From positions 682,684 to 746,683 of the forward strand of contig OY253658.1 in assembly GCA_958009055.1 (NCBI GenBank): a stretch of DNA of 64,000 nt, written 5' to 3'. The notes beneath the pieces are model-generated. The model saw nothing but the letters and a program-made list of their open reading frames with translations, ran no database searches and was not told where the DNA came from. Below are positions 1 through 64,000 of this stretch, piece by piece. Numbering within the stretch: position 1 is the stretch's first letter; every line of letters starts with the position of its first letter. Source of the stretch: Choricystis sp. odSpoLacu1. Lineage: Eukaryota > Chlorophyta > Trebouxiophyceae. Position numbers and translations under genes: made by a program.

Positions 1-105
1 GGGCGGGGGCGTTCAGAAAAACAAGCGAGCGGGAGGCGTCGCTTTTGTTTCGCCGCCGCGACACACTAGAACAAAAACACAGAGATCAAAAATTCGTTTC
101 ACTTT

Positions 106-880
106 TCACTGCTCCGCCAGCAGCGCCTCAAACACGGCAGACCGCATGGCCTCCTCGTGCGCCCGGGTGTCGGTGGAGCCGGCGAGGGTGGCGGCGAACA
201 ACGCCCGTGCTGCAACCGCCGCGGGCGGTTCGTTAGAGGCAGCCGCGCCATCGCCGCCGTCGCGGCCGCGGGCGGGGCCCACCCAGCGCACCAGGGACCG
301 CCAGCGGGCTTCCAGGCTGGCGCACGTGTCGTCGCAGGCGGAGAGGGCGGCCCGGAAGCCGGGGGCGAGGGCGACGGCGGCCGGGGCGACGACGGTGGCG
401 GTGACGACGGCGGCCACCGACACCGTGGCGACGGCGCGAGAGGCCAGCGCGTCGGCGACGGTGCGGGCCAGGGTGATGAGGGCCTAGGGATGAGGAGAGG
501 GGGAGGGAGAGGAGGAGGTTGGAAGGTGTGTGTGGAGGCAGAAGAGGTTGGAAGCGCGGCAAGGCGCTGTCGAGCATGTGCGTCGCGGCGGCACCACACC
601 CCAGGTCTCCGCCCGCGCACACACCTCCAGCGCGTACCTGACCAATGCGTATCGCCACCGCCAGCATGGGGGCGGCAGGCGGGGGCGGGAGCGGCGGCGC
701 CTGCGCCTGCGCCGACGACAGCGTTGAATCCGCGTCGCGCGGTGGCGCGGCACGCACGACCGTGCGTAAGGGGCGCCCGACCGCGGGGCGCGATGCTTGA
801 CGTGTGGGTGACCGCAGGCTGGGCAGGGAGGGGGCAGCGCGCGTCAGGGCGTGCGCCGAGGGGAGCGTGACGAACAGCAT
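106..880 (-). CDS. Unrecognised, probably plastid-targeted membrane protein
   Basis: Two exons read well: 880-638 and 483-106, joined in phase 0 by a GT-AG intron (donor at 637, acceptor ending at 484), giving 206 aa. The first about 45 residues are rich in Ser, Arg, Ala and Pro with almost no acidic residues, which resembles a chloroplast transit peptide. A Pro/Ala stretch follows. Exon 2 opens with a hydrophobic segment (around VSVAAVVTATVVAPAAVAL), then a soluble C-terminal part with two cysteines and several tryptophans. I do not recognise a family. It is head-to-head with the small gene at 1162. The exon structure is well supported by frame; the plastid location is inference. Confidence 0.55.
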
Positions 881-1161
881 TGTTGACGAAACGAGGCGGA
901 CGGTGTGTGGCCTCAGTTTTTTTTTCGAGTTTCCAGTCGCGGCCTCCAGCTTCGAGGAAGCTGCCGGTTTGTTCGACTGGGGTTGGTGTGTGTGTGGGTG
1001 GGGGAGGCACGGCGCTCGAGGGCGCGTGGGAGACGCTGCCCCAGACTGGCCGCGCAAACAAAGAGAAGAGTGGCGTCGCTCTGCCGCGACGGCGTTTTGC
1101 TCTTCCACATTCTCGACCCAAAACAAAAAACGAAACGACGCCCCCTTCTTCACTCAAAGCC

Positions 1162-1657
1162 ATGCAACGCGTCCCTACGCACCTCGCAGCGCCGGCTGCT
1201 TCGGCTTTGGTGCGTTCTTGGAGGAGAGAAACGGGCGAATCAGAGCCCCCTGCGGCGGGCGCATCCGCGAAGGGGGAAGAGCACCCTCTGCAAGCACCTT
1301 CCTCCGCCTCAACTTTTCGCCTCCTGTTGCCTGCCGTGGTGACATTGATCTTGCGACACCACTCAAGGGGACAGGCAGCGGTGTCGAGTCCAACAAAAAA
1401 AAAACGCTGACGTCACTCACCCCCAAACCTCCCACCCTCAGCCCCGCCCCGCCGTCGCCCGCCGGTCCGCCCTGGCCGCCGCGGCGGCTGCAGCCTTGCT
1501 GGCAGTCACGGGCGCCGCGTCCCCGCCCCCCGCCACCGCGGCCGCCAGCCTGGGCAATAACAAAGCAGTGGAGTTGGCGGCCGCCGCGACCAAGCGGCGT
1601 GCCGCGATGAAGGCCAAGGTGGAGGCCGCCAAGGCGACCAAGAAGGCCACGTTTTGA
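1162..1657 (+). CDS. Small basic protein, probably thylakoid-lumen targeted
   Basis: Exons 1162-1209 and 1442-1657 join in phase 0 across a 232-nt GT-AG intron and encode 87 aa. The N-terminus (MQRVPTHLAAP...) looks like a plastid transit peptide. It is followed by a twin-arginine, a long Ala/Leu hydrophobic stretch and a small-residue cleavage region (RRSALAAAAAAALLAVTGA), the layout of a bipartite Tat-type lumen-targeting signal. The mature part would be only about 37 residues, very rich in Lys and Ala and ending KKATF. I cannot assign it to a known photosystem subunit. The targeting call rests on composition only. Confidence 0.5.
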
Positions 1658-1674
1658 GTGAGAGTGTTGGGAGG

Positions 1675-1724
1675 GAGAGAGAGAGAGAGAGAGATGATGA
1701 TGATGATGATGATGGTGATGATGA
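1675..1724 (+). repeat. (GA)n then (GAT)n microsatellite
   Basis: A GA dinucleotide run passes directly into about nine GAT triplets just downstream of the stop codon at 1657. It lies in the short convergent interval before the kinase-like gene and codes for nothing convincing. Confidence 0.9.
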
Positions 1725-1812
1725 GGATCTTGTTCCCCCGCGTGCAAAGCCCCACGTGAAAAGCTAACACACACAAAAACACTTCACCCCCCCTGATCGA
1801 TCCATGTCTCAA

Positions 1813-2814
1813 TCACACACCACCCCCACTTACCCACGGCATGGCCACCAGCTGAGCCGCGGTGGGCCGATCCTGCGGCCTCGACGCCAGAGCCACGGCC
1901 ACCAGCGCACGAGCCCCGGCCGACAGGTGCCCCGGCAACCGCACCCGTCCCTCGCTATCTGGCCCACCGCCACACAGCAGTTCGGCCGCCAGTGCGCCCA
2001 CACTCCACACATCGTCGGCGGGGGAGGCGGTGGCGCAGGGGGTGTGCGGGAGGGCGGCGGGCGTGGTGGGGGGGGGGAGGGCCCCCGACCGCTGCAGCCG
2101 ACCCCCAGTCCCCCAGCACAAAGCGCACGCCGTCGGCGCCACGGGACACGATGAACACGTTTTCGGATTTGACGTCGCCGTGGACGTAGCCCTGGTGGTG
2201 GAGAGTGGAGGTTGGGCGAGTGAACAGGGAGGGGGCACACCCAGCCACCCCCTTCCCCACCTCCCCACCCACATCACCATCTCGTGCACCGCCGCCAGCG
2301 CTCGAGCCACGCTGCCCACCGCGGCCGCTGCATCCGGCTCCAGCAGGAACCCGCCCGCCCGCCGCGCGGCCGCGCGCGCGGTGGCCGCGGCGCGCTCCAG
2401 CACCAGGGCGCCGCCACCGCCGGGGATGTCAAACGCGGCGTGCACGGCCAGCATGCAGTGTGGAGCTGCTGAGTGCGCTGCTGCCGTGGCGGCGCCTTCA
2501 GCCGCGGCGGCTGCCGCGTGGGGCAGCGTTTTGAGGACGAGGGACGGGGTGGCAGGGGGGGCGCCATCAACCGCCACCGACGTGATCATCGTGCCGTGCC
2601 GCCCCACGGCCAGCGTGGTGAGGGGGGAGAGGCGTGTGGTGGGCCTGCCAGGGGAGGGAAGATGGGAATGGTGTGGGCGGGCGCGTGGTGTGCCGACACC
2701 CCACCCCACCCCCTCTCACCCCCAAATCACTCACCACGCCGCCGCCCCGACCGCCAGCGCGGACGGGCATGACGGCGACTGCCACGGCAGCGTGAGCGGG
2801 GGTGGCAGCGGCAT
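1813..2814 (-). CDS. Divergent protein kinase-like protein (three exons, one frame break)
   Basis: Exons 2814-2735, 2644-2278 and 2191-1813 are joined by GT-AG introns in matching phases. The N-lobe shows a weak glycine-loop-like segment (LAVGRHGTMI) and the beta-3 lysine in LVLKTL. The catalytic loop reads HGDVKSEN, i.e. HRDxKxxN with Gly for Arg. The metal-binding motif is DWG instead of DFG, and no clear APE motif is visible. SPADDVWSVGALAAELL matches the helix-F region (SDVWSxG). Between DWG and this helix the reading frame must shift by one base. The shift falls in the 10-G run at 2068-2077, and one surplus base there would explain it. The catalytic Asp and Lys remain, so activity is possible. 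I cannot name the subfamily. The start codon is 132 bp from that of the divergent phosphotransacetylase gene. Confidence 0.6.
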
Positions 2815-2946
2815 AGTTGCGCGTGTGTGGGCGTGCTTTTTTGTGCTGCGTCTCGTTTGCTAGCCGCGTGCCCGCTCGCGCTGCTGAAAGACCGACGACG
2901 ACGACGAAACACAACTCGCTCGGCGGTTTTTTCTTTCGTGTGCCCA

Positions 2947-4225
<1,279 letters not shown>

Positions 4226-4288
4226 TATGATGGGAAAACAGACTCTAGACATTTCATTTTTTAACAGACTGTTAACAAAATCAAAACT

Positions 4289-5113
4289 CTACTCTACTCT
4301 TTCGCCAGCTTGTACCACCAGGCGCGCCCTCTCTGCCGCCGCGGCGGCGGCGTCGACGCGGAACAGGGGTGTGTCGCCACTGTCGGCGTCAGCGCGGCTT
4401 GGCGCGTCCTTTGTTCGACCTTTCTCCCGCCCTCCCTCCCTCTTGCGCACCGCCCAGAACGCCAGTTTGGGACTGACTCGACGCGCCAGCACGGGGCAGA
4501 GGCCGGCCGCGTCCATGGCGCCCTCAAACGACCCCCACGTCTCCCCCCCGCGCGTTTCCACACACCGCCGCGGCAGCACGATGAAGGCCACACCACCAGG
4601 GGTCAGATAGGCGGCGATGCGGGCTAGCATCACACCTCGCCTCTCGGGCGTGGGCACACAGTTGAGCACCATGGCGCACACGACGGCGGTGAAGGCGCAC
4701 GCCGGCGTCGTGTCAAAAAAGTCGCACACCCGCACCCCGGGCGCGCTGGCCACCAGGTCGATGGCGTCCACGTCCAGCCAGGGACATGAAAGGAGGCGTG
4801 TGTTGATGGCTCCGATTTCCAGGACGCGTGGAAGCGGCGCGTGGCGTGGCGGCCGCAGTCCGAGCGCGGTCAACTGAGAAAACACCCACGACGCGGACGC
4901 GCCGTTGCGGGCCGTGGTGAGGGCTGACGCGGCTTGGTACAGCTCGGTCGGGACCGCTGCAAGGGCGGCCTGGGCGGCCGCCTTTTCAGCAGGCGTTTTT
5001 GCTGCGGCCGCTGCACGCAACGCGGCATGGTAGGCCGACGTTGCTTCGCGCGCTCGCTTCATCGACTTCATCTGCGTGGGGGGGATGATTGGACGCTTCT
5101 TGGGGCGGCCCAT
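4289..5113 (-). CDS. BMT2: Bmt2-like large-subunit rRNA adenine-N1 methyltransferase
   Basis: This is an intronless gene of 274 aa. Its centre matches the Bmt2/SAMTOR family: a SAM-binding strand-loop PRVLEIGAINTRLLSCPWLDVDAIDL, then an acidic CDFFDT segment, VVCAMVLNCVPTPERRG and a VAFIVLPRRCV strand. Bmt2 in yeast methylates N1 of an adenine in 25S rRNA in the nucleolus. The N-terminus is basic and Ala-rich (MGRPKKRPIIPP), and a low-complexity tail follows the fold. The related SAMTOR proteins are SAM sensors in mTOR signalling, so that role cannot be excluded from sequence. It sits head-to-head with GAR1, another nucleolar gene, with 167 bp between starts. Confidence 0.75.
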   Translation of the reverse strand: MGRPKKRPIIPPTQMKSMKRAREATSAYHAALRAAAAAKTPAEKAAAQAALAAVPTELYQAASALTTARNGASASWVFSQLTALGLRPPRHAPLPRVLEIGAINTRLLSCPWLDVDAIDLVASAPGVRVCDFFDTTPACAFTAVVCAMVLNCVPTPERRGVMLARIAAYLTPGGVAFIVLPRRCVETRGGETWGSFEGAMDAAGLCPVLARRVSPKLAFWAVRKREGGREKGRTKDAPSRADADSGDTPLFRVDAAAAAAERARLVVQAGERVE

Positions 5114-5280
5114 CGTGTGTGGGAGGCGCGGAGGCGGGAGAAAAGGCTGAGCCAGAGTAGCGCGGCTAGATGCGAACCAAAGGAAAAAAGGTTTCGCACA
5201 ACTTTTTCGCTTTCGCGCAGCTCGGTGCGGCCTCTTCCGGGCACTCTCCCCGTCTCCACACTCCCACACCTCACAACAGA

Positions 5281-6421
5281 ATGTTCCGCGGCGGAAGAGG
5301 AGGCGGCCGCGCCCCCCCCCGCGGCGGCGGCGGGCGCAGCTCGTTTGGCGGGCGCGGCGGCGGGCGCGGCGGCTTTGGCGGCCGCGGCGGCTACGACGCC
5401 GGCCCTCCCGCCGAAGTCGTGGAAACGGGCGTGTTTGAGCACGCGTGCGAGGGGGAGATGGTGCTGAAACTGACGCTGGACAAGGTGAGGGAGGAGAGGG
5501 AGGAGAGGGAGGGGAATGTGGACAAGCCGCCGCGGCATGCGGGGGGGGGCTGTGTGTTTGAACCGCGCGGGCTGCGCCTGCCACTCACACACACGCGCAC
5601 GCGCCCAGGCGACACGGCGGGGGTGTGCCACGCTGATTGGTGCCAGGGGAGGGGCAGGGGGCGAGAGGGAAACGCAAACCGGGGGGGGCAGACGACGACT
5701 CTCGACCGACGCGAGGGGCGGGCGGGGGTCGGGGACTCCCCCCGTCTCCCCCCCCCCCGCTGGACGAGCAAAACCCTTTTTTTGCTCCAGCCCTCTGAGG
5801 CTGGAACGCCTCTGACAAACCGATGCCCTGTGATGGGGGGGACGTGACGAGAGAGAGATATGAGGAACCGTCTCTCGGAACACCACAGCACACACACACA
5901 CACCACCTCCACACCACACGCGCATTCCCCCCCCCCCCCCCCCCCCCTTTGCACACCCCACTCAGGTGCCCTACTTCAACGCCCCCATCTACCTGGCCAA
6001 CAAGACGGCAGTGGGGAAGGTGGAGGAGATTTTTGGGTCCATCACCAACCCCCACTTCACGGTCAAAGCCTCTGACGGCGTCGTCGCCACCTCCTACGCC
6101 GCGGGCGACAAGTTCTACATCGACCCCGCCAAACTGTTGCCCATGGAGCGGTTCCTGCCGGGCAAGAATGGGGCCACCGGCGGCGGTGGCCGTGGCGGTG
6201 GCCGCGGCGGTGGCCGCGGTGGCGGCCGCGGCGGCGGCCGGGGCGGCGGCCGCGGCTTTGGCGGGGGGCGCGGCATGGGCGTGCGCGGTGGCGGCGTGAG
6301 CGGGCGGGGAGGCGGGCGGGGGCGCGGCTTTTCGGGGGGCAGGGGGGGGGGGAGCTTCGGCGGGGGCGGCTTTGGCGGGCGCGGCGGCAGCCGCGGGCGC
6401 GGCGGGCGTGGCCGCGGGTGA
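5281..6421 (+). CDS. GAR1: H/ACA ribonucleoprotein subunit GAR1
   Basis: Exons 5281-5484 and 5966-6421 join in phase 0, giving 219 aa. The conserved core runs from [19 protein letters not shown] through the splice to [24 protein letters not shown] and [31 protein letters not shown]. It is flanked on both sides by RGG/GGR-rich tails, the classic GAR1 arrangement. GAR1 is part of the box H/ACA RNP that pseudouridylates rRNA and snRNA in the nucleolus. The 481-nt intron is among the longest in the window. It holds a C-run of about 20 bases before the acceptor and two small stem-loops. Confidence 0.93.
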
Positions 6422-6593
6422 GACCTCGTGCCTTGCCGCTTCCCCCCCCCCCCCCCCCCCCCATCGCTTGCTTGGCGTCGTGCGAGAACGATGCTGCCCT
6501 TTGTACCCACCAAGAGAACACCCTTTTTTTTTTTTTTGTGTCAAAAAAAAAAATCATTTTTGTGTTTCTACAACTCTCCCTCCCCCACTACCC

Positions 6594-7136
6594 TCACGCC
6601 CCTGCCTCCTCCCACTGCCGCTCCCGCACGCGAGCCACCACCTGGCATGGTCGCACAAACCACAACGGCGGCGGCGCGTCGTCCTTGCCCGATTCTTTAA
6701 ACCTCAACGCTCCCGCCACGGTGTGAGGCAACGAGAACGCGTGCAAGTGTATGTGGCTCACACTGTAGAGTGGCGGATAGTGGAACCCGGTTTTGACGGT
6801 GGCGGGTGGGTCGAGGCCCAAGCGACGACACTGTTCAGTCACCACTCGTTCACCCAACGCCACCATGTCACTCAGCATGTCCAAATCTGCATCGCTCTCC
6901 AGATCGTACACCGAGTCAATGTGGCCGGCACAACCCGCCGGCACCACCAGCACGTGCACCCTGGCTGCCGGGCGGTGGTCCAAGAACGCGACGAGGCGCG
7001 GGCCTCCACTCCGCGGCGTCTCGTCTGCCAGGATGGTGCCTGGTTTTCGTCCGGCCACAATTTCACAGAAGACGCAGCCATGGGGCAGAGGGGTGCGCGG
7101 CGCGCGGGACGGGGGGCGGGTGAAGGAGAACGGCAT
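6594..7136 (-). CDS. HIT-family nucleotide hydrolase (HINT/aprataxin-like)
   Basis: This is an intronless gene of 180 aa. The N-terminus has GCVFCEIVAGRKP, the typical CxFC start of HINT proteins. The middle has LVAFLDHRPAARVHVLVVP, and the catalytic histidine triad appears as SVSHIHLHAFSLP (HxHxH). HIT enzymes hydrolyse nucleotide phosphoramidates or adenylylated substrates. The tail (LWFVRPCQVVARVRERQ) resembles HINT3- and aprataxin-related proteins more than HINT1. Location is unclear, since no targeting peptide stands out. Confidence 0.85.
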   Translation of the reverse strand: MPFSFTRPPSRAPRTPLPHGCVFCEIVAGRKPGTILADETPRSGGPRLVAFLDHRPAARVHVLVVPAGCAGHIDSVYDLESDADLDMLSDMVALGERVVTEQCRRLGLDPPATVKTGFHYPPLYSVSHIHLHAFSLPHTVAGALRFKESGKDDAPPPLWFVRPCQVVARVRERQWEEAGA

Positions 7137-8082
7137 GGGCGCCGCCTGTTTGAATTGCTGTTTTCAAGGTGTGTGTGTGGATCGATCAATCCCTCTTGTA
7201 CTTACACGCGAATGAAAAAGGGGGGGCGGTTACGCCCCCCGCCCAAAAATGGAAAAAAGAGAGAAAAGGAAGGCAGAGGCAGATGAAAGCAAACTTCGAG
7301 GCCAAGAGGCGTGGCCCAGTGGGGTGTTGAGGCCCACTGGAGACGCTCTTGAAAACAGGAGCAGATGAAAAAAAGGTAAAGGCGCAGAATCCAAAGTCTG
7401 CGCCTTCGAGCGCCGCCGGCACGGGTGCCGATGGTTGCCCTTTTGGGCAGGGAAGGGTGGTTGGTTATTGGAAAGCCATGGAGACCGAATGAAAGAAAAA
7501 AAGGAAGGCAGAGGCAGATGAAAGCAAACTTCGAGGCCAAGAGGCGTGGCCCAGTGGGGTGTTGAGGCCCACTGGAGACGCTCTTGAAAACAGGAGCAGA
7601 TGAAAAAAAGGTAAAGGCGCAGAATCCAAAGTCTGCGCCTTCGAGCGCCGCCGGCACGGGTGCCGATGGTTGCCCTTTTGGGCAGGGAAGGGTGGTTGGT
7701 TATTGGAAAGCCATGGAGACCGAATGAAAGAAAAAAAGGGAGGAAGAGGAGGGGAGGGTCGACGCCGACCGGCCACGCACGCAACGGACTTTTTTTGATC
7801 AAAAGGCCGGCCACCGTGCCCGAGACGCGCCAACCCCCGACACCCCCCACCCACCCCCCCACCAGGAGCAGAGCCCCAAACCCCAAGAAAAGCAGGCACG
7901 GAAAATGAAAAAAGAGGAAAGGGGATCAAACGCGACGCACACACCATTTTTTTTTGTGCTGGCAGAAAATCAAGCAAAAAACGCTCGCTCTCCCTCGCGC
8001 GCGCGCGCGCCAGCAGCCATGCAAACGCAGTCCCATCTCATCAAGCGCAGGATCAAGCGCAGGGAGCACACACACAGCCATG
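7137..8082. other. Gene-poor interval of about 950 bp holding a tandem duplication
   Basis: No convincing gene is seen here. Open frames on the minus strand exist only because the duplicated unit is repeated. The interval contains poly-A/T runs near 7930-7960 and a GC alternation near 7997-8011. It separates two genes on the same strand, so part of it must hold the promoter of the HIT gene and the 3' end of the gene at 8083. Confidence 0.6.
7268..7737. repeat. Near-perfect direct tandem duplication, unit about 235 bp
   Basis: The unit 7268-7502 is repeated at 7503-7737 with almost no differences until the tail of the second copy. Each copy holds short inverted repeats: CCAGTGGGG...CCCACTGG, GGCGCAGA...TCTGCGCC and a GCCC/GGGC hairpin. 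No gene, transposase or terminal repeat is associated. It looks recent because the copies are nearly identical. Confidence 0.93.
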
Positions 8083-9513
8083 TCACTGCTTGCCCCCCCC
8101 CCCGTTGAGGGCGCCCGGGATGCGGCCCGACGTGAAGGGCGTGGGCGGCCCCCGCTCCGACGCGTGCGGCGCAGAGGTGGCCGACTCGGTGGCCCACCCG
8201 ATTTTCAGGGCGCACCCCAGGTAGGGCACCGCCCCCCGCCCCCCGGTGCACCCGCTCGTCAGCGGGCACCACGTGAACACGGAGCACGCGTCGGTGGCTT
8301 GGCACAGCTTGCAGCAGGCGTCAGCGGAGGGGGTCTTGGCAAACCCGGTGCCGGTGCCGGGCGCGCCCGCCCCCACAATGTCGCCCTCATAATTCGCCGC
8401 CGCCTCCACGATGCAGCCCGAGTCGGACATGGTCTCCGTGGGGCGCAGGCCGCCCTCCATGCCGACCGAGGCGTCGCCGGTGGCGGAGGCGACGGCGGAG
8501 GCGAGATAGCGGGCGGTCTCGGTCAACGCAGCCACCGGTTTGCTGCACGTGTACCCGTTGGCCTTGCCCTCCGCGTCCTTGGTGGCCTGCCCCGCCACCA
8601 ACGCGTCCACCTGGCGCTTGATGGAGCGCAGGGCGTCCACGTACTGGGGGCGGTCGACCGCGTTGGGGCCGAACACAGAGTAGCGGAAGGTGGTGGTGGC
8701 TGTCGTCCAGTTGTGCGAAGGGTTGCCGACAACAATGGTGCCACTGGTCAAATCCAGGTAGGTCACGTTGGCGGGGTCGCCCTCGCCCGTGGGCACGGCG
8801 CGCCAGGTGCGGATGGCGGGGCCACCGGTTTCCAGGGCGGGGACCAGCATGTCGCGGACGGCGACATAAGTGGAGGGCGAGTGAGGGGAGCACCCTGATT
8901 CGCCCTCAAAAATGGAGGACGGGTGGGAGGACAGGGGGTAGGCAAAGTGGAAGCGGGTGTGGTTGAAGGCGGGGGTGGCTGGTGGTGGGTGGGTGGGGGT
9001 GGGTGGAGGGGGGACGACGGCAGAGAGGGGTCGGAACCCGCGGGAAGGCGCTGGCGAATGCGGAGGCGGGGGTTCGTCGCACAGTCCCCTCCTCTCCTCC
9101 ATCCGCCTCCCGCTCCCCGTACACACGCGCAGCACACACATCGACGTCGTGTGGCGACGGGTGTGGGGGGGTGGGGGCGCTATGTGGCCCCGAAAACGCA
9201 CGCGCGCGGCGCGAAGGAAAAAGGGGAACGAAAACCAACGTCTTGCCAGCACGCGCGAGTGCGCCCTCGCCGCGGCCTCCATTCCTGCGTCACTCCCCAC
9301 AGTCGGGTGAGTGAGTGCCAACAACAAGCATTGGAGGCGGCGGTGGGGTCAAGCAAGGAGTGGCGGGCGCGCAGCCGCCCCCATCACGCAAAACTGCGAC
9401 CCCCGCATTCGCTCACGCCCCTTGTCTCCACCCAACCACTCCTCACCTGGCGCCGCCGCCGCCACCGCCACCGTGGCCAGCAGGGCCACGGTCGCCATGG
9501 TGAAGCGAGTCAT
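8083..9513 (-). CDS. Secreted protein with a PAN/apple-like cysteine-rich domain
   Basis: Exons 9513-9447 and 8978-8083 join by a GT-AG intron in phase 1, giving 320 aa. The N-terminus (MTRFTMATVALLATVAVAAAAP) is a clear signal peptide. The body has several potential N-glycosylation sites (NHT, NVT, NWT). Near the C-terminus is ADACCKLCQATDACSVFTW with further cysteines, as in PAN/apple-like modules where CCxxC and later cysteines form disulphides. Such modules bind proteins or carbohydrates at the cell surface. The central region is unrecognised. A wall or extracellular role is inference. Confidence 0.6.
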
Positions 9514-10287
9514 GGTTTGATGTGTTTGATGAAGAGGCGGACGCGAGGGTTTCGGAGGGAGAGGGGGGAAAAGAAAAAGTCGTTTCGTTGTGTGCCCGTT
9601 GCTGCGCGTTTTTTTCTTCTTCTGCGTTTTGCTCCTTGCCTCCCGCCTTCCCACCTGGCCGACCGCCAGGCTGGCGACCTTCGCCCAGGTTCGCCCACCA
9701 CACTCGCTCCTAGTTTCCCCCAAACACCGGCCTCCCCCCTCTTTTGTCTTGTGCTTCCGCAGCCGCCTCCTCGCCACACACGCGCCGCCCGCCCTCTTGC
9801 CGTGTCGCAGCTGCCTTCTTCCCCCCCGCCGCGCTCCCGCTGTAACCAACCCTCATCGAAGGTCCGGCCTCTCTCCCTGCGCCACCTGAAAGGGCGGCCT
9901 TGTACGTGTTTTGTTTGGGTGTGGTCAGAGTCAGGTCGAACCGCGTCAGCACCACACGGGCAGCGTTTTTCGGTCGAGGTTCCTTGCGCGAAAGTTTTGT
10001 CGGAGCCTCTCTCCTGCATCGCTTTTTGTTTCGGCAGCCACGCACACACCGCGCCCTCTCCCGCGCTACCACGCCCTGAGGTCACTCACACGGCGCCCCT
10101 CTTTGCAAGGTTGGTGCAGTTGGCGGGCGTGGAGGGAGGGAGCGCCTGTTCTCATGCTAGCCATAGCTCATCGCGCGCGCGCGTGCACGTGTGCGTGCAG
10201 TGGGGCGCCCCCCCGCCCCCCCACAGCGCGCTCCCCCCCATTTTTCTCTCTCGCAAGGAGTAGAAGACACTCCCCACAGCGCTGACG
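9514..10287. other. Long divergent intergenic region
   Basis: This is the longest head-to-head interval in the window (774 bp), lying between a secreted protein and a coiled-coil protein. It contains pyrimidine-rich tracts and poly-T near 9607-9615. Open frames are present but have no signs of a real protein. Confidence 0.5.
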
Positions 10288-11528
10288 ATGGCCAAATCTC
10301 CTCCAGACCCACCACCCACCGCCGCATTCACAAACACCATGGCGTCCAACGCGCCCCCGCCCCCCGCCGACGCCGCCGCCACCCTGGCCGTCGCCCCGCC
10401 CGCCGTCCACAAAATGTCGTCCATGGACGCGTTTGTGCGCAACATGCTGCTGGAGGTGGCAGACGGTGAGTTGAGAGGGAGGGGGGGGGGGGGGCGAATG
10501 CGGCTGCTGCGGCGCGCCACGCTCTGCTCTCACCCTACCCCACACCCTCTCCACTAGACGTCACCGCCGACCGCCTGGCTTCCACCCCCGCCGCTGGCCG
10601 CCGCCCCTCCGCCGCGGGGGACGCGGTGGCAACCCCGCTGGCGGCGTGGTGTGCGGCGTCGGGTGGCGGCCTGCACCCCTCGAGTGGGGGCACTGGGTCC
10701 CGCCCCTCCCCCTGGGAACTCACCCCGCTGCCCCTGGCCGCCGTCACGGGGGGGCGGGGCGGCAGCGCGGGCGGGCGGCCGCCATCGTACGGCGGTGGAG
10801 GGCCGTCCCCGGGCGCGAGTGGGGGCGTGTTTGGCGCGCCGTCGCCGTGTGGCGCGCCACACGGCGACCTGTTGCCTCCTCCCCCCGCGCTGACCGCTGC
10901 TGCCACCGCCACGCCCCTGGTGGACGCTGCCACTGCTCCCGTCGCCACCACGACCGGGCGCAAACGGGCGGCGCCCCCGCCGCCGCCGGCCGGCAGCGCG
11001 CGCGCGGGGGCGCCGGCCCGCCGCCGCTCCGGCAGCGGCCTGCCCCCCCGCCTGGCGGCTGCGTTGGCCGCCGAACGCGCTCCCGACAACGATGCCAGCT
11101 GGAATGCCTCCCCGGGCGACGTGCGCGGCTCGTCTGACGGGGGTGGTGGTGGCACCGGCGCGCGCGCGCCGCCGCGCCGGACCGACGCTGCTTCCGCCGA
11201 AATCGCGTCCCTCACCGCCGCCAACGCGGCCCTGGCCGCCACCCTGCGCGCGCACTCGGCACGTGCCGCCCGCCTGACGGCCGCCAACGCCACGCTGCGG
11301 TCGCTGCTGGGGCGGCTCCAGATTTTTGCATCTGCGCCAGTGGGCGCGGGCGGCGCGGCCGCCGCGCAGGCTGCGTCGGGCGCGCTGGCCGCGCTGCAGG
11401 CGGAGCTGAATGGGAGCGGTGGTGGTGGCAGGTATGCGCCGCCGCCGCCGCCGCCGCCGATGGCGCAGGAAGAGTTGGCGGCCGCGGCGGATGAACTGTT
11501 GGCGGGGGTGGGGTGTGACTGGCCGTGA
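10288..11528 (+). CDS. Unrecognised protein with a leucine-zipper-like coiled coil
   Basis: Exons 10288-10465 and 10558-11528 join in phase 1 (GAC codon split), giving about 382 aa. A start at 10339 (MASNAPPPP) is an alternative. Exon 1 ends in a conserved-looking segment (SSMDAFVRNMLLEVADD). A long Gly/Ser/Pro/Ala region follows. Then comes an alanine- and leucine-rich heptad pattern (AEIASLTAANAALAATLRAH) about 50 residues long, preceded by scattered basic clusters (GRKRA, ARRRSGSG). It could be a divergent bZIP-type regulator, but no canonical basic region is visible. The bZIP gene follows 138 bp downstream on the same strand. Confidence 0.5.
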
Positions 11529-11666
11529 ACAATGTGCGCCGTGTGTGCGAGAGAGGTGGAATGGTGGGCGGCGGGCGGTGTTTTTGTTTTGGGCGGGGTG
11601 TACAGGAGAAAACACTAACGCAAGTTTTTTTTTCGCAAACATTCGCCAGAAAAACACCAGCACGAA

Positions 11667-13025
11667 ATGCCTCCACGCGGCCAGCCCCTGGACCCACGTG
11701 GCCTGGCCGCCGGCCTGGCCACCATGTCTTTTGACGACGTTGAAATCGATGCCGTGCTGGCGTTGGTGGACGACGACGAGGGAAAAGGAGACGCCGACCT
11801 GCTCCCTCTCGACCCGCTCGCCACCGACGCCTGGCCGCCCCCCCCTCCCTCCTCCTCGGGTGACGATGACGACTCCCTCTTCATGTCTGGCTACCTGGCC
11901 GCGTTCGCCAGTGGGGCGGACGTGGCGCCTGGGCGGGAAGGAGGGGGGGGGGTCCCCCGCCAGTCACCTCTGGCGGCGTCGGCCACAGCGCCGCACCCCC
12001 GCCGCCCCCGCCCCAGCGCGCCGCTGTCATCAGCGGGGACGGCGCGACCCCGCCTCCACCTGCGCCCCCTCCCCGCCCTCCATCCTCGGGCGGGGGGCGC
12101 GGGTACACGGGCGCCGCGGCTGAGGCACAAAGCCGCTACCGCGAGCGCAAGAAAGCCGAGCGCGGTGCGCTGGAGGCCGCGTTGGCGGCGGAGCGACGCC
12201 GCGCGGACGCGGCGGAGGCGGCGTTGGCGGAGGCAAGGGCCGAGCTAGAGGAGTTGAGGGGCAGGCTGGAGGGTGGAGGCGCCAGATACCACCCACCCGC
12301 CGCGCGCCGCGCCGCCGCGCGCGCCACTCACGCCCGCCCCGTCTGGCGACCCGGTGGCCGCCTACTCCGCATGTGTGGACGCGCTCAGGGTCGCGCTGGA
12401 CGAGCACGGCGTGCGCGGCCTGCCGCCGGCGTCCGTGCCAGCGGCCGCGGCTGCTGCCCTCGCTCCTCTCGTCGCAACTGCGGCGGCCGCGCGCGCGGCC
12501 GCCGCGCGCGCTGCGGCCCGGTCCCCCACCGCCGCCGCCCACGCGGCCGCCTGTCGGCGCACGCCACGTGGAGCAGCGACAGCAGCCTCCACCCCCCCGG
12601 AAACAGAGGCGGCAGTGGGCCTGGTGCTTGCTCCGACCCAAGTGGCGGAGATTGCCACCCTCACGGCCGCCACCCACGCCCGCCTCGCCTCCGTGCACGC
12701 CGACCGGCGCAAGCTGAATGCAGCGCTGCCAACTCTGTTGGCCAGTGCTGACGCTGCCGTGGAGGGGGGTGGAGCTGCAGACGCAGCGCTGGCAGCGTTG
12801 AGGCGCAACCTGCGCTCGGAGAGCGCTGCTCGCGCCGCGGCAGACCACACTCTCCTAACTCGCCTGCTCCACCCCGCCCAAGCGGCTGCTCTGATGGCCG
12901 ACTATTGGCCGGGCAGCACGGTGGACGCGCTGGCGGTGGCTGCGGCGGCGGTGCCGGAAGGGGGGGGGCGTGTGAGTTTTGGTGGAAAAATGGAGTGTAA
13001 CAAAAACGATGAAAACAACGCCTAA
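11667..13025 (+). CDS. bZIP transcription factor (coding frame broken twice)
   Basis: The N-terminal part (from 11667) is acidic (DDVEIDAVLALVDDDEGKGD) as in activation domains. In a second frame lies a clear bZIP: AEAQSRYRERKKAERGALEA at about 12119-12178, a basic region, followed by a leucine/alanine zipper to about 12270. The C-terminal part returns to the first frame from about 12275. It is helical and ends HPAQAAALMADYWPGS, resembling the tails of algal bZIP proteins. The first shift coincides with the 10-G run at 11943-11952. The second lies near GGGTGGAGG at 12271-12279. No introns fit, so single-base consensus errors are the simplest reading; a decayed gene is the alternative. DNA binding in the nucleus is inferred from the bZIP. 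Confidence 0.6.
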
Positions 13026-13047
13026 AACACACAATACACACGCACTG

Positions 13048-14215
13048 CTACCGCCCGCCCCACACGCCATTCCAGTCGGGGGTGCCAGCACTGGGGCGGG
13101 GTACCAGGGCGCGCGCGGGCGGCGCGCCGGCCGCGCCGACCGCGCCACTGCTGCCACCACCCGGGGTCAACGCTTTCTTGGCGCGCCGCACCCCGATCAA
13201 GCGGAGTAAGAACCTGGCCAGCTCGCCGTACAGCGCGCCCGCGCGGTCCATGAGGCCTAAAAGAGCTCCCACGAGGAAGTGAACCGCGTGTGCATTCTCA
13301 CCGATCAACCACGACAGCCTCCCGAAAAAGTTGACGGCCCCCCCCACCGAGTGGAGCACGCCGTCCACCATGCCGGGGGGGCGGGCGGGGGTGCCGTCCG
13401 GGTTGAGGGGGACGGCGCCGGGCGGGGCGAGGGCGCCGGTGGCGCCGTAGGGGGCGCCGAAACCGCCGCCCCCATACAGGCCGCCGCCGCCGCCGTACAT
13501 GGAGCCGCCGTACATGCCGCCGGCGCCGCCATACATGGAGGAGCCGTAGGAGTTGTAGCTGGGGAGTGGGAGGAGGGGTGGGTGCGTTTTTTTTGCTGTG
13601 GTCTCAGGTGTCGGCCGCACATTGACGGAGCACACCCGCGCCCCCACCACACACCACGACTCACCCTCCGTACGTCGACCCGTAGCCGCCGCCACCGTAC
13701 ATGCTGCCGCCGCCATACATGCTGCTCCCACCGTAGCCGCCGGGAGAGTAGAGGGAGCCGTAGCCTCCGCCTGCTCCTCCATAGGAGGATGCATACGAAC
13801 TGCCGTACCCGCCCACCCCACCATACCCACCGCCCACGCCGCCATACGCGGCTCCAGGCCGGCCTAGGTACGATCCCACGGCCGCGGTACCGCCGACGCC
13901 GGTGGCGGGGGTGCCATAGTTGGAGGGGCGGTCGAGCAGGGCAGCAGACGTCGTCGCGGGGGCGCCAGCCACGCCACCTGCCGCGTCGCACGGCGCGGGT
14001 CCCGCGGCGGCGCCGGACAGGGAGGAGGCAGCGCCTGAGCCGGCTCCCGGGAGGTCCCACGGCTTGGGCGGGGGGGGGGCGCCTGTGTTTGGGGGGGGGG
14101 AGGTGTCAGCACGCGGGCATGCGAGCGAAAAACAAGGACGTGCGCCCCACGCACACCGCTCCCGTGCGCCCGCACGCCATCGCGCCGGTTGTCAGTGACC
14201 ACACGCACCGCTCAT
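13048..14215 (-). CDS. PEX13: Peroxin 13, peroxisomal membrane docking protein
   Basis: Three exons are inferred: 14215-14209 (only 7 nt), 14082-13665 and 13558-13048, with GT-AG introns and matching phases, giving 311 aa. The joined N-terminus reads MSGAPPPPKPWDLPG, the plant/fungal PEX13 start. It is followed by a Gly/Tyr/Ser-rich domain of repeated YGG units. The C-terminal part has WLIGENAHAVHFLVGALLGL and a second hydrophobic helix before KKALTPGGG, the PEX13 membrane region. No SH3 domain is present, as in plant PEX13. The protein forms the docking and import pore with PEX14, and its YG-rich part is the meshwork-forming segment. Confidence 0.85.
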
Positions 14216-14550
14216 GTGGGGCGAAAAGAGGACGCGAGTCGAGAGGGTTGCAGGCGTCAGCACGCGCGCGACGCGGACAGGCGGGCGCGCGATTGTTGTG
14301 CGCTGGTGGGGACTCAAGAGGTCTCCCGCGCCAAGCGGGCCTCGTGGATGCTGTGGGTGCACGAGGAGGTGCACGCGACACGGGTGCGGAGGAAAACGCG
14401 GGGGGCGCGCGCAGCCCGGGCGGGCAGGAACGTTTTCGCGAGAAGTGAGACCAAACGTCGTTGTTCGGGCACAACTCTTGACCCCATTCCAACGCCAATC
14501 GCCGCGCGTTTTTTTCACGCGCCGCAGCACACACACACTCCACCCATCCA

Positions 14551-15225
14551 ATGCTGTTCGACGACGGTGCCGTCACCCCCGCCGGTCTCGTCCTCGCGTG
14601 CGTCGACTGCGCGCGGTTCGACCCGACCGACCCGCTGGCCCGCCTGCTGGCCCTCGCCTCCATGGCGCCGTACGCCATGGTGCTGTGCTTGGCAGCGGTG
14701 AGAGGATTGGATTGTGTGGGGGGGGAAAGAGGGTGTCGGTCATTAAAAACACGTCGGCTGTTTCATCAACCTCCCTCCTCCCCCCCCACACACCCAAACC
14801 ACCAGATCGTCTACGCCACCCGCCACCCTGAAGCCGCCGCCGTGCTGGCTGCCGGCTGCGCCAATGAAGCCCTGTCGTTGGTCTTAAAAAAAATGATACG
14901 CCAACCGCGCCCCACCACCCGCTGCACTGAACTCGCCACCTGCGGCAAACCCGGCATGCCGTCCTCCCACGCCCAGTCCCTGCTGTTTGCGGTGGCGGTG
15001 CACGCGGTGCTGGCGTTTGGGGTGCGGCCAGAGGCGGCGGTGGAGGGTGTGGCGCTGGTGACGGCAGCAGCCGTCATCTGTGGCGCCCGCATCTACCTGG
15101 GCTACCACACCCCCGCCCAGGTGGCGGTGGGGTGTGTGCTGGGGGTGGTGATTGGGGTGGTGGTGGGGCGGGCCATCAAGGCGAGGCGGAGTGGCAGAGA
15201 GAAGGGGAGGCGCAAGCGGGCGTGA
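14551..15225 (+). CDS. PAP2-type dolichyldiphosphatase / plastidic LPP-like phosphatase
   Basis: Exons 14551-14697 and 14806-15225 give 188 aa. All three phosphatase signature motifs are present: LKKMIRQPRP (KxxxxxxRP), MPSSHAQ (PSGH-like, with Ser for Gly) and ARIYLGYHT (SRxxxxxH-like). This motif set is that of dolichyldiphosphatase (CAX4/DOLPP1) and plant LPP-gamma/epsilon. The enzyme would dephosphorylate dolichyl diphosphate in the ER or phosphatidate in the plastid. Several membrane helices are visible, and the basic tail KARRSGREKGRRKRA could be an ER-retention or membrane-proximal signal. The exact substrate cannot be decided from sequence. Confidence 0.8.
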   Translation: MLFDDGAVTPAGLVLACVDCARFDPTDPLARLLALASMAPYAMVLCLAAVRGLDCVGGERGCRSLKTRRLFHQPPSSPPTHPNHQIVYATRHPEAAAVLAAGCANEALSLVLKKMIRQPRPTTRCTELATCGKPGMPSSHAQSLLFAVAVHAVLAFGVRPEAAVEGVALVTAAAVICGARIYLGYHTPAQVAVGCVLGVVIGVVVGRAIKARRSGREKGRRKRA

Positions 15226-15552
15226 GGTGTTTTTTTTTTTGTGATCAGAGATGATGAAACGCATGGGAGATGTAGTTCAGGGAGCAGGGATGGAGGGCGG
15301 CGTGAACACGCCCAGAGACAGAGTGATGGGGGGAGAGTGATCGAAGCGTCGAAGTGGGCTAGCTCTCGCGTTCCGTTGCTCCACTTCGATGACCCCTCGC
15401 ACTCGTTCCAAACCCCAGGTCATCCGTGACCCCCAAATCCCGCGATTGCTGCCGTCGACCCCCAACTATTCAGCCCCCAAAATCCCGCGTTTTCAAAAAA
15501 GAATTGACACATCTAGTTGCACTCAAAAAAACACACCTCTCCCCTCCACGCA
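15226..15552. other. Convergent intergenic region, nothing recognised
   Basis: The 327 bp between two convergent genes hold a poly-T run just after the upstream stop and no convincing coding frame. Confidence 0.5.
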
Positions 15553-18500
15553 TCACCCCACCCCCTCCTCATACTCATACAGACACACACAGTCCATGAT
15601 GTCCCCCCCAAACAGCCGCCTCGCCAGGTGGGCGTTTTTGACGAGGGCCAGCTTGAGGGAGGCGCAGCGGAAGCGGGCCGAAAAGTTTGTGTGCACGGCG
15701 CGCCCCATGCCGATCAGAATCACAAAATCAGCCCCCACCGCCGCATCCGCCACCGCATCCGGCACGCGGCGCAGGTCGAGGCAGGGGGATCCCTGGCCGT
15801 TGCCCACGACAAAGAGGCGGGGGGTGCGGGAGGGGGAGGGGGCGCGGGGTGCGGTGGTGGAGGTGGAGGCGGCCGCAGCGGCAGCCAGCGCGGCCGCGTG
15901 CGCGGCCGCGGCAGACGCCAACGGCGACGTTCCCGGCGTGGGGCCGCCTGGACTCGTGGCCCCGCTAACCATCACCATGTCGGCCAGGCGGCCGCTGGAC
16001 GGCACGCGCGCGCGCAGGCCGGGCGGCGGCGGGATGCGCCCGCCTGCCGCGGCTTCCGCGGCGGCGCCAGCGGAGGCGGCAGTGCCTAGAATAGAATCTG
16101 CGCGCGCCACGTCGGCCATCAACGCCCTCAGCTCAGCCTCGGTGACATCGTTGAGGGCGGGCAGCGTGTTGGCGGCGAGAATGACATCTCCACCGGAGCG
16201 CAGGAGTTCGCGCGCCAAGGGCAACACCCCCAGCACGACGTCCGCCCCCGCGTTGTCCACAAAGATGATGGTGCGGGCAAAGGGGGGGCGGCCGGCGGCG
16301 ACCGCTGCGCTCCAGTCAGCGCTCAACAGGTCAAACGAGTCCACGCGCCACGGCCGCCGCGCCGCGCGGTCGCGCGCGTCACGAAACACGGACAGCGTGT
16401 CGCCATGGGCCGCGTAGAGGTCGACACAGGCCCTCGCCCCCCAGTCAAAGATGTTGGCGGCCAGGGCGCCCTGGACGGCGGCTTCCAGACGGGCGGGCGG
16501 CGGCAAGCCATCCAGTTCGGACAGGAGGGGAGGGAGTTCGCCCAGCGCGGCCACCGTTTCGCGCGCCTTGTCTCGCGCGTACACGTCCACAAACCCAAAC
16601 TCGCGCAGGCACTCCTCCCTCAGCTCAAACACGTCGGACAGAGCGAGGCCGCCATAGGCGGCGGCCGGGTCGGCGCGCAGCCGCGCAAAGTGGGCGGCGA
16701 GGGCGCGGCCGAGCGCGGCGCCGCGGCGCGTCGCGTCGGGGGTGGCGCCTTCCGAGGCGACCGCCTTTGCCACCACCTGCGGCACTTGATCGGCCAGCAC
16801 GCCCACCCAGTACGCCAGTTCGGCGGGTTCGGCGGCCGCGTCCAGGGTGTCGGGGGCGTAGCGGGCGGCGTCGGCGAGCAGGGGGAAGGGCTCGACGCAG
16901 GGCGAGTAGTGGAGGACGCCGACGTGGAGGCCCAAGCGCGCGGCAGCACGGGGCGAAGACGAGGGAGCGCCGGCCAAAGTCGCCACGCCGGTGCCGTCCA
17001 TGGAGGCGCGGGGTGACCACGCGTCAAAGGCGTGGTGGGAGGCGTCATCGTCGCCAGCGTCGGGCAGGGGTTGATCAGACGGCAACGGTTCGGCAGACGC
17101 GGCGGCCGCAGCGGCGGCCGCCACCGCAGCCGCCGCTGCATCCCCCTCCCCATCCTCGCCATCGTCCCCATCCACGTGCTGTTCCACCCAGGACACTTTG
17201 TCGGCCACCCCGCCAAAGGGGTCGCCCTCGACGACGCCGCCCGCGTAGGGGGCCCCCATGGAGAAACGTTCGACAAAACGGGCGCGCACCTTGCGGTCTC
17301 CCTTGGCGGCGGCGGCAGCAGCAGCCGCGGCGTCAGAGTCAGGTGAGGAGGAGGAGGGTGGTGCGGTGGTGGTGGCTGCTGCAGCAGCATGCACAGGCGC
17401 AGGCACAGTGGGCGGGCGGCGCGCCGACGGTTGCGCGCCGGCCGCGGCAACCGCGGCCGCGACGGCAGCACCCGCCCCCCCCGCCACAGTCGACATGGGG
17501 TGCACCTTCAGAAACGCCCCCACCGCCCCCAGGAAGCCTTCATGGCGCAGGAAGTGGGCCTCCATCTCCCCTCCCGACCAGAACCGAATGGCATAAGAAA
17601 TGGTGGCCATGGTGTACGGGTGCCCCCGAATGAAAAACCCGCCAAAAAACACGCGCGACAGGCCGAACCGCTTGGCGTTGAGGTAGGCCAGGTGGCCAAT
17701 GTTGTAGGAGATCATGCGGCAGACCGCCATGGCGACGTCGGCGGGGGCGTAGGAGGAGAGGTCGGCGTCGGCGGCAGCCGCGCGGCCAAAGGAGGACGCG
17801 ATGGTGTTTGCGGTCAGCCCGATCGCTGAATAGTCACGATCCCGGCCATAGATGTCGCCCACCAGCATGTCGACGGCGGTGTTGTCGCCCCGGGAGCAGA
17901 GGTCGAGCATGTCGTCAAAGGAGCGGACGCCGGTTAAAAGCCTGACCAGCCCCCAAAACGTGCCGCCCCCGAGGGACGACCCCGAGACGCGGGCAAACGC
18001 GCCCCCACCGTCCACCCTCAGCATGGACACGCCCGACCCAATATTGACCAGGAGGTAGGGGTGGAGAGTCGAGGGAGGGGGGTCGGAGTAGCGGACCGCG
18101 CCGTCGAGGTAGGTGAATGCTTCGTGCCGAATCGCCCTGAGTAAAAAGTCTGCGCCCGCCACCAGGCACTCCATCTCGTCCTCTTTCTCGAGAGTGACAC
18201 CTAACCGAGAGGCAAACAGGTCGGCGAAGCGGAAGGCGCCGCCCCCTGTGGCGACAAAACGGACGCGTGCCGAAGTGGCAGCCGGCACGCCGTCGCCGCC
18301 CGCGGGGCGGTGCAGCCCCTTGGCCTCAATGAACGCCAAACAATCATCGATCTTGGCCGTCTCAAACTTGACAAAGTGGAGCTTGCCGCCCCGGCCACTG
18401 GCACGGCGGGGGGGGGAGGGCGCGGCGCCGCCAGTCGAAGGGCGGTCGAAACCACCTGCCGTCGAGGGGCGGTCAGCGCCGCCCCCCGAGAAGTACACCA

Positions 18501-19057
18501 GCTTGATCAACGACCCCCCAATGTCGATGGCGATGTGGGACACGAGCTCGGAGCGTTGGTGGGGCAGCAGGATGGAGGGCGCGCCGCGCACGTTGCCCGT
18601 GGTGGTGCGTTGCGGCGGTGGTGGGGGCAGGACCGCGGCTTCAGCGGCGCCACTGCCACTGGCACAACCACCACCACCAACGCCGCCGCCGTCGGCCAGG
18701 GGCCAGCCCTGGATGGAGGCGCCGGTCGCGTCGAGCGCAGGCGGCGCGGGCGGGACGGCGCCAACACTCACCCCCGCTTCAGAGGGGGCGTCGCCGCCGA
18801 GGAGGGGGGGGGGAGAGGTGTCGACGAGGGTCAGGCGAGACAGGGAGGCGGCAAATGGGGAGGTGACGGGCGGGGCGGCGGCCGGCTGTGGGTGGTGGTT
18901 GGGTGAGAGAGAAGAGGGTCGGGGCAAAGAGGCCAGTGTCGATTGAGCCCGCCCCGTCTCCCGCGCACCCCCATTGCGCCTTTCCCGAACCACGCCTGCT
19001 TTTTCTCACACTCACCTCCCCCATGGTGGGCGTCTCTGGCGCGTCAGGGATGTTCAT
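15553..19057 (-). CDS. PANK2: Pantothenate kinase fused to DUF89 phosphatase (PANK2/PANK4 type)
   Basis: Exon 1 is 19057-19016 (14 codons) and exon 2 is 18885-15553, joined in phase 0, giving 1124 aa. The N-terminal half is a eukaryotic type II pantothenate kinase: SHIAIDIGGSLIKLVYFSG (phosphate loop), VNIGSGVSMLRVDG and FFGGFFIRGHPYTM. It catalyses the first step of coenzyme A synthesis. The C-terminal half is the DUF89 metal-dependent phosphatase, with IIFVDNAGADVVLGVLPLAR, LAANTLPALNDVT and FVILIGMGRAVHTNF. In human PANK4 and plant PANK2 this half removes phosphate from phosphopantetheine-type metabolites. Long Ala/Ser insertions and an acidic linker lie between the parts. A 122-residue low-complexity N-terminus precedes the kinase. 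Confidence 0.92.
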
Positions 19058-19335
19058 GGCTGCTGGCGAGCGTCGAGAGGGGGGAAAAGGGAGGAGCGCG
19101 TCCCCTCGGTGTCGCCGCTGCCTGACCGCGTGGACGTGCGTGCGTGTGTGTGTGGAGTGTCACACACGACGCGTGCGCACACGCAAGGTGCTTGTCTACT
19201 GGCGCAGAGAGGAACTGTGGTTGAAAAAACAACGACTCATTTTTCACACAAGCCCATCGAAACGCCGCCCCTCTCGCGGCGGGGAGGCCGCTTCGTCCCG
19301 CGGCTGGCACTGCCACACTCTCCCCAACAACAGAC

Positions 19336-20695
19336 ATGTTCAGTGGCGACCTGGCCGCCGCCGCCGACCGCCTGCGTCGGGAGCAGGCGGCGCGCGCGGG
19401 GGCGCGAGGCAGAGCGCGCGGCGCGCGCGGCTGTGCGCGACGCTGAAGCCGCCGCGAGGGCGGCGGCTGCAGAGGAGGCGGCGCGAGCCAGGCGGCTGGC
19501 ACAGGCGGCGGCGGAGGAGGAGGTGAGAGAAGGACGGGTGTGGTTTACAAGTCACGCTGTCCCACCCTCGTTTCCAGCCACCCCACCCACCCACCCACTC
19601 AGGCCGCCCGCGCCCGCGAAGCCGCCCTGGAAGCCACGGAAGGCGTGCACTACACCGCCACGCTGACGGCTGTACCGTTGTCCCTGTCCGAGGCCGCGGG
19701 GCGCGGCATCCGGCGCGCGGTCGACAAGGCGCGGCTCCCGCCCGCTGCGGGCGCCGCCCTCTTGGCCGGCAACGCGCACCGCCACGGCGCCCCAGTGTTC
19801 CGGGTGGAGGCCAATGATGAGGGAGGCCTTTCCACTCACACCCACGTGGGCGTGCTGGACTATGGTGCAGACGCAGGCACGATCGCGCTCCCCCCGCACG
19901 CCGCTGCCCAGATCTGGCCGTCCCTGTGCGGAGCCGTCCCCTCAGGCGCCCGCCTGGCCGTCGCCTACGCCCGCCTGCCGAAAGGGATGTCGGTGGCGCT
20001 GCAACCCACCGCTGCCGGCTTTCACGAGGCGGCGGGGGAGGGTGTGAAGGAGGTGCTGGAGGGACTGCTGTCTGGCCACTGCGCGCTGACGCTTGGCGAC
20101 ACACTGACGGTACCCCTCCTCGACGTCACCGACGCTGACGCCGCCACCCCCACCCTGCACACACTGACCGTGACGGCGCTGGAGCCTGGCCCCGCGGTGT
20201 CGGTCATAGAAACCGACCTGGAGTGTGTGCTCGAACCGAGCGCGGAGACAGAGGCGCGGTTGGCGGCGGAAGAGCGCGCACGCGCGGCGGCGGCGGAGGC
20301 GACGGCGGCGGCTGCAGCCCGGGTGCGGGCGGTGAGGGTGCAGGCGAGTGGCCAGGTGGCAAGTGTGGCCGCCGTGGCAGAGGCAGAAGCTCCTCCTCCC
20401 ACCCACCTCTCACCCGAACCGCCCGCCGGCACCCCCGCCGCGACGCTGCGCGTGCGCACGCCGGACGGTCGGTCCGCGTCCCGCCGGTTCCCGCTGGACG
20501 CGCCCACCACCGTCGTGTACGACTGGGTGGCGGGGTTGCCGGGCGGCGGGGCGGGGGGTGGCGTCCTTTGACGTCGCTGCAGGCGTGCCGCCGCGCCCGC
20601 TGCCGCGCGGGGAGGCGACGACACTGCGGGATGCGCTGCAGTTGGGAGAGGAAGGAGGCGGGTCGGCCGTGTTGGTGCGGCCTCAGAGAGAGTAG
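19336..20695 (+). CDS. UFD1-domain plus UBX-domain protein, p97/Cdc48 adaptor type (two frame breaks)
   Basis: Exon 1 (19336-19522) encodes a charged Ala/Glu/Arg coiled coil. Exon 2 starts at 19603. The UFD1 fold is clear: HTHVGVLDYGADAGTIALPP, RLAVAYARLPKGMSVALQP, LTLGDTLTVPLLDV and SVIETDLECVL. It is followed by a second coiled coil and a UBX-like C-terminus (LRVRTPDGRSASRRFPLDAP, VYDWV). Its last strands (VASFDVAAG..., ending SAVLVRPQRE) are read one base out of frame. One surplus base is needed in each of two G runs, 19398-19402 and 20553-20558. The layout resembles plant PRLI-interacting factor K. UFD1 and UBX domains both link ubiquitinated clients to Cdc48/p97, so a protein-degradation role is expected. 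Confidence 0.7.
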
Positions 20696-20744
20696 TTAGA
20701 GGGAAAAAGAGTGGGTGGTGTGTATTGCAAAAACAAAAACAAAC

Positions 20745-21215
20745 TCATGTTGCCTTCACCCGCGCTTCTGCCTCCTTCTCCCCCGCCTCCCTCGCCGCCG
20801 CCTCCAGCCTCCCCCCCGCAATCGCCGCCAGGCGTGTGTACAGCTCCCCCAGCCTCGGCTCCTTCGCCACCTCGTCTGCCAGCGTGCGCGGGGCGGACCG
20901 CACACGTGCCACCGCGGTCGCCAATGACGCATCACACACCAGCTCGCACAGCCTCGCGTCGGACGTCACTGCAGCCAGCGTGGCCTCGTTACTAGGGGCC
21001 AGCACGGTGGCTGCCTTGCGGGCGGCGCGCACGGCGGGCAGCAGCAGGTGGTCTGGAATGGTGGGGGTGGGGGTGGAGGGCGTTGCTTTGGCAGCGCGCA
21101 GCGCGTGAGCGCCACCCTCCTGCTGGGCCGGCGCCACCGCGACCGACGGCGGCACACCGTCCAGCGGGGGCGGTGTGTCGCCGCCGGTGGCGACGATGGT
21201 GGCGGTGCGCAGCAT
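20745..21215 (-). CDS. Small helical protein of unknown function
   Basis: This is a single exon of 156 aa. The first 55 residues are Pro/Thr/Ala-rich. The remainder is predicted helical and rich in Ala, Leu, Arg and Glu, with a charged end (AAREAGEKEAEARVKAT). No motif is recognised. The start at 21215 was chosen as the first Met that avoids an Asn/Arg-rich upstream extension. It is convergent with the UFD1/UBX gene, with 49 bp between stops. Confidence 0.5.
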   Translation of the reverse strand: MLRTATIVATGGDTPPPLDGVPPSVAVAPAQQEGGAHALRAAKATPSTPTPTIPDHLLLPAVRAARKAATVLAPSNEATLAAVTSDARLCELVCDASLATAVARVRSAPRTLADEVAKEPRLGELYTRLAAIAGGRLEAAAREAGEKEAEARVKAT

Positions 21216-21327
21216 GGATGGGGGGGGGTGGGAGACAAAGAGGCTCTCGTTTGTGCGATCGCACGCTGTGCGACTTTTTAACATGAAAAAAAAAAAAAAC
21301 TCTCTTCCTCACACACACCTCTGCCAA

Positions 21328-22898
21328 TCACATCTTGGCAAACGCGCGCGCATACAGCAGCCCCCTGGCCGAAAGATCTTCAGCGGACGCGACGGGCGCT
21401 GCCTTCATAACCTCCGCCATCGCGGCCGTGTCCTCCGGCGCCCCCCCCTCCAGAAACGCGCCCACGACACGCGACTCACTGTCCAGGTAGTACGTCCCAA
21501 ACACGGCTTTCTTGTCGGTGCCAGCCGCCACGGCGGCCGCGTCGCGGTCGCCCCACTCGACAGCAGTGGGTGTGATAAGACCATGGTGTGTCCACGCAAG
21601 CCCATACGCGTCAGCCCGCGAGTAGAAGTAGGGCAGGTAGGCGTAGTCGCCGCCCGCCTTGCCAGCCAGCACGCGGGCCGCGTGGCGGGCGGACGCGCGC
21701 GCGTGCGCGACGTGCTCGTGGCGCTGCACGCCGCCCCCGGGCGCGGGGAAGGCAGCCACGTCGCCCACCGCGAGCACGGAGGCGTCGGACGAGCGCAGGG
21801 AGGCGTCGACGCGGATGCCGCCGGGGGGGCCGTCGACGAGGGCGACGGAGGAGGCGGTGAAGAGGTCGGTGGCGGGGCGGGCGCCCGCGCCCACGATGAC
21901 GAGCGCTGCGGGCAGCGACGTGCCATCAGACAGGCACACGCCCGTCACAGCGCCGTCGTCTCCCACACGGAACGTGGTGGCGGACACGCCGGACTTGAAG
22001 GTGGCACCCTTCGCGGTGAAGAAGGCTTGGTAAAAGGCGGCGGATGAGGGGGAGAGTTGGCGCGCCAAGATCCTGTCCTCTGGAAAAATCACGGTGGGTT
22101 TCACCCCCCACAGCGTCAGCATGCCCGCCGTCTCCACCCCGATGTAGCCGCCCCCGACGACGACGACGGGGAGGTGGGAGTCGGCGGCGGTTTTGATGGC
22201 GGCATAGAGTGAGTCGCCGTCGGCCACGTTTCGCAGGTAGTGGACTCCCTTGGCATCCGCGCCCGCCACCCCAAAGTCGGAGGCCAGGTTGATGGCGCGC
22301 GCCCCTGTGGCCACGATGAGCGTGTCGTAGGGCAGGGAGGCACCATCCGCCAGGGTGACCGTTTTGGCGGCCGTGTCGACCGCCGTCGCTTTAATCCCCG
22401 TCTTGTACGTCACACCATTCTCACCATACCACTCCCCCAGCAGCTTGGGGCCGCCTCCACCCACGCACGCGTGGAAGCCGGGCAGGCGGGCGGGAGTCTT
22501 GGGTGCCAGGTAGGCCTTGCTGAGGGCCGGGCGTTCGTAGGAGGTGACCTGAAGGGTGATGTAGGGAGTAAGGGAAAGGGGAGGGATCGATGGGTTCTTG
22601 TCGAAAAAAACGCTTGTTGCCCGCCGTCTGCGCACGTGCCCTTTTCCCCTCCCACCCACACTAAACCACGCACCGCTTCATCCGTCACGATGGTCAGCCC
22701 CTTCAACAGGTCGGCCGCGCCACACTCTTTCAGCTCGGCAGCGAAATAGCCGGCCGCGTTGCCGCCGCCCAAAAACACGGTTTGTGTGGGCGGCATGGAA
22801 GATGGTGGGATGGTCGAGGTGAAGGGCGAGGCAACGCCGCGTGTTGACGCGGCGGGGAGGCGGGTGGCGAGGCGCGGCAGGGTGTGGCGAAACAGCAT
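21328..22898 (-). CDS. MDHAR: Monodehydroascorbate reductase, organelle-targeted
   Basis: Exons 22898-22674 and 22548-21328 join in phase 0 to give 481 aa. The enzyme uses NAD(P)H and FAD to reduce monodehydroascorbate in the ascorbate-glutathione cycle. The FAD-binding start is TVFLGGGNAAGYFAAELKE. Across the splice comes RPALSKAYLAPKTPARLPGFH, highly typical of plant MDHAR. The NAD(P)H Rossmann motif is VVVVGGGYIGVETAGML. The first about 35 residues (MLFRHTLPRLATRLPAAST) are Arg/Ser/Thr-rich without acids, fitting a mitochondrial or dual-targeted presequence. An internal Met after it could give a cytosolic or peroxisomal form. Confidence 0.92.
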
Positions 22899-23039
22899 TC
22901 GTCGAGAAGAGGTGTGGCGAGGCGGGGTGTTGTTTTTGGACCTCTCTCTGCTCCCCACCCGCGCCAACCATGAAACCCCCTGATTTGACTCATGTTTACA
23001 AACAAAAGTGCTGCCCACAGAGAAAGAGGGAGCCTCCTC

Positions 23040-23746
23040 TCATTTTGCCCACGATCCAAAGGGCGCAGCTGGGGGCATCCATCTGGCACCTTCACTCATC
23101 ACCGACGCCCCCACCTTCCACCCAGGCACGCCCGCCATCAGTTGAGCTTCATTGGCTTCAGCCACATCCTTGGCAGCACACCACCGCCTGTCCTCCTCTG
23201 CTTGAAGGGCCGGGTACAGTGCCGCCCGCCGCGCGGCTTTCTCCGCCTTCAGCGCCCGCCTCGCTTTATTCCCCTGCCCCACGCGGTAGAAGCCAAACGC
23301 CATGACGGCGGCGCCCACAGCAAACAGGGTGGCGCCCGCGGGCCCCGTGGACGGGATGCGGCGCGCGAAGCGGACGGACGGAAAGCCGCCGGGGGGGGGA
23401 CCGTCCTGAACGGTGGGCATGCCTTTGACGGACTGTGTGGGTGTGCGTGAGGGGGTGTGGGAGAGAGAGGGTGAGTGAGCACGGCGGCGGGGCGGGAGAC
23501 AAGGGAAGCGCGGACCGCGGCGGCGAACGAAGAAAAGGGGTGCGCGCACGCTGCGCCCTATGGCGCGCCCAGTCCCCATTCACCGCGCGGCCGCAGCAGC
23601 GGGCGCGTCCCTGTGCAGCGGGAGGGTCGGCAGGGCGTGTCCACGCGGTGGCGCGGCGCGCGCGGACACGGCACCCTCCATCCCAACTCTCGGCCCCTCC
23701 CGCGCACCTTCATGCCGGGGTAGCCCCTGCGCGCGACCTCCGTCAT
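23040..23746 (-). CDS. NDUFA13: NADH dehydrogenase complex I subunit NDUFA13 (GRIM-19)
   Basis: Exon 1 (23746-23708, 13 codons) joins exon 2 (23432-23040) in phase 0 to give 143 aa, the usual length of plant NDUFA13. The sequence fits throughout: [38 protein letters not shown], one membrane helix ([20 protein letters not shown]) and [12 protein letters not shown], ending in GWKVG and RWMPPA. It is an accessory subunit of mitochondrial complex I whose helix anchors it in the inner membrane. The start is 207 bp from that of the divergent uS8 gene. Confidence 0.95.
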
Positions 23747-23953
23747 CGTGAATGGCGGGTGCGTGTGTTCGTGCGTTGTTTGCGTGTGTTCGTGCGCTGT
23801 TTGTGGCGTCCGCCCCCACGACAAAAAAAGGCGCCGAGCAGTGACCTCGTTTCTCTCCGCGCTCCTTCCTCTCTCTCAACACTCCGTTTCCCCTTTCAAT
23901 CTCTCGCCCCGCCTTCTGGGAGCTTCCGACCCCTCCACACAACCACCCACACC

Positions 23954-24813
23954 ATGGTCCGCATCAGCGTCTTGAACGACGCCCTGCGCTCGCTCTCCAA
24001 CGCGGAGAAGCGCGGCCACCGCCAGTGCCTCGTGCGCCCGTCGTCCAAGGTGGTCATCAAGTTCCTGGCCCTCATGGCGAAGAAGGGTGAGTGGGTGTGC
24101 CTGCGCTTAGTGGGGGGGGGGGGGGGGGGGAAGCGCCGGAGGGAGGGGGCGCGGCGAGAGAGCGCGTCGGCCCGCGCTCTCGCGATCGGCCGCCGCCGGC
24201 CGAGCGGGGGCAGGGGTGTGCTTGCCTGCCCCAGCCGTCCGTCCACGCGTCCCCGCCACGCACACGCGAGCGCAAGGCTGTGTCTGCGCAAGCCGCGATG
24301 CGGGAGCCGAGAGCGCCACGCGCTGTGCGTGGCTGCAGGGCGGCCGATGAAACAAAAAACGACGCTCACCTCCTCTCGCTCTCCTCCTCCAGGCTACATC
24401 AACGAGTTTGAGTACGTCGACGACCACCGCGCCGGCAAGATTGTCGTCGAGCTCAACGGCCGGTGAGTGGTGTGGTGGTGGATCGGGAGGAGGGAGAGGG
24501 AGGGCGCGCGAGAGGGAGAGAGGAGAGCCCCCCCCCCCCAGCCCGATCTCCGGGCCGCCGCCCGTCGTTTTTTCGCCTCACCAACCCCCTCCCCTACCCC
24601 ACCCTCCTCCACCCACACTACAGCCTCAACAAGTGCGGCGTCATCTCCCCCCGCTATGACGTCTCCCACGACGACCTGGAGGACTGGGTGTCCCGCCTGC
24701 TGCCCTCCCGCCTGTTTGGCGTCATCGTCCTGACGACGTCCGCCGGCATCATGGACCACGAGGAGGCGCGCCGCAAGAAGGTGGGCGGCAAGATTCTGGG
24801 CTTCTTCTACTGA
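23954..24813 (+). CDS. RPS15A: Cytosolic ribosomal protein uS8 (S15a)
   Basis: Three exons, 23954-24086, 24393-24462 and 24624-24813, give exactly 130 aa, the standard eukaryotic length. The protein starts [20 protein letters not shown] and ends [11 protein letters not shown], near-identical to plant uS8. It is a small-subunit protein binding the central domain of 18S rRNA. Intron 1 is 306 nt and begins with a long G run at about 24113-24130. Introns 1 and 2 both use GTGAGT donors. Confidence 0.98.
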
Positions 24814-25054
24814 TGTGAGGGAGAGAGAAGGGGAGATCGCCTCCTCGTGTCCTGTGTGTTTCGCTCTGCAAATCTGTTTTTTTTTTTCTTTTTGCCCCTT
24901 TTCCCCTTTTAATTTCCATCCCGACACCCAATCGAAAAAAAAAAATCAAATGAGAAAGGAGGGGCAGCAGAGCCACAAGGCTGGTGAAGGAAACAGCCGG
25001 ATGAAACAAAACCGAGCTTTTTTTGCAAAAAAAAAAACACCCTCTCTCTCACAA

Positions 25055-26326
25055 TCACGCCGTCGGCAACCGTTCATGCACATACTCCACCCCCGTGTCC
25101 TTGGCCACAATGTGCCCACTGCCCACCAGCCGCCACTTGGTGGTCAGCAGGCCTTCGACGCCGACAGGGCCCCGCGCGTGGATGCGAGCCGTGGAAATCC
25201 CAACCTCCGCCCCCAACCCAAACCTGTACCCATCCGCAAACCGGGTGCTGGCATTGACAAACACGCAGGCGGCGTCCACCCTGTCCTGAAAGGCGGCGGC
25301 CGCGGCGGCGTCGGTGGTGACGATGGCCTCTGTGTGGCCCGACCCGTGCGCGTGGATCCATTCAATGGCTGCCTCCATGCTGGGCACGATTTCGATGGTC
25401 ACATCCAGCGTGCCATACTCGTGGCTCAGGGAAGGGGCGGGGGGCAGGCCGAAGCGGGGGGCGGCGACAGGGCCACCATGGAGTGTGACGCCCGAGGAGC
25501 GGAGCGACGCCAACACACCCTCCGTCCCTGCAAACGCCTCATGCACCAGCACCGTCTCCACCGCGTTGCAGGCGCCGGGGTAGTCTGTCTTGGCGTCGAG
25601 CACGATGGAGGTGGCGGTGGCTGGATCAGCCGCTGCGTCGATGTAGATGTGGCATACACCGTCTGCGTGCCCCAACACTGGGATCTTGGTCGCCCCCTGC
25701 ACGTGCGTGACGAGCGCATTGCCACCCCGCGGAATGCAGAGGTCGATGACGTCATCCAGTTTCAGCAGGTCGTCGACGCCGGCGCGCGAGGTGACGAGGT
25801 GGATGAGGCCGCGCCCGACGGTCGGCGCAGCGGTCGCGACAGCGTCGCACACAATCTCGTGCAGAATGGCGTTGGAGTGGGCAGCCTCCTTGCCTCCCTT
25901 CAACAGAAGCCCATTGCCCGACCGAATGGCCAGGGCCGCGATCTGGGGCAGCGCGTCCGGGCGCGACTCGAAGATGACTAAAAGCACGCCAATCGCACAC
26001 GCCGTCCTTTCCAGTGTCAACCCCTCCGCCACCTTGGTGCGAGCCAGCACCCTTCCCAAAGGTTCCTCCGTGCCCGCAATCGAGCGCACGCCCGCCGCCA
26101 GAGTCGCCAGCTTGGCGCGGGTGAGGCCCAGGCGCTGGCGCAACGCGCCGTCCGTGCCTGCAGCATCGGCGGCGGCCACGTCGGCCGCATTGGCGGCCAG
26201 GATGTCGTCTGCGCGGGACTCCAGAGCGTCTGCTAAGTTGGTCAGGGCGGCCACGCGCACAGAGGTGGGGGCGGCTTGCAGTGCGCGCGACGCCGCGCGG
26301 GCGGCCAGGGCGGCGTCGCGAGCCAT
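25055..26326 (-). CDS. proA: Glutamate-5-semialdehyde dehydrogenase (gamma-glutamyl phosphate reductase)
   Basis: This intronless gene of 423 aa covers the complete ProA family. It has LGRVLARTKVAEGLTLERTA, IGVLLVIFESRPDALPQIAALA, SGNGLLLKGGKEAAHSN, IDLCIPRGGNALVTHVQ, and the catalytic-cysteine segment DYPGACNAVETVLVH. It reduces gamma-glutamyl phosphate to glutamate semialdehyde in proline synthesis. No gamma-glutamyl kinase domain is attached, unlike the bifunctional P5CS of land plants and animals, so a separate kinase should exist elsewhere. No organelle presequence is obvious. Confidence 0.95.
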   Translation of the reverse strand: MARDAALAARAASRALQAAPTSVRVAALTNLADALESRADDILAANAADVAAADAAGTDGALRQRLGLTRAKLATLAAGVRSIAGTEEPLGRVLARTKVAEGLTLERTACAIGVLLVIFESRPDALPQIAALAIRSGNGLLLKGGKEAAHSNAILHEIVCDAVATAAPTVGRGLIHLVTSRAGVDDLLKLDDVIDLCIPRGGNALVTHVQGATKIPVLGHADGVCHIYIDAAADPATATSIVLDAKTDYPGACNAVETVLVHEAFAGTEGVLASLRSSGVTLHGGPVAAPRFGLPPAPSLSHEYGTLDVTIEIVPSMEAAIEWIHAHGSGHTEAIVTTDAAAAAAFQDRVDAACVFVNASTRFADGYRFGLGAEVGISTARIHARGPVGVEGLLTTKWRLVGSGHIVAKDTGVEYVHERLPTA

Positions 26327-26691
26327 TTGGGGAGTGGGGTGAGGGGAGGTGAGAGAGGGAGGGTGGGCGTGTGTTGGGGTGGGGGGAATGCGCGTGCGCC
26401 CCGCGGCAGGAGAGGGCGAGAAAGGGGCGACGGTGTGTTGCTGACGAACGACGGCTTGTCGAGAAAAAAAACACGACCCTTCACCACCCGCCCGACTTGT
26501 CCATCCATCTGTCCCTCCAACTCCGACACAGAGTTTAAGTATTGCACGCTTTTGACATGAGCCAAACAAAGCAAAAGATCGCCACAGCCCGAGTGCTTTA
26601 ACCCTCGGTGGGTGATGTTTTGTTTGTTTTCTATCGACCCGAAATGAACCTATTTAGTCTCAACCGCCACGTCCAACACACACACCATCAC
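26327..26691. other. Intergenic region between same-strand genes, nothing recognised
   Basis: The 365 bp must contain the promoter of the proA gene and the 3' end of the small gene at 26692. It is relatively A/T-rich near 26580-26660. No coding frame is convincing. Confidence 0.45.
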
Positions 26692-27027
26692 TCAGCACGG
26701 GTGTGTCACCATGGCCTCCCCCTTGGACGAGCTGCCCCCGCCACTGGGGATGAACACCGCCGTCACTCGCGTCGGCACGCCGCACGCCAACGACAGCACC
26801 GCCTGCGCCAGGCCCAGGTGCACGTCCCCGGCGGCAGACGGACCGTTGCTGCCTGCCGTGAACGTCACGGTGCCTGGGCCCAGGGGGGGGGCGCCCCACG
26901 CGCCCGAGCGAGCGGACACGAGCGTCTTGCCGTCGGCCGCTGGTTTGGTGGACACGGACAGGCCGTCGTCAGCGCGAGTGACGACCGTCAGGGTGAGGAT
27001 GAGGATGAGGAGGGTGGGCACGCGCAT
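26692..27027 (-). CDS. Small secreted protein of unknown function
   Basis: A single exon of 111 aa begins with a clear signal peptide (MRVPTLLILILTLTVVTRA). The mature part is rich in Gly, Ser, Ala and Val with alternating strands and ends MVTHPC. It may continue into an unrecognised exon, since the last residues look non-conserved. It is head-to-head with the signal-peptide-bearing gene at 27185 (157 bp between starts), so the pair may be co-regulated. Confidence 0.5.
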   Translation of the reverse strand: MRVPTLLILILTLTVVTRADDGLSVSTKPAADGKTLVSARSGAWGAPPLGPGTVTFTAGSNGPSAAGDVHLGLAQAVLSLACGVPTRVTAVFIPSGGGSSSKGEAMVTHPC

Positions 27028-27184
27028 TGAGGGAGGGACAACGGGAAATTTGAAAAACACGGGTCAAAAAGTGGGAGCGTAAATCGGGGGGCAAGAACAC
27101 ACCCGAACCAAAAAAACAAGGGAAGCGGGTTGCGCGACACTGCCCCGCCACTCTCCCTTCCGCGCAGACTCGTGCTTGCCCATC

Positions 27185-28869
27185 ATGGTGCGTTGTGTGT
27201 GCCTGTGTCTGCGCTGCGGCCGCCAATGCGCTGGCGGAGCACCACTGCTGCCCCTCCCCCCTATTGCACCGCCGCTCCCGTGCACCACGTATGTGCGTTT
27301 CCCGCCACCGCCCTCCTGCCATGAATCAGTGTCGTGCGTCATCTCACCAACGATCCCTGGCATCAGGGGCCGCCGGGCGGCCGTACCGCTGCACCTTTCG
27401 GGGCGCATGCGCAGCAGCGCGCGCGCAGCGTGGCGCTAGCCGCCCGCGCGCGCGCCCCTCCCCGCCGCGGCGTGGCGCTCCTCCCCGAGAGCAGGCGTTG
27501 GACAGTGGAGAGAGGTCGTGCGGCCGGGCGACGCATCAAAAAAGCACACAGACACGCCACCAACCGCCACCCCCCCTTCCCTCTCTCCACCCATCAGCGC
27601 TCGTCGACACTAGTGCTCCTCGTGCTCTGCGCCCTCCTGGCCGCCACCACCACCACCCTGGCCCAGCCGTCCGCCACCGCCACCCCCCGCCCCTCCGCCC
27701 CCGTGGCCGCGGCCGCGGACAAGGGGGGGGCGGTGGGGGCTGCAGCCGCCGCGCCCAAGAAGAATGGCGCCGCCGCGGCCGCGACCGCCAAGGCCGTCGA
27801 CCCTGACGCCCCCATGGCCGACCAACCCCTGGCCAACCAAAAACCCGTCAAGCCGCCGCCCAAGCCGACGCCCGCGCCCGCGTATGATGACGACGAGACG
27901 GCGGATGGTCAATCGAAAGGCTTGAAGAAAGGCAAGTCCGACAAACCGGGCGGCGCGAGAGACGCCATCCTGCCCCCTCTCTGGGCTGAGACCACCATCA
28001 AGCACTCCCTGGTCAAGTATGGCGACGGCAACGTCAACCTGACGGGGTTCATGGCGTACTCCAACGCGACACTAGAGAAGAGGCCGGTGGTGATCATCGT
28101 GCCCGACGCGGACGGCGTCGGCAACTACGAAAAGTGGAGGGCCTCCATGCTGGCCGCCAACGGCTACGTCGGCTTCGTGGCCGACCTGTACGGCAACGGC
28201 GTGGAGCAGGGGCCGGGCCTGCCGATCGCGTCGCGGTCTGCCCTGCTCAAAACGTACGTCACGAATGAGGGCCTCCTCAAGGGCCGCATCATCAATGCTC
28301 TCAACGCCATTCGCAACCTGCCCCAAATTGATCAATCGAAGGCCGCGGTCATTGGGTGGGGGTTTGGGGGTGCGGCCGCGCTGCAACTGTTTCGGTGTTC
28401 GAGTGAAGCCGACGGCGTGGCTGCGGTGGCCGCCTTCCACCCGTCCCCTCTGAACATGGGCAGCGCGACTGCGCCCATGCAGCCCGCCCCGGGCGTCAAG
28501 CTGGCGCTGTACATGGGGGGGGCGGACAAGTCCAACCGGCCCAAAGACATCGACGCGCTGAGGGCTGAGCTGGCAGCCGCCAAAGCCGCGTACACGTGGA
28601 CTGAATTCTCGTCCGCTGCCGCCGGGTTTGGCCAGGCCGACCTGCCGCCCCGGGCGGAGGGCAGCGCCACGGGGTATGATCCCTCCGCCGATGCATCATC
28701 CTGGTACGCGCTGCGCGGCCTCCTCCTGCAAGCCTTCGAAGGCGCCAGCGCCAAAGCGCCCTACACGCCCGCGGGCGGCAAGACGGACGTCGCCACCGGG
28801 TTCATGGGGGTGACGGCGCTGGGGGCGGGGGGGTCGGAGGCGCCCAGCGGGGCGGAGCCGTCGCGGTGA
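27185..28869 (+). CDS. Secreted dienelactone-hydrolase-like protein lacking catalytic residues
   Basis: The likely first exon is just the start codon (27185-27187), followed by a GTGCGT donor. A 410-nt intron leads to exon 2 at 27598-28869 in phase 0. This creates a good signal peptide, MRSSTLVLLVLCALLAATTT; the mature start is Pro/Ala/Lys-rich. The alpha/beta-hydrolase core fits the dienelactone hydrolase family: RPVVIIVPDADGVGNYEKW, LAANGYVGFVADLYGNGV and AAVIGWGFGGAAALQLFR. At the nucleophile elbow the family has GxCxGG, but here it reads GWGFGG, so the cysteine is missing. The usual Gly-His-Gly/Ala-Phe near the C-terminus also lacks histidine (SSAAAGFGQ). It is probably not an active hydrolase. 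About 425 aa in total. Confidence 0.65.
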
Positions 28870-29132
28870 GAGAGGGAGGGAGGGAGGTGTGGGAAACAAC
28901 GGCCGCGGCACTCTGTTTCCCTCGACCCCCCCCCCCCCCTGGTCACTCTTGGTGGGCGCTCTGTGCGGCGTTCGCCATTCAGCTGTGTAATGAACTTGAT
29001 TTTCTGGGTTTCAAAAAGGAAAAGAAAGGAGTGAGGAGAGACGAACGCAAAAAGAACACTATTCTTTCTCTCGGCCGCGAGATCAGAGCGGGTCCCTCTC
29101 TCCCTCCCACGCAACACGTTTCTGCTCTTCTG

Positions 29133-31328
29133 ATGCCTGCTTCAGCAGGCGGCGGCCGCCCAGCCGCCACCAAGGCCCGGCATGCGCCCAAGCGCGCCGC
29201 CTCTCCCCCCTCCCCCGACGCCGACGACCCCAACCTGACGGCCGCCCCTCCAGCGGAGGGAGGGGCCGCGTTTCACGCCTTGATGGCAGGCTTCAAGCGG
29301 ACCGCGCGCAAGAAAGCGCGCGCGGGGCCGGTTGCACGCGGCGGCATTGCGGCCGCCGCGCCAGTGCGTGGGCCGGCGACGCCGGCTGGTGCACCCGCGC
29401 CGCGTCAGGGTATCAACGAGGCCACAATGTCGCCAACTAGGGCTGAAGGAGCAGGCGCCGGCCCCGCCCCCGCCCCACGCCGACGTGGCCACTTGCCGTC
29501 GCCCCCGCCCGACGACACGCCCACCGCGCCCGACCCGTCGGACGCGTTCCTGGGCGCCCAGCTGGCGGCTGACGCAGTCGCATCGCTGGACGCGGGCGGA
29601 GACCGGTTGGCGCCCGACTCTGGCGCCCCTGTCGCCCCGCAGTGGGGCCCCCGCGCGCGCTGGCTGGTGGCTGGTGCCCCGCTGCCGCGCCCACCAGCCT
29701 CGTTGGCTGAAGCAGGCGTGCGCCCTCGCGTGGTGGCGCACTGGCACGAGGTGCGGGCCCGGGACGGCGTGGACCAGGCGGGAGGTGGTGGCGACGACAC
29801 GCCGCCGTCTCTGTCTCTGCTGCCCACTGCCTCCGCGTCCGCCCTGTTCACCGCGCTGCGCTCCTACAAAGACGTTCTGTACACCGCTCGCACCCCTCCC
29901 ACGCACCGTGCATCCCCCGTGGGGGGGAGGGACGCGGATGGCGACGCACTGCTGCTGCACATCGCTGCTCACATCGCGGCGGCCGCCACCCGCGTTCGCC
30001 GTGGCAACGAGCGCGAGAAAGCGGTGCGAGATGGTGGTGCCGCCGCCGACGACGACACCCCTCGCGACCAAGGGTTTGCCCGGGCCAAGGTGCTGCTGCT
30101 GCTGCCGCTGCGGTCGACAGCGCACGCGGCCACGCTGCGCCTGGCCGCCCTGCTGCAGCGGGAGACGCGCGCAGACTCGGTGCAGGGCAAGGCCCGGTTT
30201 GAGGATGAGTATGGGCCCGGATCGGATGGCGAGGAAGAGGGGGAGGAGGCAGGCGGAGAGCGTGGCGGCCGTGGTTCAAGACTCCCCCCCGACGCGGCCG
30301 CCCTTTTCTCCGGCAACTCCGACGACCACTTCCGCTTCGGCATCCGCGTCACCCGGGGCGCCGTCAAACTTTACGCCGACTTTACCGATGCCGACATCAT
30401 TGTAGCGAGCCCGCTGGGGGTGGTCACGTATCTGGAGGGGGGTGGGCCTGCTGCCGCCGACGCACTGACTGGCATTGAACTCATCGCGCTCGACCGCGCT
30501 GACGTCGCCGCCCGCCAGAACTGGGCGCACGTCCTGACCGTGCTGGATGCAGTGAATCGACTGCCCACCGCTGTCGCCCCCGGCCTCAACATCATGCGGG
30601 TGCGTGAGTCTGCGCTGGCGGGGTGGTCGCGCGCGACGCGCCAACTCATTCTCACCACCGCTTACCCCACCCCGCCCCTCGTCGCCGCCTTTGCGGCGGC
30701 AGCGAGGTCGCACGCGGGGCGGGCAAGGCTGGATGTGGCGCCCGAGGGTGTGCTGGCGTCTGCTCCACCCCTGGTGCAGCTCGCGTTTGAGCGGGTGCCG
30801 GGTGACGAAGCCGACGACCCGACCGCGACCGCCGACGCGCGCGCGTGCCACTTTGCAGCCGTCGTCTGGCCCCGCCTCGCCACGGCCGGCGCTTCCGGCA
30901 TCCTCATCTTTGTGCCGTCATACTTTGACTATGTGCGGGTGAAGAAGCACTTTAAAAGTGTGAACGAACCGATTGCCGACATGGGGGAGTACATCGCGCC
31001 GCGCGACGCGGCGCGCGCACGCACGCGCTTTCGCGAGGGCGCCCCCCGCGTCGCCCTGCTGACCGAATGGTCCCACTTTTACCATCGGTCAGTGGTGCGT
31101 GGCGTGTCGCATGCCCTGTTCTATGGCGTGCCCGATGATCCTCGATTCTACAGTGACGTGGTGTCGTGGGTCGGCGCACGCGGGCGCGCGGTCGGCGATG
31201 CGCCCGCCGGCGGCCGCGCCACCACCCTGTTCACCCGGCTGGACGCCCTCGCCCTGGAGCGCGTGGTGGGGCGGGACCGGGCCAAGCGCATGGTCAAGGG
31301 AGACGAAGCGGTGTACGTGTTTTGTTGA
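29133..31328 (+). CDS. UTP25: U3 snoRNA-associated SSU processome protein UTP25
   Basis: This intronless gene of 731 aa is close to the length of yeast Utp25 (about 720). The family core is plain: AKVLLLLPLRSTAHAATLRL, KARFEDEYGPGSDGEEEGEE, FRFGIRVTRGAVKLYADF, DADIIVASPLGVVTYLE, then ILIFVPSYFDYVRVKKHFK and LLTEWSHFYHRSVVRGV. Utp25 has a DEAD-like fold without ATPase motifs and bridges U3 snoRNP release in 18S rRNA maturation. The N-terminal about 250 residues are low-complexity and basic. The start at 29133 was chosen because upstream codons in the same frame match untranslated A/T-rich sequence. Confidence 0.9.
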   Translation: MPASAGGGRPAATKARHAPKRAASPPSPDADDPNLTAAPPAEGGAAFHALMAGFKRTARKKARAGPVARGGIAAAAPVRGPATPAGAPAPRQGINEATMSPTRAEGAGAGPAPAPRRRGHLPSPPPDDTPTAPDPSDAFLGAQLAADAVASLDAGGDRLAPDSGAPVAPQWGPRARWLVAGAPLPRPPASLAEAGVRPRVVAHWHEVRARDGVDQAGGGGDDTPPSLSLLPTASASALFTALRSYKDVLYTARTPPTHRASPVGGRDADGDALLLHIAAHIAAAATRVRRGNEREKAVRDGGAAADDDTPRDQGFARAKVLLLLPLRSTAHAATLRLAALLQRETRADSVQGKARFEDEYGPGSDGEEEGEEAGGERGGRGSRLPPDAAALFSGNSDDHFRFGIRVTRGAVKLYADFTDADIIVASPLGVVTYLEGGGPAAADALTGIELIALDRADVAARQNWAHVLTVLDAVNRLPTAVAPGLNIMRVRESALAGWSRATRQLILTTAYPTPPLVAAFAAAARSHAGRARLDVAPEGVLASAPPLVQLAFERVPGDEADDPTATADARACHFAAVVWPRLATAGASGILIFVPSYFDYVRVKKHFKSVNEPIADMGEYIAPRDAARARTRFREGAPRVALLTEWSHFYHRSVVRGVSHALFYGVPDDPRFYSDVVSWVGARGRAVGDAPAGGRATTLFTRLDALALERVVGRDRAKRMVKGDEAVYVFC

Positions 31329-31410
31329 GTTCTGATTTTTGTGTTTTTGGTAACCAAACGCCTGCTTTTTACCCTCTCCACTATTTAACTCTCTCCTCCA
31401 TCCAGCCCCC

Positions 31411-32472
31411 TCACTCTGGCTCCGGCCACGCCTGGCAAAACAGGCGCATCGCGGCCCCACGCGACGCGGGGCACTCTGCCTTGTCCCACCACCCCTGACA
31501 CCGCGGCGCGAGCACGGTGCCCCACTCGCCGGCGTAGTCGCCGACGCCGTCAGTGTCATCGACCACCTTGACGGGGGGTGACGACGACGGCGGTGGCGGC
31601 ACGCCGCGCGCGCCTTCCGCATCCACCTCACACCCGCGGCACACGACCCATCCCAGCGTCGCGTAGGGCGCGTTGTGACTGTGCACGCGCAGCATGACGG
31701 CGGTGGCCGGACGCCACAAAGGCCCGTCCCCGCTGGTGTGATCGTTGGCAAAGCCGAACGCACGCGGAATCACGCCCGCGGTGGCGTACGTGCCGTGGCC
31801 GTGGCGCGCCACGTAGGTCAGCAGCCGGCCGCAGGGCGAGCGAGGGGCGTCGGCCGCAGCCACCCAGTCGCCGTCGCGCGGGCGGTGCGAGTTGTACCAG
31901 ACTCCAATCGCTTCCCCTGATTCAGCATCAACGCGGATGGTCGTCCTCTCCCAGTCGCCATCATGCGCGCCGACGCCGGGGCCGAGCAGCTTGCCAAAAG
32001 GAAAGTAGGGGCCATTATATGCGTAGAGGGCAATGTAGGCGATCTCCAGCGTCGCGCGCCGCCCGCCGCCACACTCAGACGCGGGAGGCACCGCCAGTTG
32101 TGCCCTCACATAGATCGGCACACTGGGCAGCTGGTCGATCGGCACCCCCACTCTGGCCGCGGGGTCCAGGTCCAGCCTCAGGGACGCACGAGCGGCAGTG
32201 GGGCCGCCCAACGCCACCTGCTCCGCCAGCGCAGCAGCTAAAGACGTTGATCCAACGCGGCCGAAAGGCTGTCCATCCCGCAACAGCGTCGACCTGGCCG
32301 CAAACCAGGGGCCAGAGCATGGGAGAAAGGGATCATCCGGGTGCAGGGCCAGGGCGGGGGTGTGGGCCGCGACCAAGTGGCGCACGCGGTCGAGCGGGGG
32401 CGGCGTCAGGTGGGGAGCCAGCACGCGGGGCGGCGGGGCGTGGCCATCGTCGGTGGCCTGTGGGCGCGGCAT
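31411..32472 (-). CDS. DUF946 / Vps62-related protein
   Basis: This is an intronless gene of 353 aa. It matches the plant DUF946 (Vps62) family: RHLVAAHTPALALHPDDPFLP at the N-terminus, IAYIALYAYNGPY, the hallmark GAHDGDWERTTIRVD, VWYNSHRPRDGDWV, and YVARHGHGTYATAG. The HDGDWE and ARHGHGTY motifs are the family's most conserved parts. Function is poorly defined; the yeast relative Vps62 is linked to vacuolar sorting and the fold is lectin- or pore-former-like. The C-terminus contains a WWDKAECPAS segment with conserved-looking cysteines. Confidence 0.8.
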   Translation of the reverse strand: MPRPQATDDGHAPPPRVLAPHLTPPPLDRVRHLVAAHTPALALHPDDPFLPCSGPWFAARSTLLRDGQPFGRVGSTSLAAALAEQVALGGPTAARASLRLDLDPAARVGVPIDQLPSVPIYVRAQLAVPPASECGGGRRATLEIAYIALYAYNGPYFPFGKLLGPGVGAHDGDWERTTIRVDAESGEAIGVWYNSHRPRDGDWVAAADAPRSPCGRLLTYVARHGHGTYATAGVIPRAFGFANDHTSGDGPLWRPATAVMLRVHSHNAPYATLGWVVCRGCEVDAEGARGVPPPPSSSPPVKVVDDTDGVGDYAGEWGTVLAPRCQGWWDKAECPASRGAAMRLFCQAWPEPE

Positions 32473-32699
32473 GTTTTGTTGGCAGGAGCAACGACCCCCA
32501 CCCAACGACCCCCACGCTCCCAGAGCGTGGTCTAGATGCAAGGGAAACAAGGTTGTGGGGAGGAGGAGAGGGGCGCCGCGACCAATGCACCCCCGTGTGT
32601 TTTTTTTTGTCGAGTTTGTGTTCTTTGTTTTTCTGTGACCTTTCAATTTCAGTTCACACACACACACACACCAAGCAGCTCACTCATTTCACACTCATT

Positions 32700-33816
32700 T
32701 CACACAGCACCCACCCCCCCAGCCACCTCACCCCCACCCTTCAGCAGCGGCACAACCGCCGCCCGCCCAACCGCTGACCTCACAAACGCACACGTCGCTA
32801 TCACCCCTCCCAACAGCCACCCCGCCACCACGTCGGCCGGGTGGTGGCGGTTGTCCACGATGCGGGAGGCGCCGATGCACCAGGGCAGGAGGAGGGTGAG
32901 GAAGGCCCAGATAAGGCCGGCCGATCGAACGGCGTCGCCCGCTGTGGCCGCACTCACGCGCTTCCACCCGCCCACCCGCACCGGTGTCGTCAGGCACGCG
33001 TGCAGCGAGTACAGTGCGGTGAAGACAGCGATGGCGGCAGACGAAGACGAGTGGCCAGAGGGGAAGGAGACGCGGGCGGTGTCTAAATTTTTGACAACAC
33101 CAGTCGGGGTGCAGGGGGTGCCGGGCGGGGATCCAGCGGGTGCAGGCGTGCACACTGAAAAGAAGTAGGGGCGCAGGTAGCCGACGGCCAGCTTGGTGAC
33201 TTCAGTTATGAGGACGGTGAGGAGGGTCGCGCCCGCCAGGTCGACACAGTGGTACACCCCCCCCGCCAGGGCGCGCGTCGCCCCCCCATTGGCGCACCGA
33301 CGCAGGCCGGCTTCAACGAGGGCCAGGGTGGCGGCCCACACGATGAGGGGCCCCACGATGGCGGCCCACGCGGGCACAGAGTTGGGGCGATAAGGATACG
33401 AAAACATGGCATCCCCCGGGGCCACGGGGCGGGCGCGCGGGTGGATGGAGGGCGCCGCCTCCAGCACGATGAGCGGGATGACGGTGGTCAGCAGGGCCAG
33501 GGTGAACAGGGGCCACGCGGGGGCGGCCAGGACGGCGCGCCAGTCGACGGAGCGCAGCGACCAGGAGGCGGGGAGGGAGGAGGTGGCGCCATCATCAGCT
33601 GCATCGTCGCGCTTGCGGTCGGGGGAGTCGAGGTCGATGGACTGGAGGCCACTGTTGTGAGGGTGTGGGGTCAAAGGTGGGAGAGGAGGCCAGGGATGCG
33701 CGGTCGCCTAGCCGCGCCCTCCTCCCCCCCAGCGGCCTGCGTCTGGCCCCAGCCAACGCAGGCCGCCTGTTTCAAGCCAGCACTCACGTGAAGCTGCGGG
33801 AGGCGGCGCCCAGCAT
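32700..33816 (-). CDS. LPP: Lipid phosphate phosphatase (PAP2 family, LPP type)
   Basis: Exon 1 (33816-33788) joins exon 2 (33651-32700) across a GT-AG intron, giving 326 aa. The three signature motifs are present: KLAVGYLRP, PSGHSS and SRIVDNRHH. About six membrane helices surround them. The enzyme dephosphorylates phosphatidate and related lipids with the active site facing the lumen or outside. Between motifs lies a loop with CTP..GTPCTPTG that may be disulphide-linked. The exon 1 joint reads MLGAASRSFTGLQSIDLD. It is head-to-head with BMS1. Confidence 0.9.
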
Positions 33817-34117
33817 CGTGTCGCGCAGAGAGAGACCAAGCGCAGGGGGCGGCAACGCCAATGGCGAAGAAAGACGGTCGAGAATGACGGCCTCACTCCA
33901 ATTGCTTTGTGGGTTGCTGCTGGCGCCGTCACACGCACACACCGCGGCACGCCCCCCCTCGTGCACGCCGTGTGGGCAGCGTGACGTGCGTGTGGAGAAG
34001 CTTGGCAGCCCCCGTCGCGAGCACTCTCCGCCGCCCCCGCGGCTAGCCGCAAACAACTAGGGCCGCCGGCCCCCCTCCCCCCCCCCTCCCCGCCCCGCCC
34101 CTCCTCCTGCCCCCACC
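33817..34117. other. Divergent promoter region between LPP and BMS1
   Basis: This 301-bp interval holds no convincing coding frame. A long C-run (34077-34087) lies about 30 bp before the BMS1 start codon. Confidence 0.5.
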
Positions 34118-37100
34118 ATGGCCGCCTCCAAAGGCCACAAAAAGAAGGTCAAGGGAGCCAAAGCCGCCAAAGCCGCGTCCTCCGCCCGCAAAAAGGCGCG
34201 CGCGGGCGCGGCCGACGGCCCTGACGGCCTCGCCCCCCGCACCCGCGCGCTGCGGTCCTCCGACCCGTCCACCGCCAAAGCCCGCAACCCGCGCGCCTTC
34301 ACGGTGGCGTCCCGGGGGCGCGCCAAACAGCAGCGCGCCCGCACCGCGGAGAAGGAGCAGAAGCGGGTGCACGCGCCCGCGGTCGACGCGGCGGCCGACG
34401 GCGCGGCCGCCGACGTCGACGCGCCGCCCTTTGTCGTGCTGGTGCACGGCCCCCCGGGCGCCGGCAAAACCACTCTCATCAAAGCCCTGGTCAAACATTA
34501 CACCCGGCAGAGTGTGGCGGATCCGAGGGGGCCGGTCACGGTGGTGGCTGGGCGCGCACGCCGCCTCACCCTGATCGAGTGCCCCCCTGACGCCATGGGC
34601 ATGCTGGACGCCGCCAAGGTGGCCGACCTGGTGCTCCTGTTGATCGATGCTCACTACGGGTTTGAGATGGAGACGTTTGAGCTGCTCAACATGCTGCAGG
34701 TGTCCGGGTTTCCCAAGGTGATGGGTGTTTTGACCCACCTCGACGGTTTTCGGGACGCCGCCAAACTGAAGAAAGCCAAGAAAGCGCTCAAACACAGGTT
34801 CTGGACCGAGGTCTACGCCGGCGCCAAACTGTTCTACCTGTCGGGCATGCGGCATGGGTCGTACCCGCGCCGCGAGATTTTGAACCTGGCGCGCTTTATT
34901 TCCATCGTCAAGTTTAGGCCGCTCACCTGGCGCTCCTCCCACGCCTACGTCCTGGCCGACCGAGTGGAGGACATCACCCCGGGTGCAGACGTGGCTGCCA
35001 ACCCTGCTGTCGACCGCACAGTCGCAATCTACGGGTGGGTGCGCGGCGCGCCGCTGCGCGGCGCGACGCCGCGCGTGCACGTCCCGGGCGTCGGCGACTT
35101 TACGGCCGCCTCTCTGACCCCCTGCCCCGACCCCTGCCCCCGCCCGGGTGCTGACGCGGGGCGCCGCAAACGGCTGGGCGACCGCGACCGCCTTATCTAC
35201 GCCCCCATGTCGGACGTGGGGAGGCTCCTGTTTGACAAGGACGCGATGTACGTCGACATTCCAGACCACAGAGTGGCCTTCACAGACCCCACCGCAGAAG
35301 GCGCGGCCGCGCTGGCTGCGTCTGCCGCCTCCACCGACGGCGTCCGCATGGTCAAAACGCTGCAGAGCGCGCCCGTGCCGGTGGATGCCGGGCTGGCGGC
35401 GTCCACGATTCGCCTGTTTGAGGGGGGCGACGCGGTCGCTGGCGGAGCGTGGGGGGAGGCGGCTGACGCGCCGCCCCAGCCGCGCGCGCGGCGCGCAGCC
35501 CCCGTCGGCACCGGCGTCGCCATCAACGCGGGGGGCGTGCTGGACTCGGACGCGAGTGATGATGGTGACGAGGATGGCGACGGTGGCGGGGACACCCAGA
35601 GCGAGAGCGGCAGCGACGGCAGCGGCGCGCCCGCGTGGGACGGCGACGACGACGACGACGACGGCGCGCCACCCTCCTCCCCCGATTCAGAGGGCCTGGG
35701 CGGCGCCGCCCGCTGGAAGGCGGCCCTGGCCGACAACGCGGCGCGGCTGTACGCGGCCCGCGGCGTGGACCTGGCGGCCGCCGTGTATGGGGGGGGCGGT
35801 GGGAGCGGTGGCGGCCGCGCCGACGCGGCCGACTCGGACTCAGACGGCGAACTCTTCACGCGCCGCGGCGCCGGCCCCGCCGGCCTGGCGCGCGGGGCAG
35901 AGGGTGGTGCGCCTGCCGCTCCACCCACCCCGCCCGCCGCGGATGACGCGGCCGCCCCCCCCCTGGATGTGAGCACTCTCCTCCGCTTTGGCGACGCGGA
36001 CCGCGTCGAGGCGCTGCGGAATCGCTTCGTCACGGGCGACTGGGACGCCGCCGCCGCCCGGGGGGAGGCACGGCCCATGAGTGGCGCTGCTGATGAGGAC
36101 GATGATGACGCCCCCGTGTTTGGCGACTGGGAGGATGTGGACGCTGCGGGCGGTGGCGACGGCGACGCCGCGGTGGACGCCGCGCGCGCCGCGATCGCGG
36201 CGGCTGAAGCCGAAGCCGCCGCCGAGGCCAAGGCCGCCAAAAAGGCGGCCTTTGATGCCGCCTACGATGAAGGCGGCGGTGCGGCGGGCGTGGGGGAGGG
36301 GGGCGGTGGTGGCGGCGGCGCCGCCCCCACCCCCGACGACCCCCCGCGCCGCGATGACGGCCCCAACTTTTACGATGACGCCAAAGCCGCCCTCGCCGCC
36401 CGCGCCGCCCGCACGCGGGCCGCCCTGGACGCTCTCCCCGCCCGCGAGCGGGCCGCGCTGGCGGGGGTTGCGCCCGGGACGTATGTGAAGTTGACGCTCG
36501 CGCGTGTGCCGTGCGAACTGATGGCACACTGGTCCCCCCGCCGCCCCCTGTACGCGGGCGAGTTGACGCCCGAGGATGAGGGGCGCACCTTTCTGCAGCT
36601 GCGCTTCAAGCGGCACAGGTGGGCGCCCTGCACCCTGAAAGCGAGGGACCCGCTGGTGCTGTCGATCGGGTGGCGGCGGACGCAGTCGCTGCCGGTGTAC
36701 GCGACGGAGGACGCCAACGGCCGCCACCGCGCCCTCAAGTACACCCCCGACCACGCCCACTGCATCGCTCACGCGTACGCACCCTCTGCACCGGCAGGGA
36801 CGGGCGTGCTGGCGGTGCAGGCGGGCGCGGTGCGCGCGTGCGCGTGGCGCGTGGCCGCGACGGGCGCGGTGTTGGGGGCGGACCCCGCGCCGCGCGTCGT
36901 CAAGAAGCTGAAGCTGGTGGGTGAGCCGACGACCATCCACAAACGCACCGCATTCGTGCGGGGGTTGTTCACGTCTGCGCTGGAGGCCGCCAAGTTTGAG
37001 GGGGCGGCCGTGCGCACCGCGGCGGGGCTGCGCGGCATCATCAAAAAAGCCGCGACCGACCGCGCGGCCAAAGGCTCGCCCGGCACCGTCCGCATTTCAT

Positions 37101-37963
37101 TCGAAGACAAACCCCTGCTGTCTGACGTCGTGTTTCTGAGGGCGTGGGTGGTGGTGGACCTGCCGCGCACGTGCGTCCACGTCACCGACCTGCTGGCGCC
37201 GGCGGCGGGGGCGGGGCGCGTGCGCGGCAAGCGTGATGAAGAAGAAGGCGACGCGGCGGCGCCGACCACCCCCCCCCCCGCTGGAGCCTCCGCCCCCCCC
37301 ACCGCCGCCTTTGACCCGGCGCCCTCGTTCTGGGGGGCGCGGGCAGGCTGGGTGTTTGGCACGGGGGCGCGGGGGACGGGGTACTACCGCGACGACGGCG
37401 GCGCGGGCGGCCGCCCGACGCGCGGTGGAGACGCGGACGCTGCTGCTGCTGCCGCCGCTCCCGCCACTGGCGCCCCCACACCAACCCCACCCACCGACCA
37501 AGGCTGGGTCGCCGTCCGCACCGTGGCCGAGCTGCGGCGCGCGGCGGGCATCGGCGCGCCGCGCGCCAAGGACTCGCTGTACCGTGAAATCGACCGCCCG
37601 ATCAAGCGCGTGTTCAACCCGTTGGGCGTGCCCAAGTCGCTGCAGGCTGCCCTGCCCTTCAAATCCAAGCCACGCGAAGCGAGCGCGCGCAAGACCAAGA
37701 GCCTGGACCAAAAGCGCGGGGTTGTGCGCGCGCCGGGGGAGCGCGCGACTGCCACGCTCGTCTCTCAACTCAACGCCATCCGCAACGCCAAAGCCGGCAA
37801 GAGGCGGGAGAAGGAGGCGGTCAAGCGGGCCGCCCACGCGGAGCGGGTGGCGGCGGACGCTGTGTGGCGGGGGGAGCTCTTGAAAGAACGCAAGAAGGCG
37901 AGGTGGGTGGAGCAGGGGCGCGCGGAGCGAGCGGCCGACCGCAAGCGCCAGCGGCGCGAGTGA
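34118..37963 (+). CDS. BMS1: Ribosome biogenesis GTPase BMS1
   Basis: This intronless gene of 1281 aa is nearly the same length as human BMS1 (1282). The P-loop GPPGAGKT lies at residues 111-118 after VVLVH. It continues into PVTVVAGRARRLTLIECP and DLVLLLIDAHYGFEMETFELL. A long acidic Asp/Glu/Gly-rich middle separates the GTPase from the C-terminal AARP2CN/DUF663-type domain (GTYVKLTLARVPCELM, RFKRHRWAPCTLKARDP, GLRGIIKKA). The last 150 residues are basic, including AALPFKSKP. BMS1 is the SSU-processome GTPase that recruits Rcl1 to pre-18S rRNA. It shares the window with UTP25. Confidence 0.96.
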   Translation: MAASKGHKKKVKGAKAAKAASSARKKARAGAADGPDGLAPRTRALRSSDPSTAKARNPRAFTVASRGRAKQQRARTAEKEQKRVHAPAVDAAADGAAADVDAPPFVVLVHGPPGAGKTTLIKALVKHYTRQSVADPRGPVTVVAGRARRLTLIECPPDAMGMLDAAKVADLVLLLIDAHYGFEMETFELLNMLQVSGFPKVMGVLTHLDGFRDAAKLKKAKKALKHRFWTEVYAGAKLFYLSGMRHGSYPRREILNLARFISIVKFRPLTWRSSHAYVLADRVEDITPGADVAANPAVDRTVAIYGWVRGAPLRGATPRVHVPGVGDFTAASLTPCPDPCPRPGADAGRRKRLGDRDRLIYAPMSDVGRLLFDKDAMYVDIPDHRVAFTDPTAEGAAALAASAASTDGVRMVKTLQSAPVPVDAGLAASTIRLFEGGDAVAGGAWGEAADAPPQPRARRAAPVGTGVAINAGGVLDSDASDDGDEDGDGGGDTQSESGSDGSGAPAWDGDDDDDDGAPPSSPDSEGLGGAARWKAALADNAARLYAARGVDLAAAVYGGGGGSGGGRADAADSDSDGELFTRRGAGPAGLARGAEGGAPAAPPTPPAADDAAAPPLDVSTLLRFGDADRVEALRNRFVTGDWDAAAARGEARPMSGAADEDDDDAPVFGDWEDVDAAGGGDGDAAVDAARAAIAAAEAEAAAEAKAAKKAAFDAAYDEGGGAAGVGEGGGGGGGAAPTPDDPPRRDDGPNFYDDAKAALAARAARTRAALDALPARERAALAGVAPGTYVKLTLARVPCELMAHWSPRRPLYAGELTPEDEGRTFLQLRFKRHRWAPCTLKARDPLVLSIGWRRTQSLPVYATEDANGRHRALKYTPDHAHCIAHAYAPSAPAGTGVLAVQAGAVRACAWRVAATGAVLGADPAPRVVKKLKLVGEPTTIHKRTAFVRGLFTSALEAAKFEGAAVRTAAGLRGIIKKAATDRAAKGSPGTVRISFEDKPLLSDVVFLRAWVVVDLPRTCVHVTDLLAPAAGAGRVRGKRDEEEGDAAAPTTPPPAGASAPPTAAFDPAPSFWGARAGWVFGTGARGTGYYRDDGGAGGRPTRGGDADAAAAAAAPATGAPTPTPPTDQGWVAVRTVAELRRAAGIGAPRAKDSLYREIDRPIKRVFNPLGVPKSLQAALPFKSKPREASARKTKSLDQKRGVVRAPGERATATLVSQLNAIRNAKAGKRREKEAVKRAAHAERVAADAVWRGELLKERKKARWVEQGRAERAADRKRQRRE

Positions 37964-38099
37964 GAGACACAGAGAGAGAATGGCGTGTGAGTGCGCGTTT
38001 TTGTTTTGCTGGTACTCTGCATGATTTTGTTGTTCATTGGTGTGCTGGCGTCATGTGCATGCACACGGGGGCGTTGAGAAAAAAAAAAGGGGGGTTCTT

Positions 38100-39176
38100 T
38101 CACGCCGCGCTCGCCAGCGCGGCCGCCAGCCCAACGCCCAGCGCGGCGTGCCACTTGAGCGCGTCCGCTTTCAGCGTGCGTATGGCGGGCGGACTCGCGT
38201 GATCGGCCGCCGCCCTGCGGGCCAGGGCGGCGCCCAGCGGGGCGGCCGCCAGAGACGCGAGCGCGGCGGCGGGCGGGAGGGCGCCGAGTGCCGCCGCGCC
38301 GAAAACCAGAGAGTGCACACACGCGACGATCGCGCCCACCGCCGCCGCCGCGCGGCGGGTGCCCAGCCTGACCACAGGAGACTGCTTGCCTGCGGCCGTG
38401 TCGCCCACCACCTGGTGAAAGTGGGAGCAGAGCAGGACGGTGGCGGTCGTCGCGCCGACGACGGTCGACGCGACGGCCACCGCGGGCGTGACGTGCATCG
38501 CCGTCGCCCCACCCACTGCCGCCGACGCCGCCAAATAAACCGCGGTCGTGGCGGCCGGCCCAAACGCGGCAAACGCGAGGGGCTCCCCCAGCCCCGCGTA
38601 GGAGAGGCGGAAGGGGGGGCCTTGGTAGACGTAGCCACAAGCGACAGCGGCGGCGAGGAGGCGCGCGGGCAGGCCATCGGCTGCGGTCGCCAACGCGGAC
38701 CGCAGCAGGAGGGCGCCTGTGACCAGGGCTAGTAAAGAGGCCACATGCACGGTGCCCGCCCGCCCGCCCAGCAGGGCCACGACCGACTCGCGCTTGGCGG
38801 CGTCGACACCAGTGGTCGCGTCGAATGCATCATTTGACAGATTCAACCACCCAATGATGAGGCAGGCGCCCGCCGCCGCACGAGCCAGCATGGGTGTCGC
38901 CCAGGTGCCTGTGGACGCGGCTGCAGCCGCGCCGCCCACCAGGACGGGTATTAAAGCAACCGCGTACATCGGGGGTTTGGCAGCTGCCCACAGGAGGGAG
39001 GCTCGATCAGGCTCAGCTCCCCACCCCGCGTCGTCAGGCGGGGTGGCTGCGTGGGGACGGGCGGTGCGTGGTGGGCGCGTGGTGTGTCGCCTGGCGGCAG
39101 GGAGGGTTGGGCGGCAGGGTGCGGCGCGGCGCGGCGCGGCGCGCATTGGGGCGCGTGCGTGTTTAAAGGCGTGCAT
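38100..39176 (-). CDS. menA: 1,4-dihydroxy-2-naphthoate phytyltransferase (MenA/ABC4 type), plastid
   Basis: This is an intronless gene of 358 aa. A transit-like N-terminus full of Arg, Ala, Pro and His (about 60 residues) precedes a membrane prenyltransferase. WLNLSNDAFDATTGVD contains the Asp-rich prenyl diphosphate site, followed by AAVACGYVYQGPPFRLSYAG, where YQGPPF is typical of MenA. About eight membrane helices follow. The enzyme attaches the phytyl chain to DHNA to make phylloquinone, the photosystem I quinone. Ala/Val composition is extreme, even for this window. Confidence 0.88.
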   Translation of the reverse strand: MHAFKHARAPMRAAPRRAAPCRPTLPAARRHTTRPPRTARPHAATPPDDAGWGAEPDRASLLWAAAKPPMYAVALIPVLVGGAAAAASTGTWATPMLARAAAGACLIIGWLNLSNDAFDATTGVDAAKRESVVALLGGRAGTVHVASLLALVTGALLLRSALATAADGLPARLLAAAVACGYVYQGPPFRLSYAGLGEPLAFAAFGPAATTAVYLAASAAVGGATAMHVTPAVAVASTVVGATTATVLLCSHFHQVVGDTAAGKQSPVVRLGTRRAAAAVGAIVACVHSLVFGAAALGALPPAAALASLAAAPLGAALARRAAADHASPPAIRTLKADALKWHAALGVGLAAALASAA

Positions 39177-39394
39177 CGTCGTGTGTGTGAGTGCTGCGGC
39201 CGCCGTGGTGCGTCACGCGCGGCCGCGGGCAGCTGATGCCGGGGCCCAACCGCAAACGAGAAAGGCGTTTAACGCGGGCTCGTCTCTGTTTCGAAAATCA
39301 CACTTTTCGTTGGGGGGCAATCCTTTTCCCGCCTCCCTTCCCCCCGCGTGCCAGCAACACCCACGCACACCCACCCTCCCTGCCATCGCCCCGC

Positions 39395-41770
39395 ATGGAC
39401 GGCAACGCTGCCGCCGCGGGTCTGGGCGCTGCCGCCCTGGCGTCGAGCCTGGTGGCGGATCTCAAGGTGTGTGTTTCGCAATGCGTGCGCCTTGGGCTCT
39501 CTCGCCACCGCGCGCGGCGTGGGTTTGCAGGGCTCAGGTCCTCGCCACAATCACTCCGTCTCCTGCACAGGGCGGGAGGCAAGGAAACAGCGGTAACAAA
39601 CGTGGAGCGCTGTTTTTGACACCCCTCCCTCATCTTTCCCACCAGTCCACTGACCCCGCCCCCGTCGCCCGCGCCCTGACCGCCCTGGCCGACTTGTCAC
39701 GCGCACGCTCCTCTTCCATTCCTCTCACCCCCCTCCAAGACGCCTTTGTCGCGGCGGACGGGTTTGGGCCCCTCGTGTGCGCGCTGGACTCGGCCCTCGG
39801 CCGCGCGTCGGCCGCGGGCGCCTCTCCCGCCGCCTCCCCCGCCACCGCGGCCTCCGCATGCGATGCACTGGCCCTGCTAACTCGTGGCCACGCTGGCGCC
39901 GCTGAAGCCGCCCGCACCGCGGGCGCCCTGCCTGCGCTGGCGGCTGTGTTGGACTCCGCCGCCCGCCGCCGCGCCCCGCCCCCCCCCCTCCGCCCTGCGC
40001 TGTGCAGCCGCCCTCGTGGCCCGTGGAGGCGGTGAAGCCGCCACCGAGCTGGTGGCGGCGGGCGGGGTGCACGCTGCTGCAGCTCTGCTGGCGAGTGGGG
40101 AAGGGGAGGCTGCTGCCGACGCGGCAGCGCTGTTGGCGTCCGCGGCCGCCACCTCCCGCCTCGCCACGCGGGCCGCCCTGGCGGCCGCCACCCCCGCCCT
40201 GGTGGCCTTGCTGGATGGGGGTGCCCCTCTCACTGCCTGTCATGCGATTGACGTGCTGGACGCCGCCCTGGCCGGGGGGGACGGGCGCGCGGCCGCGCGC
40301 GCTCTCGCGCGCAGCGGCGGCCTGGCCGCCTTGTTAGATGCACTCACCGGCCCCCAAGGCCTGGCCGTTCGTGCTGCCACCGTGTTGGCGGACCTGGCGG
40401 CTGCCTCCCCGCCCGCCGCGGCCGCGGTACGGGCGGCTGCCACGCCGCGGCACGTGGTGGCAGCCGCGCGCGCGCGTGCACTCGCACCGCTGGCGGCCGC
40501 CCTGTTTGCGCCAGACGGCTCCACTGATGCGGCGGGGCTGGCACTGCTCGTCGCTGCCCGCTGCGTGCCCGCCGTGCTGGCTGCGGGTGGTTTCGCCGCC
40601 GCCGCCGTCGTTCGCGCCGCTGCCGGCGACGCGGGCGCCGCGCTGCTGGCCAACGCGCCCGACGCGCCAGCCGCCGCCCTGGCGGCCGCGTCCCTGCTGG
40701 TCGCCGCCCCTCCCGTGGCGGCCGCGTTGACGCGGCCGGGCGCGTTGAACGCGGTGGTGGGGGACGCTATGCGCGAGAGCGCGGCCGCGGTGCGTGACGA
40801 CGCCACCCCACGCCCCGCCACCGACGCCCTGCTGGCCATCGTGGCGGCGACACCGCCTCTGGCGGCGGTGTCGGCACTGCCAGCGCTGCCTCCGCCCTCC
40901 CCCGACCCCCGCCCGCCCACGGGGGACTTGGTGTTTGTGTGCGGCAGTTCGCGCGTGGCCGCGCCAGCGGCTCCCCTGGCCGCCGCGTCAGCCGCGGTGG
41001 CGGCCACCCTGGCTCGGCTAGGAGCCGCTGCCGCCGCCCGGGCGGCGGTCGTGCTGCCGGACGCGGGGCTGGGGGAGGCGCGCGCGGCGCAGGTGTTTGA
41101 AAACATCGTCGTTCCGTTTGCTGCCCACGGCGCCCGCATCCCGCCCGATGGTGCCATCCCCGCCTACGCGCTGGCGACAGCTCTGGCCATGCCAGACCTG
41201 CAGGCGGCGGCTCTGGCGGCCGCGCGGCCGGCGCTGGCCACAGACGAAGGGTGTGCCGCAGCAGTGCGCGGCGCGGCGACGGGCGCGGCCCGCCCTCCAC
41301 CCCGCGACCCCCTCCTGGTGGCGGCCGCCACCGCCACCCTGGACAGGCTGCCCGAGCTGGCGACCGGTGACCGGCTGGCGCGGCTGGTGGCGGAGGCAGG
41401 GCCAGCGCTTGCCCCGGCGCTGGCGGCCGCGGCGGCCGCGCGCGTGCACGGCGCGGGGGCGCCCCGGCTGATGACGTCACCGTCAGCGGACGAGGGGAAT
41501 GGTGCCACCACCAACCCCTCCCTGGGCGGCTTGGGCGACGCCCTGGTCAGCTGGGTCGCGCGCCGCGTGAGCGGGTTGAGCGTCGACGGCGGCGCCTCGG
41601 AGGCGGACTCCTCCTCACCCTCCTCCTCCCCGCCGCCCCTGCCGCCGCCCACCGCCAGCGTGACGGTGACGGTGGCAAATGCTGCGCCTGCCGCCAAGGC
41701 GGAGATCGGGCCCGCGTCCCCCGCGCGCCTGAGCGCGCTCGACCGGTTGAGCGACGCGCTGGCGTTTTGA
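39395..41770 (+). CDS. Armadillo-repeat protein with C-terminal BTB-like domain (one frame break)
   Basis: Exon 1 (39395-39466) joins exon 2 (from 39646) in phase 0. From 39646 to about 39978 the frame gives ARM-like helices (PLVCALDSALGR, ALPALAAVLDSAARRR). After the 10-C run at 39979-39988 the protein continues in the next frame (LRCAAALVARGGG) to the stop at 41770. One surplus C would reconcile them. Ala/Leu-rich 40-residue repeats follow. Near the C-terminus a BTB-like segment starts TGDLVFVCGSSRVAAP and includes QVFENIVVPFAAHG. The layout matches plant ARIA/ABAP1-type ARM-BTB proteins, substrate adaptors for CUL3. About 775 aa. The BTB assignment is tentative because of the compositional bias. 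Confidence 0.55.
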
Positions 41771-41998
41771 AAGAAGAGGGAAAGTGGGAGTGTGTTTTGT
41801 GTTCGTTTTATGTGTTCACCCGCGTGTGCTGTGTGACTGTCGCTAGCGTTTGTCGTCGTTTGCTGCTTCACTGGAGAGAGTGGGAGAGAGAAGAGGGGAA
41901 GCGAGCGAACGACGAAGAGAGGCAGAACTCGCTCTCGCTTTTGGTGTGTTGCGCACACCTCCTGCCACGCGCCCGCTCCCCACACACACACTCTCCAC

Positions 41999-42863
41999 AT
42001 GCGCCGCGTCGCCGCGATCGTGGGCCGCCAGGTGCGGTGGTGGGAGCGCGAGAGCAGTGCCGCGGCTGGTGCCCTCGCCCCCCTGCATGAGCACGCCGTC
42101 CGCGCGCACGCCTTGGTTCCGCGCGCGTTGGCTCACTCCTCCCCGTCTGGCGCACAGGCCGCGTGTCTGTGTGTCGAAAGGGGACGCTAACGCTAGGGCG
42201 CGCGAGGCTGAAGACGCCCTGCAGAACGAAAACAACGCGCCGCGCGACCCAAAATCGCGGCGCCTGCGCCTCTCGGCCCCGCCCCACCCACCGCTCCTCG
42301 TCCCTCTCCCTCCTCCCACACGCTCACACACCCTCTCTCTCTCACACACACACACACAGGCCCGCGCCTACGCCGCCGAGGCCGCCCCCCCGCCCGCCGC
42401 CCCCTCCGCGTCGCTCGACTGGGACAAACTCACCTCCCTCGTCACCACGGACGAGGGGCGCCGCGAGCTGGCCTCCCTGCGCCACGCCCTGGCGGAAGGC
42501 GTGGAGAAGCTGGCTGCCCGCGGCGGCAAGGGGGGCGCCCCCGACTTTGCCGCGGCCGCTGCCACGGTCGACCCTGCCGTTCTCTCCATCCTGAAACAAG
42601 CCTACTCCGACGTCAAGCTGCCCACCCTGGACCCGGGCGCCTCGGTTGCGGCGGTCAAGGAGAGGTTTGGCCCCATCCTGGAGGCGGCTGCCTCGCTGGA
42701 GAAGGCGAGCGCGCAGCGCGCGGCGTCGCTGGAGGCTGAGATTAAGACTGTGGCCGACGACATCGCCAAGCTTGCCCGCACCACGGTGGATGAAGCGTTG
42801 GCGGCGGACCCCAAGGCGGCGGCCAAGATCGATGGCGACATTGCGCGCGGCGAGTTTTATTGA
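41999..42863 (+). CDS. ATPQ: Mitochondrial ATP synthase subunit d
   Basis: Exon 1 (41999-42031, 11 codons) joins exon 2 (42360-42863) in phase 0 to give 178 aa. The presequence reads MRRVAAIVGRQARAYAAEA, a good mitochondrial targeting peptide. The mature part aligns by eye with plant ATP synthase d: SLDWDKLTSLVTTDEGRREL, SLRHALAEGV, ILKQAYSDVKLP, KERFGPILEAAASLEKAS, ending DGDIARGEFY. Subunit d is part of the peripheral stalk. The 328-nt intron ends in a CA repeat directly before the acceptor. Confidence 0.85.
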
Positions 42864-42965
42864 GTGAAAAAGTGAGGGTGGTGTGTTTTTTTCGCACCCC
42901 CCCTCGCGCGACGTTTTCTCTTTTTTTCTCTCTTTACGACGCTCTGCCCAAATCCAAAGACCTCA

Positions 42966-42988
42966 GTGTGTGTGTGTGTGTGTGTGTG
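42966..42988 (+). repeat. (TG)n microsatellite
   Basis: A pure TG dinucleotide run lies between the stop codon of the ATP synthase d gene and the next gene. Confidence 0.9.
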
Positions 42989-43074
42989 ACCGTGTTTCCA
43001 TTTTCGTTCTCGTGTGCGAACAAAAAAACAAAAAAGTCGTTTGTCTCTCATCACTCCCCAATCGCGAGAGCAAG

Positions 43075-44037
43075 ATGGTGCCAAAGCCCCGCCTCGCCCG
43101 CCCGCGGCCCGCCCTCCTCCACCGCATGGTGGGGGAGCGCCGTGGCATCCCACGCGTGTCTGCTGCCGAACCATCAGGGTCGGTCCTGTTCTTTACCCCC
43201 GGCGCGGGAGCTGCCCCCGCCCAAGTGCTGCCCGTCTCCACCGCCAGCGACCGGCCCGCCTGCCACCACGCCGCCGCCCGCGTCGGGGCTGACTCCGTGC
43301 TGGCGCTGGCTGCGCGTGCTGCAGCCGGCGGCGCCCTCACCACGCTGGCCACGGCCGCCGCGCTGGCCGCGACGGCAGGCTCCCTTGCTGACGGCGCGCG
43401 CGCGGTGGCCCTGGTCGCCCTGCCGCTGGCAGTTGGCGTGGGCGGGTGGCATGGTGCTGACAGTGCCATTGTGACCGTGCACGCGGTGGCGGCGGCGGCC
43501 TGGGAGAAGCGGGTGAGCGTTGTGCGCGCGGTTGTTGGGACGGCGGTGGTTGTCGGCGCTGCAGTGGCGGGCGCGACGGCAGCTGCGGCAGCCGTCACTG
43601 CGGCGGGCTTGGCCGTTGTGCCGCAGGCTGCATCAACGCTGGTGTCCGCGTTGACTGAGCTGCCTCTGCGCGCGCTGATCGCGCGCTCAGTCGTCGGAGA
43701 CGCTCTGATCGTCGTCGCCGCCACCACCGCGCGCGGCGCGCGGTCGCCCGGGGGCGCGGCCGCGGGGGCGGCCCCCCTGTGCGCGGCGGCGGGGGCGCTG
43801 GGCATGGGGAACTCGGCTACCGTGCTGGCGTTGAGTTTGTTGGCTGGCAACGGCGCGACTGCGGCTGCGGTCGCTCTGGGCGTGGGCGCCGCGACCGCCG
43901 CCGTCGCTGCTGGCGTTGGGTCGCTGGCCCACGGCGGCGAGGCGGCGGTCGACGCGGCCTTGGCTCATGTGCGACTGCACAGTGCGTGGACGTGGCTGGT
44001 GCACCGCGTGACGCCGCCGCGGCGGGTGGAGGAATAG
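43075..44037 (+). CDS. Unrecognised multi-pass membrane protein, very Ala/Val-rich
   Basis: This is a single exon of 320 aa. The first 35 residues are basic and Pro-rich (MVPKPRLARPRPALLHRMVG) and could be a targeting sequence. From about residue 70 there are six or more hydrophobic stretches of Ala, Val, Gly and Leu (for example VVGTAVVVGAAVAGATAAAA). The short tail ends HRVTPPRRVEE. A possible conserved core is the GMGNSATVLALSLLAGNG segment. I cannot place it in a family, and the extreme alanine content makes homology by eye unreliable. Confidence 0.5.
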   Translation: MVPKPRLARPRPALLHRMVGERRGIPRVSAAEPSGSVLFFTPGAGAAPAQVLPVSTASDRPACHHAAARVGADSVLALAARAAAGGALTTLATAAALAATAGSLADGARAVALVALPLAVGVGGWHGADSAIVTVHAVAAAAWEKRVSVVRAVVGTAVVVGAAVAGATAAAAAVTAAGLAVVPQAASTLVSALTELPLRALIARSVVGDALIVVAATTARGARSPGGAAAGAAPLCAAAGALGMGNSATVLALSLLAGNGATAAAVALGVGAATAAVAAGVGSLAHGGEAAVDAALAHVRLHSAWTWLVHRVTPPRRVEE

Positions 44038-44296
44038 GTTTGATTGAAAAAAACACGCGCGTTTTGACTCGCCAACACACACACAAAAAGTCTCTCCACG
44101 CTCTCCTTTCTCCAAAGCCACCCCACACACACACAAAATGGCGTTCCGGTGTGTTCTCTCAAAGCGCGCATGATGCCCAGCCTCTGGCGGGGGCACGCGC
44201 GCGAGGGCAGCGCTGACGCGAGGGAGGGGGGGTCTCCTCTCGTCCTCACACCAAGGCCCTCTCCTCCTCCCACCCTACACACACAGCCACGACACC

Positions 44297-44852
44297 ATGG
44301 TCGACTCGTACCCCGTCGAACTGGCACACGCGTGCAGCTGGGAGCCGGTGAGAGAGAGGAGGGAGAGAGAAGAAAAGGGTGGGAATCTTCTTTGCCGCCG
44401 GTCAACGGGGAAGAGGGGCGGCCACGCTTTGCTGTGTTTCCTGCCCTCCCAACCTACCTCTCCACACCCCTCACCCTCCAGGGCGAGTCCACCGACACCC
44501 GAAAACCCTGGCGCTTCCTGCCCAAGCTGGGTGGCGGCAAGGCCGACGCCCTGGCCGCCGCGCGCACCGACGCGGAGGCCGCGCGCGGCGCGGCGCACGG
44601 CGCGGCCGTGCGCGCGGCGGCGTCCGACGCGGCGGCGGCGGACGCGGCGGGGAGGCTGGCCATGCTGCAGGTCAAGCACGAGCTGCTGATTGATATGGTG
44701 AGTGAGGGGAGGGGTGAGGGAGGAGAGGAGCGTTGGGCAAAGGGAACGACACGACGCAAGCACAAACCCATCTCTCCCCATCCCCTCCTTTCTCCCAGTG
44801 GACGCTGCGTGTCCTGGACAACGAGCGCATGGGCGGCTGGCAGGAGCATTGA
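44297..44852 (+). CDS. Small three-exon protein of unknown function
   Basis: Exons 44297-44347, 44482-44697 and 44799-44852 all join in phase 0 with GTGAG donors, giving 106 aa. The ends are unlike the low-complexity middle and look conserved. They are SYPVELAHACSWEP before the first splice, RKPWRFLPKLGGGKADALAA after it, and LQVKHELLIDMWTLRVLDNERMGG across the last splice, with the stop shortly after. The middle is an Ala-rich helix. Three clean splices in so small a gene argue that it is real. I do not recognise the family. Confidence 0.6.
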
Positions 44853-44929
44853 TGTAAACGAGACACACAGAGCTTTTTTTTACATTTCTTTCTTCTGTTA
44901 AACCAAAAACAAAAACAATCACCAACTCA

Positions 44930-45439
44930 TCACGCTTCCCGCGCCTCCCGCGCCGCCACACCAGCCGCTAACCCGGCAGCCGCCGCGCTCAACTCGTCGT
45001 ACAGGGTGTGGCCGTCCTCTCCACCGCTGCCCGCGTCGCGCGGGCGGGGGTGGTGGCGGGGGCGCCTATGGTGATGAGCCGGGGGGCGCGGCTTGCGCCA
45101 CGCGTCGCGCCAGTGGCGGGGCGGGGCCAGTCCTTCCAGGCGTCGGGAGGCGGACGGTGGTGGTGGAGGAGGCGACACCGCCGCCACGTGCCGCGACGCG
45201 GCTAGCTCGGCGGCAGCCTTGCGAGCTGATCGCAGGTGGTCCTCCGTCGTCGCGCGCGCCGCCTCCAGAGAGGCTTCAGCAGCTGCAGCGGCCGCTTCCC
45301 GGGCCGCTGCCGCCGCTTCCCGGGCCGCCACCGCGGCCTCGCGGTCGGCGACTGCCGCCTCTCGAGCCCGCAGGTCGGCCAGGCGGGCGTCGACGGAGGC
45401 GGCCAGCGCGTGGGCTAGAGAGGTGGGGGAGGCGTCCAT
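44930..45439 (-). CDS. Coiled-coil protein of unknown function
   Basis: This is a single exon of 169 aa. Residues 15-85 form a long Ala/Arg/Glu coiled coil with repeated REAAVA units. A basic, His/Pro/Arg-rich section follows, then EDGHTLYDELSAAAAGLAAG at the C-terminus. No family is recognised. It is convergent with the small three-exon gene (77 bp apart) and head-to-head with the rhodanese-like gene. Confidence 0.5.
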   Translation of the reverse strand: MDASPTSLAHALAASVDARLADLRAREAAVADREAAVAAREAAAAAREAAAAAAEASLEAARATTEDHLRSARKAAAELAASRHVAAVSPPPPPPSASRRLEGLAPPRHWRDAWRKPRPPAHHHRRPRHHPRPRDAGSGGEDGHTLYDELSAAAAGLAAGVAAREAREA

Positions 45440-45602
45440 GTAGGACGGGAGGTGCAGCGTCTGCTGCTGCGCGGCCCCCCGCGCGGGGAGAAGACGGCGG
45501 CCCCCGCACGGAATGTGAAAACGAAAACGACGAAAACTGAAAAACCCGAACGACCGACTCTATCCTCCCTCAATTCCGTTTCCGCCCCGCCATCCCCGCA
45601 CT

Positions 45603-46307
45603 ATGAAGCTCGCCCCTCCCACACACCGCGCCCCAGTCGCGGCGGCTGTTGGCGTGAAGCTGCGCTGCACCCCGGCGCCAGCCCCCCGCCTCCCCCCGCC
45701 GCGCCGCACACCGACCCGCCGCCTCTCCCCGCCGCGCGCGACTCCCGCCCCATCCGCCCGCGCCATGCCGTCCTGGGATGCTGTGTATGCGTTCCTGGCT
45801 TCTGAACAGTTCGCTTCCACACCCGCCGCCGACGCGGTGGCCCTGGTGGCCGAGGGGAAAGCTGTCTTGGTGGACGTTCGCCCGGCCGACCGCGCGGACA
45901 AGTGCACGGCGGTTGGTGCCATCTCCGTGCCTCTGTATGATAAACCCGATTTTTCCAAGCCGTCGTTCGGCATGCTGCTGAAAACGGCCCTGCTGGCGGC
46001 CAACGGGGTCGCCCCCATCGAGCTGCGGGCGTCGTTTGCCGACGACGTCGCGGCCGCCGTCCCTGCCGACAAAATAGCCTTCCTGTTAGACGAGACGGGC
46101 GGCTCCCTGCAGCCTACGGTGACCTTCCCCATCGGCAAAGCCAGCCGCAGCCTGCAAGCTGCCTATAAACTGCTGGAAGCGGGGTGGGACGCGCGGCGCG
46201 TGGGGCACGTCGAGGGCGGTTTGGCGCTGTACGTGGCGGAAGGACTGCCCACGACTGCACCGTTCGACGGCAAGGATGTGGGGCGGACGCCGGCTGGGGT
46301 GCGCTGA
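45603..46307 (+). CDS. Rhodanese-like domain protein, plastid-targeted, no active-site cysteine
   Basis: This is a single exon of 234 aa. The first about 50 residues have a transit-peptide composition (Pro, Arg, Ser, Ala, no acids until PSW). The domain starts AVALVAEGKAVLVDVRPADRA, typical of the rhodanese CH2A region, and contains TAVGAISVPLYDK. The catalytic loop position reads FPIGKASRSLQAAYKLLEAGW. The family has Cys-x-x-Gly-x-Arg-Ser, so the cysteine is replaced. It ends with RRVGHVEGGLALYVAEGLP, the expected rhodanese end. Plant thylakoid rhodanese-like proteins often lack the cysteine and act as scaffolds. A similar role is inference. Confidence 0.75.
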   Translation: MKLAPPTHRAPVAAAVGVKLRCTPAPAPRLPPPRRTPTRRLSPPRATPAPSARAMPSWDAVYAFLASEQFASTPAADAVALVAEGKAVLVDVRPADRADKCTAVGAISVPLYDKPDFSKPSFGMLLKTALLAANGVAPIELRASFADDVAAAVPADKIAFLLDETGGSLQPTVTFPIGKASRSLQAAYKLLEAGWDARRVGHVEGGLALYVAEGLPTTAPFDGKDVGRTPAGVR

Positions 46308-46342
46308 TGAATCAGCGCACCCGAGAAAGGTCCATTGACCTG

Positions 46343-46371
46343 GTGTGTGTGTATGTGTGTGTGTGTGTGTA
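46343..46371 (+). repeat. (TG)n microsatellite, interrupted
   Basis: A TG run with one TATG interruption lies 35 bp past the stop of the rhodanese-like gene. Confidence 0.85.
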
Positions 46372-46510
46372 GAGCGCGTGGTTTTTTTAGGTGTGTAGTC
46401 CGCCCGCGCCGCAGAGAGACCGACGTCGAGTCGAGGCCAAGAGAGAACAGAGAGGACGTCACTCCCTCTCGTCCCATTCTTTTGCTTCTCCAAAAAACCC
46501 TCGCCGTTGC

Positions 46511-48067
46511 ATGCTATTCCTCGCCTCCCTCCCCCCCAAGCGAAGCGGGCTCACCCGCTGGCTCAGCTCCAGCGGCAGCAGTCGCTCCAACTCGCTGGAC
46601 TCGCCCCTGTCGCGCGATTCCTTCTTCAACGCAGAGTCCGACGACGACACGCAAACCGTCGACCTCCCGGACGGCGCGTGGCTGGTGGCCACCCCAAAGT
46701 CGCCTGCTGGAGCTCCGGGTTTGGTGAGATTGGGGGGAATGCAGGGGCGGGGGGGGCGGGGGGGGTCGTGGGCCGTGGCGCGCCACACGGGCTCGGAAGG
46801 GGCCGCTTTGCCTTCTGCCCCGCCTCGGCACGGGGGAGCGGCTGACGGAGGGGCCACGCTGCCGCCAGGGTGCACGTGCACAGCTCTTGTTGCCCGTGGG
46901 GGCGTGTTCGAGGCAGCGCGGCGGGCGGGGGGGGGGGGATGCCTCCGCTCTTGCTCGGAATGCCGTGCGCCCTCTTTTCGCTCGTCGCCTCCTGCCCCTC
47001 TTTGACCCACCCTCGTGCGACGTCACGCACACACACACCACACACACACACACAACACACACACACACAACACACACACACAACACACACACACACAACA
47101 CACACAACACACAACACACACACACAACACACACACACACAACACACACACACAACACACACACACAACACACACACACAACACACACACACACAACACA
47201 CACACACAACACACACACACAACACACACACACACAACACACACACACAACACACACACACAACACACACACACACAACACACACACACAACACACACAC
47301 ACAACACACACACACACAACACACACACACAACACACACACACAACACACACACACACAACACACACACACAACACACAACAGCTCCTCCCCCCCACCCC
47401 CCTCATCCACGCCACCGGCGCCGCCTTCGCCGTCCTGACCGGCCGCCTGTCCAACCTGGGTGATTTGCTCGAACGCGCGTCCACCCCCCCCGAAGATGGC
47501 ACAACCGCGCTGCCCATCTCTTGGGCCGGGTGGAACGAAGCGGCTGTCACGGGGCGGGCGACGTCCCTGGCCGCCGAAGTCCTGCTCCACTGCGTCGCCC
47601 GCACCAAGCCCGACGAACTCGTCGCCCTGCTCGCCGAACTCCAAGGCCCCCACGCGTTTGTCGTGTACGACGGCGCGCGCCGCGTCGCGCTCGCCGCCCG
47701 CTCCGCCTGCGGCACGTGCCCCCTGTGGATGGCGGAAGCGTTTGACGGCGGCGTCGGCTTCACCGACGACCCCGCCGACGCGGCCGCTGCCGGGTGGCGG
47801 GGCGGCCCCTGGCGCGAGCTGCCGCCCGGGTTCTACGTGGGCGGCCGCCCCGAGCCGCGCGCGCGCCAGTATGCGCTGACGCCGGCCGAGCTGACGCTGC
47901 GGGAGAAGCGGGCGCGCGACGCAGATCGCAGCAGTGGCGTGCTGCTGCGGTCGGGCAGCGCGCTGTCTGGGGAGGGCGTCGTGCATGCGCCGTCGTCGCG
48001 GTCGGCGCTGGCGGCCAAGCTGGCCTCGTTTGGGCGCAAGGGCGACCGGGTGGCGACCAGCCTTTGA
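46511..48067 (+). CDS. DUF3700 (TSJT1/aluminium-induced type) Ntn-hydrolase-like protein
   Basis: Exon 1 (46511-46723) joins exon 2 (47384-48067) in phase 0 across a 660-nt intron filled with a CA minisatellite, giving 298 aa. The core matches the plant family related to class II glutamine amidotransferases: AAFAVLTGRLSNLGDLLER, DELVALLAELQGPHAFVVYD, GTCPLWMAEAFDGGVGFTDD and ELPPGFYVGG. The family in plants is stress- and hormone-induced and lacks the asparagine synthetase domain. The N-terminal exon (Ser-rich) differs from the usual MLGIF start, so the processed N-terminal nucleophile of true amidotransferases is not evident. Confidence 0.75.
47025..47382 (+). repeat. CA-type minisatellite, (AC)5-7AAC units, inside an intron
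   Basis: About 358 bp are built of AC dinucleotides with an extra A every 12-14 bases, giving alternating short units. It fills more than half of the DUF3700 intron and reaches right up to the acceptor CAG at 47381-47383. The long open frames of Cys/Val or His/Thr repeats seen here on both strands are by-products of the repeat. Confidence 0.97.
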
Positions 48068-48352
48068 TCTGGGCGCACAGAATGACACACACAACACAAA
48101 GACATTTTTCGTTTTCGCACTGGCAGCGCAGTTTTTTGACGGCACCCTCTTTTTTCCGTTTGCGCGCCTCCGCACCTTGTACCCCTATTTTTTCCAGACG
48201 ATGCCCCCTTGTGTTTCTTGTTCTTGTTCTACCACTTGTCACACAAAAAGTTCCAACACACACCCTTGTCCCATGAATCGGCGTTGCTGGTGGTGGGCCG
48301 CAGTCAAAAAAACACAAACAAAGCAAAACCCCCTTCCCTCTCTTCTCCTATC

Positions 48353-49642
48353 CTAAACCGACGTCACCCCGCCCCGCCTCGCCCGCGCCTCGCGCACCGA
48401 CCCCACCAGCGTCACGGGAAAGTCGCCAAACACGGCGTCTACGCCGTCGATGGCGAGGACTGCGGAAGCCTCTGCGGACGGTGTGGTGAACGGGGGCCTG
48501 ACGGTTTCGTCTTTGAGCGTGTACGGGTGCAAAGCGAGGCCCGCCGCGCGCGCGGCCGCCGGCAGGGTGACCCCACGAGTGGGGCCGGGCAGCACATCGT
48601 CAATCGATGGGCCAACCGCGGCGGCGTAGGTGGCGATGGTGCGCAGGCCAGCGGGAGACATGACGTCTCCAAACACGCGCAGCGTGGACGCGCCCGGCAC
48701 AGGCGCGCCCGGCCGGTCCAGCAACTGGACGAGAGGAGGCAGCGTGGCGTTGGCCACCGCGTGCGCCGCGGCCAACGCCTCCGGCTCAAAGCACTGCAGA
48801 AACACGGGCGCAGCAGACCACGCGCGCGACCCCACTTGTGCGCCGTCGCCGCCGTAGCCGCCCGCCGCCAGGGCGGTCGCCACGCGCAGCACCATGTCGG
48901 CCGGGCTGGCCACACAGTGCGTCAGGGTGGCCGCGTGCCAGGTGGGGTGCTTGGCTTCGACGTGGACGCCGACGCGGGCGGTGCGGGCGATCGCCAAAAA
49001 CTCGTCGAGCGTGGGAACTTGCCACACACCGTCAGCACCGTGCGGTCTGTCGACCCGTCTCTGACGCGTGCGAAGCCGCCGCACCTGGTCCAGCGTCACG
49101 TCGGCCGCGTGCACGCCCGAGCTGACCACACCGTCGATCGTGTGCGTGCGCGCAGCTGACGGCAGCACGGCCGCCGCGTCGGTCGTGGGGTCCAGAGCGG
49201 CGTCGTGGCGGCAGATGGGTTCACAGTCGTGGGTGAGGATGACGTCGCACTCGATGAAGTCGGCGCCCTGGATGAGGGGGGGAAACAGGAGGGTGTGTCA
49301 GCAGGGGGAAGCGGCGAGGGCACCAGGGGTCGCAGGCCAAACATGGGCGTGCTCGAGGGCGGTCAACTCAACCGCCCGCCGCGCACGCCTTTCCTTCCGG
49401 TCTCCCGCATTCCGGCCGCCACGCACACACCCAACACTCACCGCGTTAGTGGCCGCCACGTACGCGCCCACAGAGTGCTCAGGTAGCACCCCACTGGCGC
49501 CGCGGTGCGCGAGCGCCCAGGGTGCAGGGGGGAAGCCATTGGCCGGCGGTTGGCGCGACCCGACCAGCGCGACAGCGTCCTCGCGCGTCAGTGCGATCAC
49601 ACTGATCGCCAGCAGGGTGACGAGCGTGCGGATGCGCAGCAT
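48353..49642 (-). CDS. GDPD: Secreted glycerophosphodiester phosphodiesterase
   Basis: Exons 49642-49442 and 49267-48353 join in phase 0, giving 371 aa. The signal peptide is MLRIRTLVTLLAISVIA. Catalytic features are ALAHRGASGVLPEHSVGAY at the end of exon 1, then GADFIECDVILTHDCEPICRHD at the start of exon 2 (HR...E-x-D...HD). Later come GVHVEAKHPTW, LQCFEPEAL and AIDGVDAVFGDFP. The enzyme hydrolyses glycerophosphodiesters to glycerol-3-phosphate, often during phosphate scavenging. Secretion suggests an extracellular or vacuolar role. Confidence 0.92.
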
Positions 49643-49898
49643 TTGGGGCAGGGGGAGCAGCGCCTGAAAATGTTCTCTTTTGGGAAACGCGAGCCGGTGA
49701 AACAAAGCCACCGGTGAACGGGGCCAACGGCTGGATCAAACTAGGCGTCTTGATCAGAATCCATGGTGTGGCGTTTGAGGAGGAGGCGGGAGGGGCGCGG
49801 CGCGCGAGTAGGCGTGCGAGACGAGACTAGGGAAAGAGTGGCGCGAAGCACATCTGCTCGCTCCTTTGTTTTAACCCTCTCTCCCTCTCTGCCCCTCT

Positions 49899-51461
49899 CT
49901 ACCCCAACCCGTCCACCACCACCGCCGGCCACGCCCCCACCACCACCTCCTTGACCGCGGCCGGCACAGCCACGCCTCGGGCCACCAACGCCGCCCCCAA
50001 GGCAGCCGCCGCCGCCGCCGCGCGCGGGCGCCGCACGCCCGCGTCACTCAGACTCGCGACAACTTCGGCCACTGCAGGCACACCCTCCCCCCCCACCGCC
50101 AGCGCGGCCGCCGCCACCGCCAGGTCGTCCCCCACGGGCGGCGGCGCCCGCAGCAGGGCCCGCCACGCGGCGGCCGCCAGGGCGGGGGCGGTGCGCCCGT
50201 TGGAGCGGGAGGCAAAAAATGTGACGCGCGCGCCCGAGGGGGCGCGCCCCGCCACCGCGTCCGCCGCGGACCGAGCGTCCAAGGTAAGAGTGTAGGCACG
50301 CCCGGTGCGCGTGTCCAGCAGGGTGGTGCCAGTGAGGAGCCAGCGGGGCGGGCGAGAGGGGCGGCGCGGTGGGGCGGCCGCGCCAGACGAGCGGCGGCGC
50401 GCGCGCAGGCGCGGGGACGGAGGGTCGGCGCCATCCTCGTTGGCGCCACCATCACCATCGTCACCATCGACCTGGCCGCCACACCCCCACTCGGGCGGCA
50501 GGCCCCCCACCGCGACGCGCGCGCAGCGCAGGCCGCCGCTCGGTCCACCTGGCGCGTCTGCCACCACCGCGTCCGCGTGCCCTGGGTCCAGCCGAAGCAG
50601 CAGGCCGTCGATGATGGTGAAGAGAGGAGGCTGTGCGTGCACGGCCTGCTGTGGGGGCGGTGGCAGCACCCCCACGCGCGTGGGGGTGCCGCTGGCCGCG
50701 CGCGGCAGCACGTACACCCCCGCCGCCTCACCCGCCCGGGACGGGGCCAGGATGGCAGCCACGCCGCCGCAGAAAGGGAGCAACGCTGTTGAGGCGGGAA
50801 GGCCGCCTCCACTCAGCTCGACGGGGGCAAACGGGGCGCCGCGCGCAGCGGCTGATGATGGTGATGCGCCGCTGTCTTCGTCACCACCACTCTCCACCCT
50901 CACAGGCGTCACCCACCCATCAGCATCGCCCAGCAGCAGGGCGCCATCGTCTGGGGTGGAGGTCCACCACGCGGCACGGTGGGCGGGGGCACGGCCCGCC
51001 CGGGAGGCGCCGCCACCGCCCGGCCGCACGGAGAACGCGTGGACACCATCCCGCGCGATCAACACCAGCACGCGCGCCCCGCACCACACCACGCCCAGCG
51101 TGTCGCCCGCGCCGGGAGGGGGCGCCAGCACCGCCGTCGTGGCGCCGGCGGGGGACGCCACCAGTTGGACGGAGGCGCCGCGCAGCAGGGCGGCGTGAGA
51201 GGCGTCAGGTGACAGCGCGGCCGCGCGAGGGGGCGCGCCCGCGCCGCCATCGATCAGCGTGGGTGGTGTGAGGCCGGCGCCGCGAGCCAGACCATGCACC
51301 TCCATGCGCGACCCCCGGCACACGAGGACGGCGTCCCCCGCCGGGGTGAGGGTGACGACGGTCGCGCCGTCATCGACGGTCGGGCGCGCGCCCGCGTCGC
51401 GAAGCGAGAGCGCGGGCCGCGCAGCACGCACGGGCGACGGCGATCTTTTTCTTTGTTCCAT
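49899..51461 (-). CDS. RMC1/Mic1-like beta-propeller protein (regulator of MON1-CCZ1)
   Basis: This is an intronless gene of 520 aa. It looks like a degenerate WD40-type propeller: VVTLTPAGDAVLVCRGSRMEV, GDTLGVVWCGARVLVLIARDGVHAFSV and WWTSTPDDGALLLGDADG. It ends with RWLLTGTTLLDTRTGRAYTLTLDARS and a helical C-terminus. This order resembles the N-terminal part of animal/plant RMC1 (C18orf8), which helps the MON1-CCZ1 exchange factor activate Rab7 on late endosomes. The C-terminal Mic1 domain appears shortened. Its start codon lies 17 bp after the ENY2 stop. The family call is by eye and moderate. Confidence 0.5.
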   Translation of the reverse strand: MEQRKRSPSPVRAARPALSLRDAGARPTVDDGATVVTLTPAGDAVLVCRGSRMEVHGLARGAGLTPPTLIDGGAGAPPRAAALSPDASHAALLRGASVQLVASPAGATTAVLAPPPGAGDTLGVVWCGARVLVLIARDGVHAFSVRPGGGGASRAGRAPAHRAAWWTSTPDDGALLLGDADGWVTPVRVESGGDEDSGASPSSAAARGAPFAPVELSGGGLPASTALLPFCGGVAAILAPSRAGEAAGVYVLPRAASGTPTRVGVLPPPPQQAVHAQPPLFTIIDGLLLRLDPGHADAVVADAPGGPSGGLRCARVAVGGLPPEWGCGGQVDGDDGDGGANEDGADPPSPRLRARRRSSGAAAPPRRPSRPPRWLLTGTTLLDTRTGRAYTLTLDARSAADAVAGRAPSGARVTFFASRSNGRTAPALAAAAWRALLRAPPPVGDDLAVAAAALAVGGEGVPAVAEVVASLSDAGVRRPRAAAAAAALGAALVARGVAVPAAVKEVVVGAWPAVVVDGLG

Positions 51462-51478
51462 TGTGTTTTCTGCCTCTT

Positions 51479-52142
51479 CTAGTTCACCAGCAGCCCTCGC
51501 AGCGTGTCCAGGAACTGGGCCTTGACACCGTCGGGCACCGCTTCGCGCGCGCGGTCGGCCAGCGCGGACGCAAGGCGCGGCGCAGTCGCGGGCGCGTCGG
51601 CGTCTGCGCGCGCCAGTTCCGCTGCAGCCAGGGAGGCGACCGCGTCACGCCAGCCGCACTGTTCCAAGCGGTCGGCGAGGAGGCGCTTGATGCTGTGAGG
51701 AGGGTGGGGAGGGAGAGAGGTGAGTGACGGTCCCCTTGACGCAAGAAACGCGTGCTCTCTCACCCCACACAGCATGCTCACTCACCGTTCGCGGTCTCCT
51801 GTTTTGACGAGCTGAGAGAGAGAGAGAGACAGTGGCAAGGGGAGGCGTGTGTGTGAGCCGAGCAAGAGGGCAGGCAGGCATCGATGCGTCCCCTCCGTGT
51901 GGTGCGGGGACCGCCCCCAGCCTGCCGCCACCGTGGGCCGCCACCCAGCGACCGTCGCCACACTGCAATCGTGTGCATGCACGCGTGTGCACGCGGTCGG
52001 GAGGCCCGCTTTTCGGCTGGCCCTCAACACAAACCTTTCTCGCAAACGCGTCGTCGAGCGGCACGCACTGGACGGCCGGCGCTTCCGCGGTGGGCGGGCT
52101 GGATGAGGAGGGGCGGGCGGCGTCGGGGAGCGCGTCCGACAT
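51479..52142 (-). CDS. ENY2: Transcription and mRNA export factor ENY2 (Sus1)
   Basis: Exons 52142-52035, 51811-51786 (26 nt) and 51692-51479 join with matching phases to give 115 aa. The spliced centre reads DDAFARKLVKTGDRERIKRL, then LADRLEQCGWRDAV and AREAVPDGVKAQFLDTLRG. These match ENY2/Sus1 (KLIETGERERLKELL, LIECGW, VPDSVKKELL) throughout. ENY2 is a subunit of the SAGA deubiquitinase module and the TREX-2 mRNA export complex. The N-terminal 25 residues are extra and Ser/Pro-rich. Its first donor is GTTTGT, unlike the GTGAG donors of most introns here. Confidence 0.93.
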
Positions 52143-52334
52143 AAACACAGAGGAGGGGCAGAGGCGGCAGAGAGAGCGAGAGCAGGCAGTTTCTGAGAGT
52201 GCTTTTTTTACCGCGAAACACAACGCCGACCGTCGGCTCGCTTTTTTCGTGTGCTCCCTTCTCGCCGCCGCACCGCCCCTTTCAACCCTCTGTCTCGCAC
52301 AACACCCCGCATTCCTCACCCGTCACCCTTCTCC

Positions 52335-53533
52335 ATGCGTGGCGCCGTCAATGCGGCTGGCCCGCGGGCCGTGCGTGCCCCACCGCCGCGGTCGCTGGCG
52401 GCGGCAGCGGCGCAAAGGTGAGAGGGGGTGGCACAGCGTGTCGGCCAGCAGCGCCACGCTGGCAGAGGGATTGAGAGATTCTGGAAAGAGATTCGAGGCG
52501 GGGAATGCGTGTGGGGAGGACGTTGGTCGGTGGAAGCGTAGGGAGAAAGAGGCGGCCGTCAACACCCCCCGCTCACGGCACGCTGGCCCCAACCTCCTCC
52601 CCTCCCGGCTTGGTGTCTCCGTTGCGTGCCCGCATAAAACACACCACACTCACTCACATCTCCTCTCCTCATCACTCCCACCGCAGCCGGCCGCCCCGCG
52701 CCGCCCGCCCTGCACCGCGCACCCTCCACCGCCTCACCGCGTCTGCCGCCTCCACCCCGCCCTCCTCCCTCCCCGACGAGTCCGCCTTTGCTATCGACTA
52801 TGACGCCCTCTCGGACGCAGTGCGCGAGGTGGCGGACAGGCTGGCCGACAAGCTTTCTGGCACCCCAGTCTACCTAGTGGGCATGATGGGCAGCGGCAAG
52901 TCCACCGTCGGCAAGCTCGTGGGCGCCGCCCTGCGCTACCAATTCTTTGACACGGACGCCCTGGTGGAGGCGGCGGCCGGGGCGCCCGTCGCCGAGTTTT
53001 TCGAGGCCGAGGGCGAAGCCTCTTTCCGCGACGCAGAGACGGCTGTCCTCCAAGCCCTCCTCCCCTACAAATCAGTGGTCGTGGCCACGGGGGGCGGCGC
53101 CGTTCTCAAACGCGAAAACTGGGGGCTCATGCACCACGCGGTCGTCGTGTGGCTGGATGGGCCCGCATCGTTGCTTGCTGCACGCGCCGCAGCCGACGGC
53201 GTCGCATCGCGCCCCCTACTCGCAGACGCGGGCGATGCAGGCGCGGCCGCCCGCGTGGAATCCATTCTGGCGGCCCGGCGCGACATGTATGCCCAAGCAG
53301 ACGTGAGGGTGCCGCTGACCGCGACGGTGGAGGGAGGATCGGGCGACGCGGCATCCCCCGCCCTTGTCACGTATCGCCTGTTGACCGCCCTGGACGCCCG
53401 CATCGATGCCGATGCCGCCTCCCGCGAAGAAGAGCGCAGGTTTGAGATACATGGTGTCGGGGATGTATCCACGATGCGGGTGGTGCCCGCGCGGAGTGAG
53501 GGGGAGGGCGATGGGGCTGCGCCGACAGCGTGA
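52335..53533 (+). CDS. SK: Shikimate kinase, plastid-targeted
   Basis: Exons 52335-52417 and 52687-53533 give 309 aa. An Arg/Ala/Pro-rich transit peptide of about 50 residues precedes the kinase. It has Walker A LVGMMGSGKST (residues 93-100 carry GMMGSGKS), QFFDTDALVE, EASFRDAETAVL (shikimate-binding Arg) and VVVATGGGAVLK, with a lid region SRPLLAD. The enzyme phosphorylates shikimate in plastid aromatic amino acid synthesis. The last about 40 residues (EIHGVGDVSTMRVVPARSEG) extend past the usual end. Confidence 0.95.
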
Positions 53534-53728
53534 AGAGAGAGAGTGTGTTGTGCGCGTGCCGTTGTGCCCGCTGTGTGTGTGACATCATTGAAATAAAAGC
53601 AATCCAAGAATTTTTCAAACAAAAGGAGCAACGAGGTGTGGGTGAACACACACAAAAAAAAAAAATCACAAGTGCGCTGAAAACACAGAAAAACACAAAA
53701 CAAAACACACCCCAGCGCGCGCGCTCCA

Positions 53729-56700
53729 TCACGAGGACGCCACCTCACCCAACCCCAGCAGCTTGACCACGCCCGCGCTGTTGGCGGCCAGCAGCAGTCC
53801 TCCCTCGTGCGCCCAGGCCAGGGCCGACACAAACTTGCCCGCCCTGTCGCGCCGCGCGCGCGACCCCGGGGGCGGCGGCGGCGCGGGGGGGGCGCCCGGG
53901 GGGGAGGACATGACGTGACGGGCGACAGGGGAGGGCAGGCCACCCGCGTACACATACACAGCGTCATCCTCGGACCCGGTGACGACGGCGCCGCCACCAC
54001 AGGAGGCGGGGCCCGGGGCGACCGTCAGGCCGACAAAGTGGCGCTCGTTGGCGTGGCCGCGGTATGTGGCGGCTGGCAGGATGGCGGTGGTCACACCAGC
54101 ACCATTCCCACCACCACCCAGGGCGGCATCCACGTCCCACCTCTGCAGACGGGCATCCGTGGACGCGGTCACCAGGTGGCCACAGGAGGCAGTGGTGGCG
54201 GAGGGTGATGCAGTCGCAGCGGACGCCCACCGCACGTACGACACGGCACGTGCATGCCCCGCCAGCGTGGCCACGGGCCCTCTGCCCAGGCGGCGAGCAT
54301 CGTAGACGTACGCCCGCCCATCTGCCGCGCCCACGGCCAGCAGGTGCGCGGAGCCGGGGGTGGGGCAGGGGGCGACTGACGTGATGTTGGCGCCGACCGC
54401 CACGCACGCGGCGGGCGCGCTCGGCGCCCCCACATCCCACACCCGCACCACGCCGTCGTCCCCGCCCGCAGCAAAGCGGCGGGCGTCGCCGCCCCCCCAC
54501 CAGTCGGCCGACCAGATGCGGCGGTCGGTGGCGTCAAAGGAGGAGGTGGCGGCCGGGGAGGCGGCGGGGGCGTCGACATCCCAAACAGCGACGCGGCCGT
54601 CCGCGCCCGCCACCAGCAGCAGGGGGGCTGCGTACGGATTCCACGCCAGGCAGGACAGTTTGGAGGAGGCGACGACCTCGGCAGCCGGGATGTGGGCGCC
54701 AGGCGCGTTTGCTGCCACAGCCGCTGTGCGAAACACGCGCACCCGCCTCGACACACCCGCCGTCGCGAACAGGGCGTCCGACTTGGAGAACCCCACCGCA
54801 CACGCCATGTCGGGGGAGGAGGCGGTGGCGGGGGCGGCGGCGGAGGGGGCGTCAAAGGTGAGGCGCGCGCGCTCGTGCAGCGTGCCGAGGCGGGCCACCG
54901 CCGCCAGGTCGGCCGCGAACGCGCGCAGGGCGGCGCGGCGGGGGGGGGGGGGTGAGGGCGCCCGCGTCAGGAGGGTTGGGGCGGGGGGCGAGGGCGGGCG
55001 GGGGGGGCGGCGCGTCCAGGCGCGCGAGGGGCGGCACGTCGTCGCAGGACGACGGCAGCGCGCCCAGGCGGGACGACAGGTAGGCAGCTTCCAGGGGCGC
55101 AGCCGCGGGAGCGACACGTGTCCAGGCAGCTGCCGCGACCGCATCGCCCGGTGGAGGCGGCACGGCGGCGGGGGAGCGTGTTGTTGTGACGACCACCGCG
55201 TCTCCTGGGCGCGGCGACGCGGACGCGGAACGGTCGACCGCGACGCGGCGCCGCTTGGTGGCAGCTGCGGCGGCGGCAGCGCCACCGCCATCTGTGTCGC
55301 TGGCAGACGCGTCGCCCAGGCGGTCCCGGCCACCACGGCGGTCGCTCTCGCTGTCGGCCAGGAGGTCGTCCAGCGCGGCGTCGACTTCGGCCGCGTCAGC
55401 GTCTAGAGCCGCCAGGGCGGCCGCTTCAGCCACCGCCTCCGCCGCGCGGGCGGCGCGCACCATGCCCAGGAACTGGATCAACAGGCCTGCATCCCTGGAT
55501 GACCGGGGTGGGGGGGCGGGGCGGGCGCAGGCGGGCCCCGCACGCGTGGTGGGGGGGGAGGCGGGGGTGGCGTCAGCCGCGGTGGTGTCGGCAGGGCCCG
55601 CATCACCCGCCGCCACAGCCGCATCACCGCCGCCACCCTTGGTCAGCCGCGCAGCAGCCGCCCGCGCGCCATCCCGCAGCGCGGGCAGCCAGCCCGACGT
55701 CAGCACGTCGGCCAGGGACGGGCGGGCAGCCGGGTCGGGGTGCACCAACGCCGTCACAAAGGCCGCCTCCCGCGGCCGCGACGCCAGCAGGTCGGGCGGC
55801 AGGATGCGGTGGCGCAGGGCGGCCAGGATGGCGGCACGTGATGCCGCGTTGGCGGGAGGGGGGGCCGTCAACTCGAGGAGGAGAACACCTAAAGCATAGA
55901 CGTCGGCGGGGGGGCCGACAGAGCCGCCAAGCAGTTGCTCAGGGGCGGCGTAGCCTGCCTCCTCCTCGGCAGGGATGCCACCGGGAGGAGAGACAGCGGC
56001 CAGCGCGCCACCCGCCCCCAACGCCAGCGCAGACGGGCGCAGCGTGCGCAGGGGGGCGCCCGCCGCGTGGAGCGGGCGCAGCAGCGCGAGCGCCGAACAA
56101 AACAGCTTGAACGCGGCAGTCGGGTCGGGCGGGCTGGTGGCAGACCTGGAGGCCAGGTAGGATGCCACCGTCACCGCGCCGGGAGCAGGTGTGGGAGCGG
56201 CCGGGCCGGCGGGCGGGGTGGGGGCAGCGGGCTGGGGCGGGGCGGCCTGCGCAGTCGTCGGCACAGTGGGCACGCCGCCACCCCCACCCCCCGCGGCCGC
56301 CGTCTGCCGCCGCCACGCGTGCTGCCAGATGTGTTGCACGTCTTTGCGGGCCACTGGTTTGAGCAGGTAATCCTCGGCACCTGCCCGGATGCACTCAAAC
56401 ACGGTGTCCGCGTGTTCGTTGGCGCTCATCATGACGACTGGTACAGCCGCCAAGGACGCGTCGGCGCGAATGTGGCGCAACAGGTCGATGCCGTCGACGT
56501 CGGGCATCATGACGTCCTGTGGGTAGGGAGGGAGGGGAAGGTGAGTGGTTATTGTTTCGAAAGCCGGTCGATCGATCAACACTCCCTCTTTTCTCATCAA
56601 CTCACCGTCAACACCAGCGAGTATGTGCCCCGCGACGCTGTGCGCAGCTTGTCGATGGCTTGCAAGCCGGACTCACACTCGGTGACTGGTGGAGGGAGAG

Positions 56701-56996
56701 GTGGGAGGGTGAGCTGGAAAGTACAAGCAACCGCGCCTCACGGCCGCCCGCGTCGCACCACGCGTGCGCGAGCTGCGAGAGGCGCGGGCGACGAAGGAAA
56801 AACGAAACTGCAGCGCCGCGGCTCCCTCCCTGTCCCCCTCCGCCTCTCTCTCCCCCAACATACCTCTGTACTGAAACTTCTTCAGCTGCGACGCCACCAC
56901 CATGCGCGGCACGCGGTCGTCGTCGACGAGCAGCACGTGCACGTCCGACGGCGACAGGCCGGGCGCGGCCGCCGTGGCGGCGGCCGCGGTGGCCAT
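53729..56996 (-). CDS. PRR-type receiver fused to SPA kinase-like domain and COP1/SPA WD40 propeller
   Basis: Exons 56996-56864, 56685-56606 and 56516-53729 join with correct phases. About 999 aa follow if one surplus base in the 13-G run 54940-54952 is ignored. Residues 20-141 are a response-regulator receiver: LLVDDD (25-27), phosphoacceptor D72 in LVLTDVMMPDVDG, VVMMSANEH, and KP at 124-125. It ends HIWQHAWRR, the pattern of plant clock PRR receivers, but with the Asp retained. Residues 190-348 match the SPA kinase-like C-lobe (LAALRHRILPPDLLASRPRE, ALVHPDPAARPSLADVL) without HRD or DFG. A short helical linker (LLIQFLGMVRAAR) and a basic KRRRVAV follow. The C-terminal seven-blade propeller is SPA/COP1 type: GVSRRVRVFR, KLSCLAWNPY, RRIWSADWW, DARRLGRGP, SYVRWAS and YRGHANERHFVGL. 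It likely acts with COP1/CUL4-DDB1 in light signalling. Confidence 0.85.
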
Positions 56997-57296
56997 TGGA
57001 GGTGGTGGAGGGCGGAAGGAGGGAAGCCACACGCGCGAGGGCCGACCCAGTGGGCGCGCGAGGCCAAGAGCGTGCGGAGAGAGGCGCGCGGCGCGAAGAA
57101 AGGGGAGTGTGCAAGCTGCTGCCCTCGCTTTTTGCGTCGTCGCTATCTCTCGGCCCCCGTCCAAACCAGTCGGCTTGTGAGCGGCTTGTTGTTTTGATTC
57201 TACACACGAGCTTTCTGCCAGAGAAAAAAAGATTGTTTTTTGTGATGGTACAAACAGAAGAAGAAAAAACAAGGCGCCGCCGACGCCTCTGCTTCA
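56997..57296. other. Intergenic region upstream of the receiver-SPA gene
   Basis: This 300-bp stretch is the likely promoter and leader of the receiver-SPA gene and the 3' end region of no other gene on that strand. Short T and A runs occur at about 57226-57275. No coding frame is convincing. Confidence 0.45.
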
Positions 57297-58175
57297 TCAC
57301 CCACCCTCCTCCCCCTGCGGCAGCACCGCCCTCCGCCTCTCCTGCCACTCTGTGCCCGGCCGCGGCAGGTCATACGTCTCCGTGACACGGGCGTAGGTGT
57401 CGCCCCCCAGGCGCGACACGGCAGCTAACTTGTCAAACAGCACGACGGGGCCACCCGCGCCACTGGTGGTGGTGACGCCATCGAGGACGTGCACAGCAAC
57501 AACGCGGCCAATCAAAATGGTGGCGGTGACGACGCCGTCCCGGGTGACGGGGTGGGAGGCGGCCAGGACACACTCCAGTTGGACTGCACTCTCTGCAACG
57601 CGCGGCGGGGTGACTGCCACCGACGCTTCCGCCGTCAACCCCGCCAACTCCAGTTCATTCACGCCTCGATCATAGAAGCCGCACGTGTGATTGGCGGCTT
57701 CCAGCATCCACTCGGAGACGGTGTTGACCACAAACTCGCGCGTTTCCAGAATGTTTTGTTGGGTGTCTTTCTGCCTATTCGCCCGTCCGCTCGTGCTACA
57801 CGTCCCAATGACGACGTGGGGCGGGTCGTGGCACGCCAGCCCAAAGTAGGAGAAGGGGGCCAGGTTGGAGGAGCCGTCGGAGCCGCGCGACGACACGAGC
57901 GCGATGGGGCGCGGGACGACGGCTGAGATCATGAGAGGGTAGAGGATGGAGGACGGCGTGGTGTCAGTCAGGATGGTCGTCCGTTCTGGGCCGCAGGGTG
58001 GGGGGCAGGGCGTGCCGGGCGCCCAGGCTGGGTTGGGGGAGGCGGTCGTGACGACGCGAGCGGCGCGCGGGGCGATGGAAGGGGGGGACGCGTCGTCACC
58101 GCCCTGGCGCTTGCCACGCCGCTGCAGCAGCAGCGCGGCGGCAGCGCCGGCGGCGGCTGCTAGCAGGAGGGACAT
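57297..58175 (-). CDS. Flavin-reductase-like FMN-binding protein
   Basis: This is an intronless gene of 292 aa. The N-terminus ([22 protein letters not shown]) is a membrane anchor or signal peptide followed by basic residues. The body is the flavin reductase-like split barrel: VVPRPIALVSSRGSDGSSNLAPFSYF, PPHVVIGTCS, KDTQQNILETREFVVNTVSE and LIGRVVAVHVLDG. These are the FMN-binding features of the family. It likely binds FMN and reduces or transfers electrons to a flavin or an unknown substrate. Partner and substrate are unknown. It is head-to-head with the next gene, 95 bp between starts. Confidence 0.8.
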   Translation of the reverse strand: MSLLLAAAAGAAAALLLQRRGKRQGGDDASPPSIAPRAARVVTTASPNPAWAPGTPCPPPCGPERTTILTDTTPSSILYPLMISAVVPRPIALVSSRGSDGSSNLAPFSYFGLACHDPPHVVIGTCSTSGRANRQKDTQQNILETREFVVNTVSEWMLEAANHTCGFYDRGVNELELAGLTAEASVAVTPPRVAESAVQLECVLAASHPVTRDGVVTATILIGRVVAVHVLDGVTTTSGAGGPVVLFDKLAAVSRLGGDTYARVTETYDLPRPGTEWQERRRAVLPQGEEGG

Positions 58176-58270
58176 AGCGGGGGCCAAACGGGAAAAAAAA
58201 AGAAGAAAAAACAGCAAGCGATGTGTGACACATCCAACGCGTCGTTTTTCGTTTCGGGGCACCCGCAACT

Positions 58271-58903
58271 ATGGCTGAAGACGCCACGGATTCCGCGCCA
58301 CGCGCCACAGCCTCCACCTCAAGCGCAGCCGTGCTGATCGGGGCCGGCATCGGGGCCGCCCTGGGCGGTCCCCTGGGCGCGCTCGTGGGGGGCAAGCTCG
58401 GTGGCACATGTGCAGCGGGTGCGGCTACAGGCGCGGCCCTGGTTTCGTTGTCCAGGCGCGCCACACAGACGAGCACGACGGTGTACGAGGGAGGAGGGGT
58501 GAAGGTGACGCGTGAGTGTGATGGTGGAGGCGCATGCGTCGAAGACACCACGGCAGACACCACCACCACCCTGCCCGCGCTGCCGCCCTTGCCCACGGCG
58601 GACAGCGTGTCGCCGCCCAATCCTTCCGACAGCCTGCCACAGACCGGCGGCCTGCGAGGCTGGCTGGGCCGCGCACTCGCGCCGACCACCCCGCCTCCCG
58701 ACGGCGCGTTGCCGCCGCTGCCCCCGTTGCCGGCTGTGGCGACGACGGGCGGGGGCCACGCCACGTCAAGCATGCTGCCCAGCCTGCCCAGTTTGAGGCT
58801 GGCCAAGGGATGGTTGACGAGGGGGGGCGGCGACGCGCCGCCGTGCCCGCCGCCGCCGCCGCGGGGGCAGGGGGATGCGTACTTTCGGATTCCGCCGCCG
58901 TGA
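58271..58903 (+). CDS. Glycine-zipper membrane protein of unknown function
   Basis: This is a single exon of 210 aa. Residues 20-60 contain a glycine-zipper pair of helices (VLIGAGIGAALGGPLGALVG, then AAGAATGAALVSL), as in small pore-like or membrane-inserted proteins. The remainder is Pro/Thr-rich with a few cysteines (TRECDGGGACVED). No family is recognised. It shares a 95-bp promoter with the flavin-reductase-like gene. Confidence 0.55.
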   Translation: MAEDATDSAPRATASTSSAAVLIGAGIGAALGGPLGALVGGKLGGTCAAGAATGAALVSLSRRATQTSTTVYEGGGVKVTRECDGGGACVEDTTADTTTTLPALPPLPTADSVSPPNPSDSLPQTGGLRGWLGRALAPTTPPPDGALPPLPPLPAVATTGGGHATSSMLPSLPSLRLAKGWLTRGGGDAPPCPPPPPRGQGDAYFRIPPP

Positions 58904-59005
58904 TGGATAGGCAGGAAGGATGCGTGTACTTTGAGAGCATTGTAAAGACCATTTTTGATTGCTGTGTTGCAAAAGACGAAAAAAAACAAACAACGAAAAC
59001 CCAAA

Positions 59006-60166
59006 TCACTCTCCCGGGCCGTACACAGCCACGTTTGTCCGCCCATACCGCCTGTCACGCAGCCTGACCAACCCGCCCAGCTGGATGGGCAGTCGCCCCG
59101 CCGCGCGGGAGGGGTACTCGACAATGACGACGGAGTGTGGGTGCAGGACAGAGGACGCAGCGACGGCGTCCAACAACTCTCCATACTCAACTTTAACATA
59201 CGGTGGGCACACCGACACATAGTCGTAGGCGGGGCCGGCGTGCCTTTCTAGAAAGGCTTGAGCGGTGGTGGTGTGGACGCGGGTGGTGGACGCGACGTCG
59301 ATGTCGGCCGCCTCTGCCACGGCTGCCGCGTTGGGGTGCAGCACGGACGCCACAACCCAGGGGTCCATCTCCACAAAGTCGGCACGGGTGGCACCCCGGG
59401 ACACGGCTTCCAGGCCGACAGAGGCGGTGCCAGCGAACAAGTCCAACCAGGTGGCGCCCGGGGGCAGCTCCCCCGGCCCTGCAGGCGACCCACTCGTCAG
59501 CATGTCAAACAGCGCGGCTTTGACTTTGGCCATCATGGGGCGCGTCGTGTCGCCTCGGCCCGACCTCAACTTGACGCCGCGGGCGGCGCCACCTTGAATG
59601 GACAGCAGGGTGTGTGTTTTGCGGTCGCGCGCTTTTTCGCGAGGTGACCGCGCGGGCGGCTCCGACGCGGCCGCGTCCTGGGCGGCCATCAGGCGGGCCA
59701 GCACGTGGCGCGGGATGGAGCCCAGGGCTGAGGAGGGGGGCAGGGCGTCGATGTCGAGGCCAGAGGTGGGGGAGGAGGAGGGGGTGGTGGGTGCGCGGCG
59801 TGTCGTGGGCGGCGGGCCTGGAAACTCTGGCCCCGCTGTCCAGGACTGGGGGTTGTCGTCGTCATCGCCGTAATCATCATCATCACCCTCCAACAAGTCC
59901 ACCCTCCAGCCGCCGTCGACGGTGAACAGGTCTTCCACGACTTCGGAGGACGACGACGGCGCGCTGCCCTCCCCTTCACCGTCCGGCACAAACGTAAACT
60001 CGGCTTCCTCGGTCGGCCGGTTGAACTTGGTGGCCAGCACATCCCTCCAGTTTGTGCCGTCGCGCACGCGGCGGGCGAGGGGAGGGGGCGGGCGGCGCGG
60101 CGTGGAGACTTGGCGGCCGCAATTGGGGAGTCGCCGCCCGGGGGCGGGGGGGTGGGGGGCGTGCAT
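59006..60166 (-). CDS. RsmD-like 16S rRNA guanine-N2 methyltransferase, probably plastid
   Basis: This is an intronless gene of 386 aa. The first about 170 residues are low-complexity, acidic and include a transit-like N-terminus. The catalytic half is RsmD-like: GARGVKLRSGRGDTTRPMMA, VKAALFDMLTS, TWLDLFAGTASVGLEAVSRG (SAM motif I) and FVEMDPWVV. The target-base motif is VSVCPPYVKVEYGELLDAV, where bacteria have DPPY. Plant plastid homologues also deviate at this first residue. Bacterial RsmD makes m2G966 of 16S rRNA; the plastid version would act on chloroplast 16S rRNA. The long N-terminal part is unusual. Confidence 0.82.
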   Translation of the reverse strand: MHAPHPPAPGRRLPNCGRQVSTPRRPPPPLARRVRDGTNWRDVLATKFNRPTEEAEFTFVPDGEGEGSAPSSSSEVVEDLFTVDGGWRVDLLEGDDDDYGDDDDNPQSWTAGPEFPGPPPTTRRAPTTPSSSPTSGLDIDALPPSSALGSIPRHVLARLMAAQDAAASEPPARSPREKARDRKTHTLLSIQGGAARGVKLRSGRGDTTRPMMAKVKAALFDMLTSGSPAGPGELPPGATWLDLFAGTASVGLEAVSRGATRADFVEMDPWVVASVLHPNAAAVAEAADIDVASTTRVHTTTAQAFLERHAGPAYDYVSVCPPYVKVEYGELLDAVAASSVLHPHSVVIVEYPSRAAGRLPIQLGGLVRLRDRRYGRTNVAVYGPGE

Positions 60167-60391
60167 TGGGTGGCACAGCGCTAGAGAGGAGTGTCGTGAG
60201 GGTGACGGTGACGGTGGTCGGGGGTTTTGGAGGCGGCACGGTGAGGAGGGGGGGGGAGGGTGTTTTTTGCTCCCTTCGCTCTGGCGTCGTTTCGTCTCGC
60301 GTTCTCTACAGGCGCAGACAGGTTCGACTTTTTACGCAGTCTCTCTCGCCCACAATAACGGCCCAACCAAAAAAACGCCCACCAACACCTC

Positions 60392-61894
60392 ATGCCAACA
60401 TCCTTGAGCCTGTCTCCCTCGGCGGCCAGCGCGCCCGCCCGCTCGGTGGGCGGTCCATCTGGCCTGTCGCCCCCGCGCGCGTCGCCCGCGCCCGGCGCGC
60501 TGCCGCCTCTTCTGTCGTCTCTGCAGCAGCAGCAGCAGCCCTCGCCCTCGCCCGCGGGCCCGCTGTCATCCTCCTTTGACGTGTTCAGCGTCAGCGGGGC
60601 GGCGGCCTCGCCACCGGCGGCGCAGCCGTCGCCCGCCGCGTCGTCGCTGCCGGCTGCAGTTACCGACGCGCCTCGCTCCGCCACCCCCTCCTCCACGGCC
60701 TCCCACTCTGCTCCACCCCCGCCCTCGCCACCCCTCCTGCGCCCGTGTGTTGACCGTGTGAGTGTGACCGCGGCGGCTGAAGCTCGGGCTGCTGCCCGCG
60801 CGGTGGTGGCGCCGCGCCGGCGCCGCTCCGCGCCCGCGCGCCGCGCCACCCCCACCGCCACCCCCACCCCCGCCACCACGGTCACCCGCCCGCCATACAC
60901 GTGGGCCGGCTTCGAGTCCGCCGCCGCCGCTCTCACCGACCCCTTCATCACTAACCTGCTGGGCGGCCACCGCGCGCACGGCGTCGCCCCCACCCACGCG
61001 AGCTACAGCTGGACCACCTGCTGGACCGGGGACGCGGGCACGCGCCGTCGTGGCGCGTGGTGGTGGTGTGCAGAGCCCCACTGTGTGACGGCCACTTCCT
61101 GCCGTTCCCGGCGCTCGGCACCAGGCGCGTGCGCTTTGCAGACGTGTGCTGCCACGTGTGCTCCGGCCCAGCAACCACGTTCAAGGGGGTGGTAGCCGCC
61201 GTTGTGGGCGCCGACAGCGTCGCCACCGGGTGGCGGTGCCGCCGCCGCTGCGCCAACGGCACCACGTTTCCCGCCACCGCGGGGGCGCGGGGGGCGACGG
61301 GCACCGTTGTGTGTGTGCGTGCCGCAGGAGCGCGGGGAGCCGGGGACGCGTCGGCGCGAGCTGTCGCGCCGGCCCACACTAACGCGCCGCGCACAGCCGA
61401 CGCGTGCGCAGCCGGCAAGCGGCGCGGCGACGCCGCCAGTGCGTGCGCAGCAGCTGCTAGGCGCTAATGGTGGCGTGGCCAACCGCCGCGGCCGCCCGCG
61501 CGGCAGCACGACGTGTCGTCGCCCCTGGCCGTCGCTGTCGCCGTCGCCGCCGCCGCCGCCGCGAGCGCCACGCGGCGTGCCGCGCCCGCCACCGCCCAAC
61601 CAGCCCAGCCGGGAGCTGGTGGAGGCGATTCAGGCCGACCCTGCGGGTGCCGCAGCCGCACTCGCCGACGTTGTCGCCAACCTGACCCGCGACGCTGCCG
61701 CCTGGCGCGCCCAAGCGGGAGTCGCGCGCGCACGCGCTCAAGCCGCCGTCGCCCGCGCGCGCGCTGAAGCTGAAGACGCGATCGCGGCCGCGCGCGCCGA
61801 CGCAGACGCGGCGCGGTCGGCGGCGGTTGGACCCGCCGTCCAGCTGATGCAGGAAGCGATGGCGGCGTTGGTTGGGGGGAGGGGTGGCGTGTGA
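60392..61894 (+). CDS. Unrecognised protein with Cys-rich centre and AT-hook-like motif (frame breaks)
   Basis: The N-terminal 190 residues (from 60392) are Ser/Pro/Ala-rich and include a Gln run. They lead to RPPYTWAGFESAAAALTDPF. After about 60990 the protein-like sequence moves to another frame: LDHLLDRGRGHAPSW, VVVVCRAPLCDGHFLPFP, VRFADVCCHVCSG. This frame has paired cysteines as in a zinc-binding module. By about 61400 it returns to the first frame with GGVANRRGRPRGSTT, an AT-hook-like RGRPRGS, and a C-terminal coiled coil ending LMQEAMAALVGG. The first shift falls at a 5-C run (60987-60991). No introns fit. A nuclear DNA-binding role is only a guess from the hook. Confidence 0.45.
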
Positions 61895-61950
61895 TGACAT
61901 GAAATCAGAAAGAGAAAGAAAAACAAGTTTTTACAAACCTCTCTCCTCCC

Positions 61951-63731
<1,781 letters not shown>

Positions 63732-64000
63732 GCAGGCGCGCGCACAGGGGGAGAGAGTGCGCGTAGGAGGAGAGGGAGAGAAGAGCACAGAGCGTGTGGG
63801 CGAAGAACGCACACAAAAACGGTTTCACTCTCGCGCGTCGAATTCGCGCGTCACTCTCTCGCGCACAAACCACCCCACGCGGCCTTCTCCCCCCGTGTGT
63901 GTGGCGTTTGTGGGCGGGTGCGTGTGTGCGCGCGCGTGAGGAGGGAGAAAGGCAGCGAGCTCCTGGCTCGTGGTATGCCCGGCGCGACCGACATGCTCGC
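63732..64000. other. Upstream region, possible start of a divergent gene
   Basis: This G/A-rich stretch upstream of the adenylosuccinate lyase gene contains TG and CG alternations near 63895-63940. An ATG at 63975 on the plus strand opens a frame (MPGATDML) to the window edge and would continue the head-to-head pattern. Eight codons are too few to judge. Confidence 0.3.

Follow-up and report, generated by a model that had tools for sequence, protein, structure and literature searches.

The window analysed here, a stretch of 64,000 nucleotides from the green alga Choricystis sp. odSpoLacu1, carries on its minus strand a predicted three-exon gene that joins a two-component receiver domain to a protein of the SPA type. 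Exon 1 (56864–56996, −) holds the start ATG and the acidic pocket D25–D27 of the receiver, and is separated by a GT–AG intron of 178 bases (56686–56863, −) from exon 2 (56606–56685, −), which is followed by a second GT–AG intron of 89 bases (56517–56605, −) and by the long exon 3 (53729–56516, −) with its TGA stop at 53729–53731. Both introns fall inside the receiver (residues 21–132; 56334–56936, −; Pfam PF00072 Response_reg, E 5.9e-26), and the codon of the phosphoacceptor D72 (56514–56516, −) opens exon 3. Further along exon 3 lie the K124 codon (56358–56360, −), the motif HIWQHAWRR that forms the last receiver helix (56307–56333, −), a kinase C-lobe of the SPA type (residues 259–348; 55686–55955, −; Pfam PF00069, 25.2 bits, under the 31.7-bit cut-off and starting at profile position 162 of 263), a probable coiled-coil region (LLIQFLGMVRAARAAE...; 55350–55493, −; assigned by resemblance to the family consensus and with approximate boundaries), and a WD40 propeller of the COP1/SPA type (53750–54814, −). 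The site residues of the receiver are D25, D26, D27, D72, S102, and K124, and those that an initial sequence-only reading of this DNA had named (D25–D27, D72, and K124) were all located at the positions it gave in the spliced translation. The gene is flanked by a shikimate kinase gene (52475–53533, +) and by a gene for a flavin-reductase-like protein (57300–58178, −), neither of which showed a connection to the receiver-SPA protein.

A single frame of exon 3 leads from Asp72 through Lys124, HIWQHAWRR, the C-lobe, and the coil region and holds up to approximately residue 602. The propeller lies in a different frame from the receiver and the C-lobe, with the switch at a run of 13 C (G on the plus strand; 54940–54952, −). 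What had been claimed, i.e., that three spliced exons encode one protein, was right in coordinates, strand, domain order, and key residues, but the gene as assembled has no single open frame. An intron at the frame switch was ruled out: a scan of the letters found no AG dinucleotide in 55088–54914 around the run, so that no GT–AG intron can bridge it. Relatives have similar sequence on both sides of the run (LEAAYLSSR... before it, FAADLAAVARLGTL... after it), and in one of them, P0029, one frame spans both sides, with a weak match before the run (E 0.003) and a match of 5e-80 after it. From the sequence, a run-length error of the assembly is the likeliest cause of the frame break, with a genuine lesion of the gene as the other possible cause. 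That two adjoining genes, or a broken gene, have been misread as one is very improbable in spite of the frame switch, because the second half of the receiver, the C-lobe, and the coil region share one exon frame, receiver and propeller occur in one predicted protein in 68 other cases, P0029 spans the junction in one frame, and the next upstream gene stops some 300 bases short of the ATG. As far as can be judged from sequence, the receiver-SPA fusion is real. The window as a whole contains 29 C or G runs of at least nine bases (9–21 bases), the 13-base run included, and runs of this kind are likely to give rise to frame errors in the genome assembly.

SPA identity and distribution among green algae

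COP1 and SPA form a central light-signalling ligase of plants. The Choricystis protein is best read as an SPA with a true receiver, and as the only SPA-type protein found in the genome. With Arabidopsis SPA1–4 and Chlamydomonas SPA1 it shares the kinase-like C-lobe, a probable coil region, the COP1-type propeller, and the lack of a RING; it differs in the additional receiver with an intact phosphosite and in that only the C-lobe of the kinase domain was recognised, the N-terminal part being unmatched by Pfam. To our knowledge, the SPA proteins of land plants have no receiver. The C-lobe contains LRHRILPP...HPDPAARP, which we take to be a motif of land-plant SPAs, and scores 139 bits against an SPA C-lobe profile that was itself built with this row; the relative P0003 aligns at 49% across residues 14–379, which include the C-lobe. 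Among solved structures, COP1 is the closest to the propeller (best PDB match, E 5.5e-41); however, COP1 has a RING, whereas none was detected in the Choricystis protein by the Pfam scan. The genome has its own COP1-type propeller on contig C2 (43% identity) with a RING directly upstream on the same strand, and the two presumably form one COP1 gene. The earlier assignment to SPA rather than COP1 is thus borne out both by the lack of a RING in the protein and by the separate RING-flanked propeller elsewhere in the genome.

An unrooted propeller tree was calculated from 30 of 77 rows (69 receiver-bearing proteins, seven without a receiver, and the COP1 of Choricystis itself); in it, one branch separates all 26 SPA rows from the four RING-COP1 rows (91/81, not starred). 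A further split in this tree sets 23 SPA rows apart from the COP1 rows together with the Choricystis protein, P0001, and P0029 (92/89); these last three form a long branch with a letter composition flagged as unusual. The alignment used for structure prediction (A1) comprised 49 of the 68 relatives.

The first homology search gave 51 matches among 8000 scored candidates and the search with the receiver 589 matches, the best 120 of which were listed. Receiver and COP1/SPA propeller (>100 bits) were found together in 69 proteins, i.e., in the Choricystis protein and 68 others; 43 of the 69 have in addition an SPA C-lobe match at E<1e-3, and 26 have none at that threshold. Those with a named source represent 17 chlorophyte genera: Coccomyxa, Myrmecia, Elliptochloris, Trebouxia, Micractinium, Chlamydomonas (eustigma), Tetradesmus, Gonium, Pleodorina, Botryococcus (from a JGI code), Parachlorella, Dunaliella, Nannochloris, Astrephomene, Volvox (africanus), Cymbomonas, and Chlorella (variabilis). 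Seven proteins have a COP1/SPA propeller and no receiver: three RING proteins (COP1), P0032, and three apparent fragments. Since the queries contained the receiver, algal SPAs without it are under-sampled, and the set does not gauge their share. The gene model of P0032 (Volvox reticuliferus) begins within the final helix of a receiver (MHVMKRYHH), the rest of which was probably lost by annotation. Those receiver-SPA proteins that bear a name in the databases are mostly called hypothetical or “Response regulatory domain-containing”; P0081 (Cymbomonas) is named after an antizyme “Spa1”, probably by mistaken transfer from an unrelated Spa1.

Outside the chlorophytes, P0035, which from its JGI code we read as Mesostigma viride, combines a receiver (113 bits) with an SPA C-lobe (108 bits) about 700 residues further on, in a gene model that stops before the propeller; NCBI taxonomy places Mesostigma in the Streptophyta. 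A search with the Mesostigma receiver gave 24 matches and no further streptophyte receiver-SPA, a weak negative because this search depends on shared exact words. Given its presence across many green algae, and possibly also in an early land-plant relative, the receiver-SPA looks old and widespread.

The sequence-only reading was aware of no description of the arrangement, and had named in advance its common occurrence in algal databases as a point against that view. This is largely what was found: many receiver-SPA proteins are already deposited, and “REC-WD40” proteins are in print for the Mamiellales (PMC12704426). According to the parts of that paper available to us, REC-WD40 is encoded in all Mamiellales genomes analysed, in three genera it is co-expressed with CRY-DASH, and WD40 is stated to be a previously unreported effector of plant response regulators (PMC12704426). 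These proteins resemble the one described here in uniting receiver and WD40 in one protein, and some rows from metagenomes, P0065 and P0070 among them, in turn resemble them; the paper differs in covering one order, and its available text has no occurrence of COP1 or ubiquitin (PMC12704426). Among the CC-licensed PMC literature searched, mostly titles and the starts of abstracts, no paper was found in which a receiver is linked to SPA or COP1, or in which the protein is identified as SPA. What is probably new is the SPA identity of the receiver-WD40 protein, its breadth, and the strict conservation of its phosphosite; the receiver-SPA is common among green algae, and its role is nearly unstudied.

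In Chlamydomonas, SPA1 and COP1 bind CONSTANS, and the spa1 mutant over-accumulates CONSTANS and photoprotective proteins; neither “response regulator” nor “receiver” occurs in the available text of that study (PMC6736836). Relatives of C. reinhardtii, namely Volvox africanus, Gonium, Pleodorina, Astrephomene, and C. eustigma, have a receiver-SPA, and the cloned SPA1 coding region of C. reinhardtii itself, given as about 4.17 kb in the same text (PMC6736836), is near the 1405 residues of the receiver-bearing P0073 of Volvox africanus. Microalgae have been reported to have one SPA homolog each, in a paper whose available text does not contain the word “receiver” (PMC5749748). SPA is not universal in green algae, as the prasinophyte Pycnococcus is reported, in the available text, to be without it (PMC8209157).

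The phosphosite and the relay parts of the genome

In the 70-row receiver alignment (the 69 proteins and Mesostigma), the column of the phosphoacceptor contains D in 68 of the 68 filled rows, the K124 column K in 70/70, and the S102 column S in 70/70, while the HIWQHAWRR columns have W in 69/70 and H in 70/70. All five site columns are filled in 62 rows, Mesostigma among them, and 61 of these are canonical, the exception being P0087 with E for D25. Receiver proteins with a CCT-like motif (PRR-type) have E at the phospho-Asp in 30 of 31 cases and D in one algal protein, P0144; these 31 rows were chosen by a pattern that passed over further proteins, P0106 and P0119 at least, each of which reads LTE at the site. 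The assertion that the phosphoacceptor is intact here, unlike in PRRs, agrees with these counts, and wherever the position is readable, the receiver-SPA family keeps a phosphosite chemistry that most of the PRRs checked have lost. Such conservation strengthens the case for a phosphorelay onto SPA, which is possible though unproven; it does not reveal which kinase, if any, acts on the SPA receiver.

Plant pseudo-receivers work as docking or dimer modules, and the receiver of SPA could be a fixed module of the same kind, as in the PRRs of land plants, that stays unphosphorylated in the cell. This would be in keeping with the loss of the Asp from two other Choricystis receivers, a PRR-CCT protein and a CheY-like protein. 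But receivers without the chemistry show its loss, such as the E in nearly all PRR-type proteins checked, whereas the D, K, and S columns of the receiver-SPA proteins are invariant, and we consider a fixed docking module unlikely, though worth keeping in mind.

Profile searches of the Choricystis genome, which scored exons and top candidates only and therefore give lower bounds, yielded parts of a possible relay onto SPA. There is one HPt match with HQLKGASASFGA, and there are two HisKA matches, each followed by a receiver on its own strand. One of these hybrid histidine kinases (L032 3602–4600, −; contig C13) has a PAS domain with GKNCRFLQG, which we take to be LOV-like, ahead of its receiver, and is a candidate for blue-light input; no sensor domain was identified for the second (contig C11). 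The profile search of the genome gave no match to a PHY domain, and the cryptochrome/photolyase FAD domain gave four matches at three places. Six receiver matches were obtained, four of which keep the Asp, namely those of both hybrid kinases, of a type-B-like regulator, and of the receiver-SPA; on these lower-bound counts, SPA and the type-B-like regulator would be the two non-hybrid receivers that could accept phosphate from the single HPt. The type-B-like regulator is presumed to be such from a GARP stretch recognised by eye, Pfam giving only a sub-threshold receiver.

Two further receivers of the genome are degenerate. The PRR-CCT protein (L026 2369–4177; contig C6, at about 519.4–521.2 kb) has E for the phospho-Asp and G for the Lys, and the CheY-like single-receiver protein (L028 1239–1832, −; contig C8; Pfam 75 bits) has G in place of the phospho-Asp. 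Unlike the Choricystis PRR-CCT, the TOC1 of O. tauri and algal PRRs are said to retain the phosphosite in the available parts of two papers (PMC12704426, PMC5508029), one of which states that algal PRRs keep the DDK motif and that PRRs of higher plants lose it (PMC5508029).

Given the hybrid kinase, the HPt match, and the RING-COP1 of the genome, a relay onto SPA is possible, yet unproven. In the mechanism that we propose, the propeller and coil would join SPA to the RING protein COP1 and to CUL4–DDB1, and the receiver would act as the control port of SPA. A histidine kinase, with the PAS/LOV-like hybrid as the obvious candidate, would send phosphate by way of the single HPt to Asp72; once phosphorylated, the receiver would alter the hold of SPA on COP1 or on substrates, and the ligase would be active in one light state and not in the other. 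We give about an even chance to this reading of one SPA-type protein, in which a receiver, the remnant of a kinase C-lobe, a probable coil, and a propeller are combined and the receiver is phosphorylated by a relay to gate the COP1 ligase.

Phosphorylation of the receiver might instead serve an input other than light (redox, nutrient, or CO2), through a relay unrelated to photoreceptors. Only one HPt and two HisKA matches, the lack of an identified sensor domain on the C11 kinase, and the lack of a PHY domain among the profile matches would fit such an input; against it stands the PAS domain with its LOV-like motif on one of the two kinases. The co-expression of REC-WD40 with CRY-DASH in three genera of Mamiellales, as reported in the available text (PMC12704426), likewise speaks for light, and a relay for a non-light input seems to us quite unlikely.

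Origin of the receiver and ancestry of the receiver-SPA

The closest solved receiver is that of the type-B regulator ARR1 (E 6e-23), whose helix ends NIWQHVVRK, and the type-B-like regulator of Choricystis carries NLWQHVVRR; because an element like HIWQHAWRR is also present in ARR1, the motif is not specific to PRRs. With PRR/TOC1 proteins the receiver-SPA shares a receiver that ends in a WQH helix, and it differs from them in that it keeps the phospho-Asp and has no CCT domain by Pfam, the six CCT matches of the genome being all on other contigs. The likeness to type-B ARR1 comprises the closest solved receiver, the IWQH element, and an intact site, while the output of the receiver-SPA is a COP1/SPA propeller. 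Pfam found no DNA-binding domain in the receiver-SPA protein, which is a weak test for GARP as it also showed none in the type-B-like gene of the same genome.

A receiver tree of 60 rows (67 rows minus L003 and six other long-branch rows, among them the PRR and CheY-like receivers of Choricystis) places the SPA receivers and the PRR plus type-B receivers on opposite sides (95/87). It includes 37 of the 70 receiver rows, 13 having been left out as incomplete or intron-split and 20 by hand, mostly as near-copies, and the type-B row of Choricystis entered it without one exon. Trees constrained to group the SPA receivers with land-plant PRRs (p-AU 0.316) or with type-B receivers (p-AU 0.272) were not rejected. 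The description of the receiver as clock-type found no support, as ARR1 has the same IWQH element and SPA receivers and PRRs stay separate in the tree, though a joint grouping is not rejected; nor was a link between the receiver-SPA and the clock found in the parts of the literature consulted. That the receiver is a recent acquisition from a PRR clock gene is highly improbable: its helix resembles that of PRRs and the p-AU for a grouping with land-plant PRRs allows it, but the motif is common to ARR1, the receivers of the family group across the chlorophytes and Mesostigma (92/87, not starred), and a clade of Mesostigma and land-plant PRRs is rejected (p-AU 0.0107).

Within the SPA receivers, Mesostigma forms a long branch (1.57) inside the chlorophyte rows beside P0058 (100/94) and is not their sister. 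The tree in which the other SPA rows are held together without Mesostigma is 12.2 log-likelihood units worse and is not rejected (p-AU 0.116). If the Mesostigma gene model is right and descent was vertical, the receiver-SPA arose before chlorophytes and streptophytes separated. SPA may then, in the ancestor shared by the green plants, have been a two-component response regulator that gated the COP1 ligase through a histidine kinase, an HPt, and its Asp; the phosphosite would have stayed unchanged in the chlorophytes, and the receiver would have been dropped in the land-plant line, where light input came by direct binding of photoreceptors. We put this forward tentatively and lean somewhat against it, since Mesostigma falls inside the chlorophyte rows.

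The interest of the receiver-SPA lies in the strict conservation of its phosphosite, in a possible ancestry below the land plants, and in the availability of a model alga for testing it. Direct tests are within reach, as Chlamydomonas spa1 mutants have a clear photoprotection phenotype, according to the available text (PMC6736836), and relatives of this alga have the receiver on their SPA. The SPA identity could also give the REC-WD40 proteins of marine picoalgae a partner pathway. If the SPA of algae is the target of a phosphorelay, regulated protein destruction would receive input straight from two-component signalling, and a different picture of how the plant light pathway arose would follow, with a receiver input older than the inputs known from land plants.
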